DNA from: Zoogloeaceae bacterium G21618-S1
Lineage (GTDB): Bacteria; Pseudomonadota; Gammaproteobacteria; Burkholderiales; Rhodocyclaceae
Length of the DNA stretch: 64,000 nt
NCBI GenBank assembly: GCA_027214125.1
Contig: JAPWHF010000004.1
Coordinates: 285,777 to 349,776 of the forward strand
Direction of reading: 5' to 3'
A program made the translations under genes and the position numbers. Positions 1-64,000 of the stretch are shown in pieces; position 1 is the stretch's first letter, and every line of letters starts with the position of its first letter. The notes below the pieces were generated by a model. It made no database searches, was not told the origin of the DNA, and was given only the letters and a program-made list of their open reading frames with translations.

Positions 1-1
1 G

Positions 2-685
2 CGCGACGGCTACGGCGATGCGGGCTTCTATGGCGGCATCACGGCGCTGCGCAAGCATGGACTGAAGAGCGATCTGGATGTCGCGCATGTGCGCTACGAA
101 CGCAACACCCTGGCGGTCGAAAGTGCATTGGCCGACTTGCTCTACGCCGACCCCTTGCCGCGGGCCATCATCATCGTGGGCGCCTACGCCCCGGCGGCCA
201 AGTTCATCGGCCTTGCCCGCGAACACGGCATCAACGCCCTCATGCTCAATGTGTCCTTCGTCGGCAGCCGCCCACTGGCCGACACGATGAAGGCCCCCGA
301 CGGCAAAACGCTGATTACCCAGGTCGTTCCACACCCCGCGCACCGTGACCTACCGATCGTTGCCGAGTATCTGGACGACCTCGCGCGCTACAAGGACACG
401 CTCAAACCGTCCTTTGGAAGCCTTGAAGGCTATCTGGCCGGTCGGGTACTGATTCGGGCCCTGAACCAACTGGGCCAGCCGCCAACCCGGGAGGCCCTCA
501 TTGATGCACTGGAAGGCCTGGGTCAGTTTGATCCGGGACTCGGCTACCCCCTCAATTTGAGTAAAACGAACCATCAGGCCAGCCATGAAGTCTGGCCCAC
601 GAAGCTCAATGGCCGCGCCATTGTCCCCTTCGACTGGGCACAGATCGGCAGTCTGCTGAAAAAAGGTCAATCCACCCGTGAGTAG
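2..685 (+). CDS. ABC-type periplasmic substrate-binding protein (Peripla_BP_6 family), 5' end outside window
   Basis: The reading frame is open from base 2, so the N-terminus and signal peptide lie upstream of the window. The visible part, about 227 residues, matches the C-terminal lobe of leucine/aromatic-type substrate-binding proteins: a strand with IIIVGAYAPAAKFI, the segment ITQVVPHPAHRDLPIVAEY, and the typical SFGSLEGYLAGRVLIRALNQLG helix in which such proteins close over the ligand. The stop at 683-685 overlaps the GTG start of the next gene by 8 bases, so the two are translationally coupled. No permease or ATPase gene follows. The protein may therefore act as a ligand receptor for the membrane c-di-GMP protein downstream rather than in transport (inference). 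Confidence 0.85.
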   Translation, partial: RDGYGDAGFYGGITALRKHGLKSDLDVAHVRYERNTLAVESALADLLYADPLPRAIIIVGAYAPAAKFIGLAREHGINALMLNVSFVGSRPLADTMKAPDGKTLITQVVPHPAHRDLPIVAEYLDDLARYKDTLKPSFGSLEGYLAGRVLIRALNQLGQPPTREALIDALEGLGQFDPGLGYPLNLSKTNHQASHEVWPTKLNGRAIVPFDWAQIGSLLKKGQSTRE

Positions 686-3600
686 CCAGGGCTTCTCCCG
701 TCGGCAACTGACGCTCCTGCTATGGACGCTGATACTGCTCGGGCTGGTGACGAGCGGCGGCATTGCGATCTACGTCGCCAAGAGTCTGGCCAGCGTCGAC
801 GACGAGCGGGCTTCGATCCGGAAGACGCATGAGCAGATGCAGCTGAGTCTGGAGTACATCCGGCGCCTGGCCGGCGAATCCAGCAATGCCCACGATATCC
901 TGCTGGCCCCGCTGGGGTCGGATGAACCCACCCCCGACAACCCGGCGCTTGATGCGCTTGAGGTCGCCACCCACGATGCCATTGCCGCTTTCGGCGCCAC
1001 GCTGTCCTTCGACGCGCTGCTGGCACAGGTCGGGCAACTGAAACAACTTTGGACACGCACCACCGAATGGCACCAGGCTTATGCCCCGATCGCAAACGAT
1101 ATCCGGGATGAGCGCAGTCTCGATGTCGTACGGGAACACCTGAATCGCATGCAGGCGTCAATCAGCAGCCTGGAGGGGCAGCACAAACTCCATCTGGCGA
1201 CGCTGCTTCGCCAGTGGAAATCATCCGACGGCCCGCATTTCATCGCCCTCGCCCGGCAGGTTCGCACCGAGCAGACACTGCGCTGGCCGCGCGCGCTGCA
1301 AGCCGCCAAGACCGAGCTCTATGAGTTGGCACGGGAGATCGAACTTCTGGCCACGCAGCGTAAGCACTCGGCCATTGCCGACATCAAGGACAACCAACTC
1401 AAACCCTCAATCGATCGACTCACCCGGCAACTCGCCGTGCTCGACGATCGCCTTGCCAATACAGCCCGCGATCCCCGGCTCGACCTTCAGCCCGCATTGA
1501 ATGCCTTGTTCGGCGAAGGGCACCGTTTCGATCCTGCCCTGCAAAGCATCGTGGTCGGCACAGGCGGTCTGGTCGGGTTGCAGCAGGCCTATCTTGTGCT
1601 GGAGCAAGCACGACTCGCGCTGATCCAGGATGCGAGCCGCCATCAGGCCAGCACACACCAGATTCTCGACACACTGACGCGGGCATCCGCCGAGCAGATT
1701 GCCGCCGCAAGCGGCCAGGCCGAAGCCGCCCTGGCCACGGCGCTGCGACGCATGACGATGTCGGCATTCTCCCTCGCGCTCATCTTCATGGTCCTCGGCA
1801 TCCTGATCTCTGCCCATATCCGCCGCCAGTTTGTCCATCTGGCCGAACTGCAACGCGAGAACGCACTCATCCTCAATTCCGCCGGCGAAGGCGTGATCGG
1901 CCTCACCGCCGATGGTCAGATGCGTTTCGTCAATCCAGCGGCTGGCGAGATGCTGGCGGCCCGGCCCGAATCGATGATCGGTCAGCCGCTCGACCAGTTC
2001 TGGTTTCCAGATCAAGGCGCAGGCGCGCCGGCCGAAGCCCTCGGTCGTTCGACCGAGCGCATCGTCAACCGGCATTGCCGGCTGCGCCGTCACGCGGCCC
2101 CCCCAATGACCATCGAATACTCCGCCCTGCCGATGTACCACGACCAGCACCACGCCGGCGCCGTGCTGACCTTCCGCGATATCAGCGAGTCCGAGGCAAC
2201 CAAGGCGGCCTTGCTGGAGTCGGAGCAAAAGTTCAGAGACCTGTCGGAAAAGTCGCTGGTGGGCATCTACATCATCCAGAAAGGACTCTTTACTTACGTC
2301 AACCCGCGGTTTGCCGACATCTTCGGCTACACCCGGAACGAGATCGAATTCCGTATGGGACCAAAGGACGTCACGCATCCCGACGATATCGAGCAAGTCC
2401 AGCGCAACATCGAAAAACGCCAGAGTCGGGTGATCGACAGCATCGACTACCAGATTCGTTGTCTTCGCAAGAATGGCGACCTCATTCATGTCGAACTGCT
2501 CGGTTCGGCGACGCAGTACGCCGGTGAACCTGCCATCATCGGCACCCTGGTCGACACCACCTTGCGAACCGAAGCCGAGGCGCGCGTTCAGTATCAGGCC
2601 TTCCACGATTCGCTTACCGATCTGCCCAACCGCCTGCTGTGCAATGACCGCCTCGACCATGCCCTCAATACTGCGCGCCGCCTGGGACAGAGCGTGGCAG
2701 TGCTGTTCCTGGATCTGGACCGCTTCAAGCACATCAACGACAGTCTCGGGCATCCGGTGGGCGACGCTCTTCTGGAGACCGTCGCGCAGCGCCTCAAGCA
2801 CGCCGTTCGCCAAAGCGATACGGTGGGTCGGCTCGGTGGCGACGAATTCCTCATCCTGCTCGAAGCCGTCGAGGACCAGCACACACCGGCGACGGTGGCC
2901 AACAAGATCCAACACGCACTGGCCGCCCCCCTCAAGCTCGGCGAGCAAGAACTGGTCGTCACCTCGAGCATTGGCATCAGCCTGTTTCCCAACGACGGAG
3001 ACGATGCCGAAACCCTGATCAAGAACGCCGACGCCGCGATGTACCAGGCCAAGCGCGGCGGACGCTCGACCTACGCGTTCTACTCACCGGAGTTCACCCT
3101 CACCTCGACGCAATGGCTGAGCCTCGAGTCGGCCTTGCGGCGCGCCTTGCCGCGCGAGGAGTTCTACCTCGACTACCAACCGCAAGTCGATCTGAACGAC
3201 GGCCATCTGGTCGGTGCTGAAGCCTTGCTGCGCTGGCGCCACCCCGAGCGCGGCCTGATCTCGCCGGCAGAATTCATCCCGCTGGCGGAGGAGACCGGCC
3301 TGATCATCGACATCGGCGAGTGGGTGCTGAACGAGGCCTGCCGGCAACTGCGCAGCTGGCGTGACCGCGAACTGAATCCACCCCGCGTGGCGATCAACAT
3401 CTCCAGCGTTCAGATCTCGCGTGGCGACCTCCTCGCCACCGTCCGCAAGGCCCTGACCACGCACGGTGTGAGCGCGCACCAACTGGAACTGGAAATCACT
3501 GAAAACTGCATCATGGAGCACGCCGACAAGAGCATGCCCATTTTGCACGCGCTGCGTGAGCTCGGGATCAACCTGGCCATCGACGATTTTGGCACCGGCT

Positions 3601-3923
3601 ACTCCTCGCTGGCCTATCTTCGGCAGCTGCCCATCAACACCCTCAAGATCGACCAATCCTTCATTGCCGGCATCCTGAAGGACCCGGGCCACGAAGCCAT
3701 TGTCAAAGCCATCATCAACCTGGGCCAGTTGATGAAACTGGAGATCGTCACCGAGGGCATCGAGTGCATTGAGCAACACCACTTCGTGCGCGACAACGGC
3801 TGCCACATCGCACAAGGCTACCTCTTCAGCCGACCGATATCGCCCGCCATACTCGAGACGATGTTCTCCACCACATGCGGCGCACCCGCTCGTCCGGACA
3901 TGACGGGCACACCGCAGCGCTGA
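678..3923 (+). CDS. Membrane-bound PAS-GGDEF-EAL cyclic-di-GMP signalling protein
   Basis: The product has 1081 residues and starts at GTG 678 inside the preceding gene. A first membrane helix lies at about residues 11-33 and a second at about 359-382. They enclose a roughly 320-residue, mostly helical periplasmic region. Two PAS domains follow (about 395-500 and 512-630), the second starting ESEQKFRDLSEKS. A GGDEF domain has an intact GGDEF motif at 720-724. The EAL domain has its EAL motif at 848-850 (AEALLRW) and DDFGTGYSS from 969. Both catalytic motifs look intact, so the protein could make, degrade or switch c-di-GMP turnover. Overlap with the substrate-binding protein gene suggests the periplasmic region reads that protein's ligand state (inference). 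Confidence 0.93.
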   Translation: MSSQGFSRRQLTLLLWTLILLGLVTSGGIAIYVAKSLASVDDERASIRKTHEQMQLSLEYIRRLAGESSNAHDILLAPLGSDEPTPDNPALDALEVATHDAIAAFGATLSFDALLAQVGQLKQLWTRTTEWHQAYAPIANDIRDERSLDVVREHLNRMQASISSLEGQHKLHLATLLRQWKSSDGPHFIALARQVRTEQTLRWPRALQAAKTELYELAREIELLATQRKHSAIADIKDNQLKPSIDRLTRQLAVLDDRLANTARDPRLDLQPALNALFGEGHRFDPALQSIVVGTGGLVGLQQAYLVLEQARLALIQDASRHQASTHQILDTLTRASAEQIAAASGQAEAALATALRRMTMSAFSLALIFMVLGILISAHIRRQFVHLAELQRENALILNSAGEGVIGLTADGQMRFVNPAAGEMLAARPESMIGQPLDQFWFPDQGAGAPAEALGRSTERIVNRHCRLRRHAAPPMTIEYSALPMYHDQHHAGAVLTFRDISESEATKAALLESEQKFRDLSEKSLVGIYIIQKGLFTYVNPRFADIFGYTRNEIEFRMGPKDVTHPDDIEQVQRNIEKRQSRVIDSIDYQIRCLRKNGDLIHVELLGSATQYAGEPAIIGTLVDTTLRTEAEARVQYQAFHDSLTDLPNRLLCNDRLDHALNTARRLGQSVAVLFLDLDRFKHINDSLGHPVGDALLETVAQRLKHAVRQSDTVGRLGGDEFLILLEAVEDQHTPATVANKIQHALAAPLKLGEQELVVTSSIGISLFPNDGDDAETLIKNADAAMYQAKRGGRSTYAFYSPEFTLTSTQWLSLESALRRALPREEFYLDYQPQVDLNDGHLVGAEALLRWRHPERGLISPAEFIPLAEETGLIIDIGEWVLNEACRQLRSWRDRELNPPRVAINISSVQISRGDLLATVRKALTTHGVSAHQLELEITENCIMEHADKSMPILHALRELGINLAIDDFGTGYSSLAYLRQLPINTLKIDQSFIAGILKDPGHEAIVKAIINLGQLMKLEIVTEGIECIEQHHFVRDNGCHIAQGYLFSRPISPAILETMFSTTCGAPARPDMTGTPQR

Positions 3924-3980
3924 CCCCTGGCGGCCTGCAGCAGGACCACGCCAGCGACCCGCACCGTGATGTCAGCAGGC

Positions 3981-4008
3981 AAAAAAAAACCGAGGCGCAT
4001 TGCCTCGG
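3981..4008 (-). terminator. Rho-independent terminator of the icmF/small-protein unit
   Basis: The arms CCGAGGC and GCCTCGG are separated by 5 bases. Read on the minus strand they are followed by a run of nine T. The hairpin lies about 40 bases past the stop of the small gene at 4048, and the long plus-strand gene ends at 3923, so it mainly serves the minus-strand unit. Confidence 0.8.
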
Positions 4009-4047
4009 CAGGAGAGGCCGTCGATGCGACGGCAAGGGGAAGAGCGG

Positions 4048-4251
4048 TCAGTGCAACTGGACGGGTTGGTGGCGCGTCAGGATTTCATTCACCTCGGGCG
4101 CGGTCACCTCTGGCGTGATCACCTTGAGAGACATCATCCCGGCATCCATGAACAGTTGTTCGCGCGGAATGCCGGCGGACAACAGATCGTCCATCGCATT
4201 TCTCATGGCATCTTCGGTACGGAAATCGCCTGTGATCGTTTTGGTCATCAT
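4048..4251 (-). CDS. Small hypothetical protein, about 67 aa
   Basis: The start is ATG at 4251, or the adjacent ATG at 4248, preceded by GGGAG. The longer open frame reaching back to 4524 overlaps icmF and is not credible. The product begins MMTKTITGDFRTEDAMRNAMDDL, a beta strand followed by a helix, and continues with an LSAGIPREQLFMD segment. This resembles the YflT/general-stress fold, in which a short sequence 'flips' through paired beta-alpha units, but I cannot assign it firmly. It lies 120 bases downstream of icmF on the same strand and just before a strong terminator, so it is probably co-transcribed with icmF. No cysteines, membrane segment or signal peptide are visible. Confidence 0.7.
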   Translation of the reverse strand: MMTKTITGDFRTEDAMRNAMDDLLSAGIPREQLFMDAGMMSLKVITPEVTAPEVNEILTRHQPVQLH

Positions 4252-4373
4252 GGTCTCCCGGTCATTTGAAGGACGGAACCCACGGCCGGCGAGTACTGCC
4301 TCGCCCGGCCGCTCGATGAGGTTGACCACGGCCGGCCGGAAAGATTTCAACGAATCGCCCCGGCCGTCCTCGC

Positions 4374-7300
4374 TTACATGCTGCGACGGTACTGACCACC
4401 CACCTCGTACAGCGTCGTGGTGATCTGGCCCAGCGAGCAATAGCGCACGGCATCGACCAGCACTTCGAAGACGTTGCCGTTTTCGATCACGGTCTGGCGC
4501 AGTTTGGCCAGCCATTTGTCGCACTCGGCCTTGTTGCGCCCCTGGAAGTCGGCCAGACGGGTGAGCTGGCCCTGCTTCTCTTCCTCGGTCGAACGCGCCA
4601 GCTCGATTTCCGGCTGGGCCGAGCCCTTGGGGTTGAGGAAGGTGTTGACGCCGATGATCGGGTAAGAGCCGTCGTGCTTCTTGTGCTCGTAGTAGAGCGA
4701 CTCTTCCTGGATCTTGCCGCGCTGGTAGCCGGTTTCCATGGCGCCGAGCACGCCGCCGCGCTCAGAAATGGCTTCGAACTCGCGCAGCACCGCTTCTTCG
4801 ACCAGATCGGTGAGCTCGTCGATGATGAAAGCGCCCTGGTTGGGGTTCTCGTTGTTGGCCAGGCCCCACTCGCGGTTGATGATGAGCTGGATCGCCATGG
4901 CGCGGCGCACGGATTCCTCGGTCGGCGTGGTGATCGCTTCGTCGTAGGCGTTGGTGTGCAGCGAGTTGCAGTTGTCGTAAATCGCGATCAGCGCCTGCAG
5001 CGTGGTGCGGATGTCGTTGAAGTCCATCTCCTGCGCGTGCAGCGAGCGGCCGGAGGTCTGGATGTGGTACTTGAGCTTCTGGCTGCGCTCATTGGCGCCG
5101 TACTTGTTCTTCATCGCCACGGCCCAGATGCGGCGCGCCACGCGGCCGATCACGGTGTATTCCGGGTCCATGCCGTTGCTGAAGAAGAAGCTCAGGTTGG
5201 GCGCGAAGTCGTCGATGTGCATGCCGCGCGCCAGATACGACTCCACATAGGTGAAACCGTTGGAGAGCGTGAAGGCGAGCTGGCTGATCGGGTTCGCGCC
5301 GGCCTCGGCAATGTGATAGCCGCTGATCGACACCGAGTAGAAGTTCTGCACCTTGTGGTGCACGAAGTACTCCTGGATGTCGCCCATCATCTTGAGCGCG
5401 AACTCGGTGCTGAAGATGCAGGTGTTCTGACCCTGGTCTTCTTTCAGGATGTCGGCCTGCACCGTGCCGCGCACGGTCGACAGCGTCCAGGCCTTGATCT
5501 TGGCGTGCTCGTCTTCGGTCGGGTCGCGGCCGTTGTCGGCCTTGAACTTGGCCACTTGCTGGTCGAGCGCGGTGTTGAAATAGAAGGCCAGGATGAAGGG
5601 CGCCGGGCCGTTGATGGTCATCGACACCGAGGTGGTCGGCGCGCACAGGTCGAAGCCGTCGTAAAGCACCTTCATGTCGTCGAGCGTGGCGATAGACACG
5701 CCCGAGTTGCCGATCTTGCCGTAGATGTCCGGACGCGGATCGGGGTCGCAGCCATACAGCGTGACCGAATCGAAGGCGGTCGACAGGCGGTGCGCCGGCA
5801 TGCCTTCGGAGACGCGCTTGAAGCGGCGGTTGGTGCGGAAGGCGTCGCCCTCGCCGGCGAACATGCGCGTCGGGTCCTCACCCTCGCGCTTGAAGGCAAA
5901 CACGCCTGCGGTGTAGGGGAAAGAGCCCGGTACGTTTTCCTTCATCAGGAAGCGCAGCGTCTCGCCGTCGTCCTCGAAATTGGGCAGCGACACCTTGCGG
6001 ATCTTGGTGCCGGAGAGCGACTGGCGGGTGAGCTGGGTGCGGATCTCCTTGTCGCGGATCTTCACCACGTATTCGTCTTCGGCGTACAGCGCCTTTTCGG
6101 TCGGCCACTGCTCAAGCAGCTTGCGCGCGGCCGGGGTGAGTTCGCCGTCCTTCCAGTTGATCATCTCGTCAAAGTTTGTCGCCGGCTTGCCGCACTGCTC
6201 GAACAGCGCCTTGGCGGTCTTCAGCGACTGGCGCTCGCGCGCCACGCGCACCTGCTGACCGGTGTGCTTGTGATAGTCGCGCACCGACTCGGCAATCTCG
6301 GCCAGGTAGCGGATGCGCTCGGCGGGCACGATGGCGCGGCCCTTGGAGGACGCACGCACGCTCACCACCGGCAGCTTGCCCGGCTTGGCCTTGAGGCCGG
6401 CTTCGATCAGCGACGGCAGAATGGCCTGGTACAGCGCGGTGACGCCGTCGTCGTTGAAGCGCGCGGCCATGGTGCCGAACACCGGCATCTGCTCGGTCGG
6501 CGTGCTGAAGGCTTCGCGGTTGCGCTGGTATTGCTTGCGCACATCGCGCAGCGCGTCGTCGGCGCCCTTGCGGTCAAACTTGTTGATGGCCACGAAGTCG
6601 GCAAAGTCGAGCATGTCGATTTTTTCGAGCTGGCTGGCGGCGCCGAATTCGGGGGTCATCACGTACAGCGACTTGTCCACAAACGGCACGATGGCCGCGT
6701 CGCCCTGGCCGATGCCGGAGGTCTCGACAACCACCAGATCGAAGCCCGCCAGCTTGCAGGCAGCAATCACTTCAGGCAGCGCGGCGGACACTTCGGCGCC
6801 GGTGTCGCGGGTGGCCAGCGAGCGCATGAAGATGTTCTCGTGCTCGATGGCGTTCATGCGGATGCGGTCGCCCAGCAGCGCACCGCCGGTGCGCTTGCGT
6901 GAGGGGTCGATGGAGATGACCGCCAGCTTGAGCTTGTCTTGCTGGTCAAGGCGGAAGCGACGCACCAGTTCGTCGGTGAGCGAGCTCTTGCCTGCGCCAC
7001 CGGTACCGGTGATGCCCAGTGCCGGCACGGTCAGCGTGGCTGCGGCGTCGATCAGCGACTTCTTGGTGGCGGCGTCATACGCACCGTTTTCGAGCGCCGT
7101 AATGATCTGCGCCAGTGCGCGAAGGTCGCCTGCCTTGAGCTGCTTGAGCATGTCCTTGGCGGCCGGTGCGAGCGGCGCCAAGTCGTAATCGGAGGTCTTG
7201 ACCACATCGTTGATCATGCCCTGCAGGCCGATCGTGGCGCCGTCTTCGGGCGAGTAGATGCGGGTCACGCCGTACTCGTGCAGTTCCTTGATCTCGGAGG

Positions 7301-7637
7301 GCACGATCACGCCGCCGCCACCACCGAACACCTTGATATTCTCGCCACCGTTGGCTTTGAGCAGATCGATCATGTACTTGAAGAACTCGACGTGGCCGCC
7401 CTGATAGCTGGTAATGGCGATGCCCTGCACGTCTTCCTGGAGCGCGGCATTGACGATCTCGCCCACCGAGCGGTTGTGGCCCAGGTGGATCACCTCGGCG
7501 CCAGAAGATTGCATAATCCGCCGCATGATATTGATTGAGGCATCATGACCATCGAACAGCGAAGCGGCGGTCACGAACCGCACTTTGTTCTTCGGCTTGT
7601 AGGGCTGCAGCTTCTTGGCGACGCTCAGATCAGTCAT
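4374..7637 (-). CDS. icmF: Fused isobutyryl-CoA mutase (B12 domain - MeaI GTPase - mutase)
   Basis: The product has 1087 residues, the usual length for IcmF. The N-terminal cobalamin-binding domain has DGH at 29-31 with the following DASINIMRR helix and a glycine-rich VFGGGGGV loop near 103-110. A MeaI-type G-protein chaperone domain follows, with P-loop GTGGAGKSS at 211-219 and an NKFD base-recognition motif. The remaining roughly 550 residues are the TIM-barrel mutase ([18 protein letters not shown]). It interconverts isobutyryl-CoA and n-butyryl-CoA with adenosylcobalamin, and the GTPase protects or reloads the cofactor. The Phe in RTNRRF, where methylmalonyl-CoA mutase has Tyr, supports Icm-type rather than Mcm specificity. 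It starts at ATG 7637 behind CGGGAGAG and is divergent from an AraC-type regulator. Confidence 0.96.
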
Positions 7638-7778
7638 GTGTCTCTCCCGGGGGTCTGGTTATCTGCTTCATGGTAGAGGTCGAACGGCCACATTGCCATT
7701 GCCCCCGATGACGCATATCGTGCAAAATCGGCCAACATTCTGCGTCGCTTGTCACCCGCGGCACACCGGGAGATTTTC

Positions 7779-8888
7779 ATGCCCCGATCTGCAAAGTCCG
7801 CCGCCTCAAACGCCACTGCCGGCCGACCGCGCCGCCCGCGCGCGACAGTCGCGCCCGGCTTCGTCACCGGCATGCTCGCCGGGTTGGAGCAACAAGGCCG
7901 CGACCCCGCGCCCTTGTTGGCCGACGCCGGCATCGATCTGGACAACCCGGCACTGCGCATCGAGGTCGATCGCTACGCCGCACTGTACAACCGGATCATC
8001 GACGAGCTGGGCGACGAAGGCTTCGGCCTGTTCTCGCAACCGGTGCGCCCCGGCAGCTTCGAGTTTCTGTGCCGCAGCATGCTCGGCGCCGCCACGCTGG
8101 CCGATGCGCTGGAGCGGGCCGGCCGCTTTTTGCACCTGGTGCTGCCGGACCTGAGCATCACCATCAACCGCCGTGGCGAGCAGGCCCGGTTGCACATTTC
8201 CGAGACGCGCACACTCGGACCGCGCGATGACCCGGCCCGCGTATTTGCGTTTGAATGGCTGCTGCGCCTGCTCCACAGCGTGGCCTGCTGGCTGGTCGGG
8301 CGCGGGCTGGCGCTCGAAGCCGTACGCTTTCCTTACGCCCGCCCGGCCCACGCCGACGACTACGCGCTGGTCTACACCGAACACTCAAGCTTTGAGGCAC
8401 CCGAGCTCGAAGCCAGTCTGCGCGCCAACCTGCTCGACCTGCCCATCCGCCGCGATGAAGCGGCATTGGCGGCTTTTCTGGACGGCGCGCCCGGCAAGAT
8501 CAGCATGCTCTACCGCCGCGACCGCGAGCTGGTGTTCCGGGTGCGTGACCTGTTGCGCGACGCCCTGCCCGCGGCGCTGACGGTGACGGAGGCGGCCGCC
8601 AGTCTGCACATGTCGACCCGTACCCTGCACCGCCGGCTCGAAGAAGAAGGCTCAGGCTTTCGCATGATCAAGGACGCCTTTCGACGCGACATCGCACTCT
8701 CGCGCCTGACCAAGACCCGCCAGAGCATTGCCGACATCGCCGCCGACCTCGGCTATGCCGACACCTCGGCTTTCTACCGCGCCTTTGTCGCCTGGACCGG
8801 CCTCGCCCCCGACCGTTTCCGCCGCCAGGTCCAGCAACACGCCGGCGACGTGACCGCGCCCTTCCCGCCCGGCACGGCCACGCACTAG
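7779..8888 (+). CDS. AraC-family transcriptional regulator with arabinose-binding-type N-terminal domain
   Basis: The product is 369 residues from ATG 7779, chosen because GGGAGA lies 7-8 bases upstream; a longer frame starts at 7749. Residues about 25-215 form the helical 'arabinose-binding' sensor domain seen in OruR/ArgR-like AraC proteins (TGMLAGLEQQGRDPAPLLADAGID, then RYAALYNRIIDELGDEGFGLF). The C-terminal hundred residues hold the double HTH, including LHMSTRTLHRRLEEEG and IADIAADLGYADTSAFYRAFVAWTG. Its start is 141 bases from icmF on the opposite strand, so it is a good candidate for controlling icmF in response to a CoA-ester or amino-acid breakdown product (inference from position). 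Confidence 0.9.
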   Translation: MPRSAKSAASNATAGRPRRPRATVAPGFVTGMLAGLEQQGRDPAPLLADAGIDLDNPALRIEVDRYAALYNRIIDELGDEGFGLFSQPVRPGSFEFLCRSMLGAATLADALERAGRFLHLVLPDLSITINRRGEQARLHISETRTLGPRDDPARVFAFEWLLRLLHSVACWLVGRGLALEAVRFPYARPAHADDYALVYTEHSSFEAPELEASLRANLLDLPIRRDEAALAAFLDGAPGKISMLYRRDRELVFRVRDLLRDALPAALTVTEAAASLHMSTRTLHRRLEEEGSGFRMIKDAFRRDIALSRLTKTRQSIADIAADLGYADTSAFYRAFVAWTGLAPDRFRRQVQQHAGDVTAPFPPGTATH

Positions 8889-8928
8889 AATGGTGCCTCT
8901 CCAAGCCGCCCCCTGAGACCGAGCCCCG

Positions 8929-10983
8929 ATGCCCCCGCGCAATCCCTACGCAGGCCCAGCGTTCCAGACGCGCCCCGGCGACTCCCCAGAAGAGCTGCGG
9001 CGATACGATCTGCTGCTGGCCGGCCTCGACCTGCTTGACCAGGCCATTGCCGTCTTCGACGCCACGCCAAAGCTGGTCACCTGGAACAAGGCCATGGTCC
9101 GCCTGCTCGATTTTCCAGAATCGCTGGTGCGGGTCGGCACGCCCTTCGAAGCCTTCGTTCGCTTCAACGCCGAACGCGGCGAGTACGGCGACGGAACCAT
9201 CGAAAGGCAGGTCGCCGAGCGCATGGCCTCGGTCCGCGCCTTTGAGCCCCACTATGCCGAGCGCGTGCGCCCCAACGGCCAGGTGCTGGCCATTCGCGGC
9301 GTACCGATTCCCAACCTCGGCTTCGTCTCGCTGTGGACCGACATCACCGAGCAGCGCCGCTACGAAACGCTGATCCAGCAACAAAACGTATTGCTCGAAG
9401 CCCGGGTGCGCGAACGCACCGCCGAGCTGCTCTCGGCCAAGACCGAGATCGACCACATCGCCCAGGCGCTGCGCCGCAGCGAAGCGCGCTTGCAGATGAT
9501 CATCGACTCGATCCCCGCGCTGATCGCCTATGTCGACGTCAGTCGCAACTACCAGTTCGCCAACAAGGGCTATGCCGAATGGTTCGGCCTGAGCAAGGAA
9601 AGCATCGTCGGGCGCTCGATCAAGTCGGTGTTTGGCGAGGAGACCTACGCCGAGATCAGCGGCTACCTCGACACCGCCACCCATGGCGAGCGCGTCACCT
9701 ACGAGTACGCACGTAAAGCCGACAAGGGCCGCACGGTGTATGCACGCAGCGTCGTGGTGCCCGAATTCAACAGCGACAAAAAGGTGGTCGGCTTCTTCGT
9801 GCTGTCGATCGACATCACCGAACAGCGCGCCAGCGAGGCGGCGCTGGTGCAGGCACAAAAAATGGAAGCCGTCGGCCAGCTCACCGGCGGCCTTGCGCAC
9901 GACTTCAACAACCTGCTGACCATCGTCATGGGCAACCTCGAAGCCGCCAAGGAGCGCTGCGAGCCCGAATTGGCCGCAGACTATCTCAACCCGGCACTCC
10001 ACGCGGCGCAACGCGGCGCCGAGCTGATCCGCCGCCTGCTCACCTTCTCTCGCCGGCAAACGCTGGAGCCATGCGCCGTCGAAGTGGGCCAGCTGGTGCA
10101 CAACATGACGCAGCTGCTGAGCCGCTCGCTGACCGAATCGGTACGCATCCAGACCCATCTGCCCGACGCACCGCTCTACGCCATGGCCGACCCGCACCAG
10201 CTCGAAAGTGCGCTGCTCAACCTCGCCATCAACGCCCGCGACGCGATGCCCGGCGGCGGCGAGCTGAGCATCCGTGTGCATGAACGCCACATCCCCTCCA
10301 GCCTGGCCATGTTGATCGAGTTGCCGGTGGGCGACTACGTACAGATCGAAGTCGCCGACACCGGCACCGGCATCGCGCCCGAGCTGCTGCCCCGCGTGTT
10401 CGAGCCCTTCGTCACCACCAAGCCCTTCGGCCGCGGCTCGGGGCTTGGCCTGTCGATGGTCTACGGCTTCGTCCGACAGTCGGGTGGCAACATCCGGGTG
10501 CGCAGCACCATCGGCCAAGGCTCGACCGTCACCTTCGTCCTCCCGCGCACCGACCCGCCCGCGCCGGTTTCCGAAGAGGTGCGCGAAAAGCCCGGCGACA
10601 CCAGTGCGCCGCGCCCACCCGTGCTGCTGGTCGAAGACGAACCCGAAGTGCGCAAGATCATCCGCATGCAGCTCACCGAGCTGGGCTACCCTGTGCTCGA
10701 GACCGACAATGGCGCGTCAGCGCAGGCGATGATTCAGCAGATTCCCGACATCGGCCTGCTCATCTCCGACACCGTCATGCCCGGCGCCATTGGCGGCAGG
10801 GAGCTGGTGCAGTTCGCGCGCGACGCCCGCCCCGACCTGCCGGTACTGCTGATCACCGGCTACGCCAGCGGTGCCGCCATCAACGACGTGCAGGAGCTCG
10901 ACGTGCCGGTCCTGCGCAAACCCTTCGACCGAAAGATGCTCGAGCGCACCCTGGCTCAACTCCTTCAGGACACCGACGCATGA
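8929..10983 (+). CDS. Hybrid sensor histidine kinase with PAS domains and a C-terminal receiver
   Basis: The product has 684 residues and no obvious membrane segment, so it is probably a soluble sensor. A PAS-7-type domain (about 20-140) is followed by a coiled linker (LIQQQNVLLEARVRERTAELLSAK) and a second PAS domain (about 180-300). The phosphoacceptor His is H324 in GGLAHDFNNLL. The catalytic domain has the N-box NLAINARDAMPGG, DTGTGI and GSGLGLSM. A C-terminal receiver has its phosphoacceptor Asp at D614 (LLISDTVMPG). The layout matches soluble PAS hybrid kinases of Proteobacteria. Its stop overlaps the next gene's ATG by four bases (ATGA), so the kinase and response regulator form one unit. 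Confidence 0.92.
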   Translation: MPPRNPYAGPAFQTRPGDSPEELRRYDLLLAGLDLLDQAIAVFDATPKLVTWNKAMVRLLDFPESLVRVGTPFEAFVRFNAERGEYGDGTIERQVAERMASVRAFEPHYAERVRPNGQVLAIRGVPIPNLGFVSLWTDITEQRRYETLIQQQNVLLEARVRERTAELLSAKTEIDHIAQALRRSEARLQMIIDSIPALIAYVDVSRNYQFANKGYAEWFGLSKESIVGRSIKSVFGEETYAEISGYLDTATHGERVTYEYARKADKGRTVYARSVVVPEFNSDKKVVGFFVLSIDITEQRASEAALVQAQKMEAVGQLTGGLAHDFNNLLTIVMGNLEAAKERCEPELAADYLNPALHAAQRGAELIRRLLTFSRRQTLEPCAVEVGQLVHNMTQLLSRSLTESVRIQTHLPDAPLYAMADPHQLESALLNLAINARDAMPGGGELSIRVHERHIPSSLAMLIELPVGDYVQIEVADTGTGIAPELLPRVFEPFVTTKPFGRGSGLGLSMVYGFVRQSGGNIRVRSTIGQGSTVTFVLPRTDPPAPVSEEVREKPGDTSAPRPPVLLVEDEPEVRKIIRMQLTELGYPVLETDNGASAQAMIQQIPDIGLLISDTVMPGAIGGRELVQFARDARPDLPVLLITGYASGAAINDVQELDVPVLRKPFDRKMLERTLAQLLQDTDA

Positions 10984-11702
10984 CCACTGACGCGAACCGC
11001 CCCCGCATCCTGGTGCTCGAAGACGAAGTGGAGATCGCACGCCTCATCTGCACTGGCCTCGACGGCTACGGCTTTCGCTGCGAACACCAGCAGACCGGCC
11101 GACGCTTTCTGCAGATGGCCAAACAGTGCCCGCCCGACCTGGCCATCGTCGACCTCGGCTTGCCCGACATGGACGGCATGCAAGTCATCCGCGAACTACA
11201 GGAACACTCGCCCTGCGCCGTGCTGATCCTCACCGGCCGAAACGACGTCACCGACCGCGTCCTCGGCCTCGAACTGGGTGCTGATGACTACCTCGTCAAA
11301 CCCTTCGAGCCGCGAGAACTGGTCGCCCGGGTGCGCTCCATATTGCGCCGCTACCTGCGCAGCGCCGAGTCCAATGACGCCCCCGCCTCGCCCGGCACCG
11401 CGGTGTTCTCCGGCTGGCGTTTCGACCTAGGCCGCCACATGCTGATCACCCCTGACGGCCGCGAAGTCTCGGTCTCGGCCACCGAAGCCAGCATGCTCAG
11501 CGCCCTGCTCAAGAGCCCCAATCGCATCCTGACGCGCGAGCAACTCATCGGCGAACGCGACATCGACCCCTTTGACCGCAGCGTCGACGTGCGCATCTCC
11601 CGTCTGCGCCGCAAGCTCGAAGACGACCCGCAGAACCCGGCGCTGATCAAGACCGTGTATGGCGCCGGCTACCTGTTCTGCAGCAGCGTCAGCTGGGAGT
11701 GA
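10980..11702 (+). CDS. OmpR-family response regulator
   Basis: The product has 240 residues. The receiver domain has acidic residues at LEDE, phosphoacceptor D58 (AIVDLGLPDMDG), a conserved Thr in LILTGR and Lys in YLVKPFEP. A winged-helix DNA-binding domain follows (LTREQLIG, then DRSVDVRISRLRRKLEDDP and VYGAGYLF). The ATGA overlap with the hybrid kinase makes that kinase the obvious phosphodonor. The target genes cannot be read from the sequence. The next gene, a VOC protein, has its own promoter. Confidence 0.94.
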   Translation: MTTDANRPRILVLEDEVEIARLICTGLDGYGFRCEHQQTGRRFLQMAKQCPPDLAIVDLGLPDMDGMQVIRELQEHSPCAVLILTGRNDVTDRVLGLELGADDYLVKPFEPRELVARVRSILRRYLRSAESNDAPASPGTAVFSGWRFDLGRHMLITPDGREVSVSATEASMLSALLKSPNRILTREQLIGERDIDPFDRSVDVRISRLRRKLEDDPQNPALIKTVYGAGYLFCSSVSWE

Positions 11703-11788
11703 GCCGGTTGCAAGGTGCTCACACGAACGGCGCAACACGGCGCACGGCTTACCACTCTGGCCCAGAGCCTTGGATCCACATCGTTCTC

Positions 11789-11833
11789 TCGACAAGGTCT
11801 GAACTTCTCTCCATAATTATGGATTATTAATCC
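11789..11833 (+). promoter_or_regulatory. Promoter of the VOC gene with overlapping palindromic operator
   Basis: A -35-like TCGACA (11789-11794) and -10-like CATAAT (11812-11817) are 17 bases apart. A perfect 14-bp palindrome TCCATAATTATGGA (11810-11823) covers the -10, and a second inverted repeat GGATTA-T-TAATCC (11821-11833) overlaps its end. The same core palindrome lies in the mcm promoter at 22632-22645. The position suggests repressor binding (inference). Confidence 0.6.
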
Positions 11834-11845
11834 ACGGAGGCTCTC

Positions 11846-12322
11846 ATGACGCAACGCCCGTTCAAGGTTCTCGGCATCCAGCAAATCGCCATCGGCGGCC
11901 CGAGCAAAGACCGCCTGAAAACCTTGTGGGTCGACATGCTCGGCCTCGAAGTCACCGGCAATTTCGTCTCCGAGCGCGAGAATGTGGACGAAGACATCTG
12001 CGCCATCGGCAGCGGCCCCTTCAAGGTCGAAGTCGACCTCATGCAGCCGCTCGACGCCGACAAGAAGCCGGCGGTGCACGCCACCCCGCTCAATCACATC
12101 GGTCTGTGGATCGACGACCTGCCCACCGCCGTCGAGTGGCTCTCATCCCAGGGCGTGCGCTTTGCGCCGGGTGGCATCCGCAAGGGCGCGGCGGGCTTCG
12201 ACATCACCTTCATGCACCCCAAGGCCAACGACGAATTCCCCATCGCCGGCGAAGGCGTGCTGATCGAACTGGTGCAGGCGCCGCCCGAAGTGGTGGCGGC
12301 CTTCGCCAGGCTGGCGGGCTGA
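11846..12322 (+). CDS. VOC-family protein, candidate methylmalonyl-CoA epimerase
   Basis: The product has 158 residues and a strong CGGAGG ribosome site six bases before ATG 11846. Two beta-alpha-beta-beta-beta modules of the vicinal-oxygen-chelate fold are visible. The second module has [17 protein letters not shown] and GVRF, and it ends FMHPKA...[10 protein letters not shown], the pattern typical of methylmalonyl-CoA epimerase. Metal ligands in that enzyme are His, Gln, His and Glu. Here H84 and E141 are present but the first ligand position reads IQQIAI, giving Gln13. This may be a variant epimerase or a related glyoxalase-type isomerase. Sharing a palindromic operator with the mcm operon favours a propionyl-CoA role (inference). 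Confidence 0.8.
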
Positions 12323-12336
12323 CCCCCGACATCAAA

Positions 12337-12358
12337 AAGGGCGCCAAACGGCGCCCTT
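12337..12358. terminator. Bidirectional hairpin between convergent genes
   Basis: The hairpin AAGGGCGCC / GGCGCCCTT has a 4-base loop. Short T/A tracts flank it on both sides. It lies between the VOC gene ending at 12322 and the cupin gene ending at 12420, so it can serve both. Confidence 0.75.
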
Positions 12359-12419
12359 CTTACGAATCGGTGCTGGCCCCAAGGCATCGACCTCGCCAGT
12401 CTCTTGTTGGTAGGCGCTC

Positions 12420-12749
12420 TCAGTCGACAACGAAAAGCTTCGCCCCAGTGGCAGTGGACGAGCGGTGCGGTTCGGCGTTGTCGGCAACCTGATAACTCAT
12501 GCCCGGACGCAAAACAAAACGCCGGCCATCTTCAAGCTCGGTGTGCAACTCCCCTTCGAGACACAGGAGAATGTGGCCTTTCGAACACCAGTGATCCGCC
12601 AGATAGCCCGGCGAATACTCGACCATCCGTATGCGAAGATCGCCGAAGTGGCATGTCCGCCAATAAGCCACGCCATTCACGCCCGCATGGGTTGTGACAG
12701 GAATGCTTGACCAGTCGGTCGTCCCGAAAGGGATGTGATGGATGTCCAT
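12420..12749 (-). CDS. DHCW-type cupin-fold protein
   Basis: The product has 109 residues and is a single small beta-barrel cupin. The first cupin motif is represented by ADHWCSKGHILLCLEGELHTEL, which matches the small 'DHCW motif cupin' family, and the second by FVLRPGMSYQVADNAEPHRS. The His residues in KGHI and EPHRS could bind a metal. Function is not established for this family. It sits alone between the VOC gene and the zinc peptidase gene. Its ATG at 12749 is 15 bases downstream of the peptidase stop, so the two may be co-transcribed. Confidence 0.85.
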   Translation of the reverse strand: MDIHHIPFGTTDWSSIPVTTHAGVNGVAYWRTCHFGDLRIRMVEYSPGYLADHWCSKGHILLCLEGELHTELEDGRRFVLRPGMSYQVADNAEPHRSSTATGAKLFVVD

Positions 12750-12764
12750 GGTGCGTCACCCCGA

Positions 12765-13631
12765 TTACAACGTACGCGCCGAGAAGGTATCGCAACTTTT
12801 CAGATCCCCACTGCCCAAGCCCTGCTTGAACCACCGCACTCGCTGCGCCGATGAGCCATGGGTGAAACTGTCCGGCACCGCATAACCCTGTGCCTGTTTT
12901 TGCAGACGGTCATCACCGATCGCGGCGGCTGCACCGAGCGCCTCTTCGATATCGCCCGCTTCGAGCACCTGCCGGGCACGGTCGGCGTGATGCGCCCACA
13001 CGCCGGAGAAGCAATCGGCCTGCAATTCGAGGCGCACCGAGAGCTGGTTGCCTTCGGCCTCGCTCACCCGCTGACGCGCCTCCTGCACCTTGCCGGAGAT
13101 ACCCAGCAGGTTCTGCACATGGTGGCCCACCTCGTGCGCGATCACATAGGCTTGAGCGAAATCGCCGGGGGCACGAAAGCGGGTGCGCAACTCGTCGTAG
13201 AAGGCCAGATCGATATACACCTTCTGGTCGCCCGGGCAGTAGAACGGCCCCATCGCGGCCTGCCCCATGCCGCAGGCGGTGCGCGTGGCGCCGGTAAACA
13301 ACACCAGCTTGGGCTCGACGTAGCGGCCGCCACCCTGCTGGAAGATCGCTTGCCAGGTGGCTTCGGTGTCGGCCAGCACCATGGACACGAAGCGCGCCTC
13401 GGCGTCATTGGCGGGCGGCGCACCGGCCGGCGCTTCAACCGAAACACCACCGCCGGTCAGGCCGGAGTTGAGCACCACGCTCGGGTCGACCCCGAAGTAC
13501 ATGGCCACCAGCGCCAGCACGATGGTGCCAACACCGATCTTGCCACGGCCCATCCGCATGCCGCCGCGCCCGCCACCGGCACCACGGCGGTCTTCCACGT
13601 TGTCACTCTGTCGTTCATTGTCGAAGCGCAT
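12765..13631 (-). CDS. ypfJ: Neutral zinc metallopeptidase, YpfJ family
   Basis: The product has 288 residues. A basic, glycine-rich cytoplasmic N-terminus (residues 1-30) precedes one membrane helix at about 31-54. The rest is predicted outside the membrane. The zinc motif HEVGH lies at 166-170 (AYVIAHEVGHHVQNLLG), and the family signature regions TACGMGQAAMGPFYCP and ELQADCFSGVWAHH are present, so the catalytic apparatus looks complete. The biological substrate of YpfJ proteins is unknown. It is read towards the cupin gene. Confidence 0.93.
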   Translation of the reverse strand: MRFDNERQSDNVEDRRGAGGGRGGMRMGRGKIGVGTIVLALVAMYFGVDPSVVLNSGLTGGGVSVEAPAGAPPANDAEARFVSMVLADTEATWQAIFQQGGGRYVEPKLVLFTGATRTACGMGQAAMGPFYCPGDQKVYIDLAFYDELRTRFRAPGDFAQAYVIAHEVGHHVQNLLGISGKVQEARQRVSEAEGNQLSVRLELQADCFSGVWAHHADRARQVLEAGDIEEALGAAAAIGDDRLQKQAQGYAVPDSFTHGSSAQRVRWFKQGLGSGDLKSCDTFSARTL

Positions 13632-13744
13632 GGCTCACCTCTTGCCGCTCTCGGCGTGCTGATTATCGGAGTCGATTGTTGCACACCCCGGCACGCTTGC
13701 CGGCGCAAAGCGGCCGGGCGGCGCCACGTGTTGCATCAATTGAC

Positions 13745-13771
13745 GAAAAAGCCCGCCACGAAGGCGGGCTT
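13745..13771 (-). terminator. Terminator of the KamA-family gene
   Basis: The arms AAGCCCGCC and GGCGGGCTT flank a short loop. A T-tract follows on the minus strand, 20-50 bases after the kamA-like stop at 13794. Confidence 0.8.
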
Positions 13772-13793
13772 TGATCGCGCACTGGGCAAGGAA

Positions 13794-15191
13794 TCAGGCC
13801 TGGGCGGCGTCGATACGTTCGTCGCGGATCGCTTCATACTCGTCCTCGAAGAAGAACTTCTCTTCTCCAAAGGCGGGCTCCAGATGATGGAGCCAGGTGG
13901 CGTCCGGGTTGTACTTGGCAAAGAACGGTCGCTGGATCCAGTCCGGATTGCGGCCCTGGATGAAGCGCAGCACGAACACCTTTTCACCGTTGATTTCGGT
14001 CACACCCTGCACCTCGACCTTGCCGGGACTGGCCGACATCGACGGGCCGCGCGCGGTACGGGCGAGGCCGGAGACCTGCTGCATGGCTTCGCGGTAGATT
14101 TCCCACGCACGCTCAAGCGGCACCTCGAAGTAGCCACGGGCGCCAGTGTCGCGCTCGACAAACATGTAATACGGGATGATGCCGAGCTTGACCTGCATCT
14201 TCCACATCTTCGCCCACACATCCGGGTCGTCGTTGATGTGAGCGATCAGCGGGCCCTGCGCGCGGATCTGCGCACCGGTGCTGCGGATGGCACGAATCGC
14301 CGCACGCGCGGCGTCAGTGTCCATTTCCTTCCAGTGATTGTAGTGCGCCATCACCGCCACATGCTTGCCGGCGCGAACCATGCGGGTGAGCAGGTCGATC
14401 AGCTCGCCGGCATCGTCGGCACCGAGGAAGCGGTGCGGCCAGAAGGTGAGTGCCTTGGTACCGATCCGGACGGTCTGGACATGGTCGAACTCGGGTTCGA
14501 GCAGCGGTTCGAGATAGGCGGCCAGGTGCTTGGTCTTCATCACCATCGGATCGCCACCGGTGAACAGCAGGTCAGTGACCTCGGTGTGTTCTTTGATGTA
14601 GTCGTGCAAGGTGCTGGCTTCGGAGGCGGCGATGCGCAGCTCCTTGTCACCCACAAACTGGGCCCAGCGGAAACAGAAGGTGCAGTAGGCGTGGCAGGTC
14701 TGCCCCTGGCTGGGGAAGAACAGCACGGTTTCGCGGTACTTGTGCTGGATGCCGTCGAGGCGATTGCCTTCGTCGTCCGTCGGCATGTTCATTTCCATCT
14801 GGTCGGCAGGGTGCGGGTTGAGCGCCTGGCGCACCTCATTTACCGCCGCATTCAGCGTGAGCTTGTCGGCACCATCGAGAATCAATTTGGCGATGGTGTC
14901 GTAATGCTCGACCGAGAGCATGCCGCGCTGCGGAAACGTAAGCTGGAACATCGGATCGGCCGGAATGTTGTTCCAGTCAATCAGCTCATCGATCACGTAC
15001 TGATTCACTCGGAAAGGCAGCACGGAAGACACGACTTTCATCTCGAAGCGCATCGCTTCAGGCAGCGCCTGCAAGGGCTCAATTTTGTCCAGATCGCGCT
15101 GCGTATACACCTTGAAGGGCACCATTTCGTAACCTCCGTCCACAGCATGTAAGGGCCATTGATTGATGATGGTTTCGGCTTGTTGAGGCAT
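13794..15191 (-). CDS. KamA-family radical SAM protein (lysine 2,3-aminomutase-like)
   Basis: The product is 465 residues from ATG 15191, chosen because GGAAAGGAG sits just upstream. A longer frame to 15251 lacks a ribosome site. The radical SAM cluster motif is C166-x3-C170-x2-C173 (CHAYCTFC), followed by LLFTGGDPMVMK, the usual SAM-binding GGDP. The PLP lysine of aminomutases is probably K391 in SMSASPGK, which stands where clostridial KamA has PGGGGK. The N-terminal extension and length fit the longer KamA-like group rather than the 340-residue EpmB. The likely reaction is 1,2-amino-group migration in an amino acid; lysine, glutamate or another substrate cannot be decided. It is a single gene, not in an operon with pccA. 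Confidence 0.85.
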   Translation of the reverse strand: MPQQAETIINQWPLHAVDGGYEMVPFKVYTQRDLDKIEPLQALPEAMRFEMKVVSSVLPFRVNQYVIDELIDWNNIPADPMFQLTFPQRGMLSVEHYDTIAKLILDGADKLTLNAAVNEVRQALNPHPADQMEMNMPTDDEGNRLDGIQHKYRETVLFFPSQGQTCHAYCTFCFRWAQFVGDKELRIAASEASTLHDYIKEHTEVTDLLFTGGDPMVMKTKHLAAYLEPLLEPEFDHVQTVRIGTKALTFWPHRFLGADDAGELIDLLTRMVRAGKHVAVMAHYNHWKEMDTDAARAAIRAIRSTGAQIRAQGPLIAHINDDPDVWAKMWKMQVKLGIIPYYMFVERDTGARGYFEVPLERAWEIYREAMQQVSGLARTARGPSMSASPGKVEVQGVTEINGEKVFVLRFIQGRNPDWIQRPFFAKYNPDATWLHHLEPAFGEEKFFFEDEYEAIRDERIDAAQA

Positions 15192-15504
15192 AGAGGGTCT
15201 CCTTTCCAATACCCGCGGTCCAATCGGCAGGCACACAACGGGGGCTGGCACAATGACGCGCCAAGGCTTTTGGCCAACTCAGTGGAGGCAGTGGATACCT
15301 TCGGTTTGGGGCGCACAGGGGAAGCGCCGATCACTGCCATCAGGACGCGCTGCAGGGGTCACTGCGCGCTGTCAGTCATTCAAACGTTAACGGATGAATA
15401 CTATTGCACAAAACCTTCCAACGCAAATTACCCCCGCTTGAGCGTCTGTGTTCTGCAAGGTTGACCGTGCGCCCTGCCAGCGGGTTCCGCGCAACGCCAC
15501 GGAC
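15192..15504. other. Intergenic stretch upstream of the KamA-family gene
   Basis: This stretch of about 310 bases carries no credible gene. The short open frames have no ribosome sites and no recognisable product. It must hold the promoter for the minus-strand KamA-family gene at 15191, but I see no clear -35/-10 pair, repeat or RNA structure. Confidence 0.5.
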
Positions 15505-15533
15505 AAAAAAAGGGGCTCACTTGCGTGAGCCCC
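15505..15533 (-). terminator. Terminator of the mcm-meaB-pccB-pccA operon
   Basis: The perfect arms GGGGCTCAC and GTGAGCCCC enclose a 4-base loop. A run of T follows on the minus strand. The hairpin lies about 70 bases after the pccA stop. Confidence 0.88.
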
Positions 15534-15600
15534 GATGCGCCGACAGGCACTCGCTATCTTGCGTAGCGAGTCTCCCTCCCTATCGATCAGCGAAACTGGT

Positions 15601-17586
15601 TTATTCGAACTCGATGATGATTTCGTCCACCGTCAGGCTGGCGCCCGGATGGGCCACCACCTTCTTCACCACGCAATCCTGTTCGGCCTTGAGAACGTTC
15701 TCCATCTTCATGGCTTCGATCACCGCGAGTTTTTCACCGGCCTTGACGTCCTGACCGGGTTGAACCGCGACTTCACGCAACAGGCCCGGCATGGGCGACA
15801 GCAGGTACTTCGACAGATCGGGAGGCAGCTTCTCGGGCATGCGCTCGAGCAGACTGGCTGCCACGCCGGTCATCACCATCGGCTGCACCTGCAGGCCAAA
15901 ATGACTGATGTGGTAGCACAAACCACGCCGTTCGATCTGCAGGCACACCGGAACGCCATTGACCGTGCCCTTGAACAGCAGCTCACGGAAAGTCCAATCG
16001 GAAACGATGTCGTAGGTCTTGTCGTCCTGACGAACCCGCAGACCTCCGTCGAGGCCTTCGACCGACACCGGATAGCGCGCGCCGGACATCAGCACCACCA
16101 GATCCTTCTTGACGTTGCGGCCGTGCCCTGCCATCTGCCCGGAGATCTGCACCGCACGCTCGATATAGCGCATGCGGGCAAAGGTGGCCACCGCCGCCAG
16201 CAGGCTCGGATCGTCGTGCGGCACCATCGACGCATCGAAACCTTGCGGATACTCCTCGGCGATAAAGCCGGTGTTGAAGTTGCCCGAGCAGAAGCGCGGA
16301 TGCTGCAGCAGCGCGGCCTGGAACGGAATGTTCGAACTGATGCCGCGAATCACGAACTCGTTGAGCGCATCGCGCATCTTCTGGATCGCGTCATTGCGGT
16401 CTTTGCCATGCACGATCAGCTTGGCAATCATCGAATCGTAGAACATCGAGATTTCGCCGCCGTCGTACACCCCGGTGTCGACGCGCACGCCCGCCTGCTC
16501 GGCCGGCGGGTCAAAGCGCACAAGACGGCCGGTCGAAGGCAGGAAGCCGCGGAACGGGTCTTCGGCGTTGATCCGGCACTCCATCGACCACCCGTCGAGC
16601 TTCACGTCGGCCTGGCTGAACGACAATTTCTCGCCGTAAGCGACACGAATCATCTGCTCGACCAGATCGACCCCGGTGATGTACTCGGTCACCGGGTGCT
16701 CGACCTGAAGACGGGTGTTCATCTCGAGGAAGTAGAAACTCTTGTCGGCGCCGACCACAAACTCGACCGTACCGGCCGACTCATAATTCACCGCACGCGC
16801 CAGCGCCACGGCCTGCTCGCCCATGGCCTTGCGCATGGCCGCATCGACGAAAGGCGACGGCGCCTCTTCGATGACCTTCTGGTGACGGCGCTGGATCGAG
16901 CAGTCGCGCTCGTTCAGGTACACATAGTTGCCATGCGAGTCGCCCAGCAACTGGATCTCGATGTGACGCGGCTCAAGCACGTATTTTTCGATGAACACAC
17001 GGTCATCGCCAAAGGCGTTCTTGGCTTCGCTCACGCAGGACGAGAAACCTTCGTGCGCTTCCTTGTCATTGAAAGCCACGCGCAAGCCCTTGCCGCCACC
17101 GCCGGCCGAGGCCTTGATCATCACCGGGTAGCCGATATCCTGGGCGATCTTGACCGCTTCATCCGGGCCGGCAATAGCGTCGTTGTAGCCGGGAATGGTG
17201 TTGACCTTGGCTTCGAGCGCCAGCTTCTTGGACTCGATCTTGTCGCCCATTTTGGCGATCGAGTAGTGCTTGGGCCCAATGAACTTGATCCCCATCTCTT
17301 CGAGACGACGCGCGAACTCGGCGTTCTCGGACAGGAAACCATAGCCCGGATGCACCGCTTCGGCGCCGGTCTGCTGGCAGGCCGCGATGATCTTGTCGGC
17401 CACCAGGTAGGACTGCGACGATGCGGCCGGCCCGATGCACACAGCTTCGTCGGCCAGCGCAACGAACAGCGCGCGCTTGTCGGCTTCGGAATACACCGCG
17501 ACCGTCTTGATGCCCATCTTGTGGGCCGTTTTGATCACGCGGCAGGCAATTTCACCGCGGTTCGCGATCAGAATCTTCTTGAACAT
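15601..17586 (-). CDS. pccA: Propionyl-CoA carboxylase biotin-carrying alpha subunit
   Basis: The product has 661 residues. Biotin carboxylase domains come first, starting MFKKILIANRGEIACRVI and including the ATP-grasp glycine loop KASAGGGGKGLR and EMNTRLQVEHPVTE. A linker of the PccA BT type follows, then a biotinyl domain whose EAMKME motif places biotin on K627. With PccB it carboxylates propionyl-CoA to (S)-methylmalonyl-CoA. It is the last gene of the mcm-meaB-pccB-pccA operon, 19 bases after pccB, and ends before a strong terminator. The operon context supports propionyl-CoA rather than acetyl- or methylcrotonyl-CoA as substrate. Confidence 0.96.
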   Translation of the reverse strand: MFKKILIANRGEIACRVIKTAHKMGIKTVAVYSEADKRALFVALADEAVCIGPAASSQSYLVADKIIAACQQTGAEAVHPGYGFLSENAEFARRLEEMGIKFIGPKHYSIAKMGDKIESKKLALEAKVNTIPGYNDAIAGPDEAVKIAQDIGYPVMIKASAGGGGKGLRVAFNDKEAHEGFSSCVSEAKNAFGDDRVFIEKYVLEPRHIEIQLLGDSHGNYVYLNERDCSIQRRHQKVIEEAPSPFVDAAMRKAMGEQAVALARAVNYESAGTVEFVVGADKSFYFLEMNTRLQVEHPVTEYITGVDLVEQMIRVAYGEKLSFSQADVKLDGWSMECRINAEDPFRGFLPSTGRLVRFDPPAEQAGVRVDTGVYDGGEISMFYDSMIAKLIVHGKDRNDAIQKMRDALNEFVIRGISSNIPFQAALLQHPRFCSGNFNTGFIAEEYPQGFDASMVPHDDPSLLAAVATFARMRYIERAVQISGQMAGHGRNVKKDLVVLMSGARYPVSVEGLDGGLRVRQDDKTYDIVSDWTFRELLFKGTVNGVPVCLQIERRGLCYHISHFGLQVQPMVMTGVAASLLERMPEKLPPDLSKYLLSPMPGLLREVAVQPGQDVKAGEKLAVIEAMKMENVLKAEQDCVVKKVVAHPGASLTVDEIIIEFE

Positions 17587-17605
17587 AGTTTGTGTCCTCC
17601 CGGGC

Positions 17606-19138
<1,533 letters not shown>

Positions 19139-19202
19139 AACTCAGGTCTCCGGAAAGGCACTTCTTTGCATGCAGCGTATCGGCTGTCGCCAGTATCGCC
19201 AC

Positions 19203-20207
19203 CTAGTGTTCACTCAAATGGTTCAGCAAGCTGTGGGCTGCGGCAGCCGGGGTGGTTTCGCCCCGCGCCACAGCCGCCTGCAAGGCCGCCAGCTCCGCCC
19301 TGACCTGGGGGTGCTCGCGAAAGCGCTGGCGCAAGCCGCTGTCGATCAACTCCCACATCCAGGCCTGCGCCTGCGACCGGCGCTTTTCATCAAACTCGCC
19401 ACTGCCGCGCATGGTGTCGCGATAGCGCTGAATCTCGTCCCAGAACTGCGCGACGCCGTCCTTCTTCAAAGCCGACAACGTGAGCACCGGCGGCACCCAG
19501 TTGGGCGAGCTATGGCGCAGCATACCCAACGCCGTCTTGATCTGACTCTTCGCCACCGCGGCCTGCCGCGGATCGATATCGGCCTTGTTGATCACGATCA
19601 GGTCGGCCAGCTCCATGATTCCCTTCTTGATCGCCTGCAAATCGTCGCCGGCATTGGGCAGCTGCAGCAGGCAGAAAATATCGGTCATGCCGGCCACAGC
19701 GGTCTCGCTCTGGCCCACGCCAACGGTCTCGACAATCACCACATCAAAACCTGCCGCCTCGCACACCAGCAGCGTCTCGCGCGTCTTGCCGGCCACGCCG
19801 CCCAGGCTGCCCGCCGACGGGCTGGGCCGAATGAAAGCCTCGGTGCGTTGCGACAGCAATTCCATGCGCGTCTTGTCGCCGAGGATGCTGCCCCCGGTCA
19901 CCGATGAGGACGGGTCCACCGCCAGCACCGCGACCTTCAAGCCTTTCTCGATCAGCAACAGGCCAAGCGCTTCGATAAAGGTGGACTTGCCCACCCCCGG
20001 CACGCCGGAAATACCCACCCGCATGGCACCGCCGGTGTGGGGCAGCAAGGCTTCGAGCACCCGGCGCGCACGCGCTCGATGATCGGGCCGCTGGGACTCG
20101 ATCAGTGTGATGGTCTTGGCCAGTGGGCGCAGTTGTCGCCCGACCACACCATCGACCAGGTGCTGGTCAGAGATGTCGAGATCGGTAGGCATCTGGGGCA
20201 TATTCAT
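19203..20207 (-). CDS. meaB: Methylmalonyl-CoA mutase-associated GTPase (ArgK/MeaB)
   Basis: The product has 334 residues. The P-loop GVPGVGKST lies at residues 68-76, followed by LAVDPSSSVTGGSILGDKTRM, the MeaB-specific switch region, and later ETVGVGQSE and NKAD for guanine recognition. In the family it gates adenosylcobalamin loading and protects methylmalonyl-CoA mutase from inactivation. It is 55 bases downstream of mcm and on the same strand, exactly the partner it is expected to serve. IcmF carries its own fused version of this domain. Confidence 0.96.
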   Translation of the reverse strand: MNMPQMPTDLDISDQHLVDGVVGRQLRPLAKTITLIESQRPDHRARARRVLEALLPHTGGAMRVGISGVPGVGKSTFIEALGLLLIEKGLKVAVLAVDPSSSVTGGSILGDKTRMELLSQRTEAFIRPSPSAGSLGGVAGKTRETLLVCEAAGFDVVIVETVGVGQSETAVAGMTDIFCLLQLPNAGDDLQAIKKGIMELADLIVINKADIDPRQAAVAKSQIKTALGMLRHSSPNWVPPVLTLSALKKDGVAQFWDEIQRYRDTMRGSGEFDEKRRSQAQAWMWELIDSGLRQRFREHPQVRAELAALQAAVARGETTPAAAAHSLLNHLSEH

Positions 20208-20262
20208 CGTTCAGCAGTCAGCAGGTCGGGGCGGCAAAGACCGGCCCCGGCCTGCCGGCCAA

Positions 20263-22419
20263 TCAACCGGCGCGGGCCTTGCGGACCTGGGCCAGCACTT
20301 CGCGGGCGGCAGTCTGGATAGGCGTACCCGGACCAAAAATACCTTTCGCACCCGCACTGCGCAACGCGTCGTAGTCCTGCGCGGGAATCACACCGCCCAC
20401 AAACACGATGATGTCGTCGGCGCCCTGCGCCTTGAGATGTTTGATGATCTCGGGCACCAGCGTCTTGTGGCCTGCCGCCAGGCTGGAGCAGCCCACCGCG
20501 TGCACATCGTTCTCGACGGCGTGGCGTGCGGCCTCTTCCGGCGTCTGAAACAGCGGACCGATGTCGATATCAAAGCCGAGGTCGGCAAAGGCCGAGGCCA
20601 CCACCTTGGCGCCCCGGTCATGACCATCCTGACCGAGCTTGGCAATCATGATGCGCGGACGGCGCCCTTCTTCGGCCACAAAGGCTTCGATGTCGGCCTT
20701 CAAGGCTTTCCAGTCATCCTGTTCTTCAACCACGGCGCCATACACTCCTGAAACAACCTGCGGATTCGCGCGGAAGCGCCCCCACTCGGCTTCCAGCGCG
20801 TCGGACACTTCACCCACCGTGGCGCGCAGGCGCATGGCCTTGACGGCCAGATCGAGCAGGTTGCCTTCGCCGGTTTTGGCGCAGGCCGTCAGCGCGGCGA
20901 GCGCCGCATCGACGGCGGCCTGGTCACGCGTGGCGCGGATTGCCTGAAGACGCGCCACTTGCGAGTCGCGCACCGCATGGTTGTCGATGTCGAGAATCTC
21001 GATCGGGTCTTCCTTGGCCAGCTTGTACTTGTTGACGCCGACGATCACATCCTTGCCCGAGTCGATGCGCGCCTGCTTCTCGGCGGCACACTCCTCGATC
21101 TTCATCTTCGCCCAGCCGGCCTCGACCGCCTTGGTCATGCCGCCCATGGCTTCGATCTCTTCGATGATCTCCCAGGCCTTGTCGGCCATTTCCTGGGTGA
21201 GCGATTCCATCATGTAGGAGCCGGCCCACGGATCGACCACGCTGGTGATGTGCGTCTCTTCCTGAATCAGAATCTGCGTATTGCGGGCGATGCGCGACGA
21301 GAACTCGGTCGGCAGCGCAATGGCTTCGTCCAGCGCATTGGTGTGCAGCGACTGCGTGCCGCCAAACACCGCGGCCATCGCCTCGATGGTGGTGCGCACC
21401 ACGTTGTTGTACGGGTCTTGCTCGGTCAGCGACCAGCCGGATGTCTGGCTGTGCGTGCGCAGCATCAGCGACTTTTCGCTCTTCGGGTTGAACTGCTTCA
21501 TGATCCGCCACCACAGCAGACGCGCGGCGCGCATCTTGGCGATCTCAAGATAGAAGTTCATGCCCACCGCCCAGAAGAAGGACAGGCGGCCGGCGAACTT
21601 GTCGACGTCCATGCCGCTGGCGATGCCGGTGCGCACATACTCCAGACCGTCGGCCAGCGTGAAGGCCAGCTCGATGGCCTGGTTCGCGCCGGCTTCCTGG
21701 ATGTGATAGCCGGAGATCGAGATCGAATTGAACTTCGGCATGTGCTGCGCGGTGTAGCCGAAGATGTCGGCGATGATCTTCATCGACGGCGTGGGCGGAT
21801 AGATATAGGTGTTCCGCACCATGAATTCTTTGAGGATGTCGTTCTGGATCGTGCCCGACAGCTTGTCCTGGCTCACGCCCTGCTCTTCGGCGGCCACGAT
21901 GTAGCCGGCCAGAATCGGCAGCACGGCGCCGTTCATGGTCATTGACACCGAGACCTTGTCGAGCGGGATGCTGTCAAAGAGGATCTTCATGTCTTCGACC
22001 GAATCGATCGCCACGCCGGCCTTGCCGACGTCGCCGGTCACGCGCGGGTTGTCCGAATCGTAGCCACGGTGCGTGGCCAGATCGAAAGCCACCGACACGC
22101 CCTGACCACCGGCGGCCAGCGCCTTGCGGTAGAAAGCGTTCGAGGCCTCGGCCGTCGAAAAGCCGGCGTACTGACGAATGGTCCACGGGCGCCCGGCGTA
22201 CATGGTGGCCTGCGGGCCGCGCACATAGGGCGCAAAGCCCGGCAAGGTGTTGGCGTATTCGAGCCCCGCCACATCCTCGGCGGTATACAAGGGCTTCACG
22301 ACAATGCCTTCCGGCGTCGTCCAGTTCAGCGACGCAGGATCATTGCCCGGGGCGGTCTTGGCCGCGGCTTTGTACCAATCGTCCAGTGAGTACTGGGGAG
22401 TCTCAGGCGCCTTTGACAT
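20263..22419 (-). CDS. mcm: Methylmalonyl-CoA mutase, single-chain type
   Basis: The product is 718 residues from ATG 22419, preceded by AGAGAGG. The longer frame to 22596 runs through a GC-rich leader and is not supported. The mutase barrel contains [18 protein letters not shown], with Tyr in the substrate position typical of methylmalonyl-CoA, and [14 protein letters not shown] with the active-site His. The C-terminal cobalamin domain has DGHDRG with the cobalt-ligating H600. It rearranges (R)-methylmalonyl-CoA to succinyl-CoA. It is first in the mcm-meaB-pccB-pccA operon and divergent from a GntR/FCD regulator. Confidence 0.97.
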
Positions 22420-22620
22420 GCTTACCTCTCTGATCTGCAAAACGGGACCGATTTCGCGGCCCCGCGTGGTCTCTGCTTGGGGTGTTGCGGCGACTGCGCC
22501 GCCCGCGATCAACGCGGGCGGCCGTCGGCGCCCTGCACTAGCATCCCTCCCTCTCCGCCGCCGAAGCGACGCCCTCTTTGTGTCCGGACACTGCACAGGA
22601 TTTGGATTTGCAACGCAACA
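22420..22620 (-). other. Long GC-rich 5' leader of mcm with a stable hairpin
   Basis: From the predicted promoter at 22621-22650, the mcm transcript would carry a leader of about 195 bases. It holds no convincing open frame. A strong stem with nine-base arms CCGCCCGCG and CGCGGGCGG and a short loop lies at about 22499-22522. I found no cobalamin-riboswitch B12 box. The role is unknown and could be simply mRNA stability. Confidence 0.45.
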
Positions 22621-22650
22621 ATAATACTTTATCCATAATTATGAATGCAA
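22621..22650 (-). promoter_or_regulatory. Predicted mcm operon promoter with operator in the spacer
   Basis: On the minus strand, TTGCAT (22645-22650) and TATTAT (22621-22626) are separated by 18 bases. The spacer holds CATAATTATG (22634-22643), within TCCATAATTATGAA. This is nearly identical to the perfect palindrome over the VOC promoter at 11810-11823. A bound regulator would block RNA polymerase (inference). Confidence 0.6.
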
Positions 22651-22741
22651 GCGCAATCGGATTCGCGCTATCATGCTACGCGTAGCTCGGGCCACCGATA
22701 AGCCCCGGACAGCGCGCATACATTGATCGCATGCCCTGTTC

Positions 22742-22751
22742 TTGTATACAA
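22742..22751. promoter_or_regulatory. TTGTATACAA palindrome upstream of the GntR gene
   Basis: A perfect 10-bp palindrome lies 65 bases before the start of the GntR/FCD regulator gene. AT-centred palindromes of this kind are typical operators for GntR/FadR-type proteins, so autoregulation is plausible. The assignment rests on position and symmetry only. Confidence 0.45.
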
Positions 22752-22815
22752 CGCGCAAGCGCAGCCCACAACATACTTGTGCTGCCATCGTCACCCGTCT
22801 GGAGACCAGGGTCTT

Positions 22816-23487
22816 ATGAACGCCTCTCGCATTGCGCCCATGGCGCTTTACCAGGAAGTCGCGGAACGCCTGCGTGAGCGGATCTTCGCCCACGAGCTCA
22901 AACCCGGTGCGTGGATCGACGAACAAGCCCTGACCGAGCATTACGGCATCTCCCGCACGCCGCTGCGCGAAGCGCTCAAGGTGCTGGCCTCCGAAGGCCT
23001 GGTCACACTCAAGCCGCGCCGTGGCTGTTACGTGACCGAAATTTCTGAGCGCGATCTGGACGAAATCTTCACCGTCATGGGCCTGCTCGAAGGCCAGTGC
23101 GCGCGCGATGCCACCACCCGCGCCAGCACTGCCGACCTGAAGCAACTGGAAAAAATCCACGCAGACCTGGAAAGCGCCGCCGCAACCGGCAACATCAACG
23201 GCTTCTTCGAAGCCAATCAGGCCTTCCACCAGCAAGTACAGTGCATTGCCGACAACCACTGGCTACAGCACGTAATTGAAGACCTGCGCAAAGTGATCAA
23301 GCTCTCGCGTCACCACTCGCTGTTCAGCGATGGCCGGCTTGAGCAATCGCTGACCGAGCACCGCCTGATTCTCAAAGCCATGTTGGCCCACAGTGCAGAT
23401 GCCGCCGATCTGGCCATGCGCGAACACATCGCCAGCGGTCGCAAGGCGCTGGCGCGCATTGCCGCCGCACGCACCGAGGCCGCCTGA
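22816..23487 (+). CDS. GntR-family regulator, FCD type
   Basis: The product is 223 residues from ATG 22816; a longer frame to 22723 crosses the TTGTATACAA palindrome and is unlikely. The N-terminal winged helix has VAERLRERIFAHELKPGAWIDEQALTEHYGISRTPLREALKVLASEGLV, the GntR signature. The C-terminal FCD domain is all-helical with an acid/His metal or ligand site around HYGI, FHQQVQ and HRLILKAMLAHSADAADLAMREH. It is divergent from the propionyl-CoA operon by 396 bases and is the first candidate for its control, perhaps sensing an organic acid or acyl-CoA. Confidence 0.93.
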   Translation: MNASRIAPMALYQEVAERLRERIFAHELKPGAWIDEQALTEHYGISRTPLREALKVLASEGLVTLKPRRGCYVTEISERDLDEIFTVMGLLEGQCARDATTRASTADLKQLEKIHADLESAAATGNINGFFEANQAFHQQVQCIADNHWLQHVIEDLRKVIKLSRHHSLFSDGRLEQSLTEHRLILKAMLAHSADAADLAMREHIASGRKALARIAAARTEAA

Positions 23488-23509
23488 ACGGCCTCGGCCG
23501 CCGCCTTCC

Positions 23510-24612
23510 TCAGCAAGCTTGGCCGAACTGCAGATAGACGCGCAGCTCATTGAGCGCGGACGACATGCCCGCCCCGACAAACAACGAAGCCGACCGATAG
23601 ACGTCAGCATTCGCCTGCGCCGACGCGTAGGCCCACAGACGGGCCCATTCGTAGGTCGCGACCATGTCACGCCCCGCCCCAATGAATCGGGCAGCTTGCT
23701 GATGCGACGGTAGTACGCCCCCCGCAGCAAAAACACCTGGCCCGCGGTCAGCTCGCCATAGCGACATCCCAACAGCAGGAACGAGCCGCCGAGTGGCGCG
23801 TGTGCCACGGCCGACAAGTCGCGGTCCAGGCCACCGCAAACCAGCGCGCCAATCTGCGCGCTGCGCTCACGAACGCAAGGAGGTCGGCCCCAGGACTTCT
23901 CCGCCGCCTCGATACACAGATCAGCCACCGCACCATCGCGCACCAGGCTGTAGCGCAGACGATTCGAAATCGCCACCGCTATACAGATCATCGATATGCG
24001 TCCCGAGCGCGACACGATCCAGAGGCAGGCGCTTCAGCCCCCCAGGCGCCTGCCACCGCATCCGGCGAACGTAGCGCAGCCCACCAGCCACCACCTCGCG
24101 GATGACCGGCTCTGGCAAGCGCCAGCGCGTCCACCGCCCTCTGCGCCGCCGCCTCGCCGAGTGGAATGGTATCGAGCACGCGGTCAAAATCCCTCGAGGC
24201 AATCGTACCGAGGTCGACTTGCACCAAGGCATCGCCGGTACCGAGCTGGGCGAGTTGCTGTACCACGTTCTGATCCAGCGCCAGGTTGATCGCCTGCAGC
24301 ACGATGTCGGTGGCCATGGCCCTGAAGGGCAAGGCGAGCGAGTCAAAATTGCTTAGCGCGCCGGCCGAGCCGATCAAGCCCTGCAAAGGCAATCCAGCTC
24401 CTGCCCAGCGATTGCGCTGTGCGGCAAGAGCACACGATCGCTGCCATAGCCCAGCGACACCGCGCTGCGGTTGTGCGAGGCGTCCTGCTTTTCGCGGACG
24501 GGCTGCTGGTCGCGCGCCATGGTATTGGCAAAAATGGCGTCCCAGCGGCACGCACCTGGCGCTCCATCTCGTCGATGCATCCTGGATTCGATCCGCACAA
24601 TCGACAGGCCGC
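23510..24612 (-). pseudogene. Degraded patatin-like phospholipase/outer-membrane-barrel gene
   Basis: Fragments of one family are recognisable in several minus-strand frames. From 5' to 3' they are: IDEMERQVRAAG and MARDQQPVREKQDA (about 24500-24600), LPHSAIAGQELD (about 24400), LPFRAMATDI followed by VQVDLGTIASRDFDRVLDTIPLGEAAAQ (about 24320-24130), LGGSFLLLGCRYGELTAGQVFLLRGAYYRRISKLPD (about 23800-23690), and the barrel end SLFVGAG...VYLQFGQAC at the stop 23510-23512. These match the order in patatin-like proteins fused to a surface-antigen barrel. At least three frameshifts separate them. The N-terminal nucleophile region GxSxG and signal peptide are missing, and the remnant abuts the actP terminator. 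It is not expected to make a protein. Confidence 0.8.
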
Positions 24613-24638
24613 CTGGCTGACGGCTCGCCCGGTGAACG

Positions 24639-24668
24639 AAAAACCCCGGCCGATACATCTGGCCGGGG
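24639..24668 (-). terminator. Terminator of yjcH-actP
   Basis: The arms CCCCGGCC and GGCCGGGG are separated by a 9-base loop. A T-tract follows on the minus strand. The hairpin lies about 40 bases after the actP stop. Confidence 0.82.
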
Positions 24669-24706
24669 CGGATGTTGCAGCGCGACAGTGACGCCGCGCA
24701 ATACCG

Positions 24707-26383
24707 TCAGTGCGAAGACGCCGAAGCAGCCCCCAGACCCGTCTGTGCACGCACATATTGATCGCCAAAAGCGTCGCGCTCAGCATCGGCAGCGCGGCTT
24801 CTGTCCATGTTCGACACAACAATCGCCGCCAGGAAGGCCAGCGGCATCGAGAACAAGGCCGGTTGGGTATAGGGGAAGAGCGGCGCTGCATTGCCGAACA
24901 CATCCACCCACACCGACTTGGACAAGACCACCAGCGTCACCGCCGAGAACAAGCCAAGATAGCCGCCGGCCAACGCGCCGCGCGTGGTCAGCCCCTTCCA
25001 GTACATGGAGAGGATCAGCACCGGGAAGTTGGCCGACGCCGCCACACCAAAGGCCAGCGCCACCATGAAGGCCACGTTCATCTTCTCGAAGGCCAGGCCC
25101 AGCAGCACGGCCACAATGCCAAGACCGATGGTGGCAAACTTGGACATGCGCAGTTCAGCTTTCTCGGTCGCCTTGCCCTTCATGATCACCCGCGAATAGA
25201 TGTCGTGGGAGATGGCCGACGCGCCGGCCAGCGCCAGACCCGACACCACGGCCAGAATGGTCGCAAAGGCCACGGCCGACAGGAAGCCGAGCAGAATGTC
25301 GCCGCCGACGGCCTTGGCCAGATGCATGGCCACCATGTTGCCGCCACCGATGATCGCACCGCCGATATCGCCACCTTCGAAAAACTCGGGGTTCTGTCCG
25401 ACGATGATGATTGCGGCCAGCCCCATCAAGGCCACCACGTTGAAGAAGTAGGCCACGATACCCGACGCGTAGAGCACCGACTTGCGTGCTTCCTTGGCAT
25501 CGGTCACGGTGAAGAAGCGCATCAGGATGTGCGGCAGACCGGCCGTACCAAACATCAGGCCAAGACCCAACGAAATCGCGGTGACCGGATCGGCCAGCAG
25601 GCTTCCCGGTGCAAGTAGCTTGGCGCCCAGTTTGTGCACATCGATGGCGCGCGTAGTCAGCTCGTCAAAGCTGAAGTTGAACTGGCTCATTGCCAGAATC
25701 ACCACCGTGGTGCCACCAAACAGCAGCATACCGGCCTTGATGATCTGCACCCAGGTGGTCGCGACCATACCGCCGAAGGTGACATACACCATCATCAGCG
25801 CGCCAACCACGACCAGCGCAATACCGTAATCGAGGCCAAACAGCAGCTTGATCAGCTGACCCGCGCCAACCATTTGTGCCACCAGGTAGAAGCACACCAC
25901 GATCAGCGAACTGATCGCAGCCATGGTGCGGACCTTGCCCTGATTCAAGCGATAGGCCGTGATGTCGGCAAAGGTGAACTTGCCCAGGTTGCGCAGGCGT
26001 TCGGCCATCAAGAACAGAATGACGGGCCAACCCACAAAAAAAGCGATCATGTAGATGTAGGCATCGATTCCGCGGGTATACATCATCGCGGTCAGACCGA
26101 GCAGCGTGGCTGCCGACATATAGTCGCCGGCAATGGCCATCCCGTTCTGTGCGCCGGTGATCCCGCCGCCCGCGGTATAGAAATCCGCGGTCGACTTGGT
26201 GCGACTGGCCGCCCAGTAGGTAATCGCCAAAGTCATCAGCACAAAGATGAAGAACATGCCGATGGCGGTCAGGTTGATCGGCTGCTTGGTCGTCTGGCTG
26301 ATGGCATCACCGGCAAAGGCCGACGAGGCAAACAGGCCGGCGCTCAGCGCGAGCGAATGCATGGAATTCATGGCGCGCATCAT
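24707..26383 (-). CDS. actP: Cation/acetate symporter
   Basis: The product has 558 residues of the sodium:solute symporter family. A cleavable-looking N-terminal segment ([17 protein letters not shown]) precedes about 13 membrane helices. Family features include [29 protein letters not shown] near residues 70-100 and the [18 protein letters not shown] segment. It takes up acetate, and probably glycolate or other short carboxylates, with a cation. ATG 26383 overlaps the yjcH stop by four bases (ATGA), the standard yjcH-actP arrangement. No acs gene is in the window. Confidence 0.95.
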
Positions 26384-26700
26384 GCGTCCTCCCGCGAAGC
26401 GGCATTGAGGATGGCCTTGTTCAAGTCGTCGAACTCACCGTTGGCGCGGCGCACATATATCAGCGTCAACACCCAGAACACGATGAACTGGAACAAACCG
26501 GCGAGGATCCCGATCGTGATATTGCTGCCGGCAAACGGGCGCTGCGCGAGGAAGTCCGGCGCGAACGCCACCGCCAACACGAAACTGAAGAACACGATGA
26601 AAACTATCGCTGACAGAAACCAAGCAAAACGCCCTCGAGTAGCCACCAACCGAGCGAACTGCGGGTTGTTGCGAATGCGAGCATAGGCAATGCTAGACAT
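26380..26700 (-). CDS. yjcH: DUF485 inner-membrane protein, partner of ActP
   Basis: The product has 106 residues. Two membrane helices ([22 protein letters not shown] and [26 protein letters not shown]) follow a short cytoplasmic start carrying the DUF485 pattern [16 protein letters not shown]. Genes of this family almost always precede actP and their products are thought to aid the symporter. The start codon at 26700 is preceded by GGGAGG. It is first in the two-gene operon. Confidence 0.93.
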
Positions 26701-27001
26701 GCTGCGACCTCCCTTCCCTGAAAAAAACCATCAAAAATGGTCAAGGGTCCGAACTGGTCGCGTAGGTGCGCCCGAGCGCCATCGACGCTACGTGCATACT
26801 CCCTCGGTCCAATAACGGCCCACTATTATTTGCCGCGATTTAGACCGCGGTCATGTCATTGGCCGGATGATATATCATCTACACGACTCCATACTAGTGC
26901 GTATGGGTGTTTTTTTGCAGTTGCAGCAACTTATTGAATTTAGCCGACAAACGGCGGCTTTAGTCGTGCTGCGACGCACAAACATTTGATTGAGATCAAG
27001 C
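26701..27001. promoter_or_regulatory. Divergent control region between yjcH-actP and a crotonase gene
   Basis: This 301-base gene-free region is less GC-rich than its surroundings. It holds a perfect 14-bp palindrome GATGATATATCATC (26866-26879) and, ten bases on, the inverted repeat CCATAC-TAGTGC-GTATGG (26889-26906). The second repeat recurs before the CoA-transferase gene at 43469-43484. ACCATCAAAAATGGT (26727-26741) forms a small hairpin near the yjcH start. Promoters for both directions must be here, but I cannot place them with confidence. Confidence 0.6.
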
Positions 27002-27781
27002 ATGGGAATAGTCATTGAGCGTATGGATGGCCCGGTATTGACCATCGGCCTGAGTCACCCGGGAAAACTCAACGCCATTGATGCCGGCATGTGGACCGCG
27101 CTGCGCGAAGCCCTCGACCGCGCCACCGGAAAGCCCCAGGTGCGATGCATTATCCTGCGCGGCGACGGCGACGATGCGTTTGCCGCCGGCGGCGATATCG
27201 AAGAGTTCCAGACCGTCCGGGCCACCGTCGACGACGCCCTGCACTACCATGAGACGCTGGTCGCCGCGGCGCTGGAGGCCATCCGGCAAAGCCCGATCCC
27301 GACCGTCGCCGCCATCCGCGGCGCCTGCATCGGCGGCGGACTCGAGATCGCCGGCTGCTGCGACATTCGGATTGCCGGCGAATCGGCGCGCTTCGGCGCA
27401 CCGATCAACCGGCTCGGTTTTTCCATATATCCGGGCGAAATGGCCGGGCTGCTGGCGCTGGTCGGGCCAGCGGTGGTGCTTGAGATTTTGCTGGAGGGGC
27501 GCGTGTTCGACGCGCACGAAGCACTCGCCAAAGGCCTGCTCAGCCGCGTCGTCGCCGACGACCGTGTATTTGCCGAAGCCGACGAGACCGCAGCCCGCAT
27601 CAGCGCGGGCGCACCGCTGGTCGCACGCTGGCACAAAAAATGGGCGCAACGGCTGACCCATGACCGACCGCTCTCTGACTCAGAGAAGCGCTCGGCCTTC
27701 GACTTTCTGGCGACCGACGACTACCAGGAAGGCATTCGCGCCTTTTTTGAGAAGCGCAAACCGCGCTTCACCGGAAAATAA
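27002..27781 (+). CDS. Enoyl-CoA hydratase/isomerase (crotonase) family protein
   Basis: The product is 259 residues from ATG 27002, with a TTG alternative at 26990. The crotonase CoA-binding segments CIILRGDGDDAFAAGGDIEEF and AAIRGACIGGGLEIAGCCDIRIAGESARFGAPINRLG are clear. The first oxyanion glycine and E of the GGGLEIA motif are present. The second catalytic region reads IYPGEMAGLLALVG instead of the common P-GG-QRL, so hydratase activity is uncertain. It stands alone, convergent with a TauE gene 12 bases away. Because it shares a control region with actP, a fatty-acid or acetate-linked role is possible. It could also supply the 2,3-dehydroadipyl-CoA hydratase (PaaF) step missing from the paa cluster, but nothing specific shows this. 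Confidence 0.88.
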   Translation: MGIVIERMDGPVLTIGLSHPGKLNAIDAGMWTALREALDRATGKPQVRCIILRGDGDDAFAAGGDIEEFQTVRATVDDALHYHETLVAAALEAIRQSPIPTVAAIRGACIGGGLEIAGCCDIRIAGESARFGAPINRLGFSIYPGEMAGLLALVGPAVVLEILLEGRVFDAHEALAKGLLSRVVADDRVFAEADETAARISAGAPLVARWHKKWAQRLTHDRPLSDSEKRSAFDFLATDDYQEGIRAFFEKRKPRFTGK

Positions 27782-27793
27782 GCGCCGCCCGAC

Positions 27794-28603
27794 TCAGGCG
27801 CCAAAGACGCTGTGCAGCATCTTCAGACTCAGCACGATCAGCACGCCGGCGAAAATCTTCTTGAGCATGGCCACCGGAAGCCGGTGCGCCAGGCGTGCGC
27901 CCACCGGAGCGGTGAACATGCTGACCGCGGTAATCAGCACCAGGGCCGGCAAATAGATGAAGCCCGCCGTGTAGGCCGGCGTGCCTTCCGCGCCCCAGCC
28001 ATTGACCACGTAACCGGCCGTACCGGCCAGCGCGATGGGCAATCCGATCGCCGCCGAGGTGCCAATCGCGTTCTGCATCTTGACGTTGCACCAGGTCATG
28101 AACGGCACCGACAAAGACCCGCCGCCAATGGCGACCAGCGCAGAAATGCCACCAATGCCCAGACCGACCCCCGCCATGCCGACCGGTCCCGGCAGGGCAC
28201 GGCTCGGCTGCGGCTTGATGTTGAGCAGCATCTGGGTCGACACATAGGCCATGAAGCAGGCAAAAAAGATCGCCAGCGGCTTGGATGCCACATGCGAGGC
28301 GATGAAGGTAGCACCGAAGGTGCCCACCAAAATGCCGGGCGTGATGAAACGCACCACATCCCAGCGCACCGCACCATGACGATGATGCGCGCGCAGACTC
28401 GCCACGGAGGTCATCACGATGCCAGCCATCGACGTGCCCAGCGCCATGTGCACGAGCTTGTCGGCGGGAAACCCCTGCGCGGCAAACAGTGACGCGAGCA
28501 CCGGCACCATGATGCCGCCGCCGCCCACCCCAAGCAGCCCGGCAAAAAACCCGACAAACGCCCCGAGCAAGGGGTAGGACAACCACCACAGATCAAAACT
28601 CAT
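27794..28603 (-). CDS. TauE/SafE-family sulfite/organosulfonate exporter-like permease
   Basis: The product has 269 residues with about eight membrane helices. Two repeated family segments are visible: LGAFVGFFAGLLGVGGGGIMVPVLASLF near the start and GLGIGGISALVAIGGGSLSVPFMTWCNVKMQNAIGTSAAIGLP in the middle. These glycine-rich hairpins are the hallmark of the family. Substrates are anions such as sulfite or sulfonates in characterised members, but none can be read here. The gene starts inside the last codons of the EVE-domain gene upstream on the same strand (11-base overlap). Confidence 0.92.
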   Translation of the reverse strand: MSFDLWWLSYPLLGAFVGFFAGLLGVGGGGIMVPVLASLFAAQGFPADKLVHMALGTSMAGIVMTSVASLRAHHRHGAVRWDVVRFITPGILVGTFGATFIASHVASKPLAIFFACFMAYVSTQMLLNIKPQPSRALPGPVGMAGVGLGIGGISALVAIGGGSLSVPFMTWCNVKMQNAIGTSAAIGLPIALAGTAGYVVNGWGAEGTPAYTAGFIYLPALVLITAVSMFTAPVGARLAHRLPVAMLKKIFAGVLIVLSLKMLHSVFGA

Positions 28604-29072
28604 CAGTGTTCAGTTCCAACATCGTTTCGGTAATAAAGCGCCATTCATCCGGATCGACCGGCGTGATCGACAAGCGGTTGCCTCGCGCAAGCACGCGCAT
28701 ATTGGCCAGTTCCGACGTGCCGCGCAATTCGGGCAATCCCAGCAGACGCGTCTTGCGCACGAAACCCACATCCACATTGAACCAGCGCGGCTGCTCCGGT
28801 TTCGATTTCGGATCAAAGAATCGGCTGGACGGATCAAACTGCGTCGCATCGGGATAGGCCGGGGACGCGACACGCGCAATGCCCGCGATGCCCGGCAGAG
28901 GACAGCTCGAATGATAAAACAGCACGGGATCATCAACGGCCATCTGATTCATCATGAAATTGCGCGCCTGATAGTTCCGCACCCCGTACCACGGCACGGT
29001 CTGCCCGGGCATCGCCGCCAGATCATCGATCGAGCAATCGTCCGGTTCGGATTTCATCAGCCAGTAACGCAT
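28593..29072 (-). CDS. EVE-domain protein (thymocyte nuclear protein 1-like)
   Basis: The product is 159 residues from ATG 29072, chosen for its GGAG at six bases; another ATG lies at 29084. The EVE/PUA-like fold is shown by YWLMKSEPDDCSIDDL at the start and WYGVRNYQARNFM, then DDPVLFYHSSCPLPGIAGIARV. EVE domains recognise modified bases in DNA or RNA. The standalone bacterial form is widespread and its target is not known. It overlaps the TauE gene by 11 bases, but no functional link is evident. Confidence 0.93.
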   Translation of the reverse strand: MRYWLMKSEPDDCSIDDLAAMPGQTVPWYGVRNYQARNFMMNQMAVDDPVLFYHSSCPLPGIAGIARVASPAYPDATQFDPSSRFFDPKSKPEQPRWFNVDVGFVRKTRLLGLPELRGTSELANMRVLARGNRLSITPVDPDEWRFITETMLELNTDEF

Positions 29073-29150
29073 GGCGGGCTCCAATGGGTCAGGTCACTAC
29101 TTTACCAGCGCCCCGCTTGAGCCGGGGCGGGCGAGCGGATAGCATGCGCC

Positions 29151-29609
29151 ATGCTCCGACGCCTCCCCACGCTCGCCATATTGCTGCTGGCCGCCTGTAC
29201 CCACCCGCCCACCCCCCCGACGCCGCAGATCTGCCTGAGCAGTGACGGTGTACCCACCCAGACGCTGCCGCACACGCGCTTCACGCTCGCCTGGACGCAC
29301 TCGATCGAAAAGATTCTCTGGGAAGAAGACTGGCGGCTCGACGCCGGCCAGATGGTGCTGGACGAAGCACGGGTGCGGGGCTCGGGCGCCGGCATGGAAC
29401 CCGCGCCGGGTGCCCGGCTAGTCGACGGCGTCTGGCACTACCGGGTGGTTCGCCGCGAAGCGACGCTCCCGCTCACCCACTCGCCCTTCACGGCGGGCTA
29501 TACGCTGTGCGCCGCAGGCCGTTGCCGCCCCCTGGTGGAATGGTTGCCCGGGCTGCCTGAAATTGCACGCGTCGATATCGGCGGATGCGCAACGGCGGCA
29601 CCAAAATAA
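29151..29609 (+). CDS. DUF1850 lipoprotein
   Basis: The product has 152 residues. A lipoprotein signal ends at LLLAAC (Cys about 16), followed by a proline-rich linker. The DUF1850 core is plain: FTLAWTHSIEKILWEEDWRL, then LDEARVRGSGAGMEPAPGA and LPLTHSPFTAGYTLCAAGRCRPL. DUF1850 genes usually sit beside TRAP-type 4TM/12TM transporters and TAXI binding proteins. None is next to this copy, so its partner is elsewhere or lost. It is divergent from the EVE gene and runs into a strong hairpin shared with the 6S RNA. Confidence 0.85.
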   Translation: MLRRLPTLAILLLAACTHPPTPPTPQICLSSDGVPTQTLPHTRFTLAWTHSIEKILWEEDWRLDAGQMVLDEARVRGSGAGMEPAPGARLVDGVWHYRVVRREATLPLTHSPFTAGYTLCAAGRCRPLVEWLPGLPEIARVDIGGCATAAPK

Positions 29610-29610
29610 A

Positions 29611-29636
29611 GGGGGTGTGGCCTTGGCCACACCCCC
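29611..29636. terminator. Hairpin terminator shared by the DUF1850 gene and 6S RNA
   Basis: Twelve-base perfect arms GGGGGTGTGGCC and GGCCACACCCCC have a 2-base loop. The hairpin is two bases past the DUF1850 stop and just past the 3' end of the oppositely transcribed 6S RNA. Confidence 0.85.
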
Positions 29637-29642
29637 TTGCTT

Positions 29643-29828
29643 AGGTCCCCCGCGATGCCGACCCGACCGGGCATCCTGAACCTAGGGTTCAGGTGGTCGC
29701 TGTACCTGACGCTTCAGGCACATCCAACAAGGGATGCGCACAACGGCAATCGTAGCGGTTAGCAACCGTGTCGCATGACATTGGTTCAAGGAATCAACGG
29801 CCGACGCGAACACCGCAGGGGATTGATC
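29643..29828 (-). ncRNA. ssrS: 6S RNA
   Basis: This stretch lies immediately downstream of zapA on the same strand, the conserved 6S RNA position. The ends can pair (CCCCTGCGGTG at the 5' side with CATCGCGGGG at the 3' side) to form the closing stem. Inside are the 6S-like GTTCGCG near the 5' end, CCTTGAACCAA, and the 3' arm hairpin ACCTGAACCCTAGGTTCAGG. The length of about 185 bases and the open central region fit a mimic of an open promoter that binds sigma-70 RNA polymerase. The exact ends are approximate. Confidence 0.85.
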
Positions 29829-29848
29829 TTAGAAAGCCAGACGGGCCT

Positions 29849-30145
29849 TCAGAACAACTTTTCCTGTTGCGCCAGAACCTCGTCCAGGCGCGAATTCATG
29901 GATTCAATCTTACGCTTCATGCCCGGCATGTCAAACCCTCCCGAACGCTGAAACTGAAGATATTCATGTGCAATATTCAGGGCGGTCATGACCGCCAGCT
30001 TCTCGCCCGTGGCGCCGGTCTTTCCGCCCAGTTCGGACAATTTTCCTTCCAGCACCTGCACCGCCGCCTGCAGCCCTTCGCGGTCTTCCGGCGCGCAACC
30101 GACGCGATATTCCTTGCCCAGCAAAATGATGTCGAGTGTGTCCAT
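29849..30145 (-). CDS. zapA: Cell division protein ZapA
   Basis: The product has 98 residues. The N-terminal beta-hairpin domain TLDIILLGKEYRVGCAPEDREGLQAAVQVLEGKL matches ZapA, and a C-terminal coiled coil follows (residues about 70-98). ZapA crosslinks FtsZ filaments at mid-cell. It follows a zapB-like gene by five bases and precedes 6S RNA, the arrangement conserved in many beta- and gammaproteobacteria. Confidence 0.95.
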   Translation of the reverse strand: MDTLDIILLGKEYRVGCAPEDREGLQAAVQVLEGKLSELGGKTGATGEKLAVMTALNIAHEYLQFQRSGGFDMPGMKRKIESMNSRLDEVLAQQEKLF

Positions 30146-30150
30146 GTCGT

Positions 30151-30345
30151 TCAGCTCTCAGGCAGGGTTTCGAGCACGGCACTGACACCACGCACGGCGG
30201 CATCCACTTTCGCGGCCAGCCGTTTATTCTCGGCCTGCAGCGAGGCGATCCGCGATTTGAGCTCGCGATTCTCCTGCTTCTGCGCATCGAAGTAGCGGAT
30301 CAGTTCTTCCAGTTGCTGCTGAAGGTGGTCGAGTTCGGCGTCCAT
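30151..30345 (-). CDS. Small coiled-coil protein, TIGR02449/ZapB-like
   Basis: The product has 64 residues. Almost the whole chain is a coiled coil: LDHLQQQLEELIRYFDAQKQENRELKSRIASLQAENKRLAAKV, with regular hydrophobic heptads and a short C-terminal tail. Proteins of this kind are encoded just upstream of zapA in many Proteobacteria and are presumed to help the division ring. It sits five bases before zapA, so the two are co-translated. Confidence 0.9.
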   Translation of the reverse strand: MDAELDHLQQQLEELIRYFDAQKQENRELKSRIASLQAENKRLAAKVDAAVRGVSAVLETLPES

Positions 30346-30378
30346 GGATCAGATGGTAGTGAGCGGGGCCCATCGAGG

Positions 30379-31875
30379 TCAAGCAACGTATGCACGGATG
30401 GTGTTTTCATGGGCCTCGCCAAAACAGGCGGCGAGGCGATCGAGGTCGAGATGCTCGACCAGGCAATCGGCCAGACGGTCGAGGTCGGCCTGCCGCCGCG
30501 CCGCCACATCCACTGTTTCAGCGGAGGTGACACCGGCCCAACGCAGCAGCGCACTCAAGGCCTCGGGCGCATCGAACAGGCCATGCGCATAGCTGCCCAT
30601 CACCTGAGCGTCGGCGCTGATGGCACCGTCCGTCCGGCCATCATCAAAGCGCACCGCCGGCGTCGCAAGTGCCGAACCGGAGCTGACCCCCATGTGAATT
30701 TCGTAGCCGCGCATCGCCGCACCCTCGCCGACACACAGGCTGCCGCGGACATTGCGCAGCTGTTTGACCGACGCCAGCGTGGTCTCCATGTCGAGAATAC
30801 CCAGCCCATCGGTGCTCCCCGCCGCACCCTCGACGCCAAGCGGATCATGCAGGCACGCACCCAGCATCTGAAAGCCGCCACAGATGCCGACCACTTTTCC
30901 GCCATAGCGCAGGTGCCGCTGGATCGCCGCGTCCCAGCCCTGCGCTGCCATCCAGGCCCGATCAGCGCGCACGGCCTTGGAGCCGGGCAGCACGATCAGG
31001 TCAGCCGGCGGAATCGGCTGGCCAGGCCCCACCCAGCGGAAGTCCACCTGCGGATGCAGGCGCAGCGCGTCCAGGTCGGTGTGGTTGGAGATGCGCGGGA
31101 ACGCCGGCGCGACCACTCGCAAGGCGATCTCGCCTTTCTCGACGCGCGCATCGCCCAGCGCGTCTTCCGCATCCAGAAACAAACCGTGCAGATACGGCAG
31201 CGTGCCGATCACCGGTCGTCCGGTGCGCGCCTCGAGCCAGTCCAGCCCCGGTTGCAGCAAGCTGATGTCGCCGCGAAAACGGTTGATGATGAAGCCCTTG
31301 ACCCGTGCCTGCTCGCTCGGCGAGAGCAGATCCAGCGTGCCGACCAGATGCGCAAACACGCCACCCCGGTCGATGTCGGCCACCAGAATCACCGGACAGT
31401 CGGCCGCCTCGGCGAAGCCCATGTTGGCGATGTCGCGATCGCGCAGATTGATCTCCGCCGGGCTGCCAGCACCCTCGACCAACACGCACTCATAGGCCGC
31501 CGTCAGCCGCCTCCAGCTTTGCATCACCGCTGCCATGGCGGTCGGTTTGTAGTGGTGATAATCCTTGGCCGAGAGCGTCGACATCACCTTGCCGTGGATG
31601 ATCACCTGCGCACCGATATCGGTGGCGGGTTTGAGCAACACCGGGTTGAAATCGGTGTGCGGCGCCACCCCGGCCGCCAGCGCCTGCAGCGCCTGAGCGC
31701 GGCCGATCTCGCCGCCGTCGGCCGTCACCGCCGAATTGAGCGCCATGTTCTGTGGCTTGAACGGCGCCACACGGCAACCGCCACGCGCCAGCAGGCGGGC
31801 CAGTCCGGCGACCAGGGTGGTCTTGCCGGCATCGGAGGTGGTGCCCTGAACCATCAGGCTGGCGCAATCGTGCAT
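30379..31875 (-). CDS. cobQ: Cobyric acid synthase
   Basis: The product is 498 residues from ATG 31875; a TTG lies at 31884. The N-terminal dethiobiotin-synthetase-like ATPase has the P-loop variant GTTSDAGKT at 11-19. The C-terminal class-I-like glutaminase has [12 protein letters not shown] with its nucleophile Cys, and a later His-containing GSYAHGLFD. It amidates four side chains of adenosylcobyrinic acid a,c-diamide. It is divergent from cbiB with only 67 bases between them, and forms one cobalamin locus with cbiB, cobD and the BtuF-like genes. Confidence 0.96.
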
Positions 31876-31942
31876 CACGTACAATCCCGTTCTCGAAAAA
31901 CATCAGATTATCCCGCAAGCGTCCGCGCGCTGTGCATTTGCC

Positions 31943-32878
31943 ATGCCCCCGTTCACTCAACTGACCCTCACCCTCGTCGCTGGCGTGCTGCTAGACCGCC
32001 TGTTTGGCGAGCCCCGACGCTACCACCCGCTGGTCGGTTTTGGCGCGCTGGCAGCCGCGCTTGAGCGACGGCTCAACCATGGCGGCCACGGCATTGCCCG
32101 CGGTGCACTGGCCTGGACGCTGGCCGTGCTGCCCTGGGTGCTTGTCGCGCTGTGGTTTCGCGCTCTCGGCGGTCTTGTGGCGATCGCTATCGACATGATT
32201 CTGTTGTGGTTTGCCCTCGGCGCACGCTCGCTGGTCGAACATGCCCGCGCCGTGGCCACCCCGCTTCGCGCTGGCGACCTGCCCGAAGCACGCCGACGCG
32301 TCGGCTGGATCGTCTCGCGCGACACCGCCGCGCTGAGTCCGACGCAGGTCGCCGCCGCCGGCACCGAATCGGTGCTGGAAAACGGCAATGACGCCATCTT
32401 CGGCGCCCTGTTCTGGTTTCTCGTCGCAGGAGGGCCGGGCGCGCTGCTGTTCCGTCTGGCAAACACGCTGGACGCGATGTGGGGCTACCGCACCGAGCGC
32501 CATCTGCGCTTTGGCCGCATCGCCGCGCGTGTCGACGACATCCTCGGCTGGCTGCCGGCGCGGCTGACCGCACTCAGCTACGCCCTGCTCGGCCACACCC
32601 GACACGCGCTGCATTGCTGGCGCCAGCAAGGGCCGGGCTGGAAAAGCCCGAACGCTGGCCCAGTCATGGCCGCCGGCGCCGGCGCCCTGCGCGTGCAGCT
32701 CGGCGGCGAAGCGCCCTATCACGGCGCGATGATGCAACGCCCTGCACTGGGCGGCGGAACACCACCGGATGCGGCCAGCCTGTTTGCTGCCATCGCGCTG
32801 GTCAACCGCGCCCTGGTGCTGTGGGTCAGCCTGAGCGCGCTCGCCGGAGCCCTGGTTTGGGCGCTGAACCATGCTTGA
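31943..32878 (+). CDS. cbiB: Adenosylcobinamide-phosphate synthase
   Basis: The product is a 311-residue membrane protein of the CbiB/CobD family. The start [24 protein letters not shown] and the later [38 protein letters not shown]-like segment are family signatures (here [13 protein letters not shown]). It joins the aminopropanol phosphate to adenosylcobyric acid. It overlaps cobD by eight bases and is divergent from cobQ. Confidence 0.95.
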   Translation: [311 protein letters not shown]

Positions 32879-33863
32879 GCATGGCGGCGGTCTGCGCGCG
32901 GCGGCCGAGCACTACGGCATTCCTGTCGCCGAGTGGCTGGATCTGTCCACCGGCATCAACCCCACGCACTACCCGCTGATCGCGCCGCCGGCCAGCGTGT
33001 GGCATCGCCTGCCCGAACCCGACGCCGGCCTGCTGGCCGCGGCCGCCGCCTATTACGGCAGCGACCAGCTATTGCCAGTCGCGGGCAGCCAGGCCGCCAT
33101 CCAGGCCTTGCCGGCCGTGCTCGACGCGCCCCGCGTCGGCATGCTGGCGCCCAGCTACGCCGAGCACGCGCACGCCTGGCGACACCGCGACATCATGTGG
33201 CTGAGCGCAGACACCATCGACGCCGCTGTCGACACCCTGGACGCGCTGTTGCTGGTGCAGCCCAACAACCCGACCGGCGAGCACTTTGACCGCGCGCAAC
33301 TCATCGGCTGGCACCACCGGCTGGCGCGGCGCGGCGGTACGCTGATCGTGGACGAAGCCTTCATCGACACCGCCCCCGCCGACAGCCTCGCCCCACTCGC
33401 CGGCGCGCCCGGACTGGTGATCCTGCGCTCGCTGGGCAAGTTTTTCGGCCTGGCTGGCGCACGGGTGGGTTTCGTGCTGGCCGAACCGGCGGTACGCCAT
33501 GCGCTCGCCAGTCACCTCGGCCCATGGACGATCAGCGCCCCCGCGCAAGACATCGCCCGTCAGGCGCTCAGCGACACCGCCTGGCAACACCACATGCGCG
33601 CCGCGCTCGCCACCGACGGCGCACGCATGGCGGCGCTGCTCAAGCGCCACGGCGCAGCCCCCGCCGGCCCGGCGCTGTTCAAAACCCTTCGTACCGCCAC
33701 CGCCCGCCCATGGCAAAACGCCCTGGCGCGCGAGGCAATTCTGGTGCGCGCTTTCGACACCCCGGCGGCGCTGCGCATTGGCCTGCCGCCAGACGAAGCC
33801 GGCTGGCGACGGCTCGACGCCGCGCTCTCTCGCGCCCGGCGCGACGGACACTCACTGGAGTAA
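32871..33863 (+). CDS. cobD: Threonine-phosphate decarboxylase
   Basis: The product has 330 residues and belongs to the fold-type I PLP aminotransferase family. It starts MLEHGGGLRAAAEHYGIPVAEWLDLSTGINPTHYP, the usual CobD opening, has the conserved LLVQPNNPTGEHF loop, and binds PLP through the Lys in SLGKFFGLAGARVGF. It makes (R)-1-amino-2-propanol phosphate for CbiB. In alpha-type nomenclature the same gene is called cobC. It lies between cbiB and a BtuF-like gene. Confidence 0.93.
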   Translation: MLEHGGGLRAAAEHYGIPVAEWLDLSTGINPTHYPLIAPPASVWHRLPEPDAGLLAAAAAYYGSDQLLPVAGSQAAIQALPAVLDAPRVGMLAPSYAEHAHAWRHRDIMWLSADTIDAAVDTLDALLLVQPNNPTGEHFDRAQLIGWHHRLARRGGTLIVDEAFIDTAPADSLAPLAGAPGLVILRSLGKFFGLAGARVGFVLAEPAVRHALASHLGPWTISAPAQDIARQALSDTAWQHHMRAALATDGARMAALLKRHGAAPAGPALFKTLRTATARPWQNALAREAILVRAFDTPAALRIGLPPDEAGWRRLDAALSRARRDGHSLE

Positions 33864-33866
33864 TCT

Positions 33867-34766
33867 TTGCCCATGACTTTTCGCTTTTCCGCCCTGATCC
33901 TCACGCTCGCCCTGCTGCTCCCCGGCCTGCCGGCACATGCGCAACTCACCGTCACCGACGACGTGGGCCAGTCGGTCGCCCTGCCCACCCCGGCAAGGCG
34001 CATCGTCTCGCTGGCGCCACATGTCACCGAGCTGATCTACGCCGCCGGCGCCGGTCACGCGCTGGTCGGCGCGGTCGATTACAGCGACTATCCGGCCGAG
34101 GCGCGCGCAGTCAAACGCGTCGGCAGCTATGTGCGAATCGACCTGGAGGCGGTCGCGGCGCTCAAGCCGGACGTGGTCATCGGCTGGCGCAGCGGCAACC
34201 CCGCCACCCAGCTAGAACGCCTGCGCGCGCTGGGTCTGCCGGTGTATATCAACGAGCCGCGAAGCCTTGATGCGGTCGCCCACTCGCTCCGTCAGATCGG
34301 TATTCTGGCCGGCACGCAAGGCGAGGCCAATCGCGCCGCCGACGCCTTCGTGGCCCATCGCAATCGCCTGCGCGACGACTACGGCAGCCGCCCGCCGGTG
34401 CCCGTGTTCTACCAGATCTGGAATCAACCGCTGATGACCATCAACGGCCACCACCTGATTTCGGATGTGATCCGTCTGTGCGGCGGCCGCAACGTGTTCG
34501 ATACCCTCGACGTGCTGGCGCCCAAGATCGGCATCGAAGCGGTGCTGGCGAGCAACCCGGAGGCCATCGTCGCCAGCGGCATGGGCGAGTCGCGCCCCGA
34601 ATGGCTCGATGAATGGCGCAAGTGGCCCACACTGAACGCCGTCCAGCAAAACAACCTGTTCTTTGTGCCGCCCGACCTCATCCAGCGCCACACGCCGCGC
34701 ATTCTCGATGGCGCCGACCAGCTCTGTCACCACCTCGACACTGCGCGCGCCAGGCGCACGCCCTGA
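33867..34766 (+). CDS. btuF: Periplasmic cobalamin-binding protein, BtuF-like
   Basis: The product has 299 residues. GGAG is six bases before TTG 33867 and twelve before ATG 33873, so either may be used. A signal peptide (LILTLALLLPGLPAHA) precedes a BtuF/FhuD-type domain: RIVSLAPHVTELIYAAGAGHALVGAVDYSDYP and later LKPDVVIGWRSGNPATQL, then NQPLMTINGHHLISDVIRLCGGRNVF. It should capture corrinoids for a BtuCD transporter, but no btuC or btuD follows in this window. Its stop overlaps the next gene's start. Confidence 0.9.
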   Translation: MPMTFRFSALILTLALLLPGLPAHAQLTVTDDVGQSVALPTPARRIVSLAPHVTELIYAAGAGHALVGAVDYSDYPAEARAVKRVGSYVRIDLEAVAALKPDVVIGWRSGNPATQLERLRALGLPVYINEPRSLDAVAHSLRQIGILAGTQGEANRAADAFVAHRNRLRDDYGSRPPVPVFYQIWNQPLMTINGHHLISDVIRLCGGRNVFDTLDVLAPKIGIEAVLASNPEAIVASGMGESRPEWLDEWRKWPTLNAVQQNNLFFVPPDLIQRHTPRILDGADQLCHHLDTARARRTP

Positions 34767-35572
34767 TGCCGCGCCACCCGAAACGCATCGTCTGCCTGTC
34801 CACCGAAACGGTCGAGGTGCTGTATGCGCTGGGCGAGGCCGATCGCATCGCCGGCATTTCGGGCTTCACGGTACGCCCCGCGCGAGCACGCAAGGAAAAG
34901 CCCAAGGTCAGCGGTTTTTCCAGCGCGCGTATCGACAAGATTCTGGCGGTGCGCCCCGATCTGGTATTGGCCTTCTCGGACATGCAGGCCGACATTTGCC
35001 GTGACCTGATCCGCGCCGGCATCGCCGTGCATGTATTCAACCAGCGCGACATCGCCGGCATTCTGGCCATGATCACCTCCGTCGGCGCACTGGTCGGCGC
35101 ACAGACACGCGCCGATGCGCTGGTGGCGCAACTCGACGCCCAGCTTGACGCCGCCCGCCGCGCCGGCGAAGCGCGCATTGCGCGGCTCGGCCGGCGGCCG
35201 CGGGTCTATTTCGAAGAGTGGGACACGCCGATGATCTGCGGCATCCGTTGGGTGTCCGAGCTGATCACGGTGGCCGGCGGCGAGGACATATTTGCCGAGC
35301 GCGCCACCGCGCCGGGTGCCAGCGCACGTATCATTGCCGACGGCGCCGAGGTGCTCGCCCGGCAACCAGACATCATCCTGGCCTCGTGGTGTGGCAAGAA
35401 AGTACGTGCGGAGCAGATCGCCGCACGAAGCGGATGGAACACGCTGGACGCGGTCACCCGGCAACACATCTACGAAATCAAATCGGCGCTGATTCTATCG
35501 CCGGGCATTGTCGCCATCGAAGCCGGCCTGCCGGCCATTGCCGCGGTGCTCGACACCCTGCCGAACGACTGA
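34766..35572 (+). CDS. BtuF-like cobalamin-binding family protein without signal peptide
   Basis: The product is 268 residues from ATG 34766, sharing one base with the btuF stop (TGATG). The fold is the same as the neighbour's: RIVCLSTETVEVLYALGEADRIAGISGFTVRP, LAVRPDLVLAFSDMQADICRDLI, EEWDTPMICGIRWVSELITVAGGEDIF. The chain starts at the mature domain with no signal peptide or membrane segment, so it would be cytoplasmic. Such standalone proteins are often annotated as cobalamin-binding or iron/B12 ABC-type and their role is unknown. The tandem pair may have arisen by duplication. Confidence 0.88.
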   Translation: MPRHPKRIVCLSTETVEVLYALGEADRIAGISGFTVRPARARKEKPKVSGFSSARIDKILAVRPDLVLAFSDMQADICRDLIRAGIAVHVFNQRDIAGILAMITSVGALVGAQTRADALVAQLDAQLDAARRAGEARIARLGRRPRVYFEEWDTPMICGIRWVSELITVAGGEDIFAERATAPGASARIIADGAEVLARQPDIILASWCGKKVRAEQIAARSGWNTLDAVTRQHIYEIKSALILSPGIVAIEAGLPAIAAVLDTLPND

Positions 35573-35591
35573 ATCCGCCGCGACTCCGCGC

Positions 35592-36743
35592 TTAATCGGG
35601 TGCCCGCGAGGCACGTATCGCGCTCGCGTAATAACGCCGCCAATCCTGCCTCGCCGAGCGCCACCAGCGCCGGTCGAACATCTGCGACAGCCGCGGAAGC
35701 GAGCGCTGGAGATAATGACTGGCCGCCGTGTGCGCGTCCGGCTGGGGCACCCGGGGGGCCACGCCCAGGGCCACCAGTCGATCAGTCAGCGTAGGGTGAA
35801 AGCACAAGCCACCGTCTTCGCACACCAGTGAATGCAGCGCACCGTGTTGTGGCGCCGCATGAAAACCGGCTGCCACGCCTATCCCCATATCGCGGAAGGG
35901 GCGCAGACTGGGGCGGGGCATCTCGGAGGCCTGCGACATCACCGCATCCCAGTAATCGGTTTCGATGAAGTTGGCCTTCATGGCCACCTCCACCAGCGTA
36001 TCGCCCAGCAATTTGCTACCCACGATGCGGGCCGCCAGACGATCGGCCTCGTACTCTTCGAGATGATTGAGGCGAACCGCCGCCATCAAGTCAGCCTCGG
36101 CCCAGCGCGAAAAACCACGATCCATCGACTGCGCCAGCCAGCTGTCCTCAGCCGCGATCCGCTCGCACACCCGATGCCACCAGGCACGTGCATGTGCGCC
36201 CCAGGCAAGCCAGCCACCACGCTGGCGATTGAGGTGAGCCAGCTCATGCGCCAGGATGGCGGCGAGCTGGCGCGGCGACACACTGTGCACCAGGGGCAGC
36301 CCAATGATCAGTGTGGTATTCATCGCGCCCCAGTAGCCCCAGCGCGGACGCTGGAAAACGGCGGCGTTCATTTCGGCCGAGATGCGGATGGTCTGAATGC
36401 TTTCAGTGCCCATGCGCTCGGCAAGGTTGTCGAGCAGGCGATACAGGGCTGGCGCGGCCTGTCGATCAATCCTGACACCTTCGGCGCGCGGGGCCGGCAC
36501 CAGCAACCAGCGGGCGATCCGCTGCGCACACCAAACCAGCGCGCCGGCCAGAGCGGCCACGCCAATTTGCAATATTGGCGCCGCCTCAGAGGCCGGCACA
36601 ACGGCAATGGTCAGCGCCACCGCAACGGCAATACATGCGGAGGCAACCAGCGCCAACACGGCCAACGCCCCGGCCGCCCGCCAGGAGAGGCGGCGAGCGA
36701 GGCGGCGAACCGTGGCAGAAGAGCGGGGGCGAATACGCGTCAT
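35592..36743 (-). CDS. Membrane-anchored M48-family metalloprotease
   Basis: The product is 383 residues from ATG 36743; a GTG lies at 36770. Two membrane helices (about 24-48 and 57-82) precede the peptidase domain. The zinc motif HELAH lies at 166-170 ([17 protein letters not shown]), and the third ligand is expected in the [12 protein letters not shown] segment. It resembles Ste24/HtpX-like M48 proteases, but the target is unknown. It is convergent with the BtuF-like gene and stands alone. Confidence 0.85.
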   Translation of the reverse strand: [383 protein letters not shown]

Positions 36744-36936
36744 GGCGTCCGGTGAATCCCAGGAGGGCACACTGTAAACGATTGAAATGACAATAAAAAT
36801 ACCACTTTAGACATACCTGTCGCGAGAGGCGCGAACAGCATATGTCATTGCGTTAAACACCAGCCCAAACGCCCCGCCATCAGGGCATTCCTGCAAACAG
36901 CATAAACGACACCGCAGGTTTCAAGCGCGTACTGCC

Positions 36937-36968
36937 CAAAAAAGAAACGGGCGGCCCAACGGCCGCCC
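36937..36968 (-). terminator. Terminator of leuA
   Basis: The arms GGGCGGCC and GGCCGCCC have a 4-base loop. A T-rich tract follows on the minus strand, 20-50 bases past the leuA stop. Confidence 0.85.
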
Positions 36969-36988
36969 GCCCCTCCCTCTCGCTCGCC

Positions 36989-38683
36989 TCAGGCGCGCTT
37001 CTTTACATCCGTATCCAGCCCGACGCGCTGCTCAAGCTGATTCACTGCCGAGACAATCGCCTTGACCGAAGCGGTAACGATACTGCCGTCGATCCCGACC
37101 CCGAACACCGTGCCAGCTGCGCCCTCACCCTGCAACTCGATGAAGGCCACCGCGCGCGCATCGGAGCCCTGACCAATCGCCCGCTCCTCGTAACCGAGCA
37201 AACGCGCGTCGGGCGCCAGCGCATGCAGCGCCGCATCGATCGGCCCGTTGCCGATACCGCGCAAGGCTTCTTGCTGACCGCCGCGCGTCACCCCCATCTG
37301 GATGCCCTGCTGATCGCCGTGCTCAAACAGATGATGTTCAGCATAGGCCACCCGCTCGCTGTTTTCGAGGTAGGTTTCGGTAAAGATGGTCCACAAGTCC
37401 TCGGCCCGCATCTCTCGACCGGTGTCGTCAGTGACCGCCTGCACGGCATTCGAGAACGCCACCTGCAAGCGCCGCGGCATCACCAGTCCATATTCGGCCT
37501 CAAGCAGATAGGCGATGCCGCCCTTGCCCGACTGGCTATTCACCCGGATCACCGACTCGTAGCTGCGCCCCAAGTCGGCCGGGTCCACCGGCAAGTAAGG
37601 CACCGCCCAGGGCGTGCCCGGTTGCTGCACGGCCAGGCCTTTCTTGATCGCGTCCTGATGCGAGCCCGAAAAGGCGGTAAACACCAGATCGCCGACATAG
37701 GGATGACGCGGGTGGATCGGCAACTGGGTGCAGTGCTCGACGGTCCGGGCGATCTCGTTGATACATGAAAAATCGAGCCCAGGATGCACGCCCTGGCTGT
37801 AAAGATTGAGCGCCAGCGTCACGAGGTCGACGTTGCCCGTGCGCTCGCCGTTGCCGAACAGGCAGCCTTCAACACGATCGGCGCCGGCCATCACCGCCAG
37901 CTCGGCCGCCGCCACGGCGGTACCGCGGTCATTGTGCGGATGCACCGACAAGACCACCGCATCGCGCCGGTCGAGGTGGCGGCTCATCCATTCGATCTGG
38001 TCGGCGTAGATATTTGGCGTACTCATCTCCACTGTGGCCGGCAAATTGATGATGCAGGGGTGCTCGGGCGTAGGCGACCATTCGGCAATCACTGCGTTGC
38101 ACACCTCGACCGCAAACTCGAGTTCGGTGCCGGTAAACACCTCCGGGCTGTACTGGAAGACAAACTCGGTGTCCGGCTGCTCGGCGGCCAACTCGCGGAT
38201 CAGCCGTGCATGCTCGACCGCAATCTGCTTCACGCCGGCGCGGTCCTGGTCAAACACGATGCGACGGAAGTTCGGCGCCGTGGCGTTATAAACATGGATG
38301 ATCGCGCGACGCGCACCGCGCACCGATTCGAAGGTGCGACGCACCAAGGACTCGCGCGCCTGGGTCAGTACCTCGATGGTCACATCGTCGGGTATCTCGT
38401 TGTTCTCGATCAGCGAGCGGACAAAGTCGAAATCGGTCTGGCTGGCCGAAGGAAAGGCAACTTCGATTTCCTTGAAACCGGCCGCCACCAGTGTTTTGAA
38501 CATGCGCAGCTTGCGCTCGGCATTCATCGGCTCGAACAAGGCCTGATTGCCGTCCCGCAGGTCGGTACTCATCCAGACCGGCGGACGCGTCAATGTCGCA
38601 TCGGGCCAGGTGCGATCGTGCAAGGGTCGCCCCCCCGGGAATGGGTTGAAGGCGGGGTATTTTTGACTCGGGTCGTTCAACAT
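36989..38683 (-). CDS. leuA: 2-isopropylmalate synthase, long LeuA2 type
   Basis: The product has 564 residues. The catalytic HMGL-like barrel has the divalent-metal Asp in [11 protein letters not shown] near residue 42 and the metal HxH in [10 protein letters not shown]. The C-terminal LeuA dimer/regulatory domain (about 430-560) ends in the part that binds leucine in the family. It condenses acetyl-CoA and 2-oxoisovalerate in leucine biosynthesis. The long (about 560-residue) type is common in proteobacteria and actinobacteria. A leucine-rich short open frame lies about 220 bases upstream. Confidence 0.96.
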
Positions 38684-38900
38684 CGGAAATCACTCCTCGA
38701 TTTTTGCAAAACATCATTCGAATTCGGGTGGCCGACAGGGCAACCGGGCGGCCACGGCTTCGCGGCCCGGTCACCGGTCAGCAGTCGCAGATCAAATCGA
38801 GGGTTCGGAAGCATGGTCGCTCCAGGGGCGCAAGGCGCCAGACATGGCATCACACCGCTCGATGAGCGGCGGCGGGGTCACAACAGGAAGGGGGTATAAG
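38684..38900 (-). other. Leader region between the leuA leader peptide and leuA
   Basis: This gene-free minus-strand stretch of about 217 bases holds a GC-rich hairpin at about 38738-38766, with CCGGGC and GCCCGG as outer arms. TTGCCC follows rather than a clean T-run, so it is only a possible attenuator. Another hairpin, CGCTCATCGAGCG, sits near 38856-38868. Confidence 0.4.
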
Positions 38901-38999
38901 TTAGCTGCGCGGGGTGCGCAGCAGCAGACCCAGACCGCAGAGCGCGGTATGGCAGGCGACCATCGAGACGATGGCGAAGCGGGTCTGTTGCGAAGTCAT
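38901..38999 (-). CDS. Possible leuA leader peptide, 32 aa
   Basis: An ATG at 38999 opens a 33-codon frame ending TAA at 38901-38903. The product begins MTSQQTRFAIVSMV and ends GLGLLLRTPRS. Four of five consecutive codons are leucine-rich (CTG GGT CTG CTG CTG). Position ahead of leuA and the leucine cluster fit a transcription attenuation leader. The ribosome site is weak. An alternative is a chance open frame in GC-rich DNA. Confidence 0.5.
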   Translation of the reverse strand: MTSQQTRFAIVSMVACHTALCGLGLLLRTPRS

Positions 39000-39056
39000 G
39001 GGTGCAAATTAACGGGCCGGGGTGTTGGCTGTCAAGACCCTGGCCCGCATTCGGGC

Positions 39057-39392
39057 TTAAATGCCGTTGATACCGGGGTACCAGGCGTCAACCAATTCGC
39101 CGACGCGATAGTCTGCCAAGCCCTTGGCGCCGGACAGCCACTGCTCGATGGCAGCGCGCTGCTCCGGGGTCACGGAGCCGCGCCCGGCGCAGCACACAAA
39201 ACCACTGTCGTCGCCGCCGCCGTAGATCAGCCCGGCCGGGTCGATGGCTTCGTTGAAGAAGGCCTCATAGAAGGCATCCACCGACGCGTCATCCGCCGCT
39301 TCGGGGAAGCTCAGATCGAGATCAAACCCCAGTTCCTTGAACTCACCAACGCACAACTTCTTGCGCAGGCGAGCACTACGCCGCTTACTCAT
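39057..39392 (-). CDS. yggL: YggL-family (DUF469) 50S ribosome-binding protein
   Basis: The product has 111 residues. The basic start MSKRRSARLRKKLCVGEFKELGFDLDLSFPE and the rest (AFYEAFFNEAIDPAGLIYGGGDDSGFVCCA, VGELVDAWYPGI) match YggL, a small protein that binds the 50S subunit in E. coli. No operon partner is apparent; the next gene upstream is an MFS transporter on the same strand, 40 bases away. Confidence 0.93.
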   Translation of the reverse strand: MSKRRSARLRKKLCVGEFKELGFDLDLSFPEAADDASVDAFYEAFFNEAIDPAGLIYGGGDDSGFVCCAGRGSVTPEQRAAIEQWLSGAKGLADYRVGELVDAWYPGINGI

Positions 39393-39432
39393 TCGGACAA
39401 ACTCCTGAATTACTGACTACGAAAAAACCGGC

Positions 39433-40665
39433 TCACGCCGGCTGTAGCCGAGGCTCGATGCGCGACTCACGGATGGGCAGGTTCGCCACCGCCGCCAGTG
39501 CTGCCAAGGCGATATCAGCGTACCACATCCACTGGTAGTCGCCGGTCTCGGCAATGGCGATACCGCCCAGCCACGCGCCCAGAAATCCGCCGATCTGATG
39601 GCTCAGCAAGGTCATGCCAAACAGCGTGGCGAGATAACGGGTGCCGAAGAGCTTGCCCACCACGCCCGCCGTGGGCGGCACCGTCGCCAGCCAGGTAAAA
39701 CCCAGACCTGCCGCGAAGATATAGAAGGTCATCTCCGTCTTGGGCGCAAGCAGATAGAGCCCCACCAACACAGCACGCGAAGCGTACATCCAGAACAGAA
39801 TGTATTTGCTGCGATAGTGCTGGACGCACCAACCGGCATAGAGACTGCCCGCGATATTGGCCAGCCCGATGATTGCCAGCGACCAGCTCGCCACCTGCGC
39901 CGGCAGGCCGCACAGATCGACCTCTCCCGGCAAATGAGTGACCAGAAAGGCAATATGAAAACCGCAGGTAAAGAAGCCGGCATGCACCAGCAGGTAGCTG
40001 CGATCACGAAACGCATCGCTCAGCGTGGCGCGCATGCCCCGCTCGGGCGGCGGCGCCTCGGTCGCGCTCACGGTGGCAACCGGCGCTGGCCGCCCGCGAA
40101 GCACCCGCGCCATCGGCAAGGCGGCCAGCGTGATCACGGCCAGCGAGTACATCGCGCCCATCCAGCCGAACACACCAATCAGTTTCTGCATCAGCGGCGC
40201 AAACACAAACTGCCCGAAGGAGCCGCCGGCGTTGATCACCCCGGAGGCCATGCCGCGGCGATGCGCCGGCAAGCGCTGCGACGCGGCGCCGATCAACACC
40301 GAAAAGCTGCCGGCCCCCGAGCCGGCCGCCATCAGAAAGCCGATCGAAAAGACCATACCGATGCTCGACTCCATCATCGGTGTGAGGGCCGCGCCGGCGG
40401 CCATCAGGATGATGCCAACCGCCAGCGCCCGCCCCGGACCGTAGCGGTCAGCCACCGCCCCGGCCACCGGCTGAATCGCCCCCCACACAAACTGCGCCAC
40501 CGCCATGGCAAAACTGATGGCGGTGATGCCCAGCCCGGTCGAGGTGTTAATCGGCGACACGAACAGGCCGAGCGTCTGCCGTCCGCCCATGGTGATCGCC
40601 AGCAGGCCAGCCGCCGCCAGCACCAGGCCCCATTGCCGCATTTCAGGATCGTCGCGCCAGCGCAT
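39433..40665 (-). CDS. Major facilitator superfamily transporter
   Basis: The product has 410 residues with about twelve membrane helices. MFS signatures are seen in the loop after the second helix (VADRYGPGRALAVG) and the second half (YRSKYILFWMYASRAV). It is related to the oxalate/formate-type or monocarboxylate-type permeases of this superfamily, but the substrate is not certain. It starts two bases after a MarR gene on the same strand, so MarR most likely controls it. Confidence 0.9.
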   Translation of the reverse strand: MRWRDDPEMRQWGLVLAAAGLLAITMGGRQTLGLFVSPINTSTGLGITAISFAMAVAQFVWGAIQPVAGAVADRYGPGRALAVGIILMAAGAALTPMMESSIGMVFSIGFLMAAGSGAGSFSVLIGAASQRLPAHRRGMASGVINAGGSFGQFVFAPLMQKLIGVFGWMGAMYSLAVITLAALPMARVLRGRPAPVATVSATEAPPPERGMRATLSDAFRDRSYLLVHAGFFTCGFHIAFLVTHLPGEVDLCGLPAQVASWSLAIIGLANIAGSLYAGWCVQHYRSKYILFWMYASRAVLVGLYLLAPKTEMTFYIFAAGLGFTWLATVPPTAGVVGKLFGTRYLATLFGMTLLSHQIGGFLGAWLGGIAIAETGDYQWMWYADIALAALAAVANLPIRESRIEPRLQPA

Positions 40666-40667
40666 AC

Positions 40668-41114
40668 TCAGTTGTCCTCGGGGAGAGCCGGTTTCAGGCG
40701 CTGCAGCGCCGCTTCCAGGGTCAGATTCAATTCGGCCACAAAGTCGCGGTCCATCACCGCCTCCAGTTCAAGCTGCGCGCGCGCCCACACCTCGCGGGCA
40801 CGCGCACGCAGTACAACGCCCTCCGGGGTCAGCGCAAGCAAGCGCTGGCGGGCATCCGCGCCGGGGGTCTGAACAATCCACCCCGCCGCCACCAGCGGCT
40901 TGATCCCGCGGGTCAGCGTGGTGCGATCCATTTCCAGCTTCTCGGCCAGAACCTGCAGCGGCTGCGGTTCAGGTTCGAGATGTGCGAGCACCGAATACTG
41001 CGTCAGGCGCAACCCGACCGTACGCAGATACTGCTCATAGAAAACCGTCACCCGCCGCGTCAGACGGCGAAGCCGGGCGCCGGTGCAGGCCAGCGGCGGC
41101 AACGACGCGATCAT
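40668..41114 (-). CDS. MarR-family transcriptional regulator
   Basis: The product has 148 residues. The winged-helix core is RLTQYSVLAHLEPEPQPLQVLAEKLEMDRTTLTRGIKPLVAAGWIV followed by the wing DARQRLLALTPEG. The N- and C-terminal helices form the usual dimer interface. It is immediately upstream of the MFS transporter, which suggests an efflux or uptake system induced by a small aromatic or lipophilic compound. Confidence 0.93.
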   Translation of the reverse strand: MIASLPPLACTGARLRRLTRRVTVFYEQYLRTVGLRLTQYSVLAHLEPEPQPLQVLAEKLEMDRTTLTRGIKPLVAAGWIVQTPGADARQRLLALTPEGVVLRARAREVWARAQLELEAVMDRDFVAELNLTLEAALQRLKPALPEDN

Positions 41115-41181
41115 GGCTGAATTCTCAATAGGTGCATATGCACGTTATAGCGTACGCCCGCCCATTGGGCGAGGACACTTT

Positions 41182-41727
41182 CTACGCGATATCGCGCCAG
41201 GTGTCCGGTTCAACGCTCACGCAGCCATGGTCGCCGGACACCGCCAGAATGCCGTCCTGCACCGTAATCTGCCAGGCCGTGGTGCGCACCAGCGACGCAG
41301 ACAGCGTTTTGAGTTCAGATTCGGGGAAGGCGATCACCTCAAGCTTTCGCAAGCGCACCAACTCGCGCTGCACGCCCTGCCACCACAACAACGAAGACGC
41401 CCCGGCATAAGGATGAATCGTCACCCGATCAGCCCGCCCCGCGGCCTTGATGATGCGACGCGCATCCGGCTGACCGACATCGATCCAGCGCTCGATCCGC
41501 CCGTCCAGACTGGCCAGGCACAGATCCGGCTCATCCGGATCGCACAGCGCGCTGGTCATCGACAGGCGCTCATCGGCCTGACGGGCAAAGGCCAGCACCC
41601 GCGACACCAGCCGCACATCGGTCTCGGAGGGGTGGCGCGCCAGGGTCAGCGCGTGGTCAGCATAGTAGTGACGATCCAGATCCGCGACCTGCAGCTGAAA
41701 CTTGAAAACGGTGGATTTGAGTGCCAT
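41182..41727 (-). CDS. yaeQ: YaeQ-family protein
   Basis: The product is 181 residues from ATG 41727. The frame extends to 41856, but family members begin at MALKSTVFKFQLQVADLDRHYY as here. The YaeQ fold is related to restriction-endonuclease-like PD-(D/E)XK proteins; the region LCLASLDGRIERWIDVGQPDARRIIKAAGRA is the conserved core. Despite early reports of a haemolysin-suppressing role, the function remains unclear. It is divergent from rhlE. Confidence 0.93.
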   Translation of the reverse strand: MALKSTVFKFQLQVADLDRHYYADHALTLARHPSETDVRLVSRVLAFARQADERLSMTSALCDPDEPDLCLASLDGRIERWIDVGQPDARRIIKAAGRADRVTIHPYAGASSLLWWQGVQRELVRLRKLEVIAFPESELKTLSASLVRTTAWQITVQDGILAVSGDHGCVSVEPDTWRDIA

Positions 41728-41981
41728 GCCAGCGCCGCCCCGGGAAAAGGCGACATGGTACGCAGATGCGGCCGCAATGGAATGCCGCACCGCAAAATAA
41801 TCCCCAATAGCAAGGCGATATCCGTTATCATCCGGCCTCCCGTACGCGTCGACCAATCAGCGTACCGGCCAGAATCATTCAACCTGGGCGCAGCGATACA
41901 ACGTACGCACGCCCACTTCCCCCGCCAGCCTTGATTGGTGTCGCTCAACACAGCGACAGGCCGTCGCTGGAGCAGAACACA

Positions 41982-43373
41982 ATGCAATCCGAAAACACCT
42001 TTGCCGCCCTTGGGCTGGCAGAACCCCTTTTGCGCGCCCTGACCGACGCAGGCTACACCACCCCCACCCCGATTCAGACCAAGGGGATTCCGGCAGTGAT
42101 GGCCGGTGGCGACCTGCTCGCCGCCGCCCAGACCGGCACCGGCAAGACCGCCAGCTTCGCGCTGCCGATCCTGCACCGTCTGATGGAAACCGCCCAGCGC
42201 ACCCGTACCGGTCGCCCGCGCGCCCTCATCCTGACCCCGACCCGCGAACTCGCGGCGCAGGTCGATGAGTCGGTCCGCACCTACGGCCAGCACCTGCCGC
42301 TGCGCTCCTTCGCGGTGTATGGCGGCGTGAGTGTGTTCGGCCAGAGCAAGGCCCTGCGTCGCCCGGTCGATATCCTGGTCGCCACACCCGGCCGCCTGCT
42401 CGACCACATCAACCAGGGCAACCTGAGCCTGTCGGACATCGAGATCCTGGTGCTGGACGAAGCCGACCGCATGCTCGACATGGGCTTCATCCGTGACATC
42501 CGAAAGATCATGGACAAGATGCCGGCCAAGCGCCAGAACCTGCTGTTCTCGGCCACCTTCAACGACGACATCCGTGGTCTGGCCAACAGCCTGCTGACCA
42601 ACCCGGTCAGCGTCGATGTGGCGCCGCGCAATACCACTGCCGAGCGAGTCGACCAGTCGCTGATGATGGTCCCGCAGAGCGGCAAGCGTGATCTGCTGAT
42701 CCACCTCATCCAGGAACAGCAGTGGTTCCAGGTGCTGGTGTTCAGCCGCACCAAGCACGGCGCGGACCGCCTGTCCGAACAGCTCACCCGCGCCGGTATC
42801 CCGACCGCGGCCCTGCACGGCAACAAGGCACAGAACGCCCGCACCCGCGCACTGGACCAGTTCAAGCGCGGCAAGCTGCAAGTGCTGGTCGCCACCGACA
42901 TCGCCGCCCGCGGCATCGACGTGGATTCGCTGCCGATGGTGGTGAACTTCGAACTGCCGAACGTGCCGGAAGACTATGTGCACCGGATCGGCCGCACCGG
43001 TCGTGCCGGCGCCGAAGGCAAGGCCGTGTCACTGGTCTGCCCGGACAACGAGATGAAGCAATTGCGCGCCATCGAGCGGGTCATCAATGCGCCCATCGAG
43101 CGCGTCGTGGTCGCCGGCTTCACGGTCGACGAGACCCGCGCACGCCAGCGACCGCCGCGTGACGCCAACGCCCCGTCACAGCGCAATGGTCATCGCCATG
43201 GCCGTGCCAATCCGGATAGCCAGAACACCCGCAATGCCGATGGCAAGCGTGCCCCGCACCCGCAGCGCGCCCCGCGCGACGCACAGGGACAAGGCCGCAA
43301 CAAGCCAGCTGCCCGGGGCCAGGGCGCTCAGGGCCGTGACGCCCGTCCGCGTCGCTTCGGCAACTCGGACTAA
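41982..43373 (+). CDS. rhlE: DEAD-box RNA helicase, RhlE type
   Basis: The product is 463 residues from ATG 41982, with GGAG 11 bases upstream. Motifs in order: Q motif (TPTPIQ), motif I AQTGTGKT at 49-56, PTRELA, DEAD, SAT, and [11 protein letters not shown] basic, low-complexity tail rich in Arg, Gln and Pro (about 385-463) should bind RNA. RhlE proteins assist ribosome assembly and RNA turnover. A strong terminator follows 30 bases after the stop. Confidence 0.96.
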
Positions 43374-43403
43374 GCGTCGGGCAGCAAGACGCTGCTCACC
43401 TTG

Positions 43404-43440
43404 AACACACACGCCGGCCCTTGCGCCGGCGTGTGTGTTT
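43404..43440 (+). terminator. Terminator of rhlE
   Basis: Long arms ACACACGCCGGC and GCCGGCGTGTGT have a short loop and are followed by TTT on the plus strand. Confidence 0.9.
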
Positions 43441-43468
43441 CCACAGTCGCGGAAAATGGAATTGAGCC

Positions 43469-43497
43469 CATACGGCTGCGTATGTTCGCGTTATACT
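43469..43497 (+). promoter_or_regulatory. Promoter and inverted repeat before the CoA-transferase gene
   Basis: CATAC-GGCTGC-GTATG (43469-43484) is an inverted repeat with a six-base spacer. Seven bases further, TATACT (43492-43497) looks like a -10 hexamer, so the repeat would cover the -35 region. The same CATAC-N6-GTATG repeat is present between yjcH-actP and the crotonase gene. Activator binding is one reading. Confidence 0.55.
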
Positions 43498-43543
43498 CCC
43501 CGGTAGATGCTGCAATGCACACATTTACGGAGGGAGCCGTGAA

Positions 43544-44839
43544 ATGAACCATCTCGAGCACTACACGCAGAAAACCTGCACCGCCACTGACGCCATCGCC
43601 CTGGTGCGCGACGGCGACACCATTATCGTCCCGACCGGCGTAGGCGAGCCACCAGCACTGCTCACCGCCTTGTCGGACCAGCGCCGATCACTGCACGGCG
43701 TCGTGGTCAGCCAGATCCTGCCACTGCGCAAATTCGATTATTTCGACGAAACCACACTCGACCACGTTCGTCACAGCGCCTACTTTTTCGGCGGCGCATC
43801 GCGCCCCGGCGGGCAGGCCGGCTGGATCGACTTTGTGCCGGCGTATTTCTCGGAACTGCCGCAACTGATCGAACGCGGTCTGACACCGGCGGATGTCGTT
43901 TTTACACTCGCCTCGCCCATGGACGAGCATGGCTACTTCTCGCTCGCGCTGGCGCCCGACTACACCATGGCTGCCGTCAAAAAGGCGCGCGCGATCGTAC
44001 TGGAGGTCAATCCGAATGTGCCCTTCGCCTTCGGGCCGTGCCATGTACACATCTCCCAGGTCAGCGCCCTGGTCGAAAGCCAGGACCCGCTGCTCGAGGT
44101 CGGCCTGCCCGAGATCGGCCCGGTACAGGAAGCCATCGGCAAATATGTGGCGGAGCTGATCGACGACGGCTCGACGCTGCAGATCGGCTATGGCGGCATC
44201 CCCGATGCCGTGGTGATGCAGCTCAAGCACAAGCACGACTTGGGCATTCACACCGAGATGATCGGCGACGGCATTCTGACGCTGCTCGAAGCCGGCGCGG
44301 TGACCAACCGTAAGAAAACCTTCATGCCCGGCAAGATGGTGGCGACCTTCGGGCTGGGCTCGCAGAAGCTCTATCGCTTCATGCATCGCAACCCGGCGCT
44401 GGAGATGCACCCGGTCGAATTCACCAACGACCCGTACATCGCGGCACAAAACGACCGGCTGATCGCCATCAACGCCACCATGCAGATCGACATGCTCGGT
44501 CAGTGCGGTTCGGAGAGCCTGGGCACCCTGCCGTATTCGGGCACCGGCGGTCAGGTCGATTTCGTCCGCGCGGCCAATCGCTCGCGGGACGGCAAGGCCT
44601 TCATCGTGCTGCCTTCGACGGCCAAGGGCGGCAGCATCTCGCGCATCGTGCCGACACTGACACCGGGCACCCATGTCACCACCAGCAAGAACGACATCAA
44701 CTATGTGGTGACCGAGTATGGCGTGGCGCAACTGCGGGGCAAAAGCGCCCACCAGCGCTGCGACGCGCTGATCAACATCGCCCACCCGGACTTCCGGGGG
44801 GAACTGCGCGAGCAGGCTCGGGCGCTGAAGCTGCGCTGA
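43544..44839 (+). CDS. Acetyl-CoA hydrolase/CoA-transferase family protein
   Basis: The product has 431 residues of the Cat1/Ach1/4-hydroxybutyrate CoA-transferase family. Family motifs are VPTGVGEPPALLTAL near the start, the adenine/CoA loop IGYGGIPDAVV, and the conserved QCGSESLGTLPYSGTGGQVDFVRAA, in which the Glu of SES is the likely CoA-ester nucleophile. A CoA-transferase role, for example succinyl-CoA:acetate, is favoured over simple hydrolysis. It has its own promoter region with an inverted repeat and stands alone. Confidence 0.9.
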   Translation: MNHLEHYTQKTCTATDAIALVRDGDTIIVPTGVGEPPALLTALSDQRRSLHGVVVSQILPLRKFDYFDETTLDHVRHSAYFFGGASRPGGQAGWIDFVPAYFSELPQLIERGLTPADVVFTLASPMDEHGYFSLALAPDYTMAAVKKARAIVLEVNPNVPFAFGPCHVHISQVSALVESQDPLLEVGLPEIGPVQEAIGKYVAELIDDGSTLQIGYGGIPDAVVMQLKHKHDLGIHTEMIGDGILTLLEAGAVTNRKKTFMPGKMVATFGLGSQKLYRFMHRNPALEMHPVEFTNDPYIAAQNDRLIAINATMQIDMLGQCGSESLGTLPYSGTGGQVDFVRAANRSRDGKAFIVLPSTAKGGSISRIVPTLTPGTHVTTSKNDINYVVTEYGVAQLRGKSAHQRCDALINIAHPDFRGELREQARALKLR

Positions 44840-44844
44840 GCCTC

Positions 44845-44878
44845 ACGCGGCCCACTCGCATCCGCGGGCGGGCCGCGT
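44845..44878. terminator. Bidirectional terminator between CoA-transferase and MaoC genes
   Basis: The arms ACGCGGCCC and GGGCCGCGT enclose a 16-base loop that itself contains a small stem. It lies between convergent genes ending at 44839 and 44887. Confidence 0.7.
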
Positions 44879-44886
44879 AAAACCAA

Positions 44887-45330
44887 TCAACCGCGCTTGG
44901 GCACCATGATCTCGGCTTCTCCGGTCAGCACCACGGTCTCGCCGACCGTGCACACCGTATCGAACAGCGCCTTGCGCTTTTCGGGCGTGAGCGACTTCAC
45001 GGTCACCCGTGCCACCACCGTGTCACCAATGCGCACCGGCGCCTTGAACTTCAGGGTCTGCGACAGATAGATGCAACCCGGGCCCGGCAAACGCGTACCG
45101 AAGACGGTGGAAATGAAACTCGCTGACAGCATGCCATGCGCAATGCGGCCACCAAACATCGACGCCGCGGCCAGCTCTTCATTGAGGTGCACCGGGTTCG
45201 TGTCGCCCGACACCCCGGCAAACAGCAGAATGTCGGCTTCGGTCACGGTGTGACCATAGGCGCCACTCATGCCGACGCTCAGGTCTTCAAAGCGGTGCCC
45301 GTAGAATTCTTCAAAATTGGTCTCAGCCAT
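44887..45330 (-). CDS. MaoC-family (R)-specific enoyl-CoA hydratase
   Basis: The product is 147 residues from ATG 45330, chosen by GGGAG seven bases upstream. The hot-dog hydratase signature is GVSGDTNPVHLNEELAAASMFGGRIAHGMLSA, in which Asp and His are the catalytic pair. The length matches PhaJ-type hydratases that feed (R)-3-hydroxyacyl-CoA into PHA synthesis. The same fold includes the separate oxepin-CoA hydrolase used when PaaN lacks its own MaoC domain, as is the case in this window. It is a monocistronic gene downstream of HU. Confidence 0.9.
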   Translation of the reverse strand: MAETNFEEFYGHRFEDLSVGMSGAYGHTVTEADILLFAGVSGDTNPVHLNEELAAASMFGGRIAHGMLSASFISTVFGTRLPGPGCIYLSQTLKFKAPVRIGDTVVARVTVKSLTPEKRKALFDTVCTVGETVVLTGEAEIMVPKRG

Positions 45331-45404
45331 CTGAGTGCTCCCTGTGGGTTGTGATCTTGATGCCATATTCTCAAGCGGCCTGATCGACGCGGGACGCATG
45401 GCAA

Positions 45405-45427
45405 GAAAAAACCCGGCCGAGGCCGGG
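45405..45427 (-). terminator. Terminator of the HU gene
   Basis: The arms CCCGGCC and GGCCGGG have a 2-base loop. A run of T follows on the minus strand, about 30 bases past the HU stop. Confidence 0.85.
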
Positions 45428-45454
45428 TCTTTCTGAACGACATAATCGCTGGGA

Positions 45455-45733
45455 TTACTTGCCGTTGACGGCGGCTTTCAGCGTCGCGCCAGCGGAGAAC
45501 TTCGGCACGCTGGAAGCGGCGATCTTGATGGTCGCGCCGGTCTGCGGGTTACGGCCGGTACGGGCAGCGCGCTTCGACACTTCGAAGGAGCCGAAACCCG
45601 TGAACGCCACTTTGCCGCCTTTGGCGAGCTCTTCCGCAATAATGTCGAGTACGGCGGACACAGCGCGGTCAGCTTGAGCGCGCGAAACGTCCATACGGTC
45701 GGCCAGCGCTTCGACGAATTCACCTTTGTTCAT
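45455..45733 (-). CDS. hupB: HU-family DNA-binding protein
   Basis: The product has 92 residues. The helical dimer part MNKGEFVEALADRMDVSRAQADRAVSAVLDIIAEEL is followed by the DNA-wrapping arm FGSFEVSKRAARTGRNPQTG and KIAASSVPKFSAGATLKAAV, a classical HU-beta sequence. It compacts and bends DNA. The 190-base AT-richer upstream region fits a strong promoter, although no hexamers are assigned. Confidence 0.95.
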   Translation of the reverse strand: MNKGEFVEALADRMDVSRAQADRAVSAVLDIIAEELAKGGKVAFTGFGSFEVSKRAARTGRNPQTGATIKIAASSVPKFSAGATLKAAVNGK

Positions 45734-45920
45734 GTTGATCCTCGGATAGGAGTGGAAGGGTTATTTCCTGCTGCCGATTCTAGCACCGAACATTCGAGCA
45801 ATGCGTCGCCGGATGCAAGGATTGACGCGGATTCAGGGATTTGGGACGCATATTTTTACGTGTTGTACGCGAACGTCAACCCGTGCATGTCAATTATTTT
45901 TTTTGTGCTGCAGCGCAGCA

Positions 45921-46676
45921 TCAATTATCAGTCACTGCGAGGCGGTCCTGGTGCTTGCCACCGAGTCCCAGGTAAGCCTCGATTACACGCGGGTCGTCAG
46001 CCAGTTGCCGTGCCGGGCCGCTCATCGCCACTTCCCCGGTTTCGAGCACATAGGCCTCGTCGGCAACTTGCAGTGCAGCACGTGCATTTTGTTCGACCAG
46101 CAGGATGGAAACGCCGCGTTTTCGCAATTCGCCGATGATCCGGAAGATTTCCCGAACGATGAGCGGCGCCAATCCGAGGCTGGGTTCATCGAGCATCAAC
46201 AGCTTGGGGCGGGCCATCAGGGCGCGACCGACCGCCAGCATCTGACGCTCACCACCCGACAGCGTGCCCGCCATCTGGCTGCGGCGCTCCTTGAGCCGCG
46301 GGAAGAGCGCGTACACCTCCTCCATGGTCCCGGCGTGGTCACGCAACCCCATGCGATAGCGCTGGAAAGCGCCGAGCACAAGATTGTCCTCGACGCTCAT
46401 TTCACCGAACAGCTCACGCTTCTCGGGCACCAGGTTCATCCCGCGCGAGACCATGCGTTCCACTTCAGGCACACGCTCGACGCCACCGTCGAACGTGATC
46501 TCGCCACGCGAAGGCAGCACGCCCATGATGGCCGACAGCAGCGTGGTCTTGCCCGCCCCGTTGGGGCCGATGACGGTCACGATCTGCCCCTCACCCACGG
46601 TCAGGTTGGCGTTGTGAAGTGCCTCGACCTTGCCATAGGACACACACAGATCCTTCACCTCCAGAATATTCGCCAT
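45921..46676 (-). CDS. livF: LIV-type ABC transporter ATP-binding protein
   Basis: The product is 251 residues from ATG 46676, one base into the upstream stop (TGATG). The Walker A motif GPNGAGKTT lies at 37-45, the ABC signature is [15 protein letters not shown], and Walker B is [13 protein letters not shown]. It is the second ATPase of the transporter and the last gene of the livK-livH-livMG-livF operon. Confidence 0.95.
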
Positions 46677-48520
46677 CACGCCACCCCGCCCAGATAGGCT
46701 TCGAGCACCGCCGGGTTCTGCTGCACTTCCTCGGGCAGCCCCTCCGCGATCTTTTCACCAAACTCCATCACCACCACCCGGTCGACCAGGCCCATCACAA
46801 AGTCCATGTCGTGCTCGACCAGCAAAATCGCCATGCCCTCGCCGCGCAGCTTCTTGAGCAGATCGCCGAGGATCTGTTTTTCGCGATAGCGCAGGCCAGC
46901 CGCCGGCTCGTCCAGCAGCAGCAGGCAGGGATCGGAGCACAGCGCGCGGGCAATCTCGAGGATGCGCTGCTGCCCAAGCGCCAGCGACCCGGCCGCATCA
47001 AACATATGCTCGGCCAGGCCGACACGCTCGATCTGCCGCGCCGCCTCTGCCAACAGGCGCGCCTCTTCGGCGCGATCAAGCCGCCACGCCGCGGGCAGCA
47101 CCGATTTGCTGCCGCGCATATGCGTGCCGATCGCGACGTTCTCGAGCACGCTCATATCGGCCAGCAGGCGCACATGCTGAAAGGTGCGACTCATGCCCAT
47201 GCGCGCGACTTCGCGCGAGGTTTTGCCGGCCACATCCTGGCCGCGGAACAGCACCTCGCCCGAGGTCGGCGTATCGACCCCGGACACCTGGTTGAACATG
47301 GTGCTCTTGCCCGCGCCATTGGGGCCGATCAGCGCCAGAATCTCGCCCGCCGCCACCGACAGGTTCATCTTGTTGTTGGCCACCAGACCGCCAAACTTGC
47401 GCGTCACATCGATGGCGCTGAGCAGGACCTCGCCGGATTTCGGCATCTCCCGACGCGGCAAGGGCGCCGCACCCGCGTCAACCTTGCGCTTGGCATTGGC
47501 GTCGGGCCACCAGTGGGTGAGAAGCGGCCACAGCCCGTTGGGCGCGCGCTGAAGAATGATCACCATCATCACCCCAAACACGATCACCTCGAAGTTGCCC
47601 GAGGCACCAAACAGCACCGGCAGCCAATCCTGCAGCCATTGCTTGAGAATGGTGATGACCGCCGCGCCGATGACCGCGCCCCACACATGGCCGGCACCAC
47701 CAACCACCGCCATGAACAGGAACTCGATGCCGATGTGCAGACCGAAGGGCGTCGGGTTCACGAAGCGCTGCATGTGCGCATACAACCAGCCCGAGGCTGC
47801 CGCATGCAGCGCGGCGATGACGAAGATGATCATCCGCGAACGTGAGGTATCAACGCCCATCGACTCGGCCATCACCCGACCGCCCTTGAGCGCCCGGATG
47901 GCCCGGCCCTCGCGCGAGTCGAGCAGGTTGCTGGTGGTCAGGATGGCGACCAGCAGGAAGGCCCAGATCAAATAGAAGATCTCGCCGCCTTCATTCAACT
48001 CCCAGCCAAACAGGCTGATCGGCGGAATCCCGGTCAGGCCGGTGTGCCCGCCGAGCACCTCCATGGTGCCAAACAGAAAGTACAGGCTGATGCCCCAGGC
48101 AATGGTGCCCAAGGGTAAATAGTGGCCCGACAATTTGAGCGTCAGTGAGCCCAGCACCACGGCCACGATCGCCGTCAGCACCAGACCGATCACCAGCGCC
48201 AGCCATGGCGAACCGCCCGCCCAGGCAATCCAGCCGGGCAGCGTCTCGCTCGTAGACAACACCGCCGTGGTGTAAGCGCCAAGGCCGACAAAGGCGCCCT
48301 GGCCAAAGGAGGTCAGCCCGCCCACGCCGGTGAGCAGCACCAGGCCGAGCGCCACCATGGCGTAAAGCCCGATGTAGTTGAGCAGCGTGACGTAGAACGG
48401 CGACAAGGTCGCAGGCACCAGCAGCAACAGGCCGAGCATCAGCCAGGGCAAAACGCGCAGCAGACCAGCACTGCCAGAGCGCCGCGACGTCACCACACTA
48501 GAGGATGCGGGAGTGCTCAT
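46676..48520 (-). CDS. Fused LIV-type ABC permease and ATPase (LivM-LivG)
   Basis: The product is 614 residues from ATG 48520; the longer frame to 48958 overlaps livH and is wrong. Residues about 21-335 are the LivM permease: about nine helices and the [14 protein letters not shown] loop. Residues about 365-614 are the LivG ATPase, with Walker A GPNGAGKS at 399-406, [15 protein letters not shown] and [11 protein letters not shown]. In the fused form each half should assemble with LivH and LivF as separate subunits do. It overlaps livH by four bases (ATGA) and livF by one. Confidence 0.93.
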
Positions 48521-49554
48521 TCGTCTTCCTCCACGTGATGGCTGGTCAGCGAGCGCCACACCAACACCGGAATGATCAGGGTAAATACGATGACTTCCTT
48601 GTAGGCACTGGCCCAGAAGGAAGAGAAGGCTTCGAGCACGCCAACCAGAATTGCGCCGAGCGCGGCGATCGGGTAGCTCGCCAGGCCGCCGATGATGGCG
48701 GCGACAAAGCCTTTCAGGCCGATCAGGAAGCCGGTGTCGTAGTAGATGGTGGCAATCGGTGCGATCAGCACACCCGACAGCGCACCAATGAGCGCCGCCA
48801 GCATGAAGGTCAGGCGGCCGGCCAGCGCGGGCGAAATGCCCATCAGTCGCGCACCCGCCCGGTTGATGGCCGTCGCCCGCAGGGCCTTGCCGTAAATGGT
48901 GCGTCCGAAAAACAGCGCGAGCGCCACAATCAGTGCCGCCGAGGTGCCAATTACCCACAGCGACTGGCCCGAGACCATCATCGGCCCGACCGTAAAGCTG
49001 GCGTCCGAGAAGGCCGAGGTACGCGAACCTTCCGCCCCAAAGAAGAGCAGCGCCAGACCGACCATCGCCACATGCACCGCCACCGACACAATCAGCAGGA
49101 TCAGCACCGAGGCCTCGGCCACCGGCTGGTAGGCCACGCGGTAGATCATCGGCCCGAGCGGCACCACCACCGCCATGGTCAGCGCAACCTTGGCGGCCAG
49201 CGGCCAGGTGTTGGTCGGCACAAAGCGCATCAAGGCTACCAACGCGAGCGGGTAGACGATGTTCCAGCCGACCACCTTCACCAACCGCCCCACACCGCCC
49301 CGACGCAGCGCGTCCAGGCCGTCGAGCGCCACCACCAGCACCCCGGCCGCCAGCAGCAGCCAGACCGTACCGGGCAGGCGCCCGGCTTCAATCATCGCCA
49401 GGGTCAGCGCGCCATAGGCAACAAACTCCCCTTGCGGAATAAAGATTACCCGGGTCACGGCGAACACCAGCACCAGGGCCAGGGCCAGCAGCGCGTAGAT
49501 CGCGCCATTGGTTATCCCGTCCTGCCCGAGCAACATTGCAATTTCTAAATCCAT
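48517..49554 (-). CDS. livH: LIV-type ABC transporter permease
   Basis: The product is 345 residues from ATG 49554; the frame extends to 49593. It is a membrane protein with eight to nine helices and the LivH start LLGQDGITNGAIYALLALALVLVFAVTRVIFIPQGEF, plus AINRAGARLMGISPALAGR in the loop that contacts the ATPase. It pairs with the fused permease-ATPase. Confidence 0.93.
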   Translation of the reverse strand: MDLEIAMLLGQDGITNGAIYALLALALVLVFAVTRVIFIPQGEFVAYGALTLAMIEAGRLPGTVWLLLAAGVLVVALDGLDALRRGGVGRLVKVVGWNIVYPLALVALMRFVPTNTWPLAAKVALTMAVVVPLGPMIYRVAYQPVAEASVLILLIVSVAVHVAMVGLALLFFGAEGSRTSAFSDASFTVGPMMVSGQSLWVIGTSAALIVALALFFGRTIYGKALRATAINRAGARLMGISPALAGRLTFMLAALIGALSGVLIAPIATIYYDTGFLIGLKGFVAAIIGGLASYPIAALGAILVGVLEAFSSFWASAYKEVIVFTLIIPVLVWRSLTSHHVEEDE

Positions 49555-49637
49555 GGGACGAACCCCGTTGGCGACAGTCGTGCGGGATCGCACGGAACCT
49601 GCCGAAGTGTTTTACACCTAAACAATTCACAAGGCAA

Positions 49638-49665
49638 CGTTCGGCAAGCTCTCGCTTGCCGAACG
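49638..49665 (-). terminator. Intra-operon hairpin between livK and livH
   Basis: Twelve-base perfect arms CGTTCGGCAAGC and GCTTGCCGAACG have a 4-base loop, just past the livK stop. There is no clean T-run afterwards, so it probably only reduces read-through or protects the livK message, keeping the binding protein in excess. Confidence 0.7.
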
Positions 49666-49675
49666 CTCCGAGTGC

Positions 49676-50827
49676 TTACTTCACCATCTGCCAGGCACCG
49701 CCCTTGATCTGCACCATCACGCGCGAACGCTGGTCGAGGCCGAGGTGGTCGGTCGGGCTCATGTTGAAGATGCCGTGCGCACCAGCCACTTCCTTCAGGC
49801 CTTCGAGCGCGTCGCGCAGGGCAGCGCGGAACTCCGGCGACCCGGGCTGACCGGCCTTGAGCGCGACCGGCACGGCGTTGACCATCAGCGTGCCGGCATC
49901 CCAGGCGTGGCCGCCGAAGGTCGACACCGAGCCCTTGCCGAAGGCCGCTTCGTACTTGCTCACATACTCCTGGGCGGTCGCACGCACGGGGTTGTCGGCC
50001 GGCAGTTGATCAGCCACCAGCACCGGACCGGCGGGCAGGAAGGTGCCTTCACAGTCGGCGCCGCACACACGCAGGAAGTCGTTATTGGCGACACCGTGGG
50101 TCTGGTAGATCTTGCCGGCAAAGCCACGCTGTTTGAGCGACTTCTGCGGCAAGGCGGCCGGGGTGCCGGCGCCAGCGATCAGGATGGCATCGGGCTTGGC
50201 GGCATACAGCTTGAGCACCTGACCGGTCACCGAGGTGTCAGAGCGCTTGTAACGCTCGTTGGCCACGATCTTCAGCTTGCGCGCTTCGGCGATGGCCGAG
50301 AACTGCTCCCACCAGCCTTCGCCGTAGGCGTCGGCAAAACCGATGAAGCCGACCGTCTTCACGCCGGCATCCACCATGTGCGAGACGATGGCGGTCGCCA
50401 TCTGCTGGTCGTTTTGCGGGGTCTTGAACACCCAGCGGCGCTTTTCATCGACCGGGTCGACAATCTTGCTCGACGCCGCCATGGAGATCATCGGCGTCTT
50501 GGACTCGGCCGCCACATCGATCATGGCCAGCGAGTTGGGGGTGATGGTCGAGCCGATCACCACATCCACCTTGTCCTCCGAAATCAGCTTGCGGATGTTC
50601 TTCACGGCTGTCGTGGTATCGGACGCATCGTCGAGCACGATGTAATTCACCTTCTGCCCGGCAATGGTCGTCGGCAGCAGGGTGAGCGTGTTCTTCTCCG
50701 GGATACCCAGCGACGCGGCCGGGCCGGTCGCGGACACCGACACACCCACGTTGATGTCGGCAAACGCCGCGCCACTCACAAATGCCATGCCCAGTGCTGC
50801 GGCCAGTACGGTTTTTTGGATTTTCAT
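49676..50827 (-). CDS. livK: LIV-type ABC transporter substrate-binding protein
   Basis: The product is 383 residues from ATG 50827, which follows an ideal GGAGGAGGAG. A signal peptide (MKIQKTVLAAALGMAFVSGAAFA) precedes a Peripla_BP_6 fold (DINVGVSVSATGPAASLGIPEKNTLTL, then VNYIVLDDASDTTTAVKNIRKLI and IGFADAYGEGWW). The ligand cannot be read from the sequence. Position directly after the paa genes suggests phenylacetate or related aromatic acids rather than branched-chain amino acids (inference). It is first in the four-gene transporter operon. Confidence 0.92.
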   Translation of the reverse strand: MKIQKTVLAAALGMAFVSGAAFADINVGVSVSATGPAASLGIPEKNTLTLLPTTIAGQKVNYIVLDDASDTTTAVKNIRKLISEDKVDVVIGSTITPNSLAMIDVAAESKTPMISMAASSKIVDPVDEKRRWVFKTPQNDQQMATAIVSHMVDAGVKTVGFIGFADAYGEGWWEQFSAIAEARKLKIVANERYKRSDTSVTGQVLKLYAAKPDAILIAGAGTPAALPQKSLKQRGFAGKIYQTHGVANNDFLRVCGADCEGTFLPAGPVLVADQLPADNPVRATAQEYVSKYEAAFGKGSVSTFGGHAWDAGTLMVNAVPVALKAGQPGSPEFRAALRDALEGLKEVAGAHGIFNMSPTDHLGLDQRSRVMVQIKGGAWQMVK

Positions 50828-50889
50828 TTTGTCTCCTCCTCCGGTTGTAATCAGCACGCGCATGACCTGCCTCGGCGTGCCAACGAAAA

Positions 50890-50912
50890 ATTATCACATA
50901 ACAAATTCGTTA
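50890..50912 (-). promoter_or_regulatory. Likely livK promoter with palindrome
   Basis: On the minus strand an extended -10, TGTGATAAT, has its hexamer at 50890-50895. TAACGAATTTGTTA (50899-50912), an imperfect palindrome, sits just upstream in the spacer. The -35 is weak. The transporter therefore probably has its own promoter as well as read-through from paaJ. Confidence 0.45.
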
Positions 50913-50919
50913 GTTGATA

Positions 50920-52125
50920 TTAAACTCGCTCGATTACCATCGCGATGCCCTGACCCACCCCGATGCACATCGTGGCCAACCCATAGCGCCCGCCGGTGAC
51001 TTCGAGCTGACGCAGCGCAGTCAGCGCCAGACGCGCGCCCGAGGCACCCAGCGGATGACCGATCGCAATCGCCCCGCCGTTCGGATTGACCTGCGGCGCA
51101 TCGTCGGCGAGGCCAAGCTGGCGCAACACGGCCAGGCCTTGCGCAGCAAAGGCTTCATTGAGTTCGATCACGTCCATCTGGTCAATGGAGAGGCCGGCCA
51201 GGGCGAGCGCCTTGACCGCCGCCGGCGCCGGGCCGATGCCCATGATGCGCGGCGCGACGCCGGCCGTGGCCATGGCCACCACCCGACCGCGCGGCGTGAG
51301 GCCGTATTTTTTTGCGGCCTCGGCCGAAGCCAGCAAGAGCGCGACCGAGCCGTCATTCACGCCGGACGCGTTGCCGGCGGTCACCGAGCCATCGGGGCGG
51401 ACCACGCCCTTGAGCCGGCCGAGTGCTTCGATCGAGGTCTCGCGCGGATGCTCGTCCACGCTGACTACCACCGGGTCACCCTTCTTCTGCGGAATCGTCA
51501 CTGGCACCAGCTCACCGTCAAAGAAGCCACGCGCGGCCGCCGCGGCATAGCGCTGCTGGCTGCGCAGCGCGAGGGCGTCCTGGTCGGCGCGGTTGATCTT
51601 GAATTCGTCGGCGACGTTCTCGGCCGTTTCGGGCATGGAGTCGATGCCGTACTCGGCTTTCATCTTGGCGTTAACAAAGCGCCAGCCGATGGTGGTGTCT
51701 TCAATCTTGGCGCTGCGCGAAAAGGCACTGGTCGCCTTGGCCAGCACGAAAGGCGCGCGGCTCATGCTCTCCACGCCACCGGCGATCATCAACTGCGCTT
51801 CGCCGCAACGAATCGCGCGCGCCGCGGTACCGATGGCGTCCAGCCCCGAGCCGCACAGGCGGTTGAGCGTGGCGCCGGGCACCTCGATGGGCAAGCCGGC
51901 GAGCAGGCCAGCCATGCGCGCGACGTTGCGGTTGTCTTCGCCGGCCTGGTTGGCACAGCCGTAGTAGATGTCGTCCACCGCCGTCCAGTCGACGCCGGGG
52001 TTGCGCTCGATCAGCGCGCGGATAGGAATGGCACCCAAATCATCGGCGCGCACGCCGGACAGCGCGCCGCCATAGCGGCCAAACGGCGTACGAACGCCGT
52101 CACAGATCAACACGTCGTGCAACAC
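50920..52125 (-). CDS. paaJ: 3-oxoadipyl-CoA thiolase
   Basis: The product has 401 residues. The active-site Cys is C91 in LNRLCGSGLDAIG. The His and second Cys are in GHPLGASGAR and CIGVGQGIA. Residues such as GGVESMSRAPFV are typical for PcaF/PaaJ thiolases. It cleaves 3-oxoadipyl-CoA to succinyl-CoA and acetyl-CoA, and in PaaJ proteins also the 3-oxo-5,6-dehydrosuberyl-CoA step. It follows paaR on the same strand with a gap of 67 bases. Confidence 0.93.
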   Translation of the reverse strand: MLHDVLICDGVRTPFGRYGGALSGVRADDLGAIPIRALIERNPGVDWTAVDDIYYGCANQAGEDNRNVARMAGLLAGLPIEVPGATLNRLCGSGLDAIGTAARAIRCGEAQLMIAGGVESMSRAPFVLAKATSAFSRSAKIEDTTIGWRFVNAKMKAEYGIDSMPETAENVADEFKINRADQDALALRSQQRYAAAAARGFFDGELVPVTIPQKKGDPVVVSVDEHPRETSIEALGRLKGVVRPDGSVTAGNASGVNDGSVALLLASAEAAKKYGLTPRGRVVAMATAGVAPRIMGIGPAPAAVKALALAGLSIDQMDVIELNEAFAAQGLAVLRQLGLADDAPQVNPNGGAIAIGHPLGASGARLALTALRQLEVTGGRYGLATMCIGVGQGIAMVIERV

Positions 52126-52192
52126 ATCGCTCTCCCTCGATGCGCCTGACGACGTGCTGCCTCACCGGCCGATGGGCCGGCGCCTGCGATCG

Positions 52193-52819
52193 TCAGTCGG
52201 GCGCGTTGTTTGTCTTTTTGCTGGCCCCCAGGGTGCCGTGCACCCCGTTGAGCAGGATGCCGGTCACCAGCGGCGCCATGTCTTCGTAGGTCAGCGGGCC
52301 GTTCGCCCGCAGCCAGGTAAAGGTCCAGTTCATCATGCCGAACAGGATCATTGCCACGACCTTGTCCAGCCCCTTCTCGCTCACTCCCGGCTCGACGGCG
52401 GCAATCGCCCGTGCAAAGGCCGCGACCACCGCCCGCTCCTTGTCGGCGACCTGCTGACGCGGCGCGTCGTCCAGATGCCGCACGTCCTGCACCAGCACCC
52501 GGTGCTGGTTGTGAGCGTTGGCGTAGGTCTCGAGAAAGCGGGCAATCAAGCGCTTGAGGTGCGCGTCCGGCGGCAACTGCTCGGCCTCGACCGATTCGAC
52601 CAGCGCCACCAGTGTGTCCATGTAGCTGTCGGCCACGCTGAACAGCATCTCCGCCTTGTCCTTGGCGTAGTGGTAGAGCAGTGGCTTGGAAACGCCGCAC
52701 GCGGCCGCCAGTTGCGACATCGACGTCGCGTGGAAGCCCTTGTCGGCAAACAGCTTCGCCGCCATGTCGAGAATGGCGTTGCGTTGCTGGTCGTGGGTTG
52801 CTGCTCTGGTTCGTGCCAT
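52193..52819 (-). CDS. paaR: TetR-family regulator of the phenylacetate genes
   Basis: The product has 208 residues. The HTH region is ILDMAAKLFADKGFHATSMSQLAAACGVSKPLLYHYAKDKAEML, of the TetR type. The ligand domain contains HRVLVQDVRHLDDAPRQQV and FGMMNWTFTWLRANGPLTYED, which are shared by PaaR-type regulators of betaproteobacteria that respond to phenylacetyl-CoA. The gene lies 50 bases downstream of paaE within the cluster. The best matching operator is the palindrome at 61008-61027. Confidence 0.85.
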   Translation of the reverse strand: MARTRAATHDQQRNAILDMAAKLFADKGFHATSMSQLAAACGVSKPLLYHYAKDKAEMLFSVADSYMDTLVALVESVEAEQLPPDAHLKRLIARFLETYANAHNQHRVLVQDVRHLDDAPRQQVADKERAVVAAFARAIAAVEPGVSEKGLDKVVAMILFGMMNWTFTWLRANGPLTYEDMAPLVTGILLNGVHGTLGASKKTNNAPD

Positions 52820-52869
52820 GACTGTGACGCCCGTTCGAATGCAAAACGCTCACCGGCCTGGACCCCATT

Positions 52870-53940
52870 TCAACGCTCGTCAAAACTGATGACGACCCGC
52901 TCGGTAAGCGGATGGGCCTGGCAGGTGAGCACATAGCCGTCGTCCACATCGGACTGCTCAAGAGCGAAGTTCTTGTCCATGCGGACACGACCTTCGAGCA
53001 CCTTGGCGCGGCAGGTGCAGCATACCCCACCCTTGCAGGCAAACGGCAGATCCATCCCGGCGGCCAGCGCCACGTCGAGAATCGACGGGTCCTCCTTGCG
53101 GAAGGCCACCTCGCGCTGCAGGCCGTCCTGGATCAGAGTGATCGTCGCCGCCGCCGCATCGCCGGGCTCGACGCGGTGCGCCGGGCCGGCATCGGGCACG
53201 CCGAAGCGCTCCAGATGGATGTGATCAGCGCGCATGCCGGACGCCAGCAGACCGGCTTCGACCTCGTCGATCATCGCACCCGGGCCGCAGATGAAGGCCT
53301 CGTCGATGTCAGCCACCGGAATCAAGGTCTCGACAAACGCAGCCACCTTGGCCTGGTCGAGCCGGCCGTTGAACAACGGTACGTCCTGCGCCTCGCGCGA
53401 GAACAGCGAGTAGAAGCAAAAGCGAGTCAGGTAGCGATTCTTGATGTCTTCGAGCGCCTCGCCAAACATCACGCTCTTGGTGCCGCGGTTGCCGTATACC
53501 AGCGTAAAACGGCTCTTCGGCTCGGTGGCCAGCGTCGTCTTGATCAATGACAGGATCGGCGTAATGCCGCTGCCGGCCGCAAAGGCCACGTAATGCTTTG
53601 CATTGGCAGCGTCGAGTGGGGCATGAAAGCGCCCTTCCGGCGTCATCACCTCGATACGGTCGCCGGCCTTGATCGCGCCGCCGTTGATCCAGGTCGAGAA
53701 CAGCCCGCCGCCCACCTGCTTGATGGCCACGCGCAACTCGCCGTCCTCGACGCCGGAGCAGATGGAGTAGGAGCGACGCACTTCCTGGCCGTCGATCTCG
53801 GCTTTCAGCGTCAGGTGCTGGCCCTGCACAAAGCGGTAATCGTCGGCCAGTTCAGCCGGCACGTCGAAGCGCAGGCTGATGGCATCGGCCAGTTCGCGGC
53901 GCACTTCGGCAATGGTCAGGGCGTGGAATTTGGGGTTCAT
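52870..53940 (-). CDS. paaE: Phenylacetyl-CoA epoxidase reductase subunit
   Basis: The product has 356 residues. The N-terminal FAD domain has the RSYSICSG motif, the middle NAD(P) domain has AAGSGITPILSLIKT, and the C-terminal plant-type 2Fe-2S domain has C302-x4-C307-x2-C310 and C340 (CKGGVCCTC, then VLTCQAHP). It passes electrons from NAD(P)H to the PaaA diiron centre. It is fifth in the paaABCDE set. Confidence 0.96.
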   Translation of the reverse strand: MNPKFHALTIAEVRRELADAISLRFDVPAELADDYRFVQGQHLTLKAEIDGQEVRRSYSICSGVEDGELRVAIKQVGGGLFSTWINGGAIKAGDRIEVMTPEGRFHAPLDAANAKHYVAFAAGSGITPILSLIKTTLATEPKSRFTLVYGNRGTKSVMFGEALEDIKNRYLTRFCFYSLFSREAQDVPLFNGRLDQAKVAAFVETLIPVADIDEAFICGPGAMIDEVEAGLLASGMRADHIHLERFGVPDAGPAHRVEPGDAAAATITLIQDGLQREVAFRKEDPSILDVALAAGMDLPFACKGGVCCTCRAKVLEGRVRMDKNFALEQSDVDDGYVLTCQAHPLTERVVISFDER

Positions 53941-53960
53941 GTGTATTCTCCCGGTCCGGT

Positions 53961-54449
53961 TCAGATCGGTTTGAAGTATTCGAAAGGTTCGCGGCAGTCT
54001 TCACAGCGATACAACGACTTGCAGGCGGTCGAACCGAATTCCGACAACCGTGTGGTGTGGCTGGAACGGCAGCGCGGGCACGGCAGCTTGCGCGACATGA
54101 AACGCACCACCTGCGCACCATCGGGCAGTGCGGGCTGGGGTGGGACGATGCCGTAGGCACGCAGCTTTTCGCGCGCGCTCTCGGCGATCCAGTCGGTACT
54201 CCAGGGCGGCGCAAGCCGCGTCTCGACACTGACCTTGCCCGCGCCAGCGGCCTTGAGCGCATCGACAATGCTCTCGGCGATCATCTCGGTGGCCGGGCAG
54301 CCGCTGTAGGTGGGTGTGACCACCACGCGCAGCCCGTCCTCGCCCAGAATCACGTCGCGCACGATGCCCAGCTCGGTCACGGAGACCACCGGAATCTCCG
54401 GGTCTTCCACTGCGTCGAGCGCCTGCCAGGCCTGGGCTTCGGTCAGCAT
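53961..54449 (-). CDS. paaD: Phenylacetyl-CoA epoxidase assembly subunit PaaD
   Basis: The product is 162 residues from ATG 54449; the frame runs further upstream into paaC. The DUF59/MIP18 domain has ALDAVEDPEIPVVSVTELGIVRDV and VTPTYSGCPATEMI, with the conserved Cys that could hold a cluster or metal. A C-terminal zinc-ribbon-like part has CPRC and CEDC pairs. PaaD is thought to help install metal in the epoxidase. It lies between paaC and paaE. Confidence 0.93.
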   Translation of the reverse strand: MLTEAQAWQALDAVEDPEIPVVSVTELGIVRDVILGEDGLRVVVTPTYSGCPATEMIAESIVDALKAAGAGKVSVETRLAPPWSTDWIAESAREKLRAYGIVPPQPALPDGAQVVRFMSRKLPCPRCRSSHTTRLSEFGSTACKSLYRCEDCREPFEYFKPI

Positions 54450-54454
54450 ACCGG

Positions 54455-55216
54455 TCACCACGTCGCGCCGGGGAAGCTGCGCGGCAGATGCTGCATCACC
54501 GCCAGCAGATGGCCCAGATGCTCGCTGTGGCGGCCGAATTTGCCATAAGTCTGGAAGGGCGTACGCGCCGGCACGGTGAGCGTGGCGTGCTTGAGTACCG
54601 GCAACACCGCCTTTTCCCAGTCCTCTGCCAGATCCGACCACGCCGGGCCAACGCCGGCCGCCGCAGCGGCGTCATCGGTCGGGTTGGCGGCGAACAACTC
54701 GTTGGTGTAGGGCCACAGCATATCGAGCGCGGCCTGCGCACGACGATGGCTCTCTTCGGTGCCGTCGCCAAGGCGGATCACCCAATCGCCGGTGTGTTCT
54801 GCGTGGTAGCGCGCTTCTTTCAGGCTCTTGGCGGCAATCGCGGCCAGGGCCTTGTCGCTCGAACCACACAGCCGGCTCCACATCAGCAAATTGAAGCTGC
54901 CGAGCAGGAACCCCTTGATCATGGTGTGCGCGAAATCGGTGTTCGGCATTTCGCACAGCGTCGGGTTGCGGTACTGACCTTCGTGGCGCAGGAAAGCGAG
55001 TGTGTCTTCATCGCGGCCCTTGCCTTCGAGCGTGCCGGCGTGACTGAGCAGCATGCGCGCCTGACCGACAAAATCGAGCGCCATGTTGGCCAGCGCCAGA
55101 TCTTCTTCGAGCACCGGGGCCTGGCCGCACCATTCGGACAGGCGCTGGCCGTGGATCAAGGCGGCGTCACCGAGGCGCAGCACATACTCGAGATGCGCAG
55201 GATTCGTTGATGTCAT
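54455..55216 (-). CDS. paaC: Phenylacetyl-CoA epoxidase structural subunit
   Basis: The product is 253 residues from ATG 55216, behind GGGG. It is a ferritin-like four-helix protein: LALANMALDFVGQARMLLSHAG, LLMWSRLCGSSDKALAAIAAKSLKEARYHAEHTGDWV. PaaC resembles PaaA but lacks the full set of iron ligands and forms the stable PaaAC core. It starts 13-18 bases after the paaB stop. Confidence 0.95.
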   Translation of the reverse strand: MTSTNPAHLEYVLRLGDAALIHGQRLSEWCGQAPVLEEDLALANMALDFVGQARMLLSHAGTLEGKGRDEDTLAFLRHEGQYRNPTLCEMPNTDFAHTMIKGFLLGSFNLLMWSRLCGSSDKALAAIAAKSLKEARYHAEHTGDWVIRLGDGTEESHRRAQAALDMLWPYTNELFAANPTDDAAAAAGVGPAWSDLAEDWEKAVLPVLKHATLTVPARTPFQTYGKFGRHSEHLGHLLAVMQHLPRSFPGATW

Positions 55217-55230
55217 CGCGGTCGCCCCCA

Positions 55231-55518
55231 TCACATGTGGTCCACTTCGTCAGGCAGCTTGTAGAAGGTCGGGTGCCGGTAGATCTTGTCCTCGGCCGGA
55301 TCGAACAGCTCGGGCTTGGCATCCGGGTCCGAGGCGACGATGTCGGAGGCTTTCACCGCCCAGATCGACACCCCTTCCTGGCGGCGGGTGTACACATCAC
55401 GCGCGACCTGCAGCGCCATGCGCGCGTCCGTGGCGTGCACGCTGCCGCAGTGCTTGTGATCGAGGCCGTTCTTGCTGCGGACAAAAATTTCCCACAGCGG
55501 CCATTCTTTGCGTTCCAT
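55231..55518 (-). CDS. paaB: Phenylacetyl-CoA epoxidase small subunit
   Basis: The product is 95 residues from ATG 55518, with GGAG six bases upstream; the length is normal for PaaB. It begins MERKEWPLWEIFVRSKNGL and contains HCGSVHATDARMALQVARDVYTRR. PaaB bridges the PaaAC pairs in the epoxidase. The gene starts about 20 bases after the paaA stop. Confidence 0.96.
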   Translation of the reverse strand: MERKEWPLWEIFVRSKNGLDHKHCGSVHATDARMALQVARDVYTRRQEGVSIWAVKASDIVASDPDAKPELFDPAEDKIYRHPTFYKLPDEVDHM

Positions 55519-55538
55519 GGTGTTCTCCGTTGGTGTCA

Positions 55539-56543
55539 TCAGGCGGCGGCCTTCTCGCGGGCAGCCTGTTTTTCGGCGTGGGCGACTGCGGCTTCGCGCA
55601 CCCAGGCGCCGTCGTCCCAGGCCTTGACGCGCATGGCCAGTCGGTCGACATTGCACTGGCCGTGGCCGTTCACCACGTTCCAGAATTCGTCCCAGTCAAT
55701 GGCGGCAAAGTCGTAATGGCCGCGCGCTTCGTTCCATTTCAATTCGTCGTCCGGCAGGGTCACGCCGAGCACTTCGGCCTGCTTGACGGTGGCGTCCACA
55801 AACTTCTGGCGCAGATCGTCATTCGAGATGCGCTTGATGCCCCAGCGCATGCTCTGGCCCGAGTTGGGCGAGTCGGCGTCATGCGGGCCGAACATCATCA
55901 GCGACGGCCACCACCAGCGATTGACCGCGTCCTGCACCAGTTCGCGCTGCTCGTCGGTGCCACTCATCATCGCCAGCAAGGCGTCGTAACCCTGGCGCTG
56001 GTGGAAGGATTCCTCCTTGCACACCCGAACCATGGCACGGGCATAGGGGCCGTAGCTGCACTTGCACAGCGGGATCTGATTCATGATCGCCGCGCCGTCG
56101 ACCAGCCAGCCGATCACGCCCACGTCCGCCCAATTGAGCGTCGGGTAGTTGAAAATCGAGCTGTACTTGGCCTTGCCCGAGAGCAGTGCTTCGGTCAGCT
56201 CGTCGCGCGAGACGCCCAGGGTTTCGGCTGCGGCGTACAGATACAGGCCGTGACCGCCCTCGTCCTGCACCTTGGCCAGCAAAATCGCCTTGCGCTTGAG
56301 ACTCGGCGCGCGGCTGATCCAGTTGCCTTCAGGCAGCATGCCGACGATCTCGGAGTGCGCATGCTGGCTGATCTGGCGCACCAACGTCTTGCGATAGGCC
56401 TCGGGCATCCAGTCCTTGGCTTCGATGGTCGCACCGGCGTCGATGCGCGCGTCGAACTCGGCCTGATAGGCGGCGTTCTCGACGGCATCGGGCGTGCGCT
56501 TGGGCTGCTCGCCGGGGGGGATATCGAGTGCTTGGGTGTACAT
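55539..56543 (-). CDS. paaA: Phenylacetyl-CoA epoxidase catalytic subunit
   Basis: The product has 334 residues. It is a diiron ferritin-like oxygenase; candidate ligands are in [14 protein letters not shown] (residues 94-98) and KEESFHQ (E177, E178, H181). It inserts one oxygen atom of O2 into phenylacetyl-CoA to give the 1,2-epoxide. It leads the paaABCDE set; between it and paaK lies a 95-bp palindromic element. Confidence 0.97.
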
Positions 56544-56583
56544 ATAGCGCTCCTTATTCGAAATTCGCGGGAGTGTGTGAAGA

Positions 56584-56678
56584 GACCGTCGCGAGCGGTT
56601 CGAGTCCGCTCCGAGAAGCGCAGCCGTACTGACGTACGGCGAGCATCGCAGGGGCGGAATCGGGCCGCGCAGTCGGTC
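56584..56678. repeat. 95-bp imperfect palindrome between paaK and paaA
   Basis: The ends GACCG and CGGTC and the centre CCGTAC-TGAC-GTACGG are perfect, and the two halves are similar through most of their length, so the single strand can fold into one long interrupted hairpin. It looks like a mobile REP-type or intergenic palindromic element, or an mRNA-processing structure inside the paa operon. No second copy is seen in the window. Confidence 0.6.
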
Positions 56679-56689
56679 TATTCATACAC

Positions 56690-58012
56690 TCAGTCTTTGG
56701 AGCGGCGATCGATGACCCGCTTGGCCTTGCCGACCGTGACCCGCTCGATGCTGAACGGGTCGCCGACAATCACCGTGGCGGACACGCCGATCAGGCTCTT
56801 GATGTGGTGCGTCAGCTCTTTGGCCAGCGCTTCTTTTTGTTCGGGGTGACGGCCCACCGGCACGTCCGGGTTGGTCTCGACCTTTACCGTCAAGGTGTCC
56901 ATGTGACCCTTTTTGTCCACCTCCAGCAGATACTGCGGTGACAGCTTGGGCATCTTGCAGATCAGCTCTTCGATCTGGGTGGGGAACACATTCACGCCGC
57001 GGATGATCAGCATGTCGTCCGAGCGGCCGGTAATCTTGGCCATGCGGCGCATGCTGCGCGAGGTCGGCGGCAGCAGGCGGGTGAGGTCGCGGGTGCGGTA
57101 GCGGATCACCGGCAGCGCTTCCTTGGACAGCGTAGTGAACACCAGCTCGCCCTCTTCGCCGTCCGGCAGCACTTCGCCGGTGATCGGGTCGATGATCTCG
57201 GGGTAGAAGTGGTCTTCCCAGATCACCGGACCGTCCTTGCTTTCGATGCACTCGCTGGCCACGCCCGGCCCCATCACTTCCGACAGGCCGTAGATGTCCA
57301 CCGCGTCCATGCCGGAGCGCGCTTCCATCGCCAGGCGCATGGCGTGCGTCCAGGGCTCGGCGCCGAAGATGCCGACCTTGAGCGAAGTCTCTTTCGGGTC
57401 GATGCCCATGCGCTCCATCTCGTCGAGAATGGTCAGCATGTAGGACGGCGTCACCATGATGATGTCGGGCTTGAAGTCCTGGATGATCTGGATCTGCTTC
57501 TCGGTCTGACCGCCCGACATCGGGATCACCGTACAGCCAAGCTTCTCGGCGCCGTAGTGCGCCCCCAAGCCGCCGGTGAACAAGCCGTAGCCGTAGGACA
57601 CATGCACAATGTCACCGGCCCGGCCACCCGCGGCGCGAATCGAGCGCGCCACCACGCGCGCCCAGGTGTCGATATCGCGCGAGGTGTAGCCCACCACCGT
57701 CGGCTTGCCGGTGGTGCCCGACGAGGCATGCACCCGCACCACCTTCTCGCGCGGCACGGCAAACAGGCCGAAGGGGTAGTTGTCGCGCAAGTCCTGCTTG
57801 CCGGTGAAGGGAAACTTGGCCAGATCGGCCAGCGTTTTCAGATCACTCGGATGCACGCCCTTCTCGTCGAACTTCGCGCGGTAGTGCGGCACGTTGTCGT
57901 AGGCGTGCTGCACGCTCCACTGCATGCGCTTGAGCTGGGTGGCTTGCAACTCGTCGCGGCTTGCGGTTTCGATGGCTTCGAGGTCGCCCGGGGCGGGCAT
58001 CTTGCAGGTCAT
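56690..58012 (-). CDS. paaK: Phenylacetate-CoA ligase
   Basis: The product has 440 residues, the normal length. The AMP-binding P-loop-like segment SSGTTGKPT lies at 97-105, with YGLSEVMGPGV and the late TGRSDDMLIIRGVNVFP motif of the swinging C-terminal domain. It activates phenylacetate to phenylacetyl-CoA, the entry step of the pathway. It lies between paaI and paaA, about 150 bases from each. Confidence 0.97.
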   Translation of the reverse strand: MTCKMPAPGDLEAIETASRDELQATQLKRMQWSVQHAYDNVPHYRAKFDEKGVHPSDLKTLADLAKFPFTGKQDLRDNYPFGLFAVPREKVVRVHASSGTTGKPTVVGYTSRDIDTWARVVARSIRAAGGRAGDIVHVSYGYGLFTGGLGAHYGAEKLGCTVIPMSGGQTEKQIQIIQDFKPDIIMVTPSYMLTILDEMERMGIDPKETSLKVGIFGAEPWTHAMRLAMEARSGMDAVDIYGLSEVMGPGVASECIESKDGPVIWEDHFYPEIIDPITGEVLPDGEEGELVFTTLSKEALPVIRYRTRDLTRLLPPTSRSMRRMAKITGRSDDMLIIRGVNVFPTQIEELICKMPKLSPQYLLEVDKKGHMDTLTVKVETNPDVPVGRHPEQKEALAKELTHHIKSLIGVSATVIVGDPFSIERVTVGKAKRVIDRRSKD

Positions 58013-58086
58013 GGTTTGTCTCCTCTTCCCTATATCCGGTGTCGGCGGCGCATCTGTTTTTTATGTCGCGCCGCCAGGCGTTTTGT

Positions 58087-58530
58087 CTACTGCGGGAACA
58101 CTGCCCGGCCTTTCAGCCGATAGCTCTTGCCCCGCATCACGGCAATGGTGGCACCGTGCTGATTGGTCACGGTGATGTCATACACCCCGGTGCGTCCCGA
58201 CAGCGCCACTTCGCGCGCCGTGGCGGTCAGCACATCGCCCTCGCGCGCCGGCGCAATGAAGTCCACGCTGATGCCCGAGGCCACCGTCTGTTCGTTGTAG
58301 CTGTTGCAGGCAAAGGCGAAGGCCGAATCGGCCAGCGTAGTCACAAAACCGCCGTGGATGATGGCGAAGCCGTTGAGCATGTCGGCACGCACGGTCATGG
58401 TCAGCGTGGCGCGGCCGGGGCCGACCTCGACAAATGCCATGCCGAGGCCGCGCGAGGCCTGGTCGTTGGCGAACATGGTGTCGCGCACCTGTTCGGCGAT
58501 TTGCTGGGGGTCGAGTGCTTTGGTATCCAT
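58087..58530 (-). CDS. paaI: Hydroxyphenylacetyl-CoA thioesterase
   Basis: The product is 147 residues from ATG 58530; an alternative at 58551 overlaps paaH. It is a hot-dog thioesterase with the PaaI signature NGFAIIHGGFVTTLADSAFAFACNSYNE, the conserved Asp in the helix acting as base. It clears dead-end CoA thioesters to free CoA. It follows paaH in the operon. Confidence 0.94.
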   Translation of the reverse strand: MDTKALDPQQIAEQVRDTMFANDQASRGLGMAFVEVGPGRATLTMTVRADMLNGFAIIHGGFVTTLADSAFAFACNSYNEQTVASGISVDFIAPAREGDVLTATAREVALSGRTGVYDITVTNQHGATIAVMRGKSYRLKGRAVFPQ

Positions 58531-58540
58531 GGGGCTCACA

Positions 58541-60067
58541 TCAGTTCGCATGAAAGGTCGCGCCGGTCAGCGCCTTGCGCTGGAGCAGAGGCGAGAGTCG
58601 GTAACGGGTGTCGACATAGTGCGCCCGCAAGTGATCGAGCACTTCGGCGATAAAGGCCGGGCCCAGACGGTCCGCCCAGGCCAGCGGGCCGAGCGGGTAG
58701 TTGGTGCCGTAGCGCATGGCGGTGTCGATGTCGGCCGCCGAGCCGATGCCGGCCAGCACCGCGTCGGCGGCCTCGTTGGCGAGCATGGCCACGGTGCGCA
58801 GGCCGAGCATGCCGGCCACGTCATCGAGTTGCGCCACGCGCAGACCGGCCGCCTGCAGCGTGCCGACCACGTCGGTCAGTGCGCCACGACCGCACTGGTC
58901 GGCCGCACACAGCGTCAGGCGGGGCGTTTTGGCAAAATCGAGGCACAGATCGAACAACACCACATGGTCGTAACGACTGTCGACCGCACGGCGCGTGGCG
59001 GTTCGGCCATCGCTCATCATCAGCCGCGCCGAGCCGATTTCCAGCCAGCCATGACCGCTGCCGGCGGTGCGCTCGACGGTGACTCCAGCCTGCTCGATCC
59101 GGCTGATCAGTGCCGCCGCCGGCCCCAGATCGCCGACCACGCGCACACGGCGAACGGCCGATGACAGAGAGAAATCCGCCGGCGCCGGCAAACTCGTGCC
59201 TTCGCCGTAAGCGTAAAAACCCTCACCGCTCTTGCGCCCGAAGCGGCCGGCGTGCACCAGCTCTTGCTGGATCAGATGCGGGGTGTAGCGGCTGTCATTG
59301 AAGCACGCGGCGAACACCGACTGACTGACGGCGTGATTCACATCGTGGCCGATCAGGTCCATCAACTCGAACGGCCCCATCGGAAAACCGCAGCCCTCGC
59401 GCATCACCGCGTCCAACGTAGCCGGCGTCGCGGCCTGCTCGGCCAGCACGCGCAGCGCCTCGCCGTAGTAGGGGCGGGCCACGCGATTAACGATGAAGCC
59501 CGGCGTCGATTTGGCAAACACCGGCACCTTGCCCCAGGCCTTGGCGGTGGCGTGCACCGTCTGTGCCACCGCCGGATCGGTCGCCAGACCGGACACCACC
59601 TCGACCAGCTTCATGCGCGGTGCGGGGTTGAAAAAATGCATGCCGACCACCCGGCCCGGACGCGCCAGCGGCGCTGCCATGGCGGTGATCGACAGCGAAG
59701 ACGTGTTGGTGGCGAGAATCGCCTCAGGCGAGAGCACGGTTTCGAGCTCGGCGAACAAGGTCTGCTTCACATCCAGCCGCTCGACCACGGCCTCGATCGC
59801 CAGCAGCGCATCCTTCGCATCGGCCAGACTGCTGATCGGAACAACCCGCGCCAGCGCCGCGTCGGCAGCGTCCTGTGTAAGCTTGTCGCGGCTCACCAGA
59901 AAGGCCAGATCCTTGGCAATGCCGGCGCGACCGCGCTCGACCGCCTCGGCCTGCATGTCATACAAATAGACGGTATGCCCGGCCACGGCGGCCACATGGG
60001 CAATGCCGCTGCCCATCGCACCGGCGCCAATCACCAGTACCCGGCTGGACGTTTTCAGTGCGGCCAT
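58541..60067 (-). CDS. paaH: 3-hydroxyadipyl-CoA dehydrogenase, long two-domain type
   Basis: The product has 508 residues. The Rossmann NAD site is GAGAMG at 14-19. The catalytic HFFNPAPRMKLVEVV follows, with a first C-terminal 3HCDH domain (FIVNRVARPYYGEALRVL) and a second partial one near 400-490. This long form is typical for PaaH/PaaC. It oxidises 3-hydroxyadipyl-CoA. It starts four bases downstream of the paaG stop. Confidence 0.95.
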   Translation of the reverse strand: MAALKTSSRVLVIGAGAMGSGIAHVAAVAGHTVYLYDMQAEAVERGRAGIAKDLAFLVSRDKLTQDAADAALARVVPISSLADAKDALLAIEAVVERLDVKQTLFAELETVLSPEAILATNTSSLSITAMAAPLARPGRVVGMHFFNPAPRMKLVEVVSGLATDPAVAQTVHATAKAWGKVPVFAKSTPGFIVNRVARPYYGEALRVLAEQAATPATLDAVMREGCGFPMGPFELMDLIGHDVNHAVSQSVFAACFNDSRYTPHLIQQELVHAGRFGRKSGEGFYAYGEGTSLPAPADFSLSSAVRRVRVVGDLGPAAALISRIEQAGVTVERTAGSGHGWLEIGSARLMMSDGRTATRRAVDSRYDHVVLFDLCLDFAKTPRLTLCAADQCGRGALTDVVGTLQAAGLRVAQLDDVAGMLGLRTVAMLANEAADAVLAGIGSAADIDTAMRYGTNYPLGPLAWADRLGPAFIAEVLDHLRAHYVDTRYRLSPLLQRKALTGATFHAN

Positions 60068-60070
60068 CGC

Positions 60071-60877
60071 TCAGCGCCCCTTGAACTGCGGCGTGCGCTT
60101 TTCCATGAAGGCGGCGACGCCCTCACGGTAGTCATCCGACTGGCCACATGCGCGCATCATGTCGCGCTCCATGTCGAGCTGGGTCGAAAAATCCTGCGTG
60201 GAGCTGGCCCAGATGGCTTTCTTGGTTTGCGCAAAACCAAAGGTCGGACCAGCCGCCATTTGTTTGGCCAGCGCGCTCACCGTCGGCATCAGCGCGTCAT
60301 CATCCACACACTTCCAGATCAGCCCCCAGGCTTCCGCCTGATCGGCCGGCAGCTTGTCACCGAGCATCGCCAGACCCATCGCCCGCGCGGGGCCGAGCAG
60401 TCGCGGCAACACCCAGGTGCCGCCCGTGTCGGGGATCAGCCCCAGCTTGCAGAAGGCCTGGATGAAGCTGGCCGAGCGTGCGGCAAACACCAGGTCGCAG
60501 GCCAGCGCCAGATTGGCGCCCGCACCGGCGGCCACGCCATTGACGGCGGCGATCACCGGCATGTCGAGTTCGCGCAGCGCCATGACCAAGGGCTTGTAGT
60601 TTTTCTCCACCGAGGCCCCAAGGTCAGGCACGGCATCGCCGCCCGACACGCTGCGATCCGACAGATCCTGACCGGCGCAAAAGCCGCGACCGGCACCGGT
60701 CAGCACCATGGCGCGCACCGTGCCATCGGCGCGCCCGGCCCGGATGAGCGCCAGCGCGCTGCGTACTTCGGCATGCATCGCATCGGTAAAGCTGTTCAGG
60801 CGATCAGGCCGGTTGAGGGTCAGCGTGGCCACGCCGTCCGCGATGTTCAGGGCAATCGTTTCGAAGTCTTGCGCCAT
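60071..60877 (-). CDS. paaG: 1,2-epoxyphenylacetyl-CoA isomerase
   Basis: The product is 268 residues from ATG 60877, which has AAAGGAC seven bases upstream; the frame to 61027 would run into the operator. Crotonase-family motifs GAGRGFCAGQDLSDR and AAVNGVAAGAGANLALACDLVFAARSASF are plain, with the PaaG-type Asp in the second active-site segment LGLIPDTGGTWVLPRLLG. It converts the ring epoxide to oxepin-CoA. It is the first gene of the minus-strand paa operon. Confidence 0.96.
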   Translation of the reverse strand: MAQDFETIALNIADGVATLTLNRPDRLNSFTDAMHAEVRSALALIRAGRADGTVRAMVLTGAGRGFCAGQDLSDRSVSGGDAVPDLGASVEKNYKPLVMALRELDMPVIAAVNGVAAGAGANLALACDLVFAARSASFIQAFCKLGLIPDTGGTWVLPRLLGPARAMGLAMLGDKLPADQAEAWGLIWKCVDDDALMPTVSALAKQMAAGPTFGFAQTKKAIWASSTQDFSTQLDMERDMMRACGQSDDYREGVAAFMEKRTPQFKGR

Positions 60878-61007
60878 CGTGTCGTCCTTTTGAGCGGCGG
60901 GGTCTTGACCCCGCACACTACTGCCTCCACCACCGACCGCGCGCCACATTGGGCAATCGCTGTCGGCAACCTGTACTGTTCCAGTCGGGCACATTGATTT
61001 TCTTTGT

Positions 61008-61036
61008 TTGACCGACCGGTCGATCAACAGTAAAAT
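61008..61036 (+). promoter_or_regulatory. paaN promoter with candidate PaaR operator in its spacer
   Basis: The -35 TTGACC (61008-61013) and -10 TAAAAT (61031-61036) are 17 bases apart. The region TTGACCGACCGGTCGATCAA (61008-61027) is palindromic with 18 of 20 positions symmetric. It lies in the divergent region of paaG and paaN, so a bound TetR-type repressor could shut both operons. The minus-strand promoter is less clear. Confidence 0.75.
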
Positions 61037-61135
61037 TGATATACGTCAAAAAAGCAAGCCCCCTCTGACTAAAAACCGGTCGCCACGTACATATCGAGTG
61101 CCGTGACAGGCCGCAAGCCCCGTGAAGGAGACACC

Positions 61136-62803
61136 ATGTCGCACCCGCTTTTCGAGAAGCACCAGGCCACTCTGGAACAGGCGCTCGGCGCCATCCGCAC
61201 CCGTGCCTACTGGACGCCCTTCAACGAAATGCCCAGCCCACGCGTGTATGGCGAGACCGCCGATGTCGATGGCAAAGCCGCCGTCGAAGCCTGCTTTGGC
61301 CGCGAGTTCGCCCTGAACCAGCCTGGCCAGCGCGGCACCGCCACCACCGAAACCTCACCCTACGGCGTGGCGATGAATGTGAGCTATCCGGTGTGCGACA
61401 CCGAGGCGCTGATCGACGCGGCCCAGGCCGCCATGCCCGCCTGGCAAAAACTCGGCGCCGCCGGGCGCACCGGCGTGTGTCTGGAGATTCTCGACCGCCT
61501 CAACAAACACAGCTTCGAGATCGCCCACGCGGTGATGCTGACCACCGGTCAGGGCTGGATGATGGCCTTCCAGGCCGGCGGCCCGCACGCGCAGGATCGC
61601 GGCCTCGAAGCCGTGGCCTACGCCTGGGACGAGCAGTCGCGCATCACACCCGAAGCCCGCTGGGAGAAGCCGCAGGGCAAGAACCCGCCGCTGGTGATGA
61701 AGAAGCATTTCGAGATCGTCGGGCGCGGCGTCGCGCTGGTCATCGGCTGCGGCACCTTCCCCACCTGGAACACCTACCCCGGTGTGTTCGCCGCGCTGGC
61801 GACCGGCAACCCGGTGATCATCAAGGCGCACAGCAATGCGATTTTGCCCGCCGCCATCACCGTGCGCATCGCGCGTGAAGTGCTGACCGAGGCCGGCCTC
61901 GACGCCAACCTGATCAGCCTGGCCGTGGTCGAAAAGCGCGCCGATACTCAGGCACTCGCCACCCACCCGGCGATCAAGTCCATCGACTTCACCGGCAGCA
62001 ATGTCTTCGGCCAATGGCTGATCGACAACGCCCGCCAGGCCAATGTGTATGCCGAGCTGGCCGGGGTGAACAACGTCGTCATCGAGTCAACCGACAGCTA
62101 CAAGGCCATGCTGCGCAACATGGCCTTCACGCTCAGCCTGTACTCGGGCCAGATGTGCACCACCACGCAAGCCATCCTGGTGCCGGCCGACGGCATCGAC
62201 ACCGACCAGGGCCACAAGTCATTTGACGAGGTGGCGCACGACCTCGGTGCCGCCATCGAGAAATTCCTCGGCGACATCAACGTCGCCTCTGCGGTGCTCG
62301 GCGCGATTCAATCCGAAGCCACGGTCGACCGCATCAACGAAGCCGGCGCGCACGGCACCATCGTGCTCGACTCCAAAAAACTGGTGCACCCGCAATTCCC
62401 CGACGCGACCGTCTATACCCCCGTGCTGCTCACCTGCGACGCGGCGGACGAGAAGAGCTATATGGAAGAGCGCTTCGGCCCGATCAGCTTTGTGGTCAAG
62501 GTCGCTGACGGCGCGGCGGCGATTGCCCTGTCGGAACGCATCGTCAAGGAGCACGGCGCGCTGACGGTCGGCCTGTACTCGACCAAGCCGGAGGTGATCG
62601 ACGCCATGACCGACGCCACCCTGCGCGCCGGCGTCGCGCTATCGATCAACCTGACCGGCGGCGTGTTCGTGAACCAGTCGGCAGCCTTCTCCGACTACCA
62701 TGGCACCGGCGCGAACCCCTCGGCCAACGCCAGCTACTCGGACGCTGCCTTTGTCGCCAACCGCTTCCGCGTCATCCAGCGCCGCTACCACATCGCCGAG
62801 TGA
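61136..62803 (+). CDS. paaN: Phenylacetate ring-opening aldehyde dehydrogenase PaaN, without MaoC domain
   Basis: The product is 555 residues from ATG 61136 behind GAAGGAG. It is an aldehyde dehydrogenase with the general base Glu in [10 protein letters not shown] (E307) and the nucleophile C341 in SGQMCTTTQ. The MaoC hydratase domain of the bifunctional PaaZ (about 680 residues) is absent, as in the PaaN form known from Azoarcus. It should oxidise the open-chain aldehyde formed from oxepin-CoA; the ring-opening hydrolase must be a separate protein. It is first in the plus-strand paaN-paaY unit. Confidence 0.93.
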
Positions 62804-62841
62804 TGCGCCGGGGCGGGCACGTCGTCCGCCCCTTGCGATCC

Positions 62842-62927
62842 GTAGGGCGGAAAAGCGAAGCGCCTTCCGCCGAACAACGCCCCGACGCGGCACCGATGGC
62901 GGAAGGCGCTTCGCTTTTCCGCCCTAC
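62842..62927. repeat. 86-bp element with 30-bp perfect inverted repeats
   Basis: Arms 62842-62871 and 62898-62927 are perfectly complementary and enclose a 26-base loop. The arm begins GTAGGGCGGAAAAGCGAAGC, a type of intergenic repeat seen in many proteobacterial genomes. It lies between the paaN stop and paaY and would form a very stable hairpin in that transcript. Confidence 0.85.
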
Positions 62928-62943
62928 CCAAGGACTCTTCACC

Positions 62944-63549
62944 ATGCCCTGCTATGAAATCGACGGCCTCAAACCGGTCATCCACCCCACCGCCTTCGTG
63001 CACCCCGACGCCGTGCTGATCGGCGATGTCATTGTCGGCCCACACTGCTATGTCGCCCCGCTGGCCAGCCTGCGCGGCGACTTCGGCCGCATCGTGCTCG
63101 AAGCCGGCTCCAACGTACAGGACACCTGCGTCATGCACGGCTTTCCCGGCACCGACACGGTGGTCGAAGAAGACGGCCACGTTGGCCATGGCGCCGTATT
63201 GCATGGCTGCCGGGTCGGGCGCAACGCGCTGATCGGCATGAACGCCGTGGTGATGGACAACGCCGTCATCGGCGAAGAAGCCTTCGTGGCAGCCTGCGCC
63301 TTCGTCAAAGCCGGCATGGACGTGCCCGCCCGCAGCCTGGTCGCCGGCATGCCCGCCAAGGTAGTGCGCGAACTGAGCGCGCAGGAAATCACCTGGAAAG
63401 GCGACGGCACCCGCACCTATCAGGAACTCACCGACCGCAGCCTCGCCACGCTCAAGCCCTGCGAACCGCTGGCCGAAATCGAGCCGGGCCGCGAACGACT
63501 GAAGTTTGACGGCGTGGTGCCGTTGATTGAAGCCAAGCGGAAAAGCTGA
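62944..63549 (+). CDS. paaY: Hexapeptide-repeat protein PaaY
   Basis: The product is 201 residues from ATG 62944; the frame extends to 62800 across the inverted repeat. It is a left-handed beta-helix of gamma-carbonic-anhydrase type: [37 protein letters not shown], with His residues HGFPG, GHVGHGA for metal. PaaY is a thioesterase that removes toxic ring-hydroxylated CoA intermediates. It is the second gene of the unit with paaN. Confidence 0.94.
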
Positions 63550-63685
63550 GGCCTCTCCGCGACCACAACAAGCCAACACGCGAAGGACCGCAACGACGCA
63601 GCAACCGGGTGACGCCAGACGGTGCGCCCGTGGGGGAAAAAAATAAGCGAGCCCCCCGCGCACCATCACACCTGGAGACTTGGAC

Positions 63686-64000
63686 ATGGCATTGACCGCG
63701 CGCGGGCTTCGCGCCTGCACGGCCTTCTGTCTGGCATTGACCGCCAGCCTGACGCTCAACGCACAAACCATCCGCATCGGTCAGTCGGCCGACCAGACCG
63801 GCCCCGTCGCCGGCATCACCAAAGAGCTCAACAGCGGCATCATGCTGTATCTCGACACCGTCAATCGCAACGGCGGTGTCCACGGCCAAAAGATTGAATT
63901 CGTCACGCTCGATGACGGCTACAAACCGGAACAGGCCAAAGCCAATGTCGACAAGCTGATCAAGGATTCGCGCGTCGTTGGCCTGCTCGGCATCCTCGGC
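63686..64000 (+). CDS. ABC-type substrate-binding protein, 3' end outside window
   Basis: The start is ATG 63686 behind GGAG. A signal peptide (residues about 1-26, ending SLTLNA) leads into a Peripla_BP_6 domain: QTIRIGQSADQTGPVAGITKELNSGIMLYLDTVNRNGGVHGQKIEFVTLDDGYKPEQAKANVDKLI. The first 105 residues are visible. It follows paaY by about 135 bases and may be a second aromatic-acid binding protein or a receptor like that at the window start. Confidence 0.88.
   Translation, partial: MALTARGLRACTAFCLALTASLTLNAQTIRIGQSADQTGPVAGITKELNSGIMLYLDTVNRNGGVHGQKIEFVTLDDGYKPEQAKANVDKLIKDSRVVGLLGILG

Follow-up and report, generated by a model that had tools for sequence, protein, structure and literature searches.

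The same AT-rich palindrome stands upstream of a VOC-family gene and of the operon of methylmalonyl-CoA mutase (mcm), and the question is whether it is an operator, which protein would bind it and which genes it would control. The original prediction held that one regulator governs the propionyl-CoA pathway through these sites, and that the VOC protein is the epimerase of the pathway. When the sequence was re-read, both palindromes (TCCATAATTATGGA and TCCATAATTATGAA) were found at the places claimed for them (Table 1). In the window, by which we mean the whole 64-kb stretch of DNA analysed, there are three matches at three mismatches or fewer, against 0.44 expected from shuffles. Throughout the 4,394,465-base genome, no 14-mer other than these two differs from TCCATAATTATGGA by at most one base, where base composition would give 0.094 such sites. 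Both stand upstream of genes of one pathway.

Table 1. Features of the window, in window coordinates.
Feature	Position	Strand	Remarks
VOC -35 hexamer TCGACA	11789..11794	+	consensus scan
Putative operator palindrome TCCATAATTATGGA	11810..11823	no strand	core CATAATTATG at 11812-11821, overlapping the -10 CATAAT at 11812-11817
Second, overlapping inverted repeat TGGATTA-T-TAATCCA	11820..11834	no strand	TTAATCC half often retained in relatives having the site
VOC-family protein, probable methylmalonyl-CoA epimerase	11846..12322	+	profile, alignment, model, gene order, co-occurrence
pccA, biotin carboxylase/carrier subunit	15601..17586	-	named from context
pccB, carboxyltransferase subunit	17606..19138	-	named from context
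meaB	19203..20207	-	
mcm, methylmalonyl-CoA mutase	20263..22419	-	
mcm promoter/operator block (predicted)	22621..22650	-	-35 TTGCAT at 22650-22645, 18-nt spacer with palindrome, -10 TATTAT at 22626-22621
Putative operator palindrome TCCATAATTATGAA	22632..22645	no strand	core CATAATTATG at 22634-22643
GntR/FCD regulator gene	22816..23487	+	divergent from mcm; best candidate to bind both palindromes

The palindrome upstream of the VOC gene had been said to cover the predicted -10. Our consensus scan agreed, placing CATAAT inside it at a distance of 17 nt from TCGACA. For mcm, the palindrome had been placed between the -35 and the -10. The hexamers meant are conserved in relatives, but the scan that detects the VOC promoter returned none for mcm, because TTGCAT agrees with TTGACA at only three of six positions. 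The 30-bp mcm block, from the -35-like to the -10-like hexamer, is strongly conserved in relatives. Over the stretch from ATAATA to ATGCAA, at least 77 of 86 aligned blocks agree at the majority of positions, and 54, 65, 68 and 69 of the 86 at the loosest; the blocks were picked for a palindrome with at most three mismatches, which makes the palindrome partly selected and leaves the flanks unselected. What is conserved as a unit is thus a predicted promoter whose spacer contains the palindrome.

Conservation of the motif before orthologous genes was run as a refutation test of the original prediction. We counted the core YATAATTATGRA, at one mismatch or fewer, over 105 regions upstream of mcm or the FCD gene in family genomes (of the 106 genomes with mcm, G014, G091 and G095 were left out for contig edges; G077 and G104, with a partial mcm, were counted). 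The core was present in 87 of the 88 genomes with the FCD gene within 1.5 kb of mcm, the exception being G076, in which the two lie 1.2 kb apart. It was found in none of the 15 genomes with mcm but without the FCD gene, and in one of the two with the FCD gene elsewhere. The overall mcm tally (88/90) includes G043, which has a weak match 33 nt from mcm and its FCD gene elsewhere. Across the FCD/mcm gaps, CATAATTATG is the sole recurring palindromic 10-mer (82/88; the runner-up occurs in 2). Upstream of the VOC gene, the core was detected within 160 nt in 30 of the 109 genomes having this gene, and was absent from the 160 nt examined in the remaining 79; shuffled controls gave 0/109 in 18 of 20 sets and 1/109 in two. 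The -10 inside these 30 palindromes is mostly TATAAT or CATAAT, often followed by the TTAATCC half, and the site in many relatives is TATAATTATG, which contains a perfect -10. The test did not refute the prediction, although the lack of a VOC site in the 79 genomes counts against it.

The gene divergent from mcm encodes a protein of the GntR family, FCD subgroup (PF00392, 71.3 bits with a threshold of 27; PF07729, 97.7 bits with a threshold of 24.3). A strict motif, YCYATAATTATGRA, was scanned in 121 family genomes and gave 101 sites in 80 of them: 77 in the mcm/FCD gap, 10 before the VOC gene and 14 elsewhere. The reversed pattern yielded none throughout, and composition would predict 0.9 to 5.2 sites per 121 genomes (68 to 60% G+C). 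Strict sites occurred in 80 of the 92 genomes with the FCD gene (12 had none) and in 0 of the 29 without it, counts that do not represent independent trials because the genomes are related. A looser 12-mer was found in 90/92 and 5/29 genomes, respectively; the latter five may be due to chance, since the reversed control matches 8/121 genomes. Sites at other genes also occur in two genomes without the FCD gene: in G035 (82% complete) before VOC and, with one mismatch, before can, and in G058, again with one mismatch, before maeB. No good site precedes the FCD gene in G099 and G043, where it lies away from mcm, or in G076. Because the strict motif goes with the FCD gene and CATAATTATG alone recurs in the gaps, the FCD protein is the best candidate binder, on strong but indirect evidence. 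The palindrome was not accompanied by FadR-type TKGT...ACMA boxes: TKGTN0-4ACMA occurred in 3/88 gaps, as compared with 4/88 in shuffles. Autoregulation of the FCD gene is likely, as it diverges from the same gap as mcm. A GntR-like palindrome, TTGTATACAA, lies at 22742-22751, 64 nt upstream of the start codon of the FCD gene. Autoregulation through it was considered because of this resemblance, and it was rejected as the common operator, being present in one of the 88 gaps, the window's own.

We compared this locus with 15 named Burkholderiales contigs holding the cluster (Hydrogenophaga, Polaromonas, Variovorax, Rhodoferax, Limnohabitans and others). The FCD gene comes first; divergent from it, mcm, meaB, pccB, pccA and VOC are arranged on one strand in that order. 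In all 15, which hold the whole cluster, the VOC gene thus comes after pccA on a shared strand, at 60 nt or less in 7, at 300-720 nt in 5 and at about 1.05 kb in the remaining 3, possibly with other genes in between. The FCD/mcm gap holds AATAATTAT in 14 of the 15 (in one as AATAATTAC), the exception being the Piscinibacter contig L090. This core is flanked by TTGCAT-, CTGCAT- or TTGAAT-like and by TAAACT-like hexamers. Thirteen aligned Burkholderiales FCD proteins are 49-54% identical to that of the window, with an HTH that hardly varies and a nearly constant stretch, GISRTPLREALKVLA. Since the order, the gap core and the FCD protein match, the FCD/mcm-pcc arrangement is common to the family and Burkholderiales. 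In part of the family, the standalone VOC gene has its own putative copy of the site.

The profile matches for the pccA and pccB genes are related carboxylase models. The VOC protein scored 45.5 bits with the epimerase model TIGR03081, far below its curated cut-off of 114.95, and a search of its own genome with this profile returned nothing over the cut-off. The best structure matches of the VOC model (pLDDT 76.6) are epimerases by title, in 12 of the top 13 rows (ranks 1-9 and 11-13). They have Z values of 11.8-12.9 and rmsd values of 3.0-4.4 over 121-134 aligned residues; the next enzyme has a Z value of 11.4, a modest gap. Alignment with epimerases, in which we take the metal ligands to be His/Gln/His/Glu with an additional catalytic Glu, matched Gln13, Asp64, His84 and Glu141 with the ligands and Glu49 with the catalytic Glu. 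These five residues are invariant in 25 homologues. The VOC protein thus shares with the TIGR03081 epimerases, which are its best structural matches, the VOC fold, the pathway context and the Glu/His/Glu positions, but differs from them in its score and in two metal ligands, with Gln13 in place of His and Asp64 in place of Gln.

With the thresholds applied here, 102 genomes have both the VOC and the mcm gene; 7 have VOC only (including G077 and G104, each with part of mcm), 4 have mcm only and 8 have neither. Thirty genomes of our own choice (21 with both genes, 4 with mcm but no VOC gene, 5 with neither) were searched with TIGR03081. A classical epimerase over the cut-off was found in two, G052 and G105, which belong to one genus and have mcm without the VOC gene (L488, L489); none was found in the 21 genomes with both. 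The same search detected none in G012 and G068, which also have mcm without the VOC gene; as both assemblies are fragmented, this absence may reflect an assembly gap. G052 also carries a second mutase, 64% identical. The Burkholderiales gene order, the fold, and the fact that classical epimerases turned up solely in searched genomes without the VOC gene favor the assignment made in the original prediction, and the VOC protein is probably the epimerase of the pathway.

The 14 strict sites at neither mcm nor VOC, of which 0.9 to 5.2 could be chance by composition, precede or adjoin can (3), maeB (2), sucC (2), a phaB-like gene (2), bioB (1) and aceE/folD (1), leaving three unexplained: one beside a paaK gene in G020, one close to the end of a contig in G016, and one in G089. 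Family models scored above their cut-offs for bioB, carbonate dehydratase, the succinyl-CoA ligase beta subunit and FolD. The malic enzyme model gave 1036.6 with a cut-off of 1178 for a protein truncated where its stretch ends, and the phaB-like protein matches acetoacetyl-CoA reductase and ketoacyl reductase models. The strict motif lies 129 nt upstream of sucC in a congeneric pair of genomes (L281, L282, 2001-2014) and, likewise in a congeneric pair, about 30 nt upstream of the acetoacetyl-CoA reductase-like gene (L285, L286, 2001-2014). In G099, where the FCD gene is not next to mcm and mcm has no site, it stands between folD and a gene that we took by eye to be aceE (L292, 2001-2014). The sucC, phaB-like and aceE/folD sites, each in one genus, are leads.

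The core, at one mismatch or fewer, was found upstream of bioB in 11/30, can in 12/30 and maeB in 8/30 loci, with a mean of 0.05/30 each in mononucleotide shuffles. The loci were the best 30 of the 111 (bioB), 102 (can) and 113 (maeB) genomes with a match, hence those most closely related to each query, and the can and maeB queries were taken from genomes picked for having the site, so these shares are not family-wide rates. Among the genomes without the FCD gene in these sets, the core was present in 1/7 for can (G035), 1/2 for maeB (G058) and 0/1 for bioB. Several relatives' bioB, can and maeB sites resemble ATAATTATGAATTAT, with arms ATAATT/AATTAT around ATG, and the true operator unit may therefore exceed the 14-mer. 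In the genome of the window itself, the third-best site is TCCATAATTTTGAA, two mismatches from the 14-mer and 21 nt before bioB (G000:C22:270281-270294; L297, 2001-2014), and it is retained in both other members of the genus that were sampled. One-mismatch 12-mers occur at five places in this genome and at four in the reversed control, so that the case for the bioB site is made by its position and its relatives; at the other four places (L307, L308, L311, L312) we recognised no pathway link. The carbonic anhydrase gene (C55:347876) and the maeB genes on C44 of this genome were rejected as targets, having no 12-mer within one mismatch nearby. Accordingly, mcm and VOC would be the targets in this species, together with bioB at lower confidence. 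Propionyl-CoA carboxylase depends on biotin and bicarbonate, and C4 acids reach pyruvate through malic enzyme; by this known biochemistry, bioB, can and maeB form a coherent set with mcm-pcc.

Taken together, these data make it probable that the palindromes are operators of one dedicated factor, most likely the FCD protein, which would repress and be released by an inducer, and that the VOC protein is the epimerase. One regulator probably runs the pathway because the same site precedes the genes leading from propionyl-CoA to succinyl-CoA, and the prediction to this effect is supported by site conservation, target genes and FCD co-occurrence. From the sequences we infer binding by the FCD protein, repression, an effector and epimerase activity. 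Bound to CATAATTATG, the FCD protein would fill the mcm promoter spacer and cover the VOC -10, excluding RNA polymerase; this placement is what suggests repression. An intermediate accumulating as propionyl-CoA forms would release the regulator, propionyl-CoA or methylmalonyl-CoA being our guess. The VOC protein would act as the pathway epimerase, encoded behind pccA in Burkholderiales and apart in the family, with an operator of its own in some genera.

Other readings were weighed against this one. The regulator might activate, or both activate and repress, by remodeling a promoter with a poor -35 from within the 18-nt mcm spacer. The weak TTGCAT and the conservation of the -35 to -10 block as a whole would suit such a mechanism, which we regard as rather unlikely given that the VOC site covers the -10 itself, a position normally blocking polymerase. 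Slightly less likely still, the operator and the regulon are real but the binder is another factor encoded elsewhere, and the FCD protein regulates something else or itself. Another protein could bind the site because the GT...AC signature is lacking and the FCD HTH looks ordinary; the motif is without the usual GntR GT/AC pairs, as described in an excerpt of PMC4494728, and the GntR-like TTGTATACAA precedes the FCD gene. This palindrome, however, is found in just one FCD/mcm gap, and across the 121 genomes the strict motif follows the presence of the FCD gene. Moreover, BioR, a GntR protein, reportedly binds the AT-rich TTATMKATAA without GT/AC pairs (excerpt of PMC4494728).

The VOC gene could also be under the same regulator and encode a different VOC enzyme near the pathway, as its low TIGR03081 score and the Gln13 and Asp64 substitutions would allow. 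We give this a small probability, in view of the position behind pccA in every Burkholderiales contig, the epimerase titles among the structure matches, the retained Glu49, His84 and Glu141, and the lack of a classical epimerase over the cut-off in the mcm- and VOC-bearing genomes tested. Chance AT-rich palindromes, or a plain core promoter without a regulator, are a most improbable explanation. TATAAT-like strings do arise in promoters, and TATAATTATG holds a perfect -10; nevertheless, 87 of the 101 strict sites fall at two loci, the reversed pattern gave none, and the mcm palindrome lies between the promoter hexamers, not on them. A chance origin of the mcm and VOC sites was rejected on the window, genome and family counts compared with expectation.

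The data thus support the palindromes as a real, conserved operator and a regulon of a known general kind, with the FCD protein as the favored binder. PccR, of the ScfR family, is likewise linked to the methylmalonyl-CoA pathway, in Rhodobacter and Paracoccus. It is a reported activator, whereas the local regulator is GntR/FCD by its domains, hence not of the ScfR family, and probably a repressor; the two are set apart by family. Regulators of the FadR/PdhR/LldR type share the winged HTH with FCD, the divergent gene and the palindrome in the target promoter, but the site here lacks TKGT/ACMA boxes. The GT...AC signature, with the consensus TKGT...ACMA, is typical of most GntR/FadR-type operators according to the excerpt of PMC4494728. 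BioR of Alphaproteobacteria is similar in its GntR family, its AT-rich palindrome without GT/AC and its biotin target (excerpts of PMC4494728 and PMC5343134). Compared by description only, it differs in its site, since the conserved core here is CATAATTATG and not TTATMKATAA, and in its targets, the main one here being mcm-pcc, with bioB in a subset. Among the literature matches listed, no title dealt with an operator of these motif letters, and none described such a regulon or epimerase, although an earlier prediction is possible, for example in RegPrecise; the excerpt of PMC6449761 mentions neither propionate nor methylmalonyl.

In its widest form, the finding would be that one FCD regulator, shared by Rhodocyclaceae and Burkholderiales and using a GntR-atypical operator, coordinates the carboxylase/mutase operon, a Gln/Asp/His/Glu subclass of epimerase and, in some genera, biotin synthase, carbonic anhydrase and malic enzyme; we lean slightly towards this view. 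It predicts a propionate-use regulon and its regulator in a family with denitrifiers, aromatic degraders and wastewater bacteria among its members, and it names a candidate epimerase in bacteria where the standard model detects none. It would tie the supply of biotin and bicarbonate to the biotin carboxylase that requires them. Betaproteobacterial BirA reportedly has no DNA-binding domain (excerpt of PMC5343134), and the genera with a bioB site offer a direct test of biotin control without a DNA-binding BirA. If the proposal is true, biotin synthesis in such bacteria would be tied to the propionyl-CoA load and not to biotin itself.
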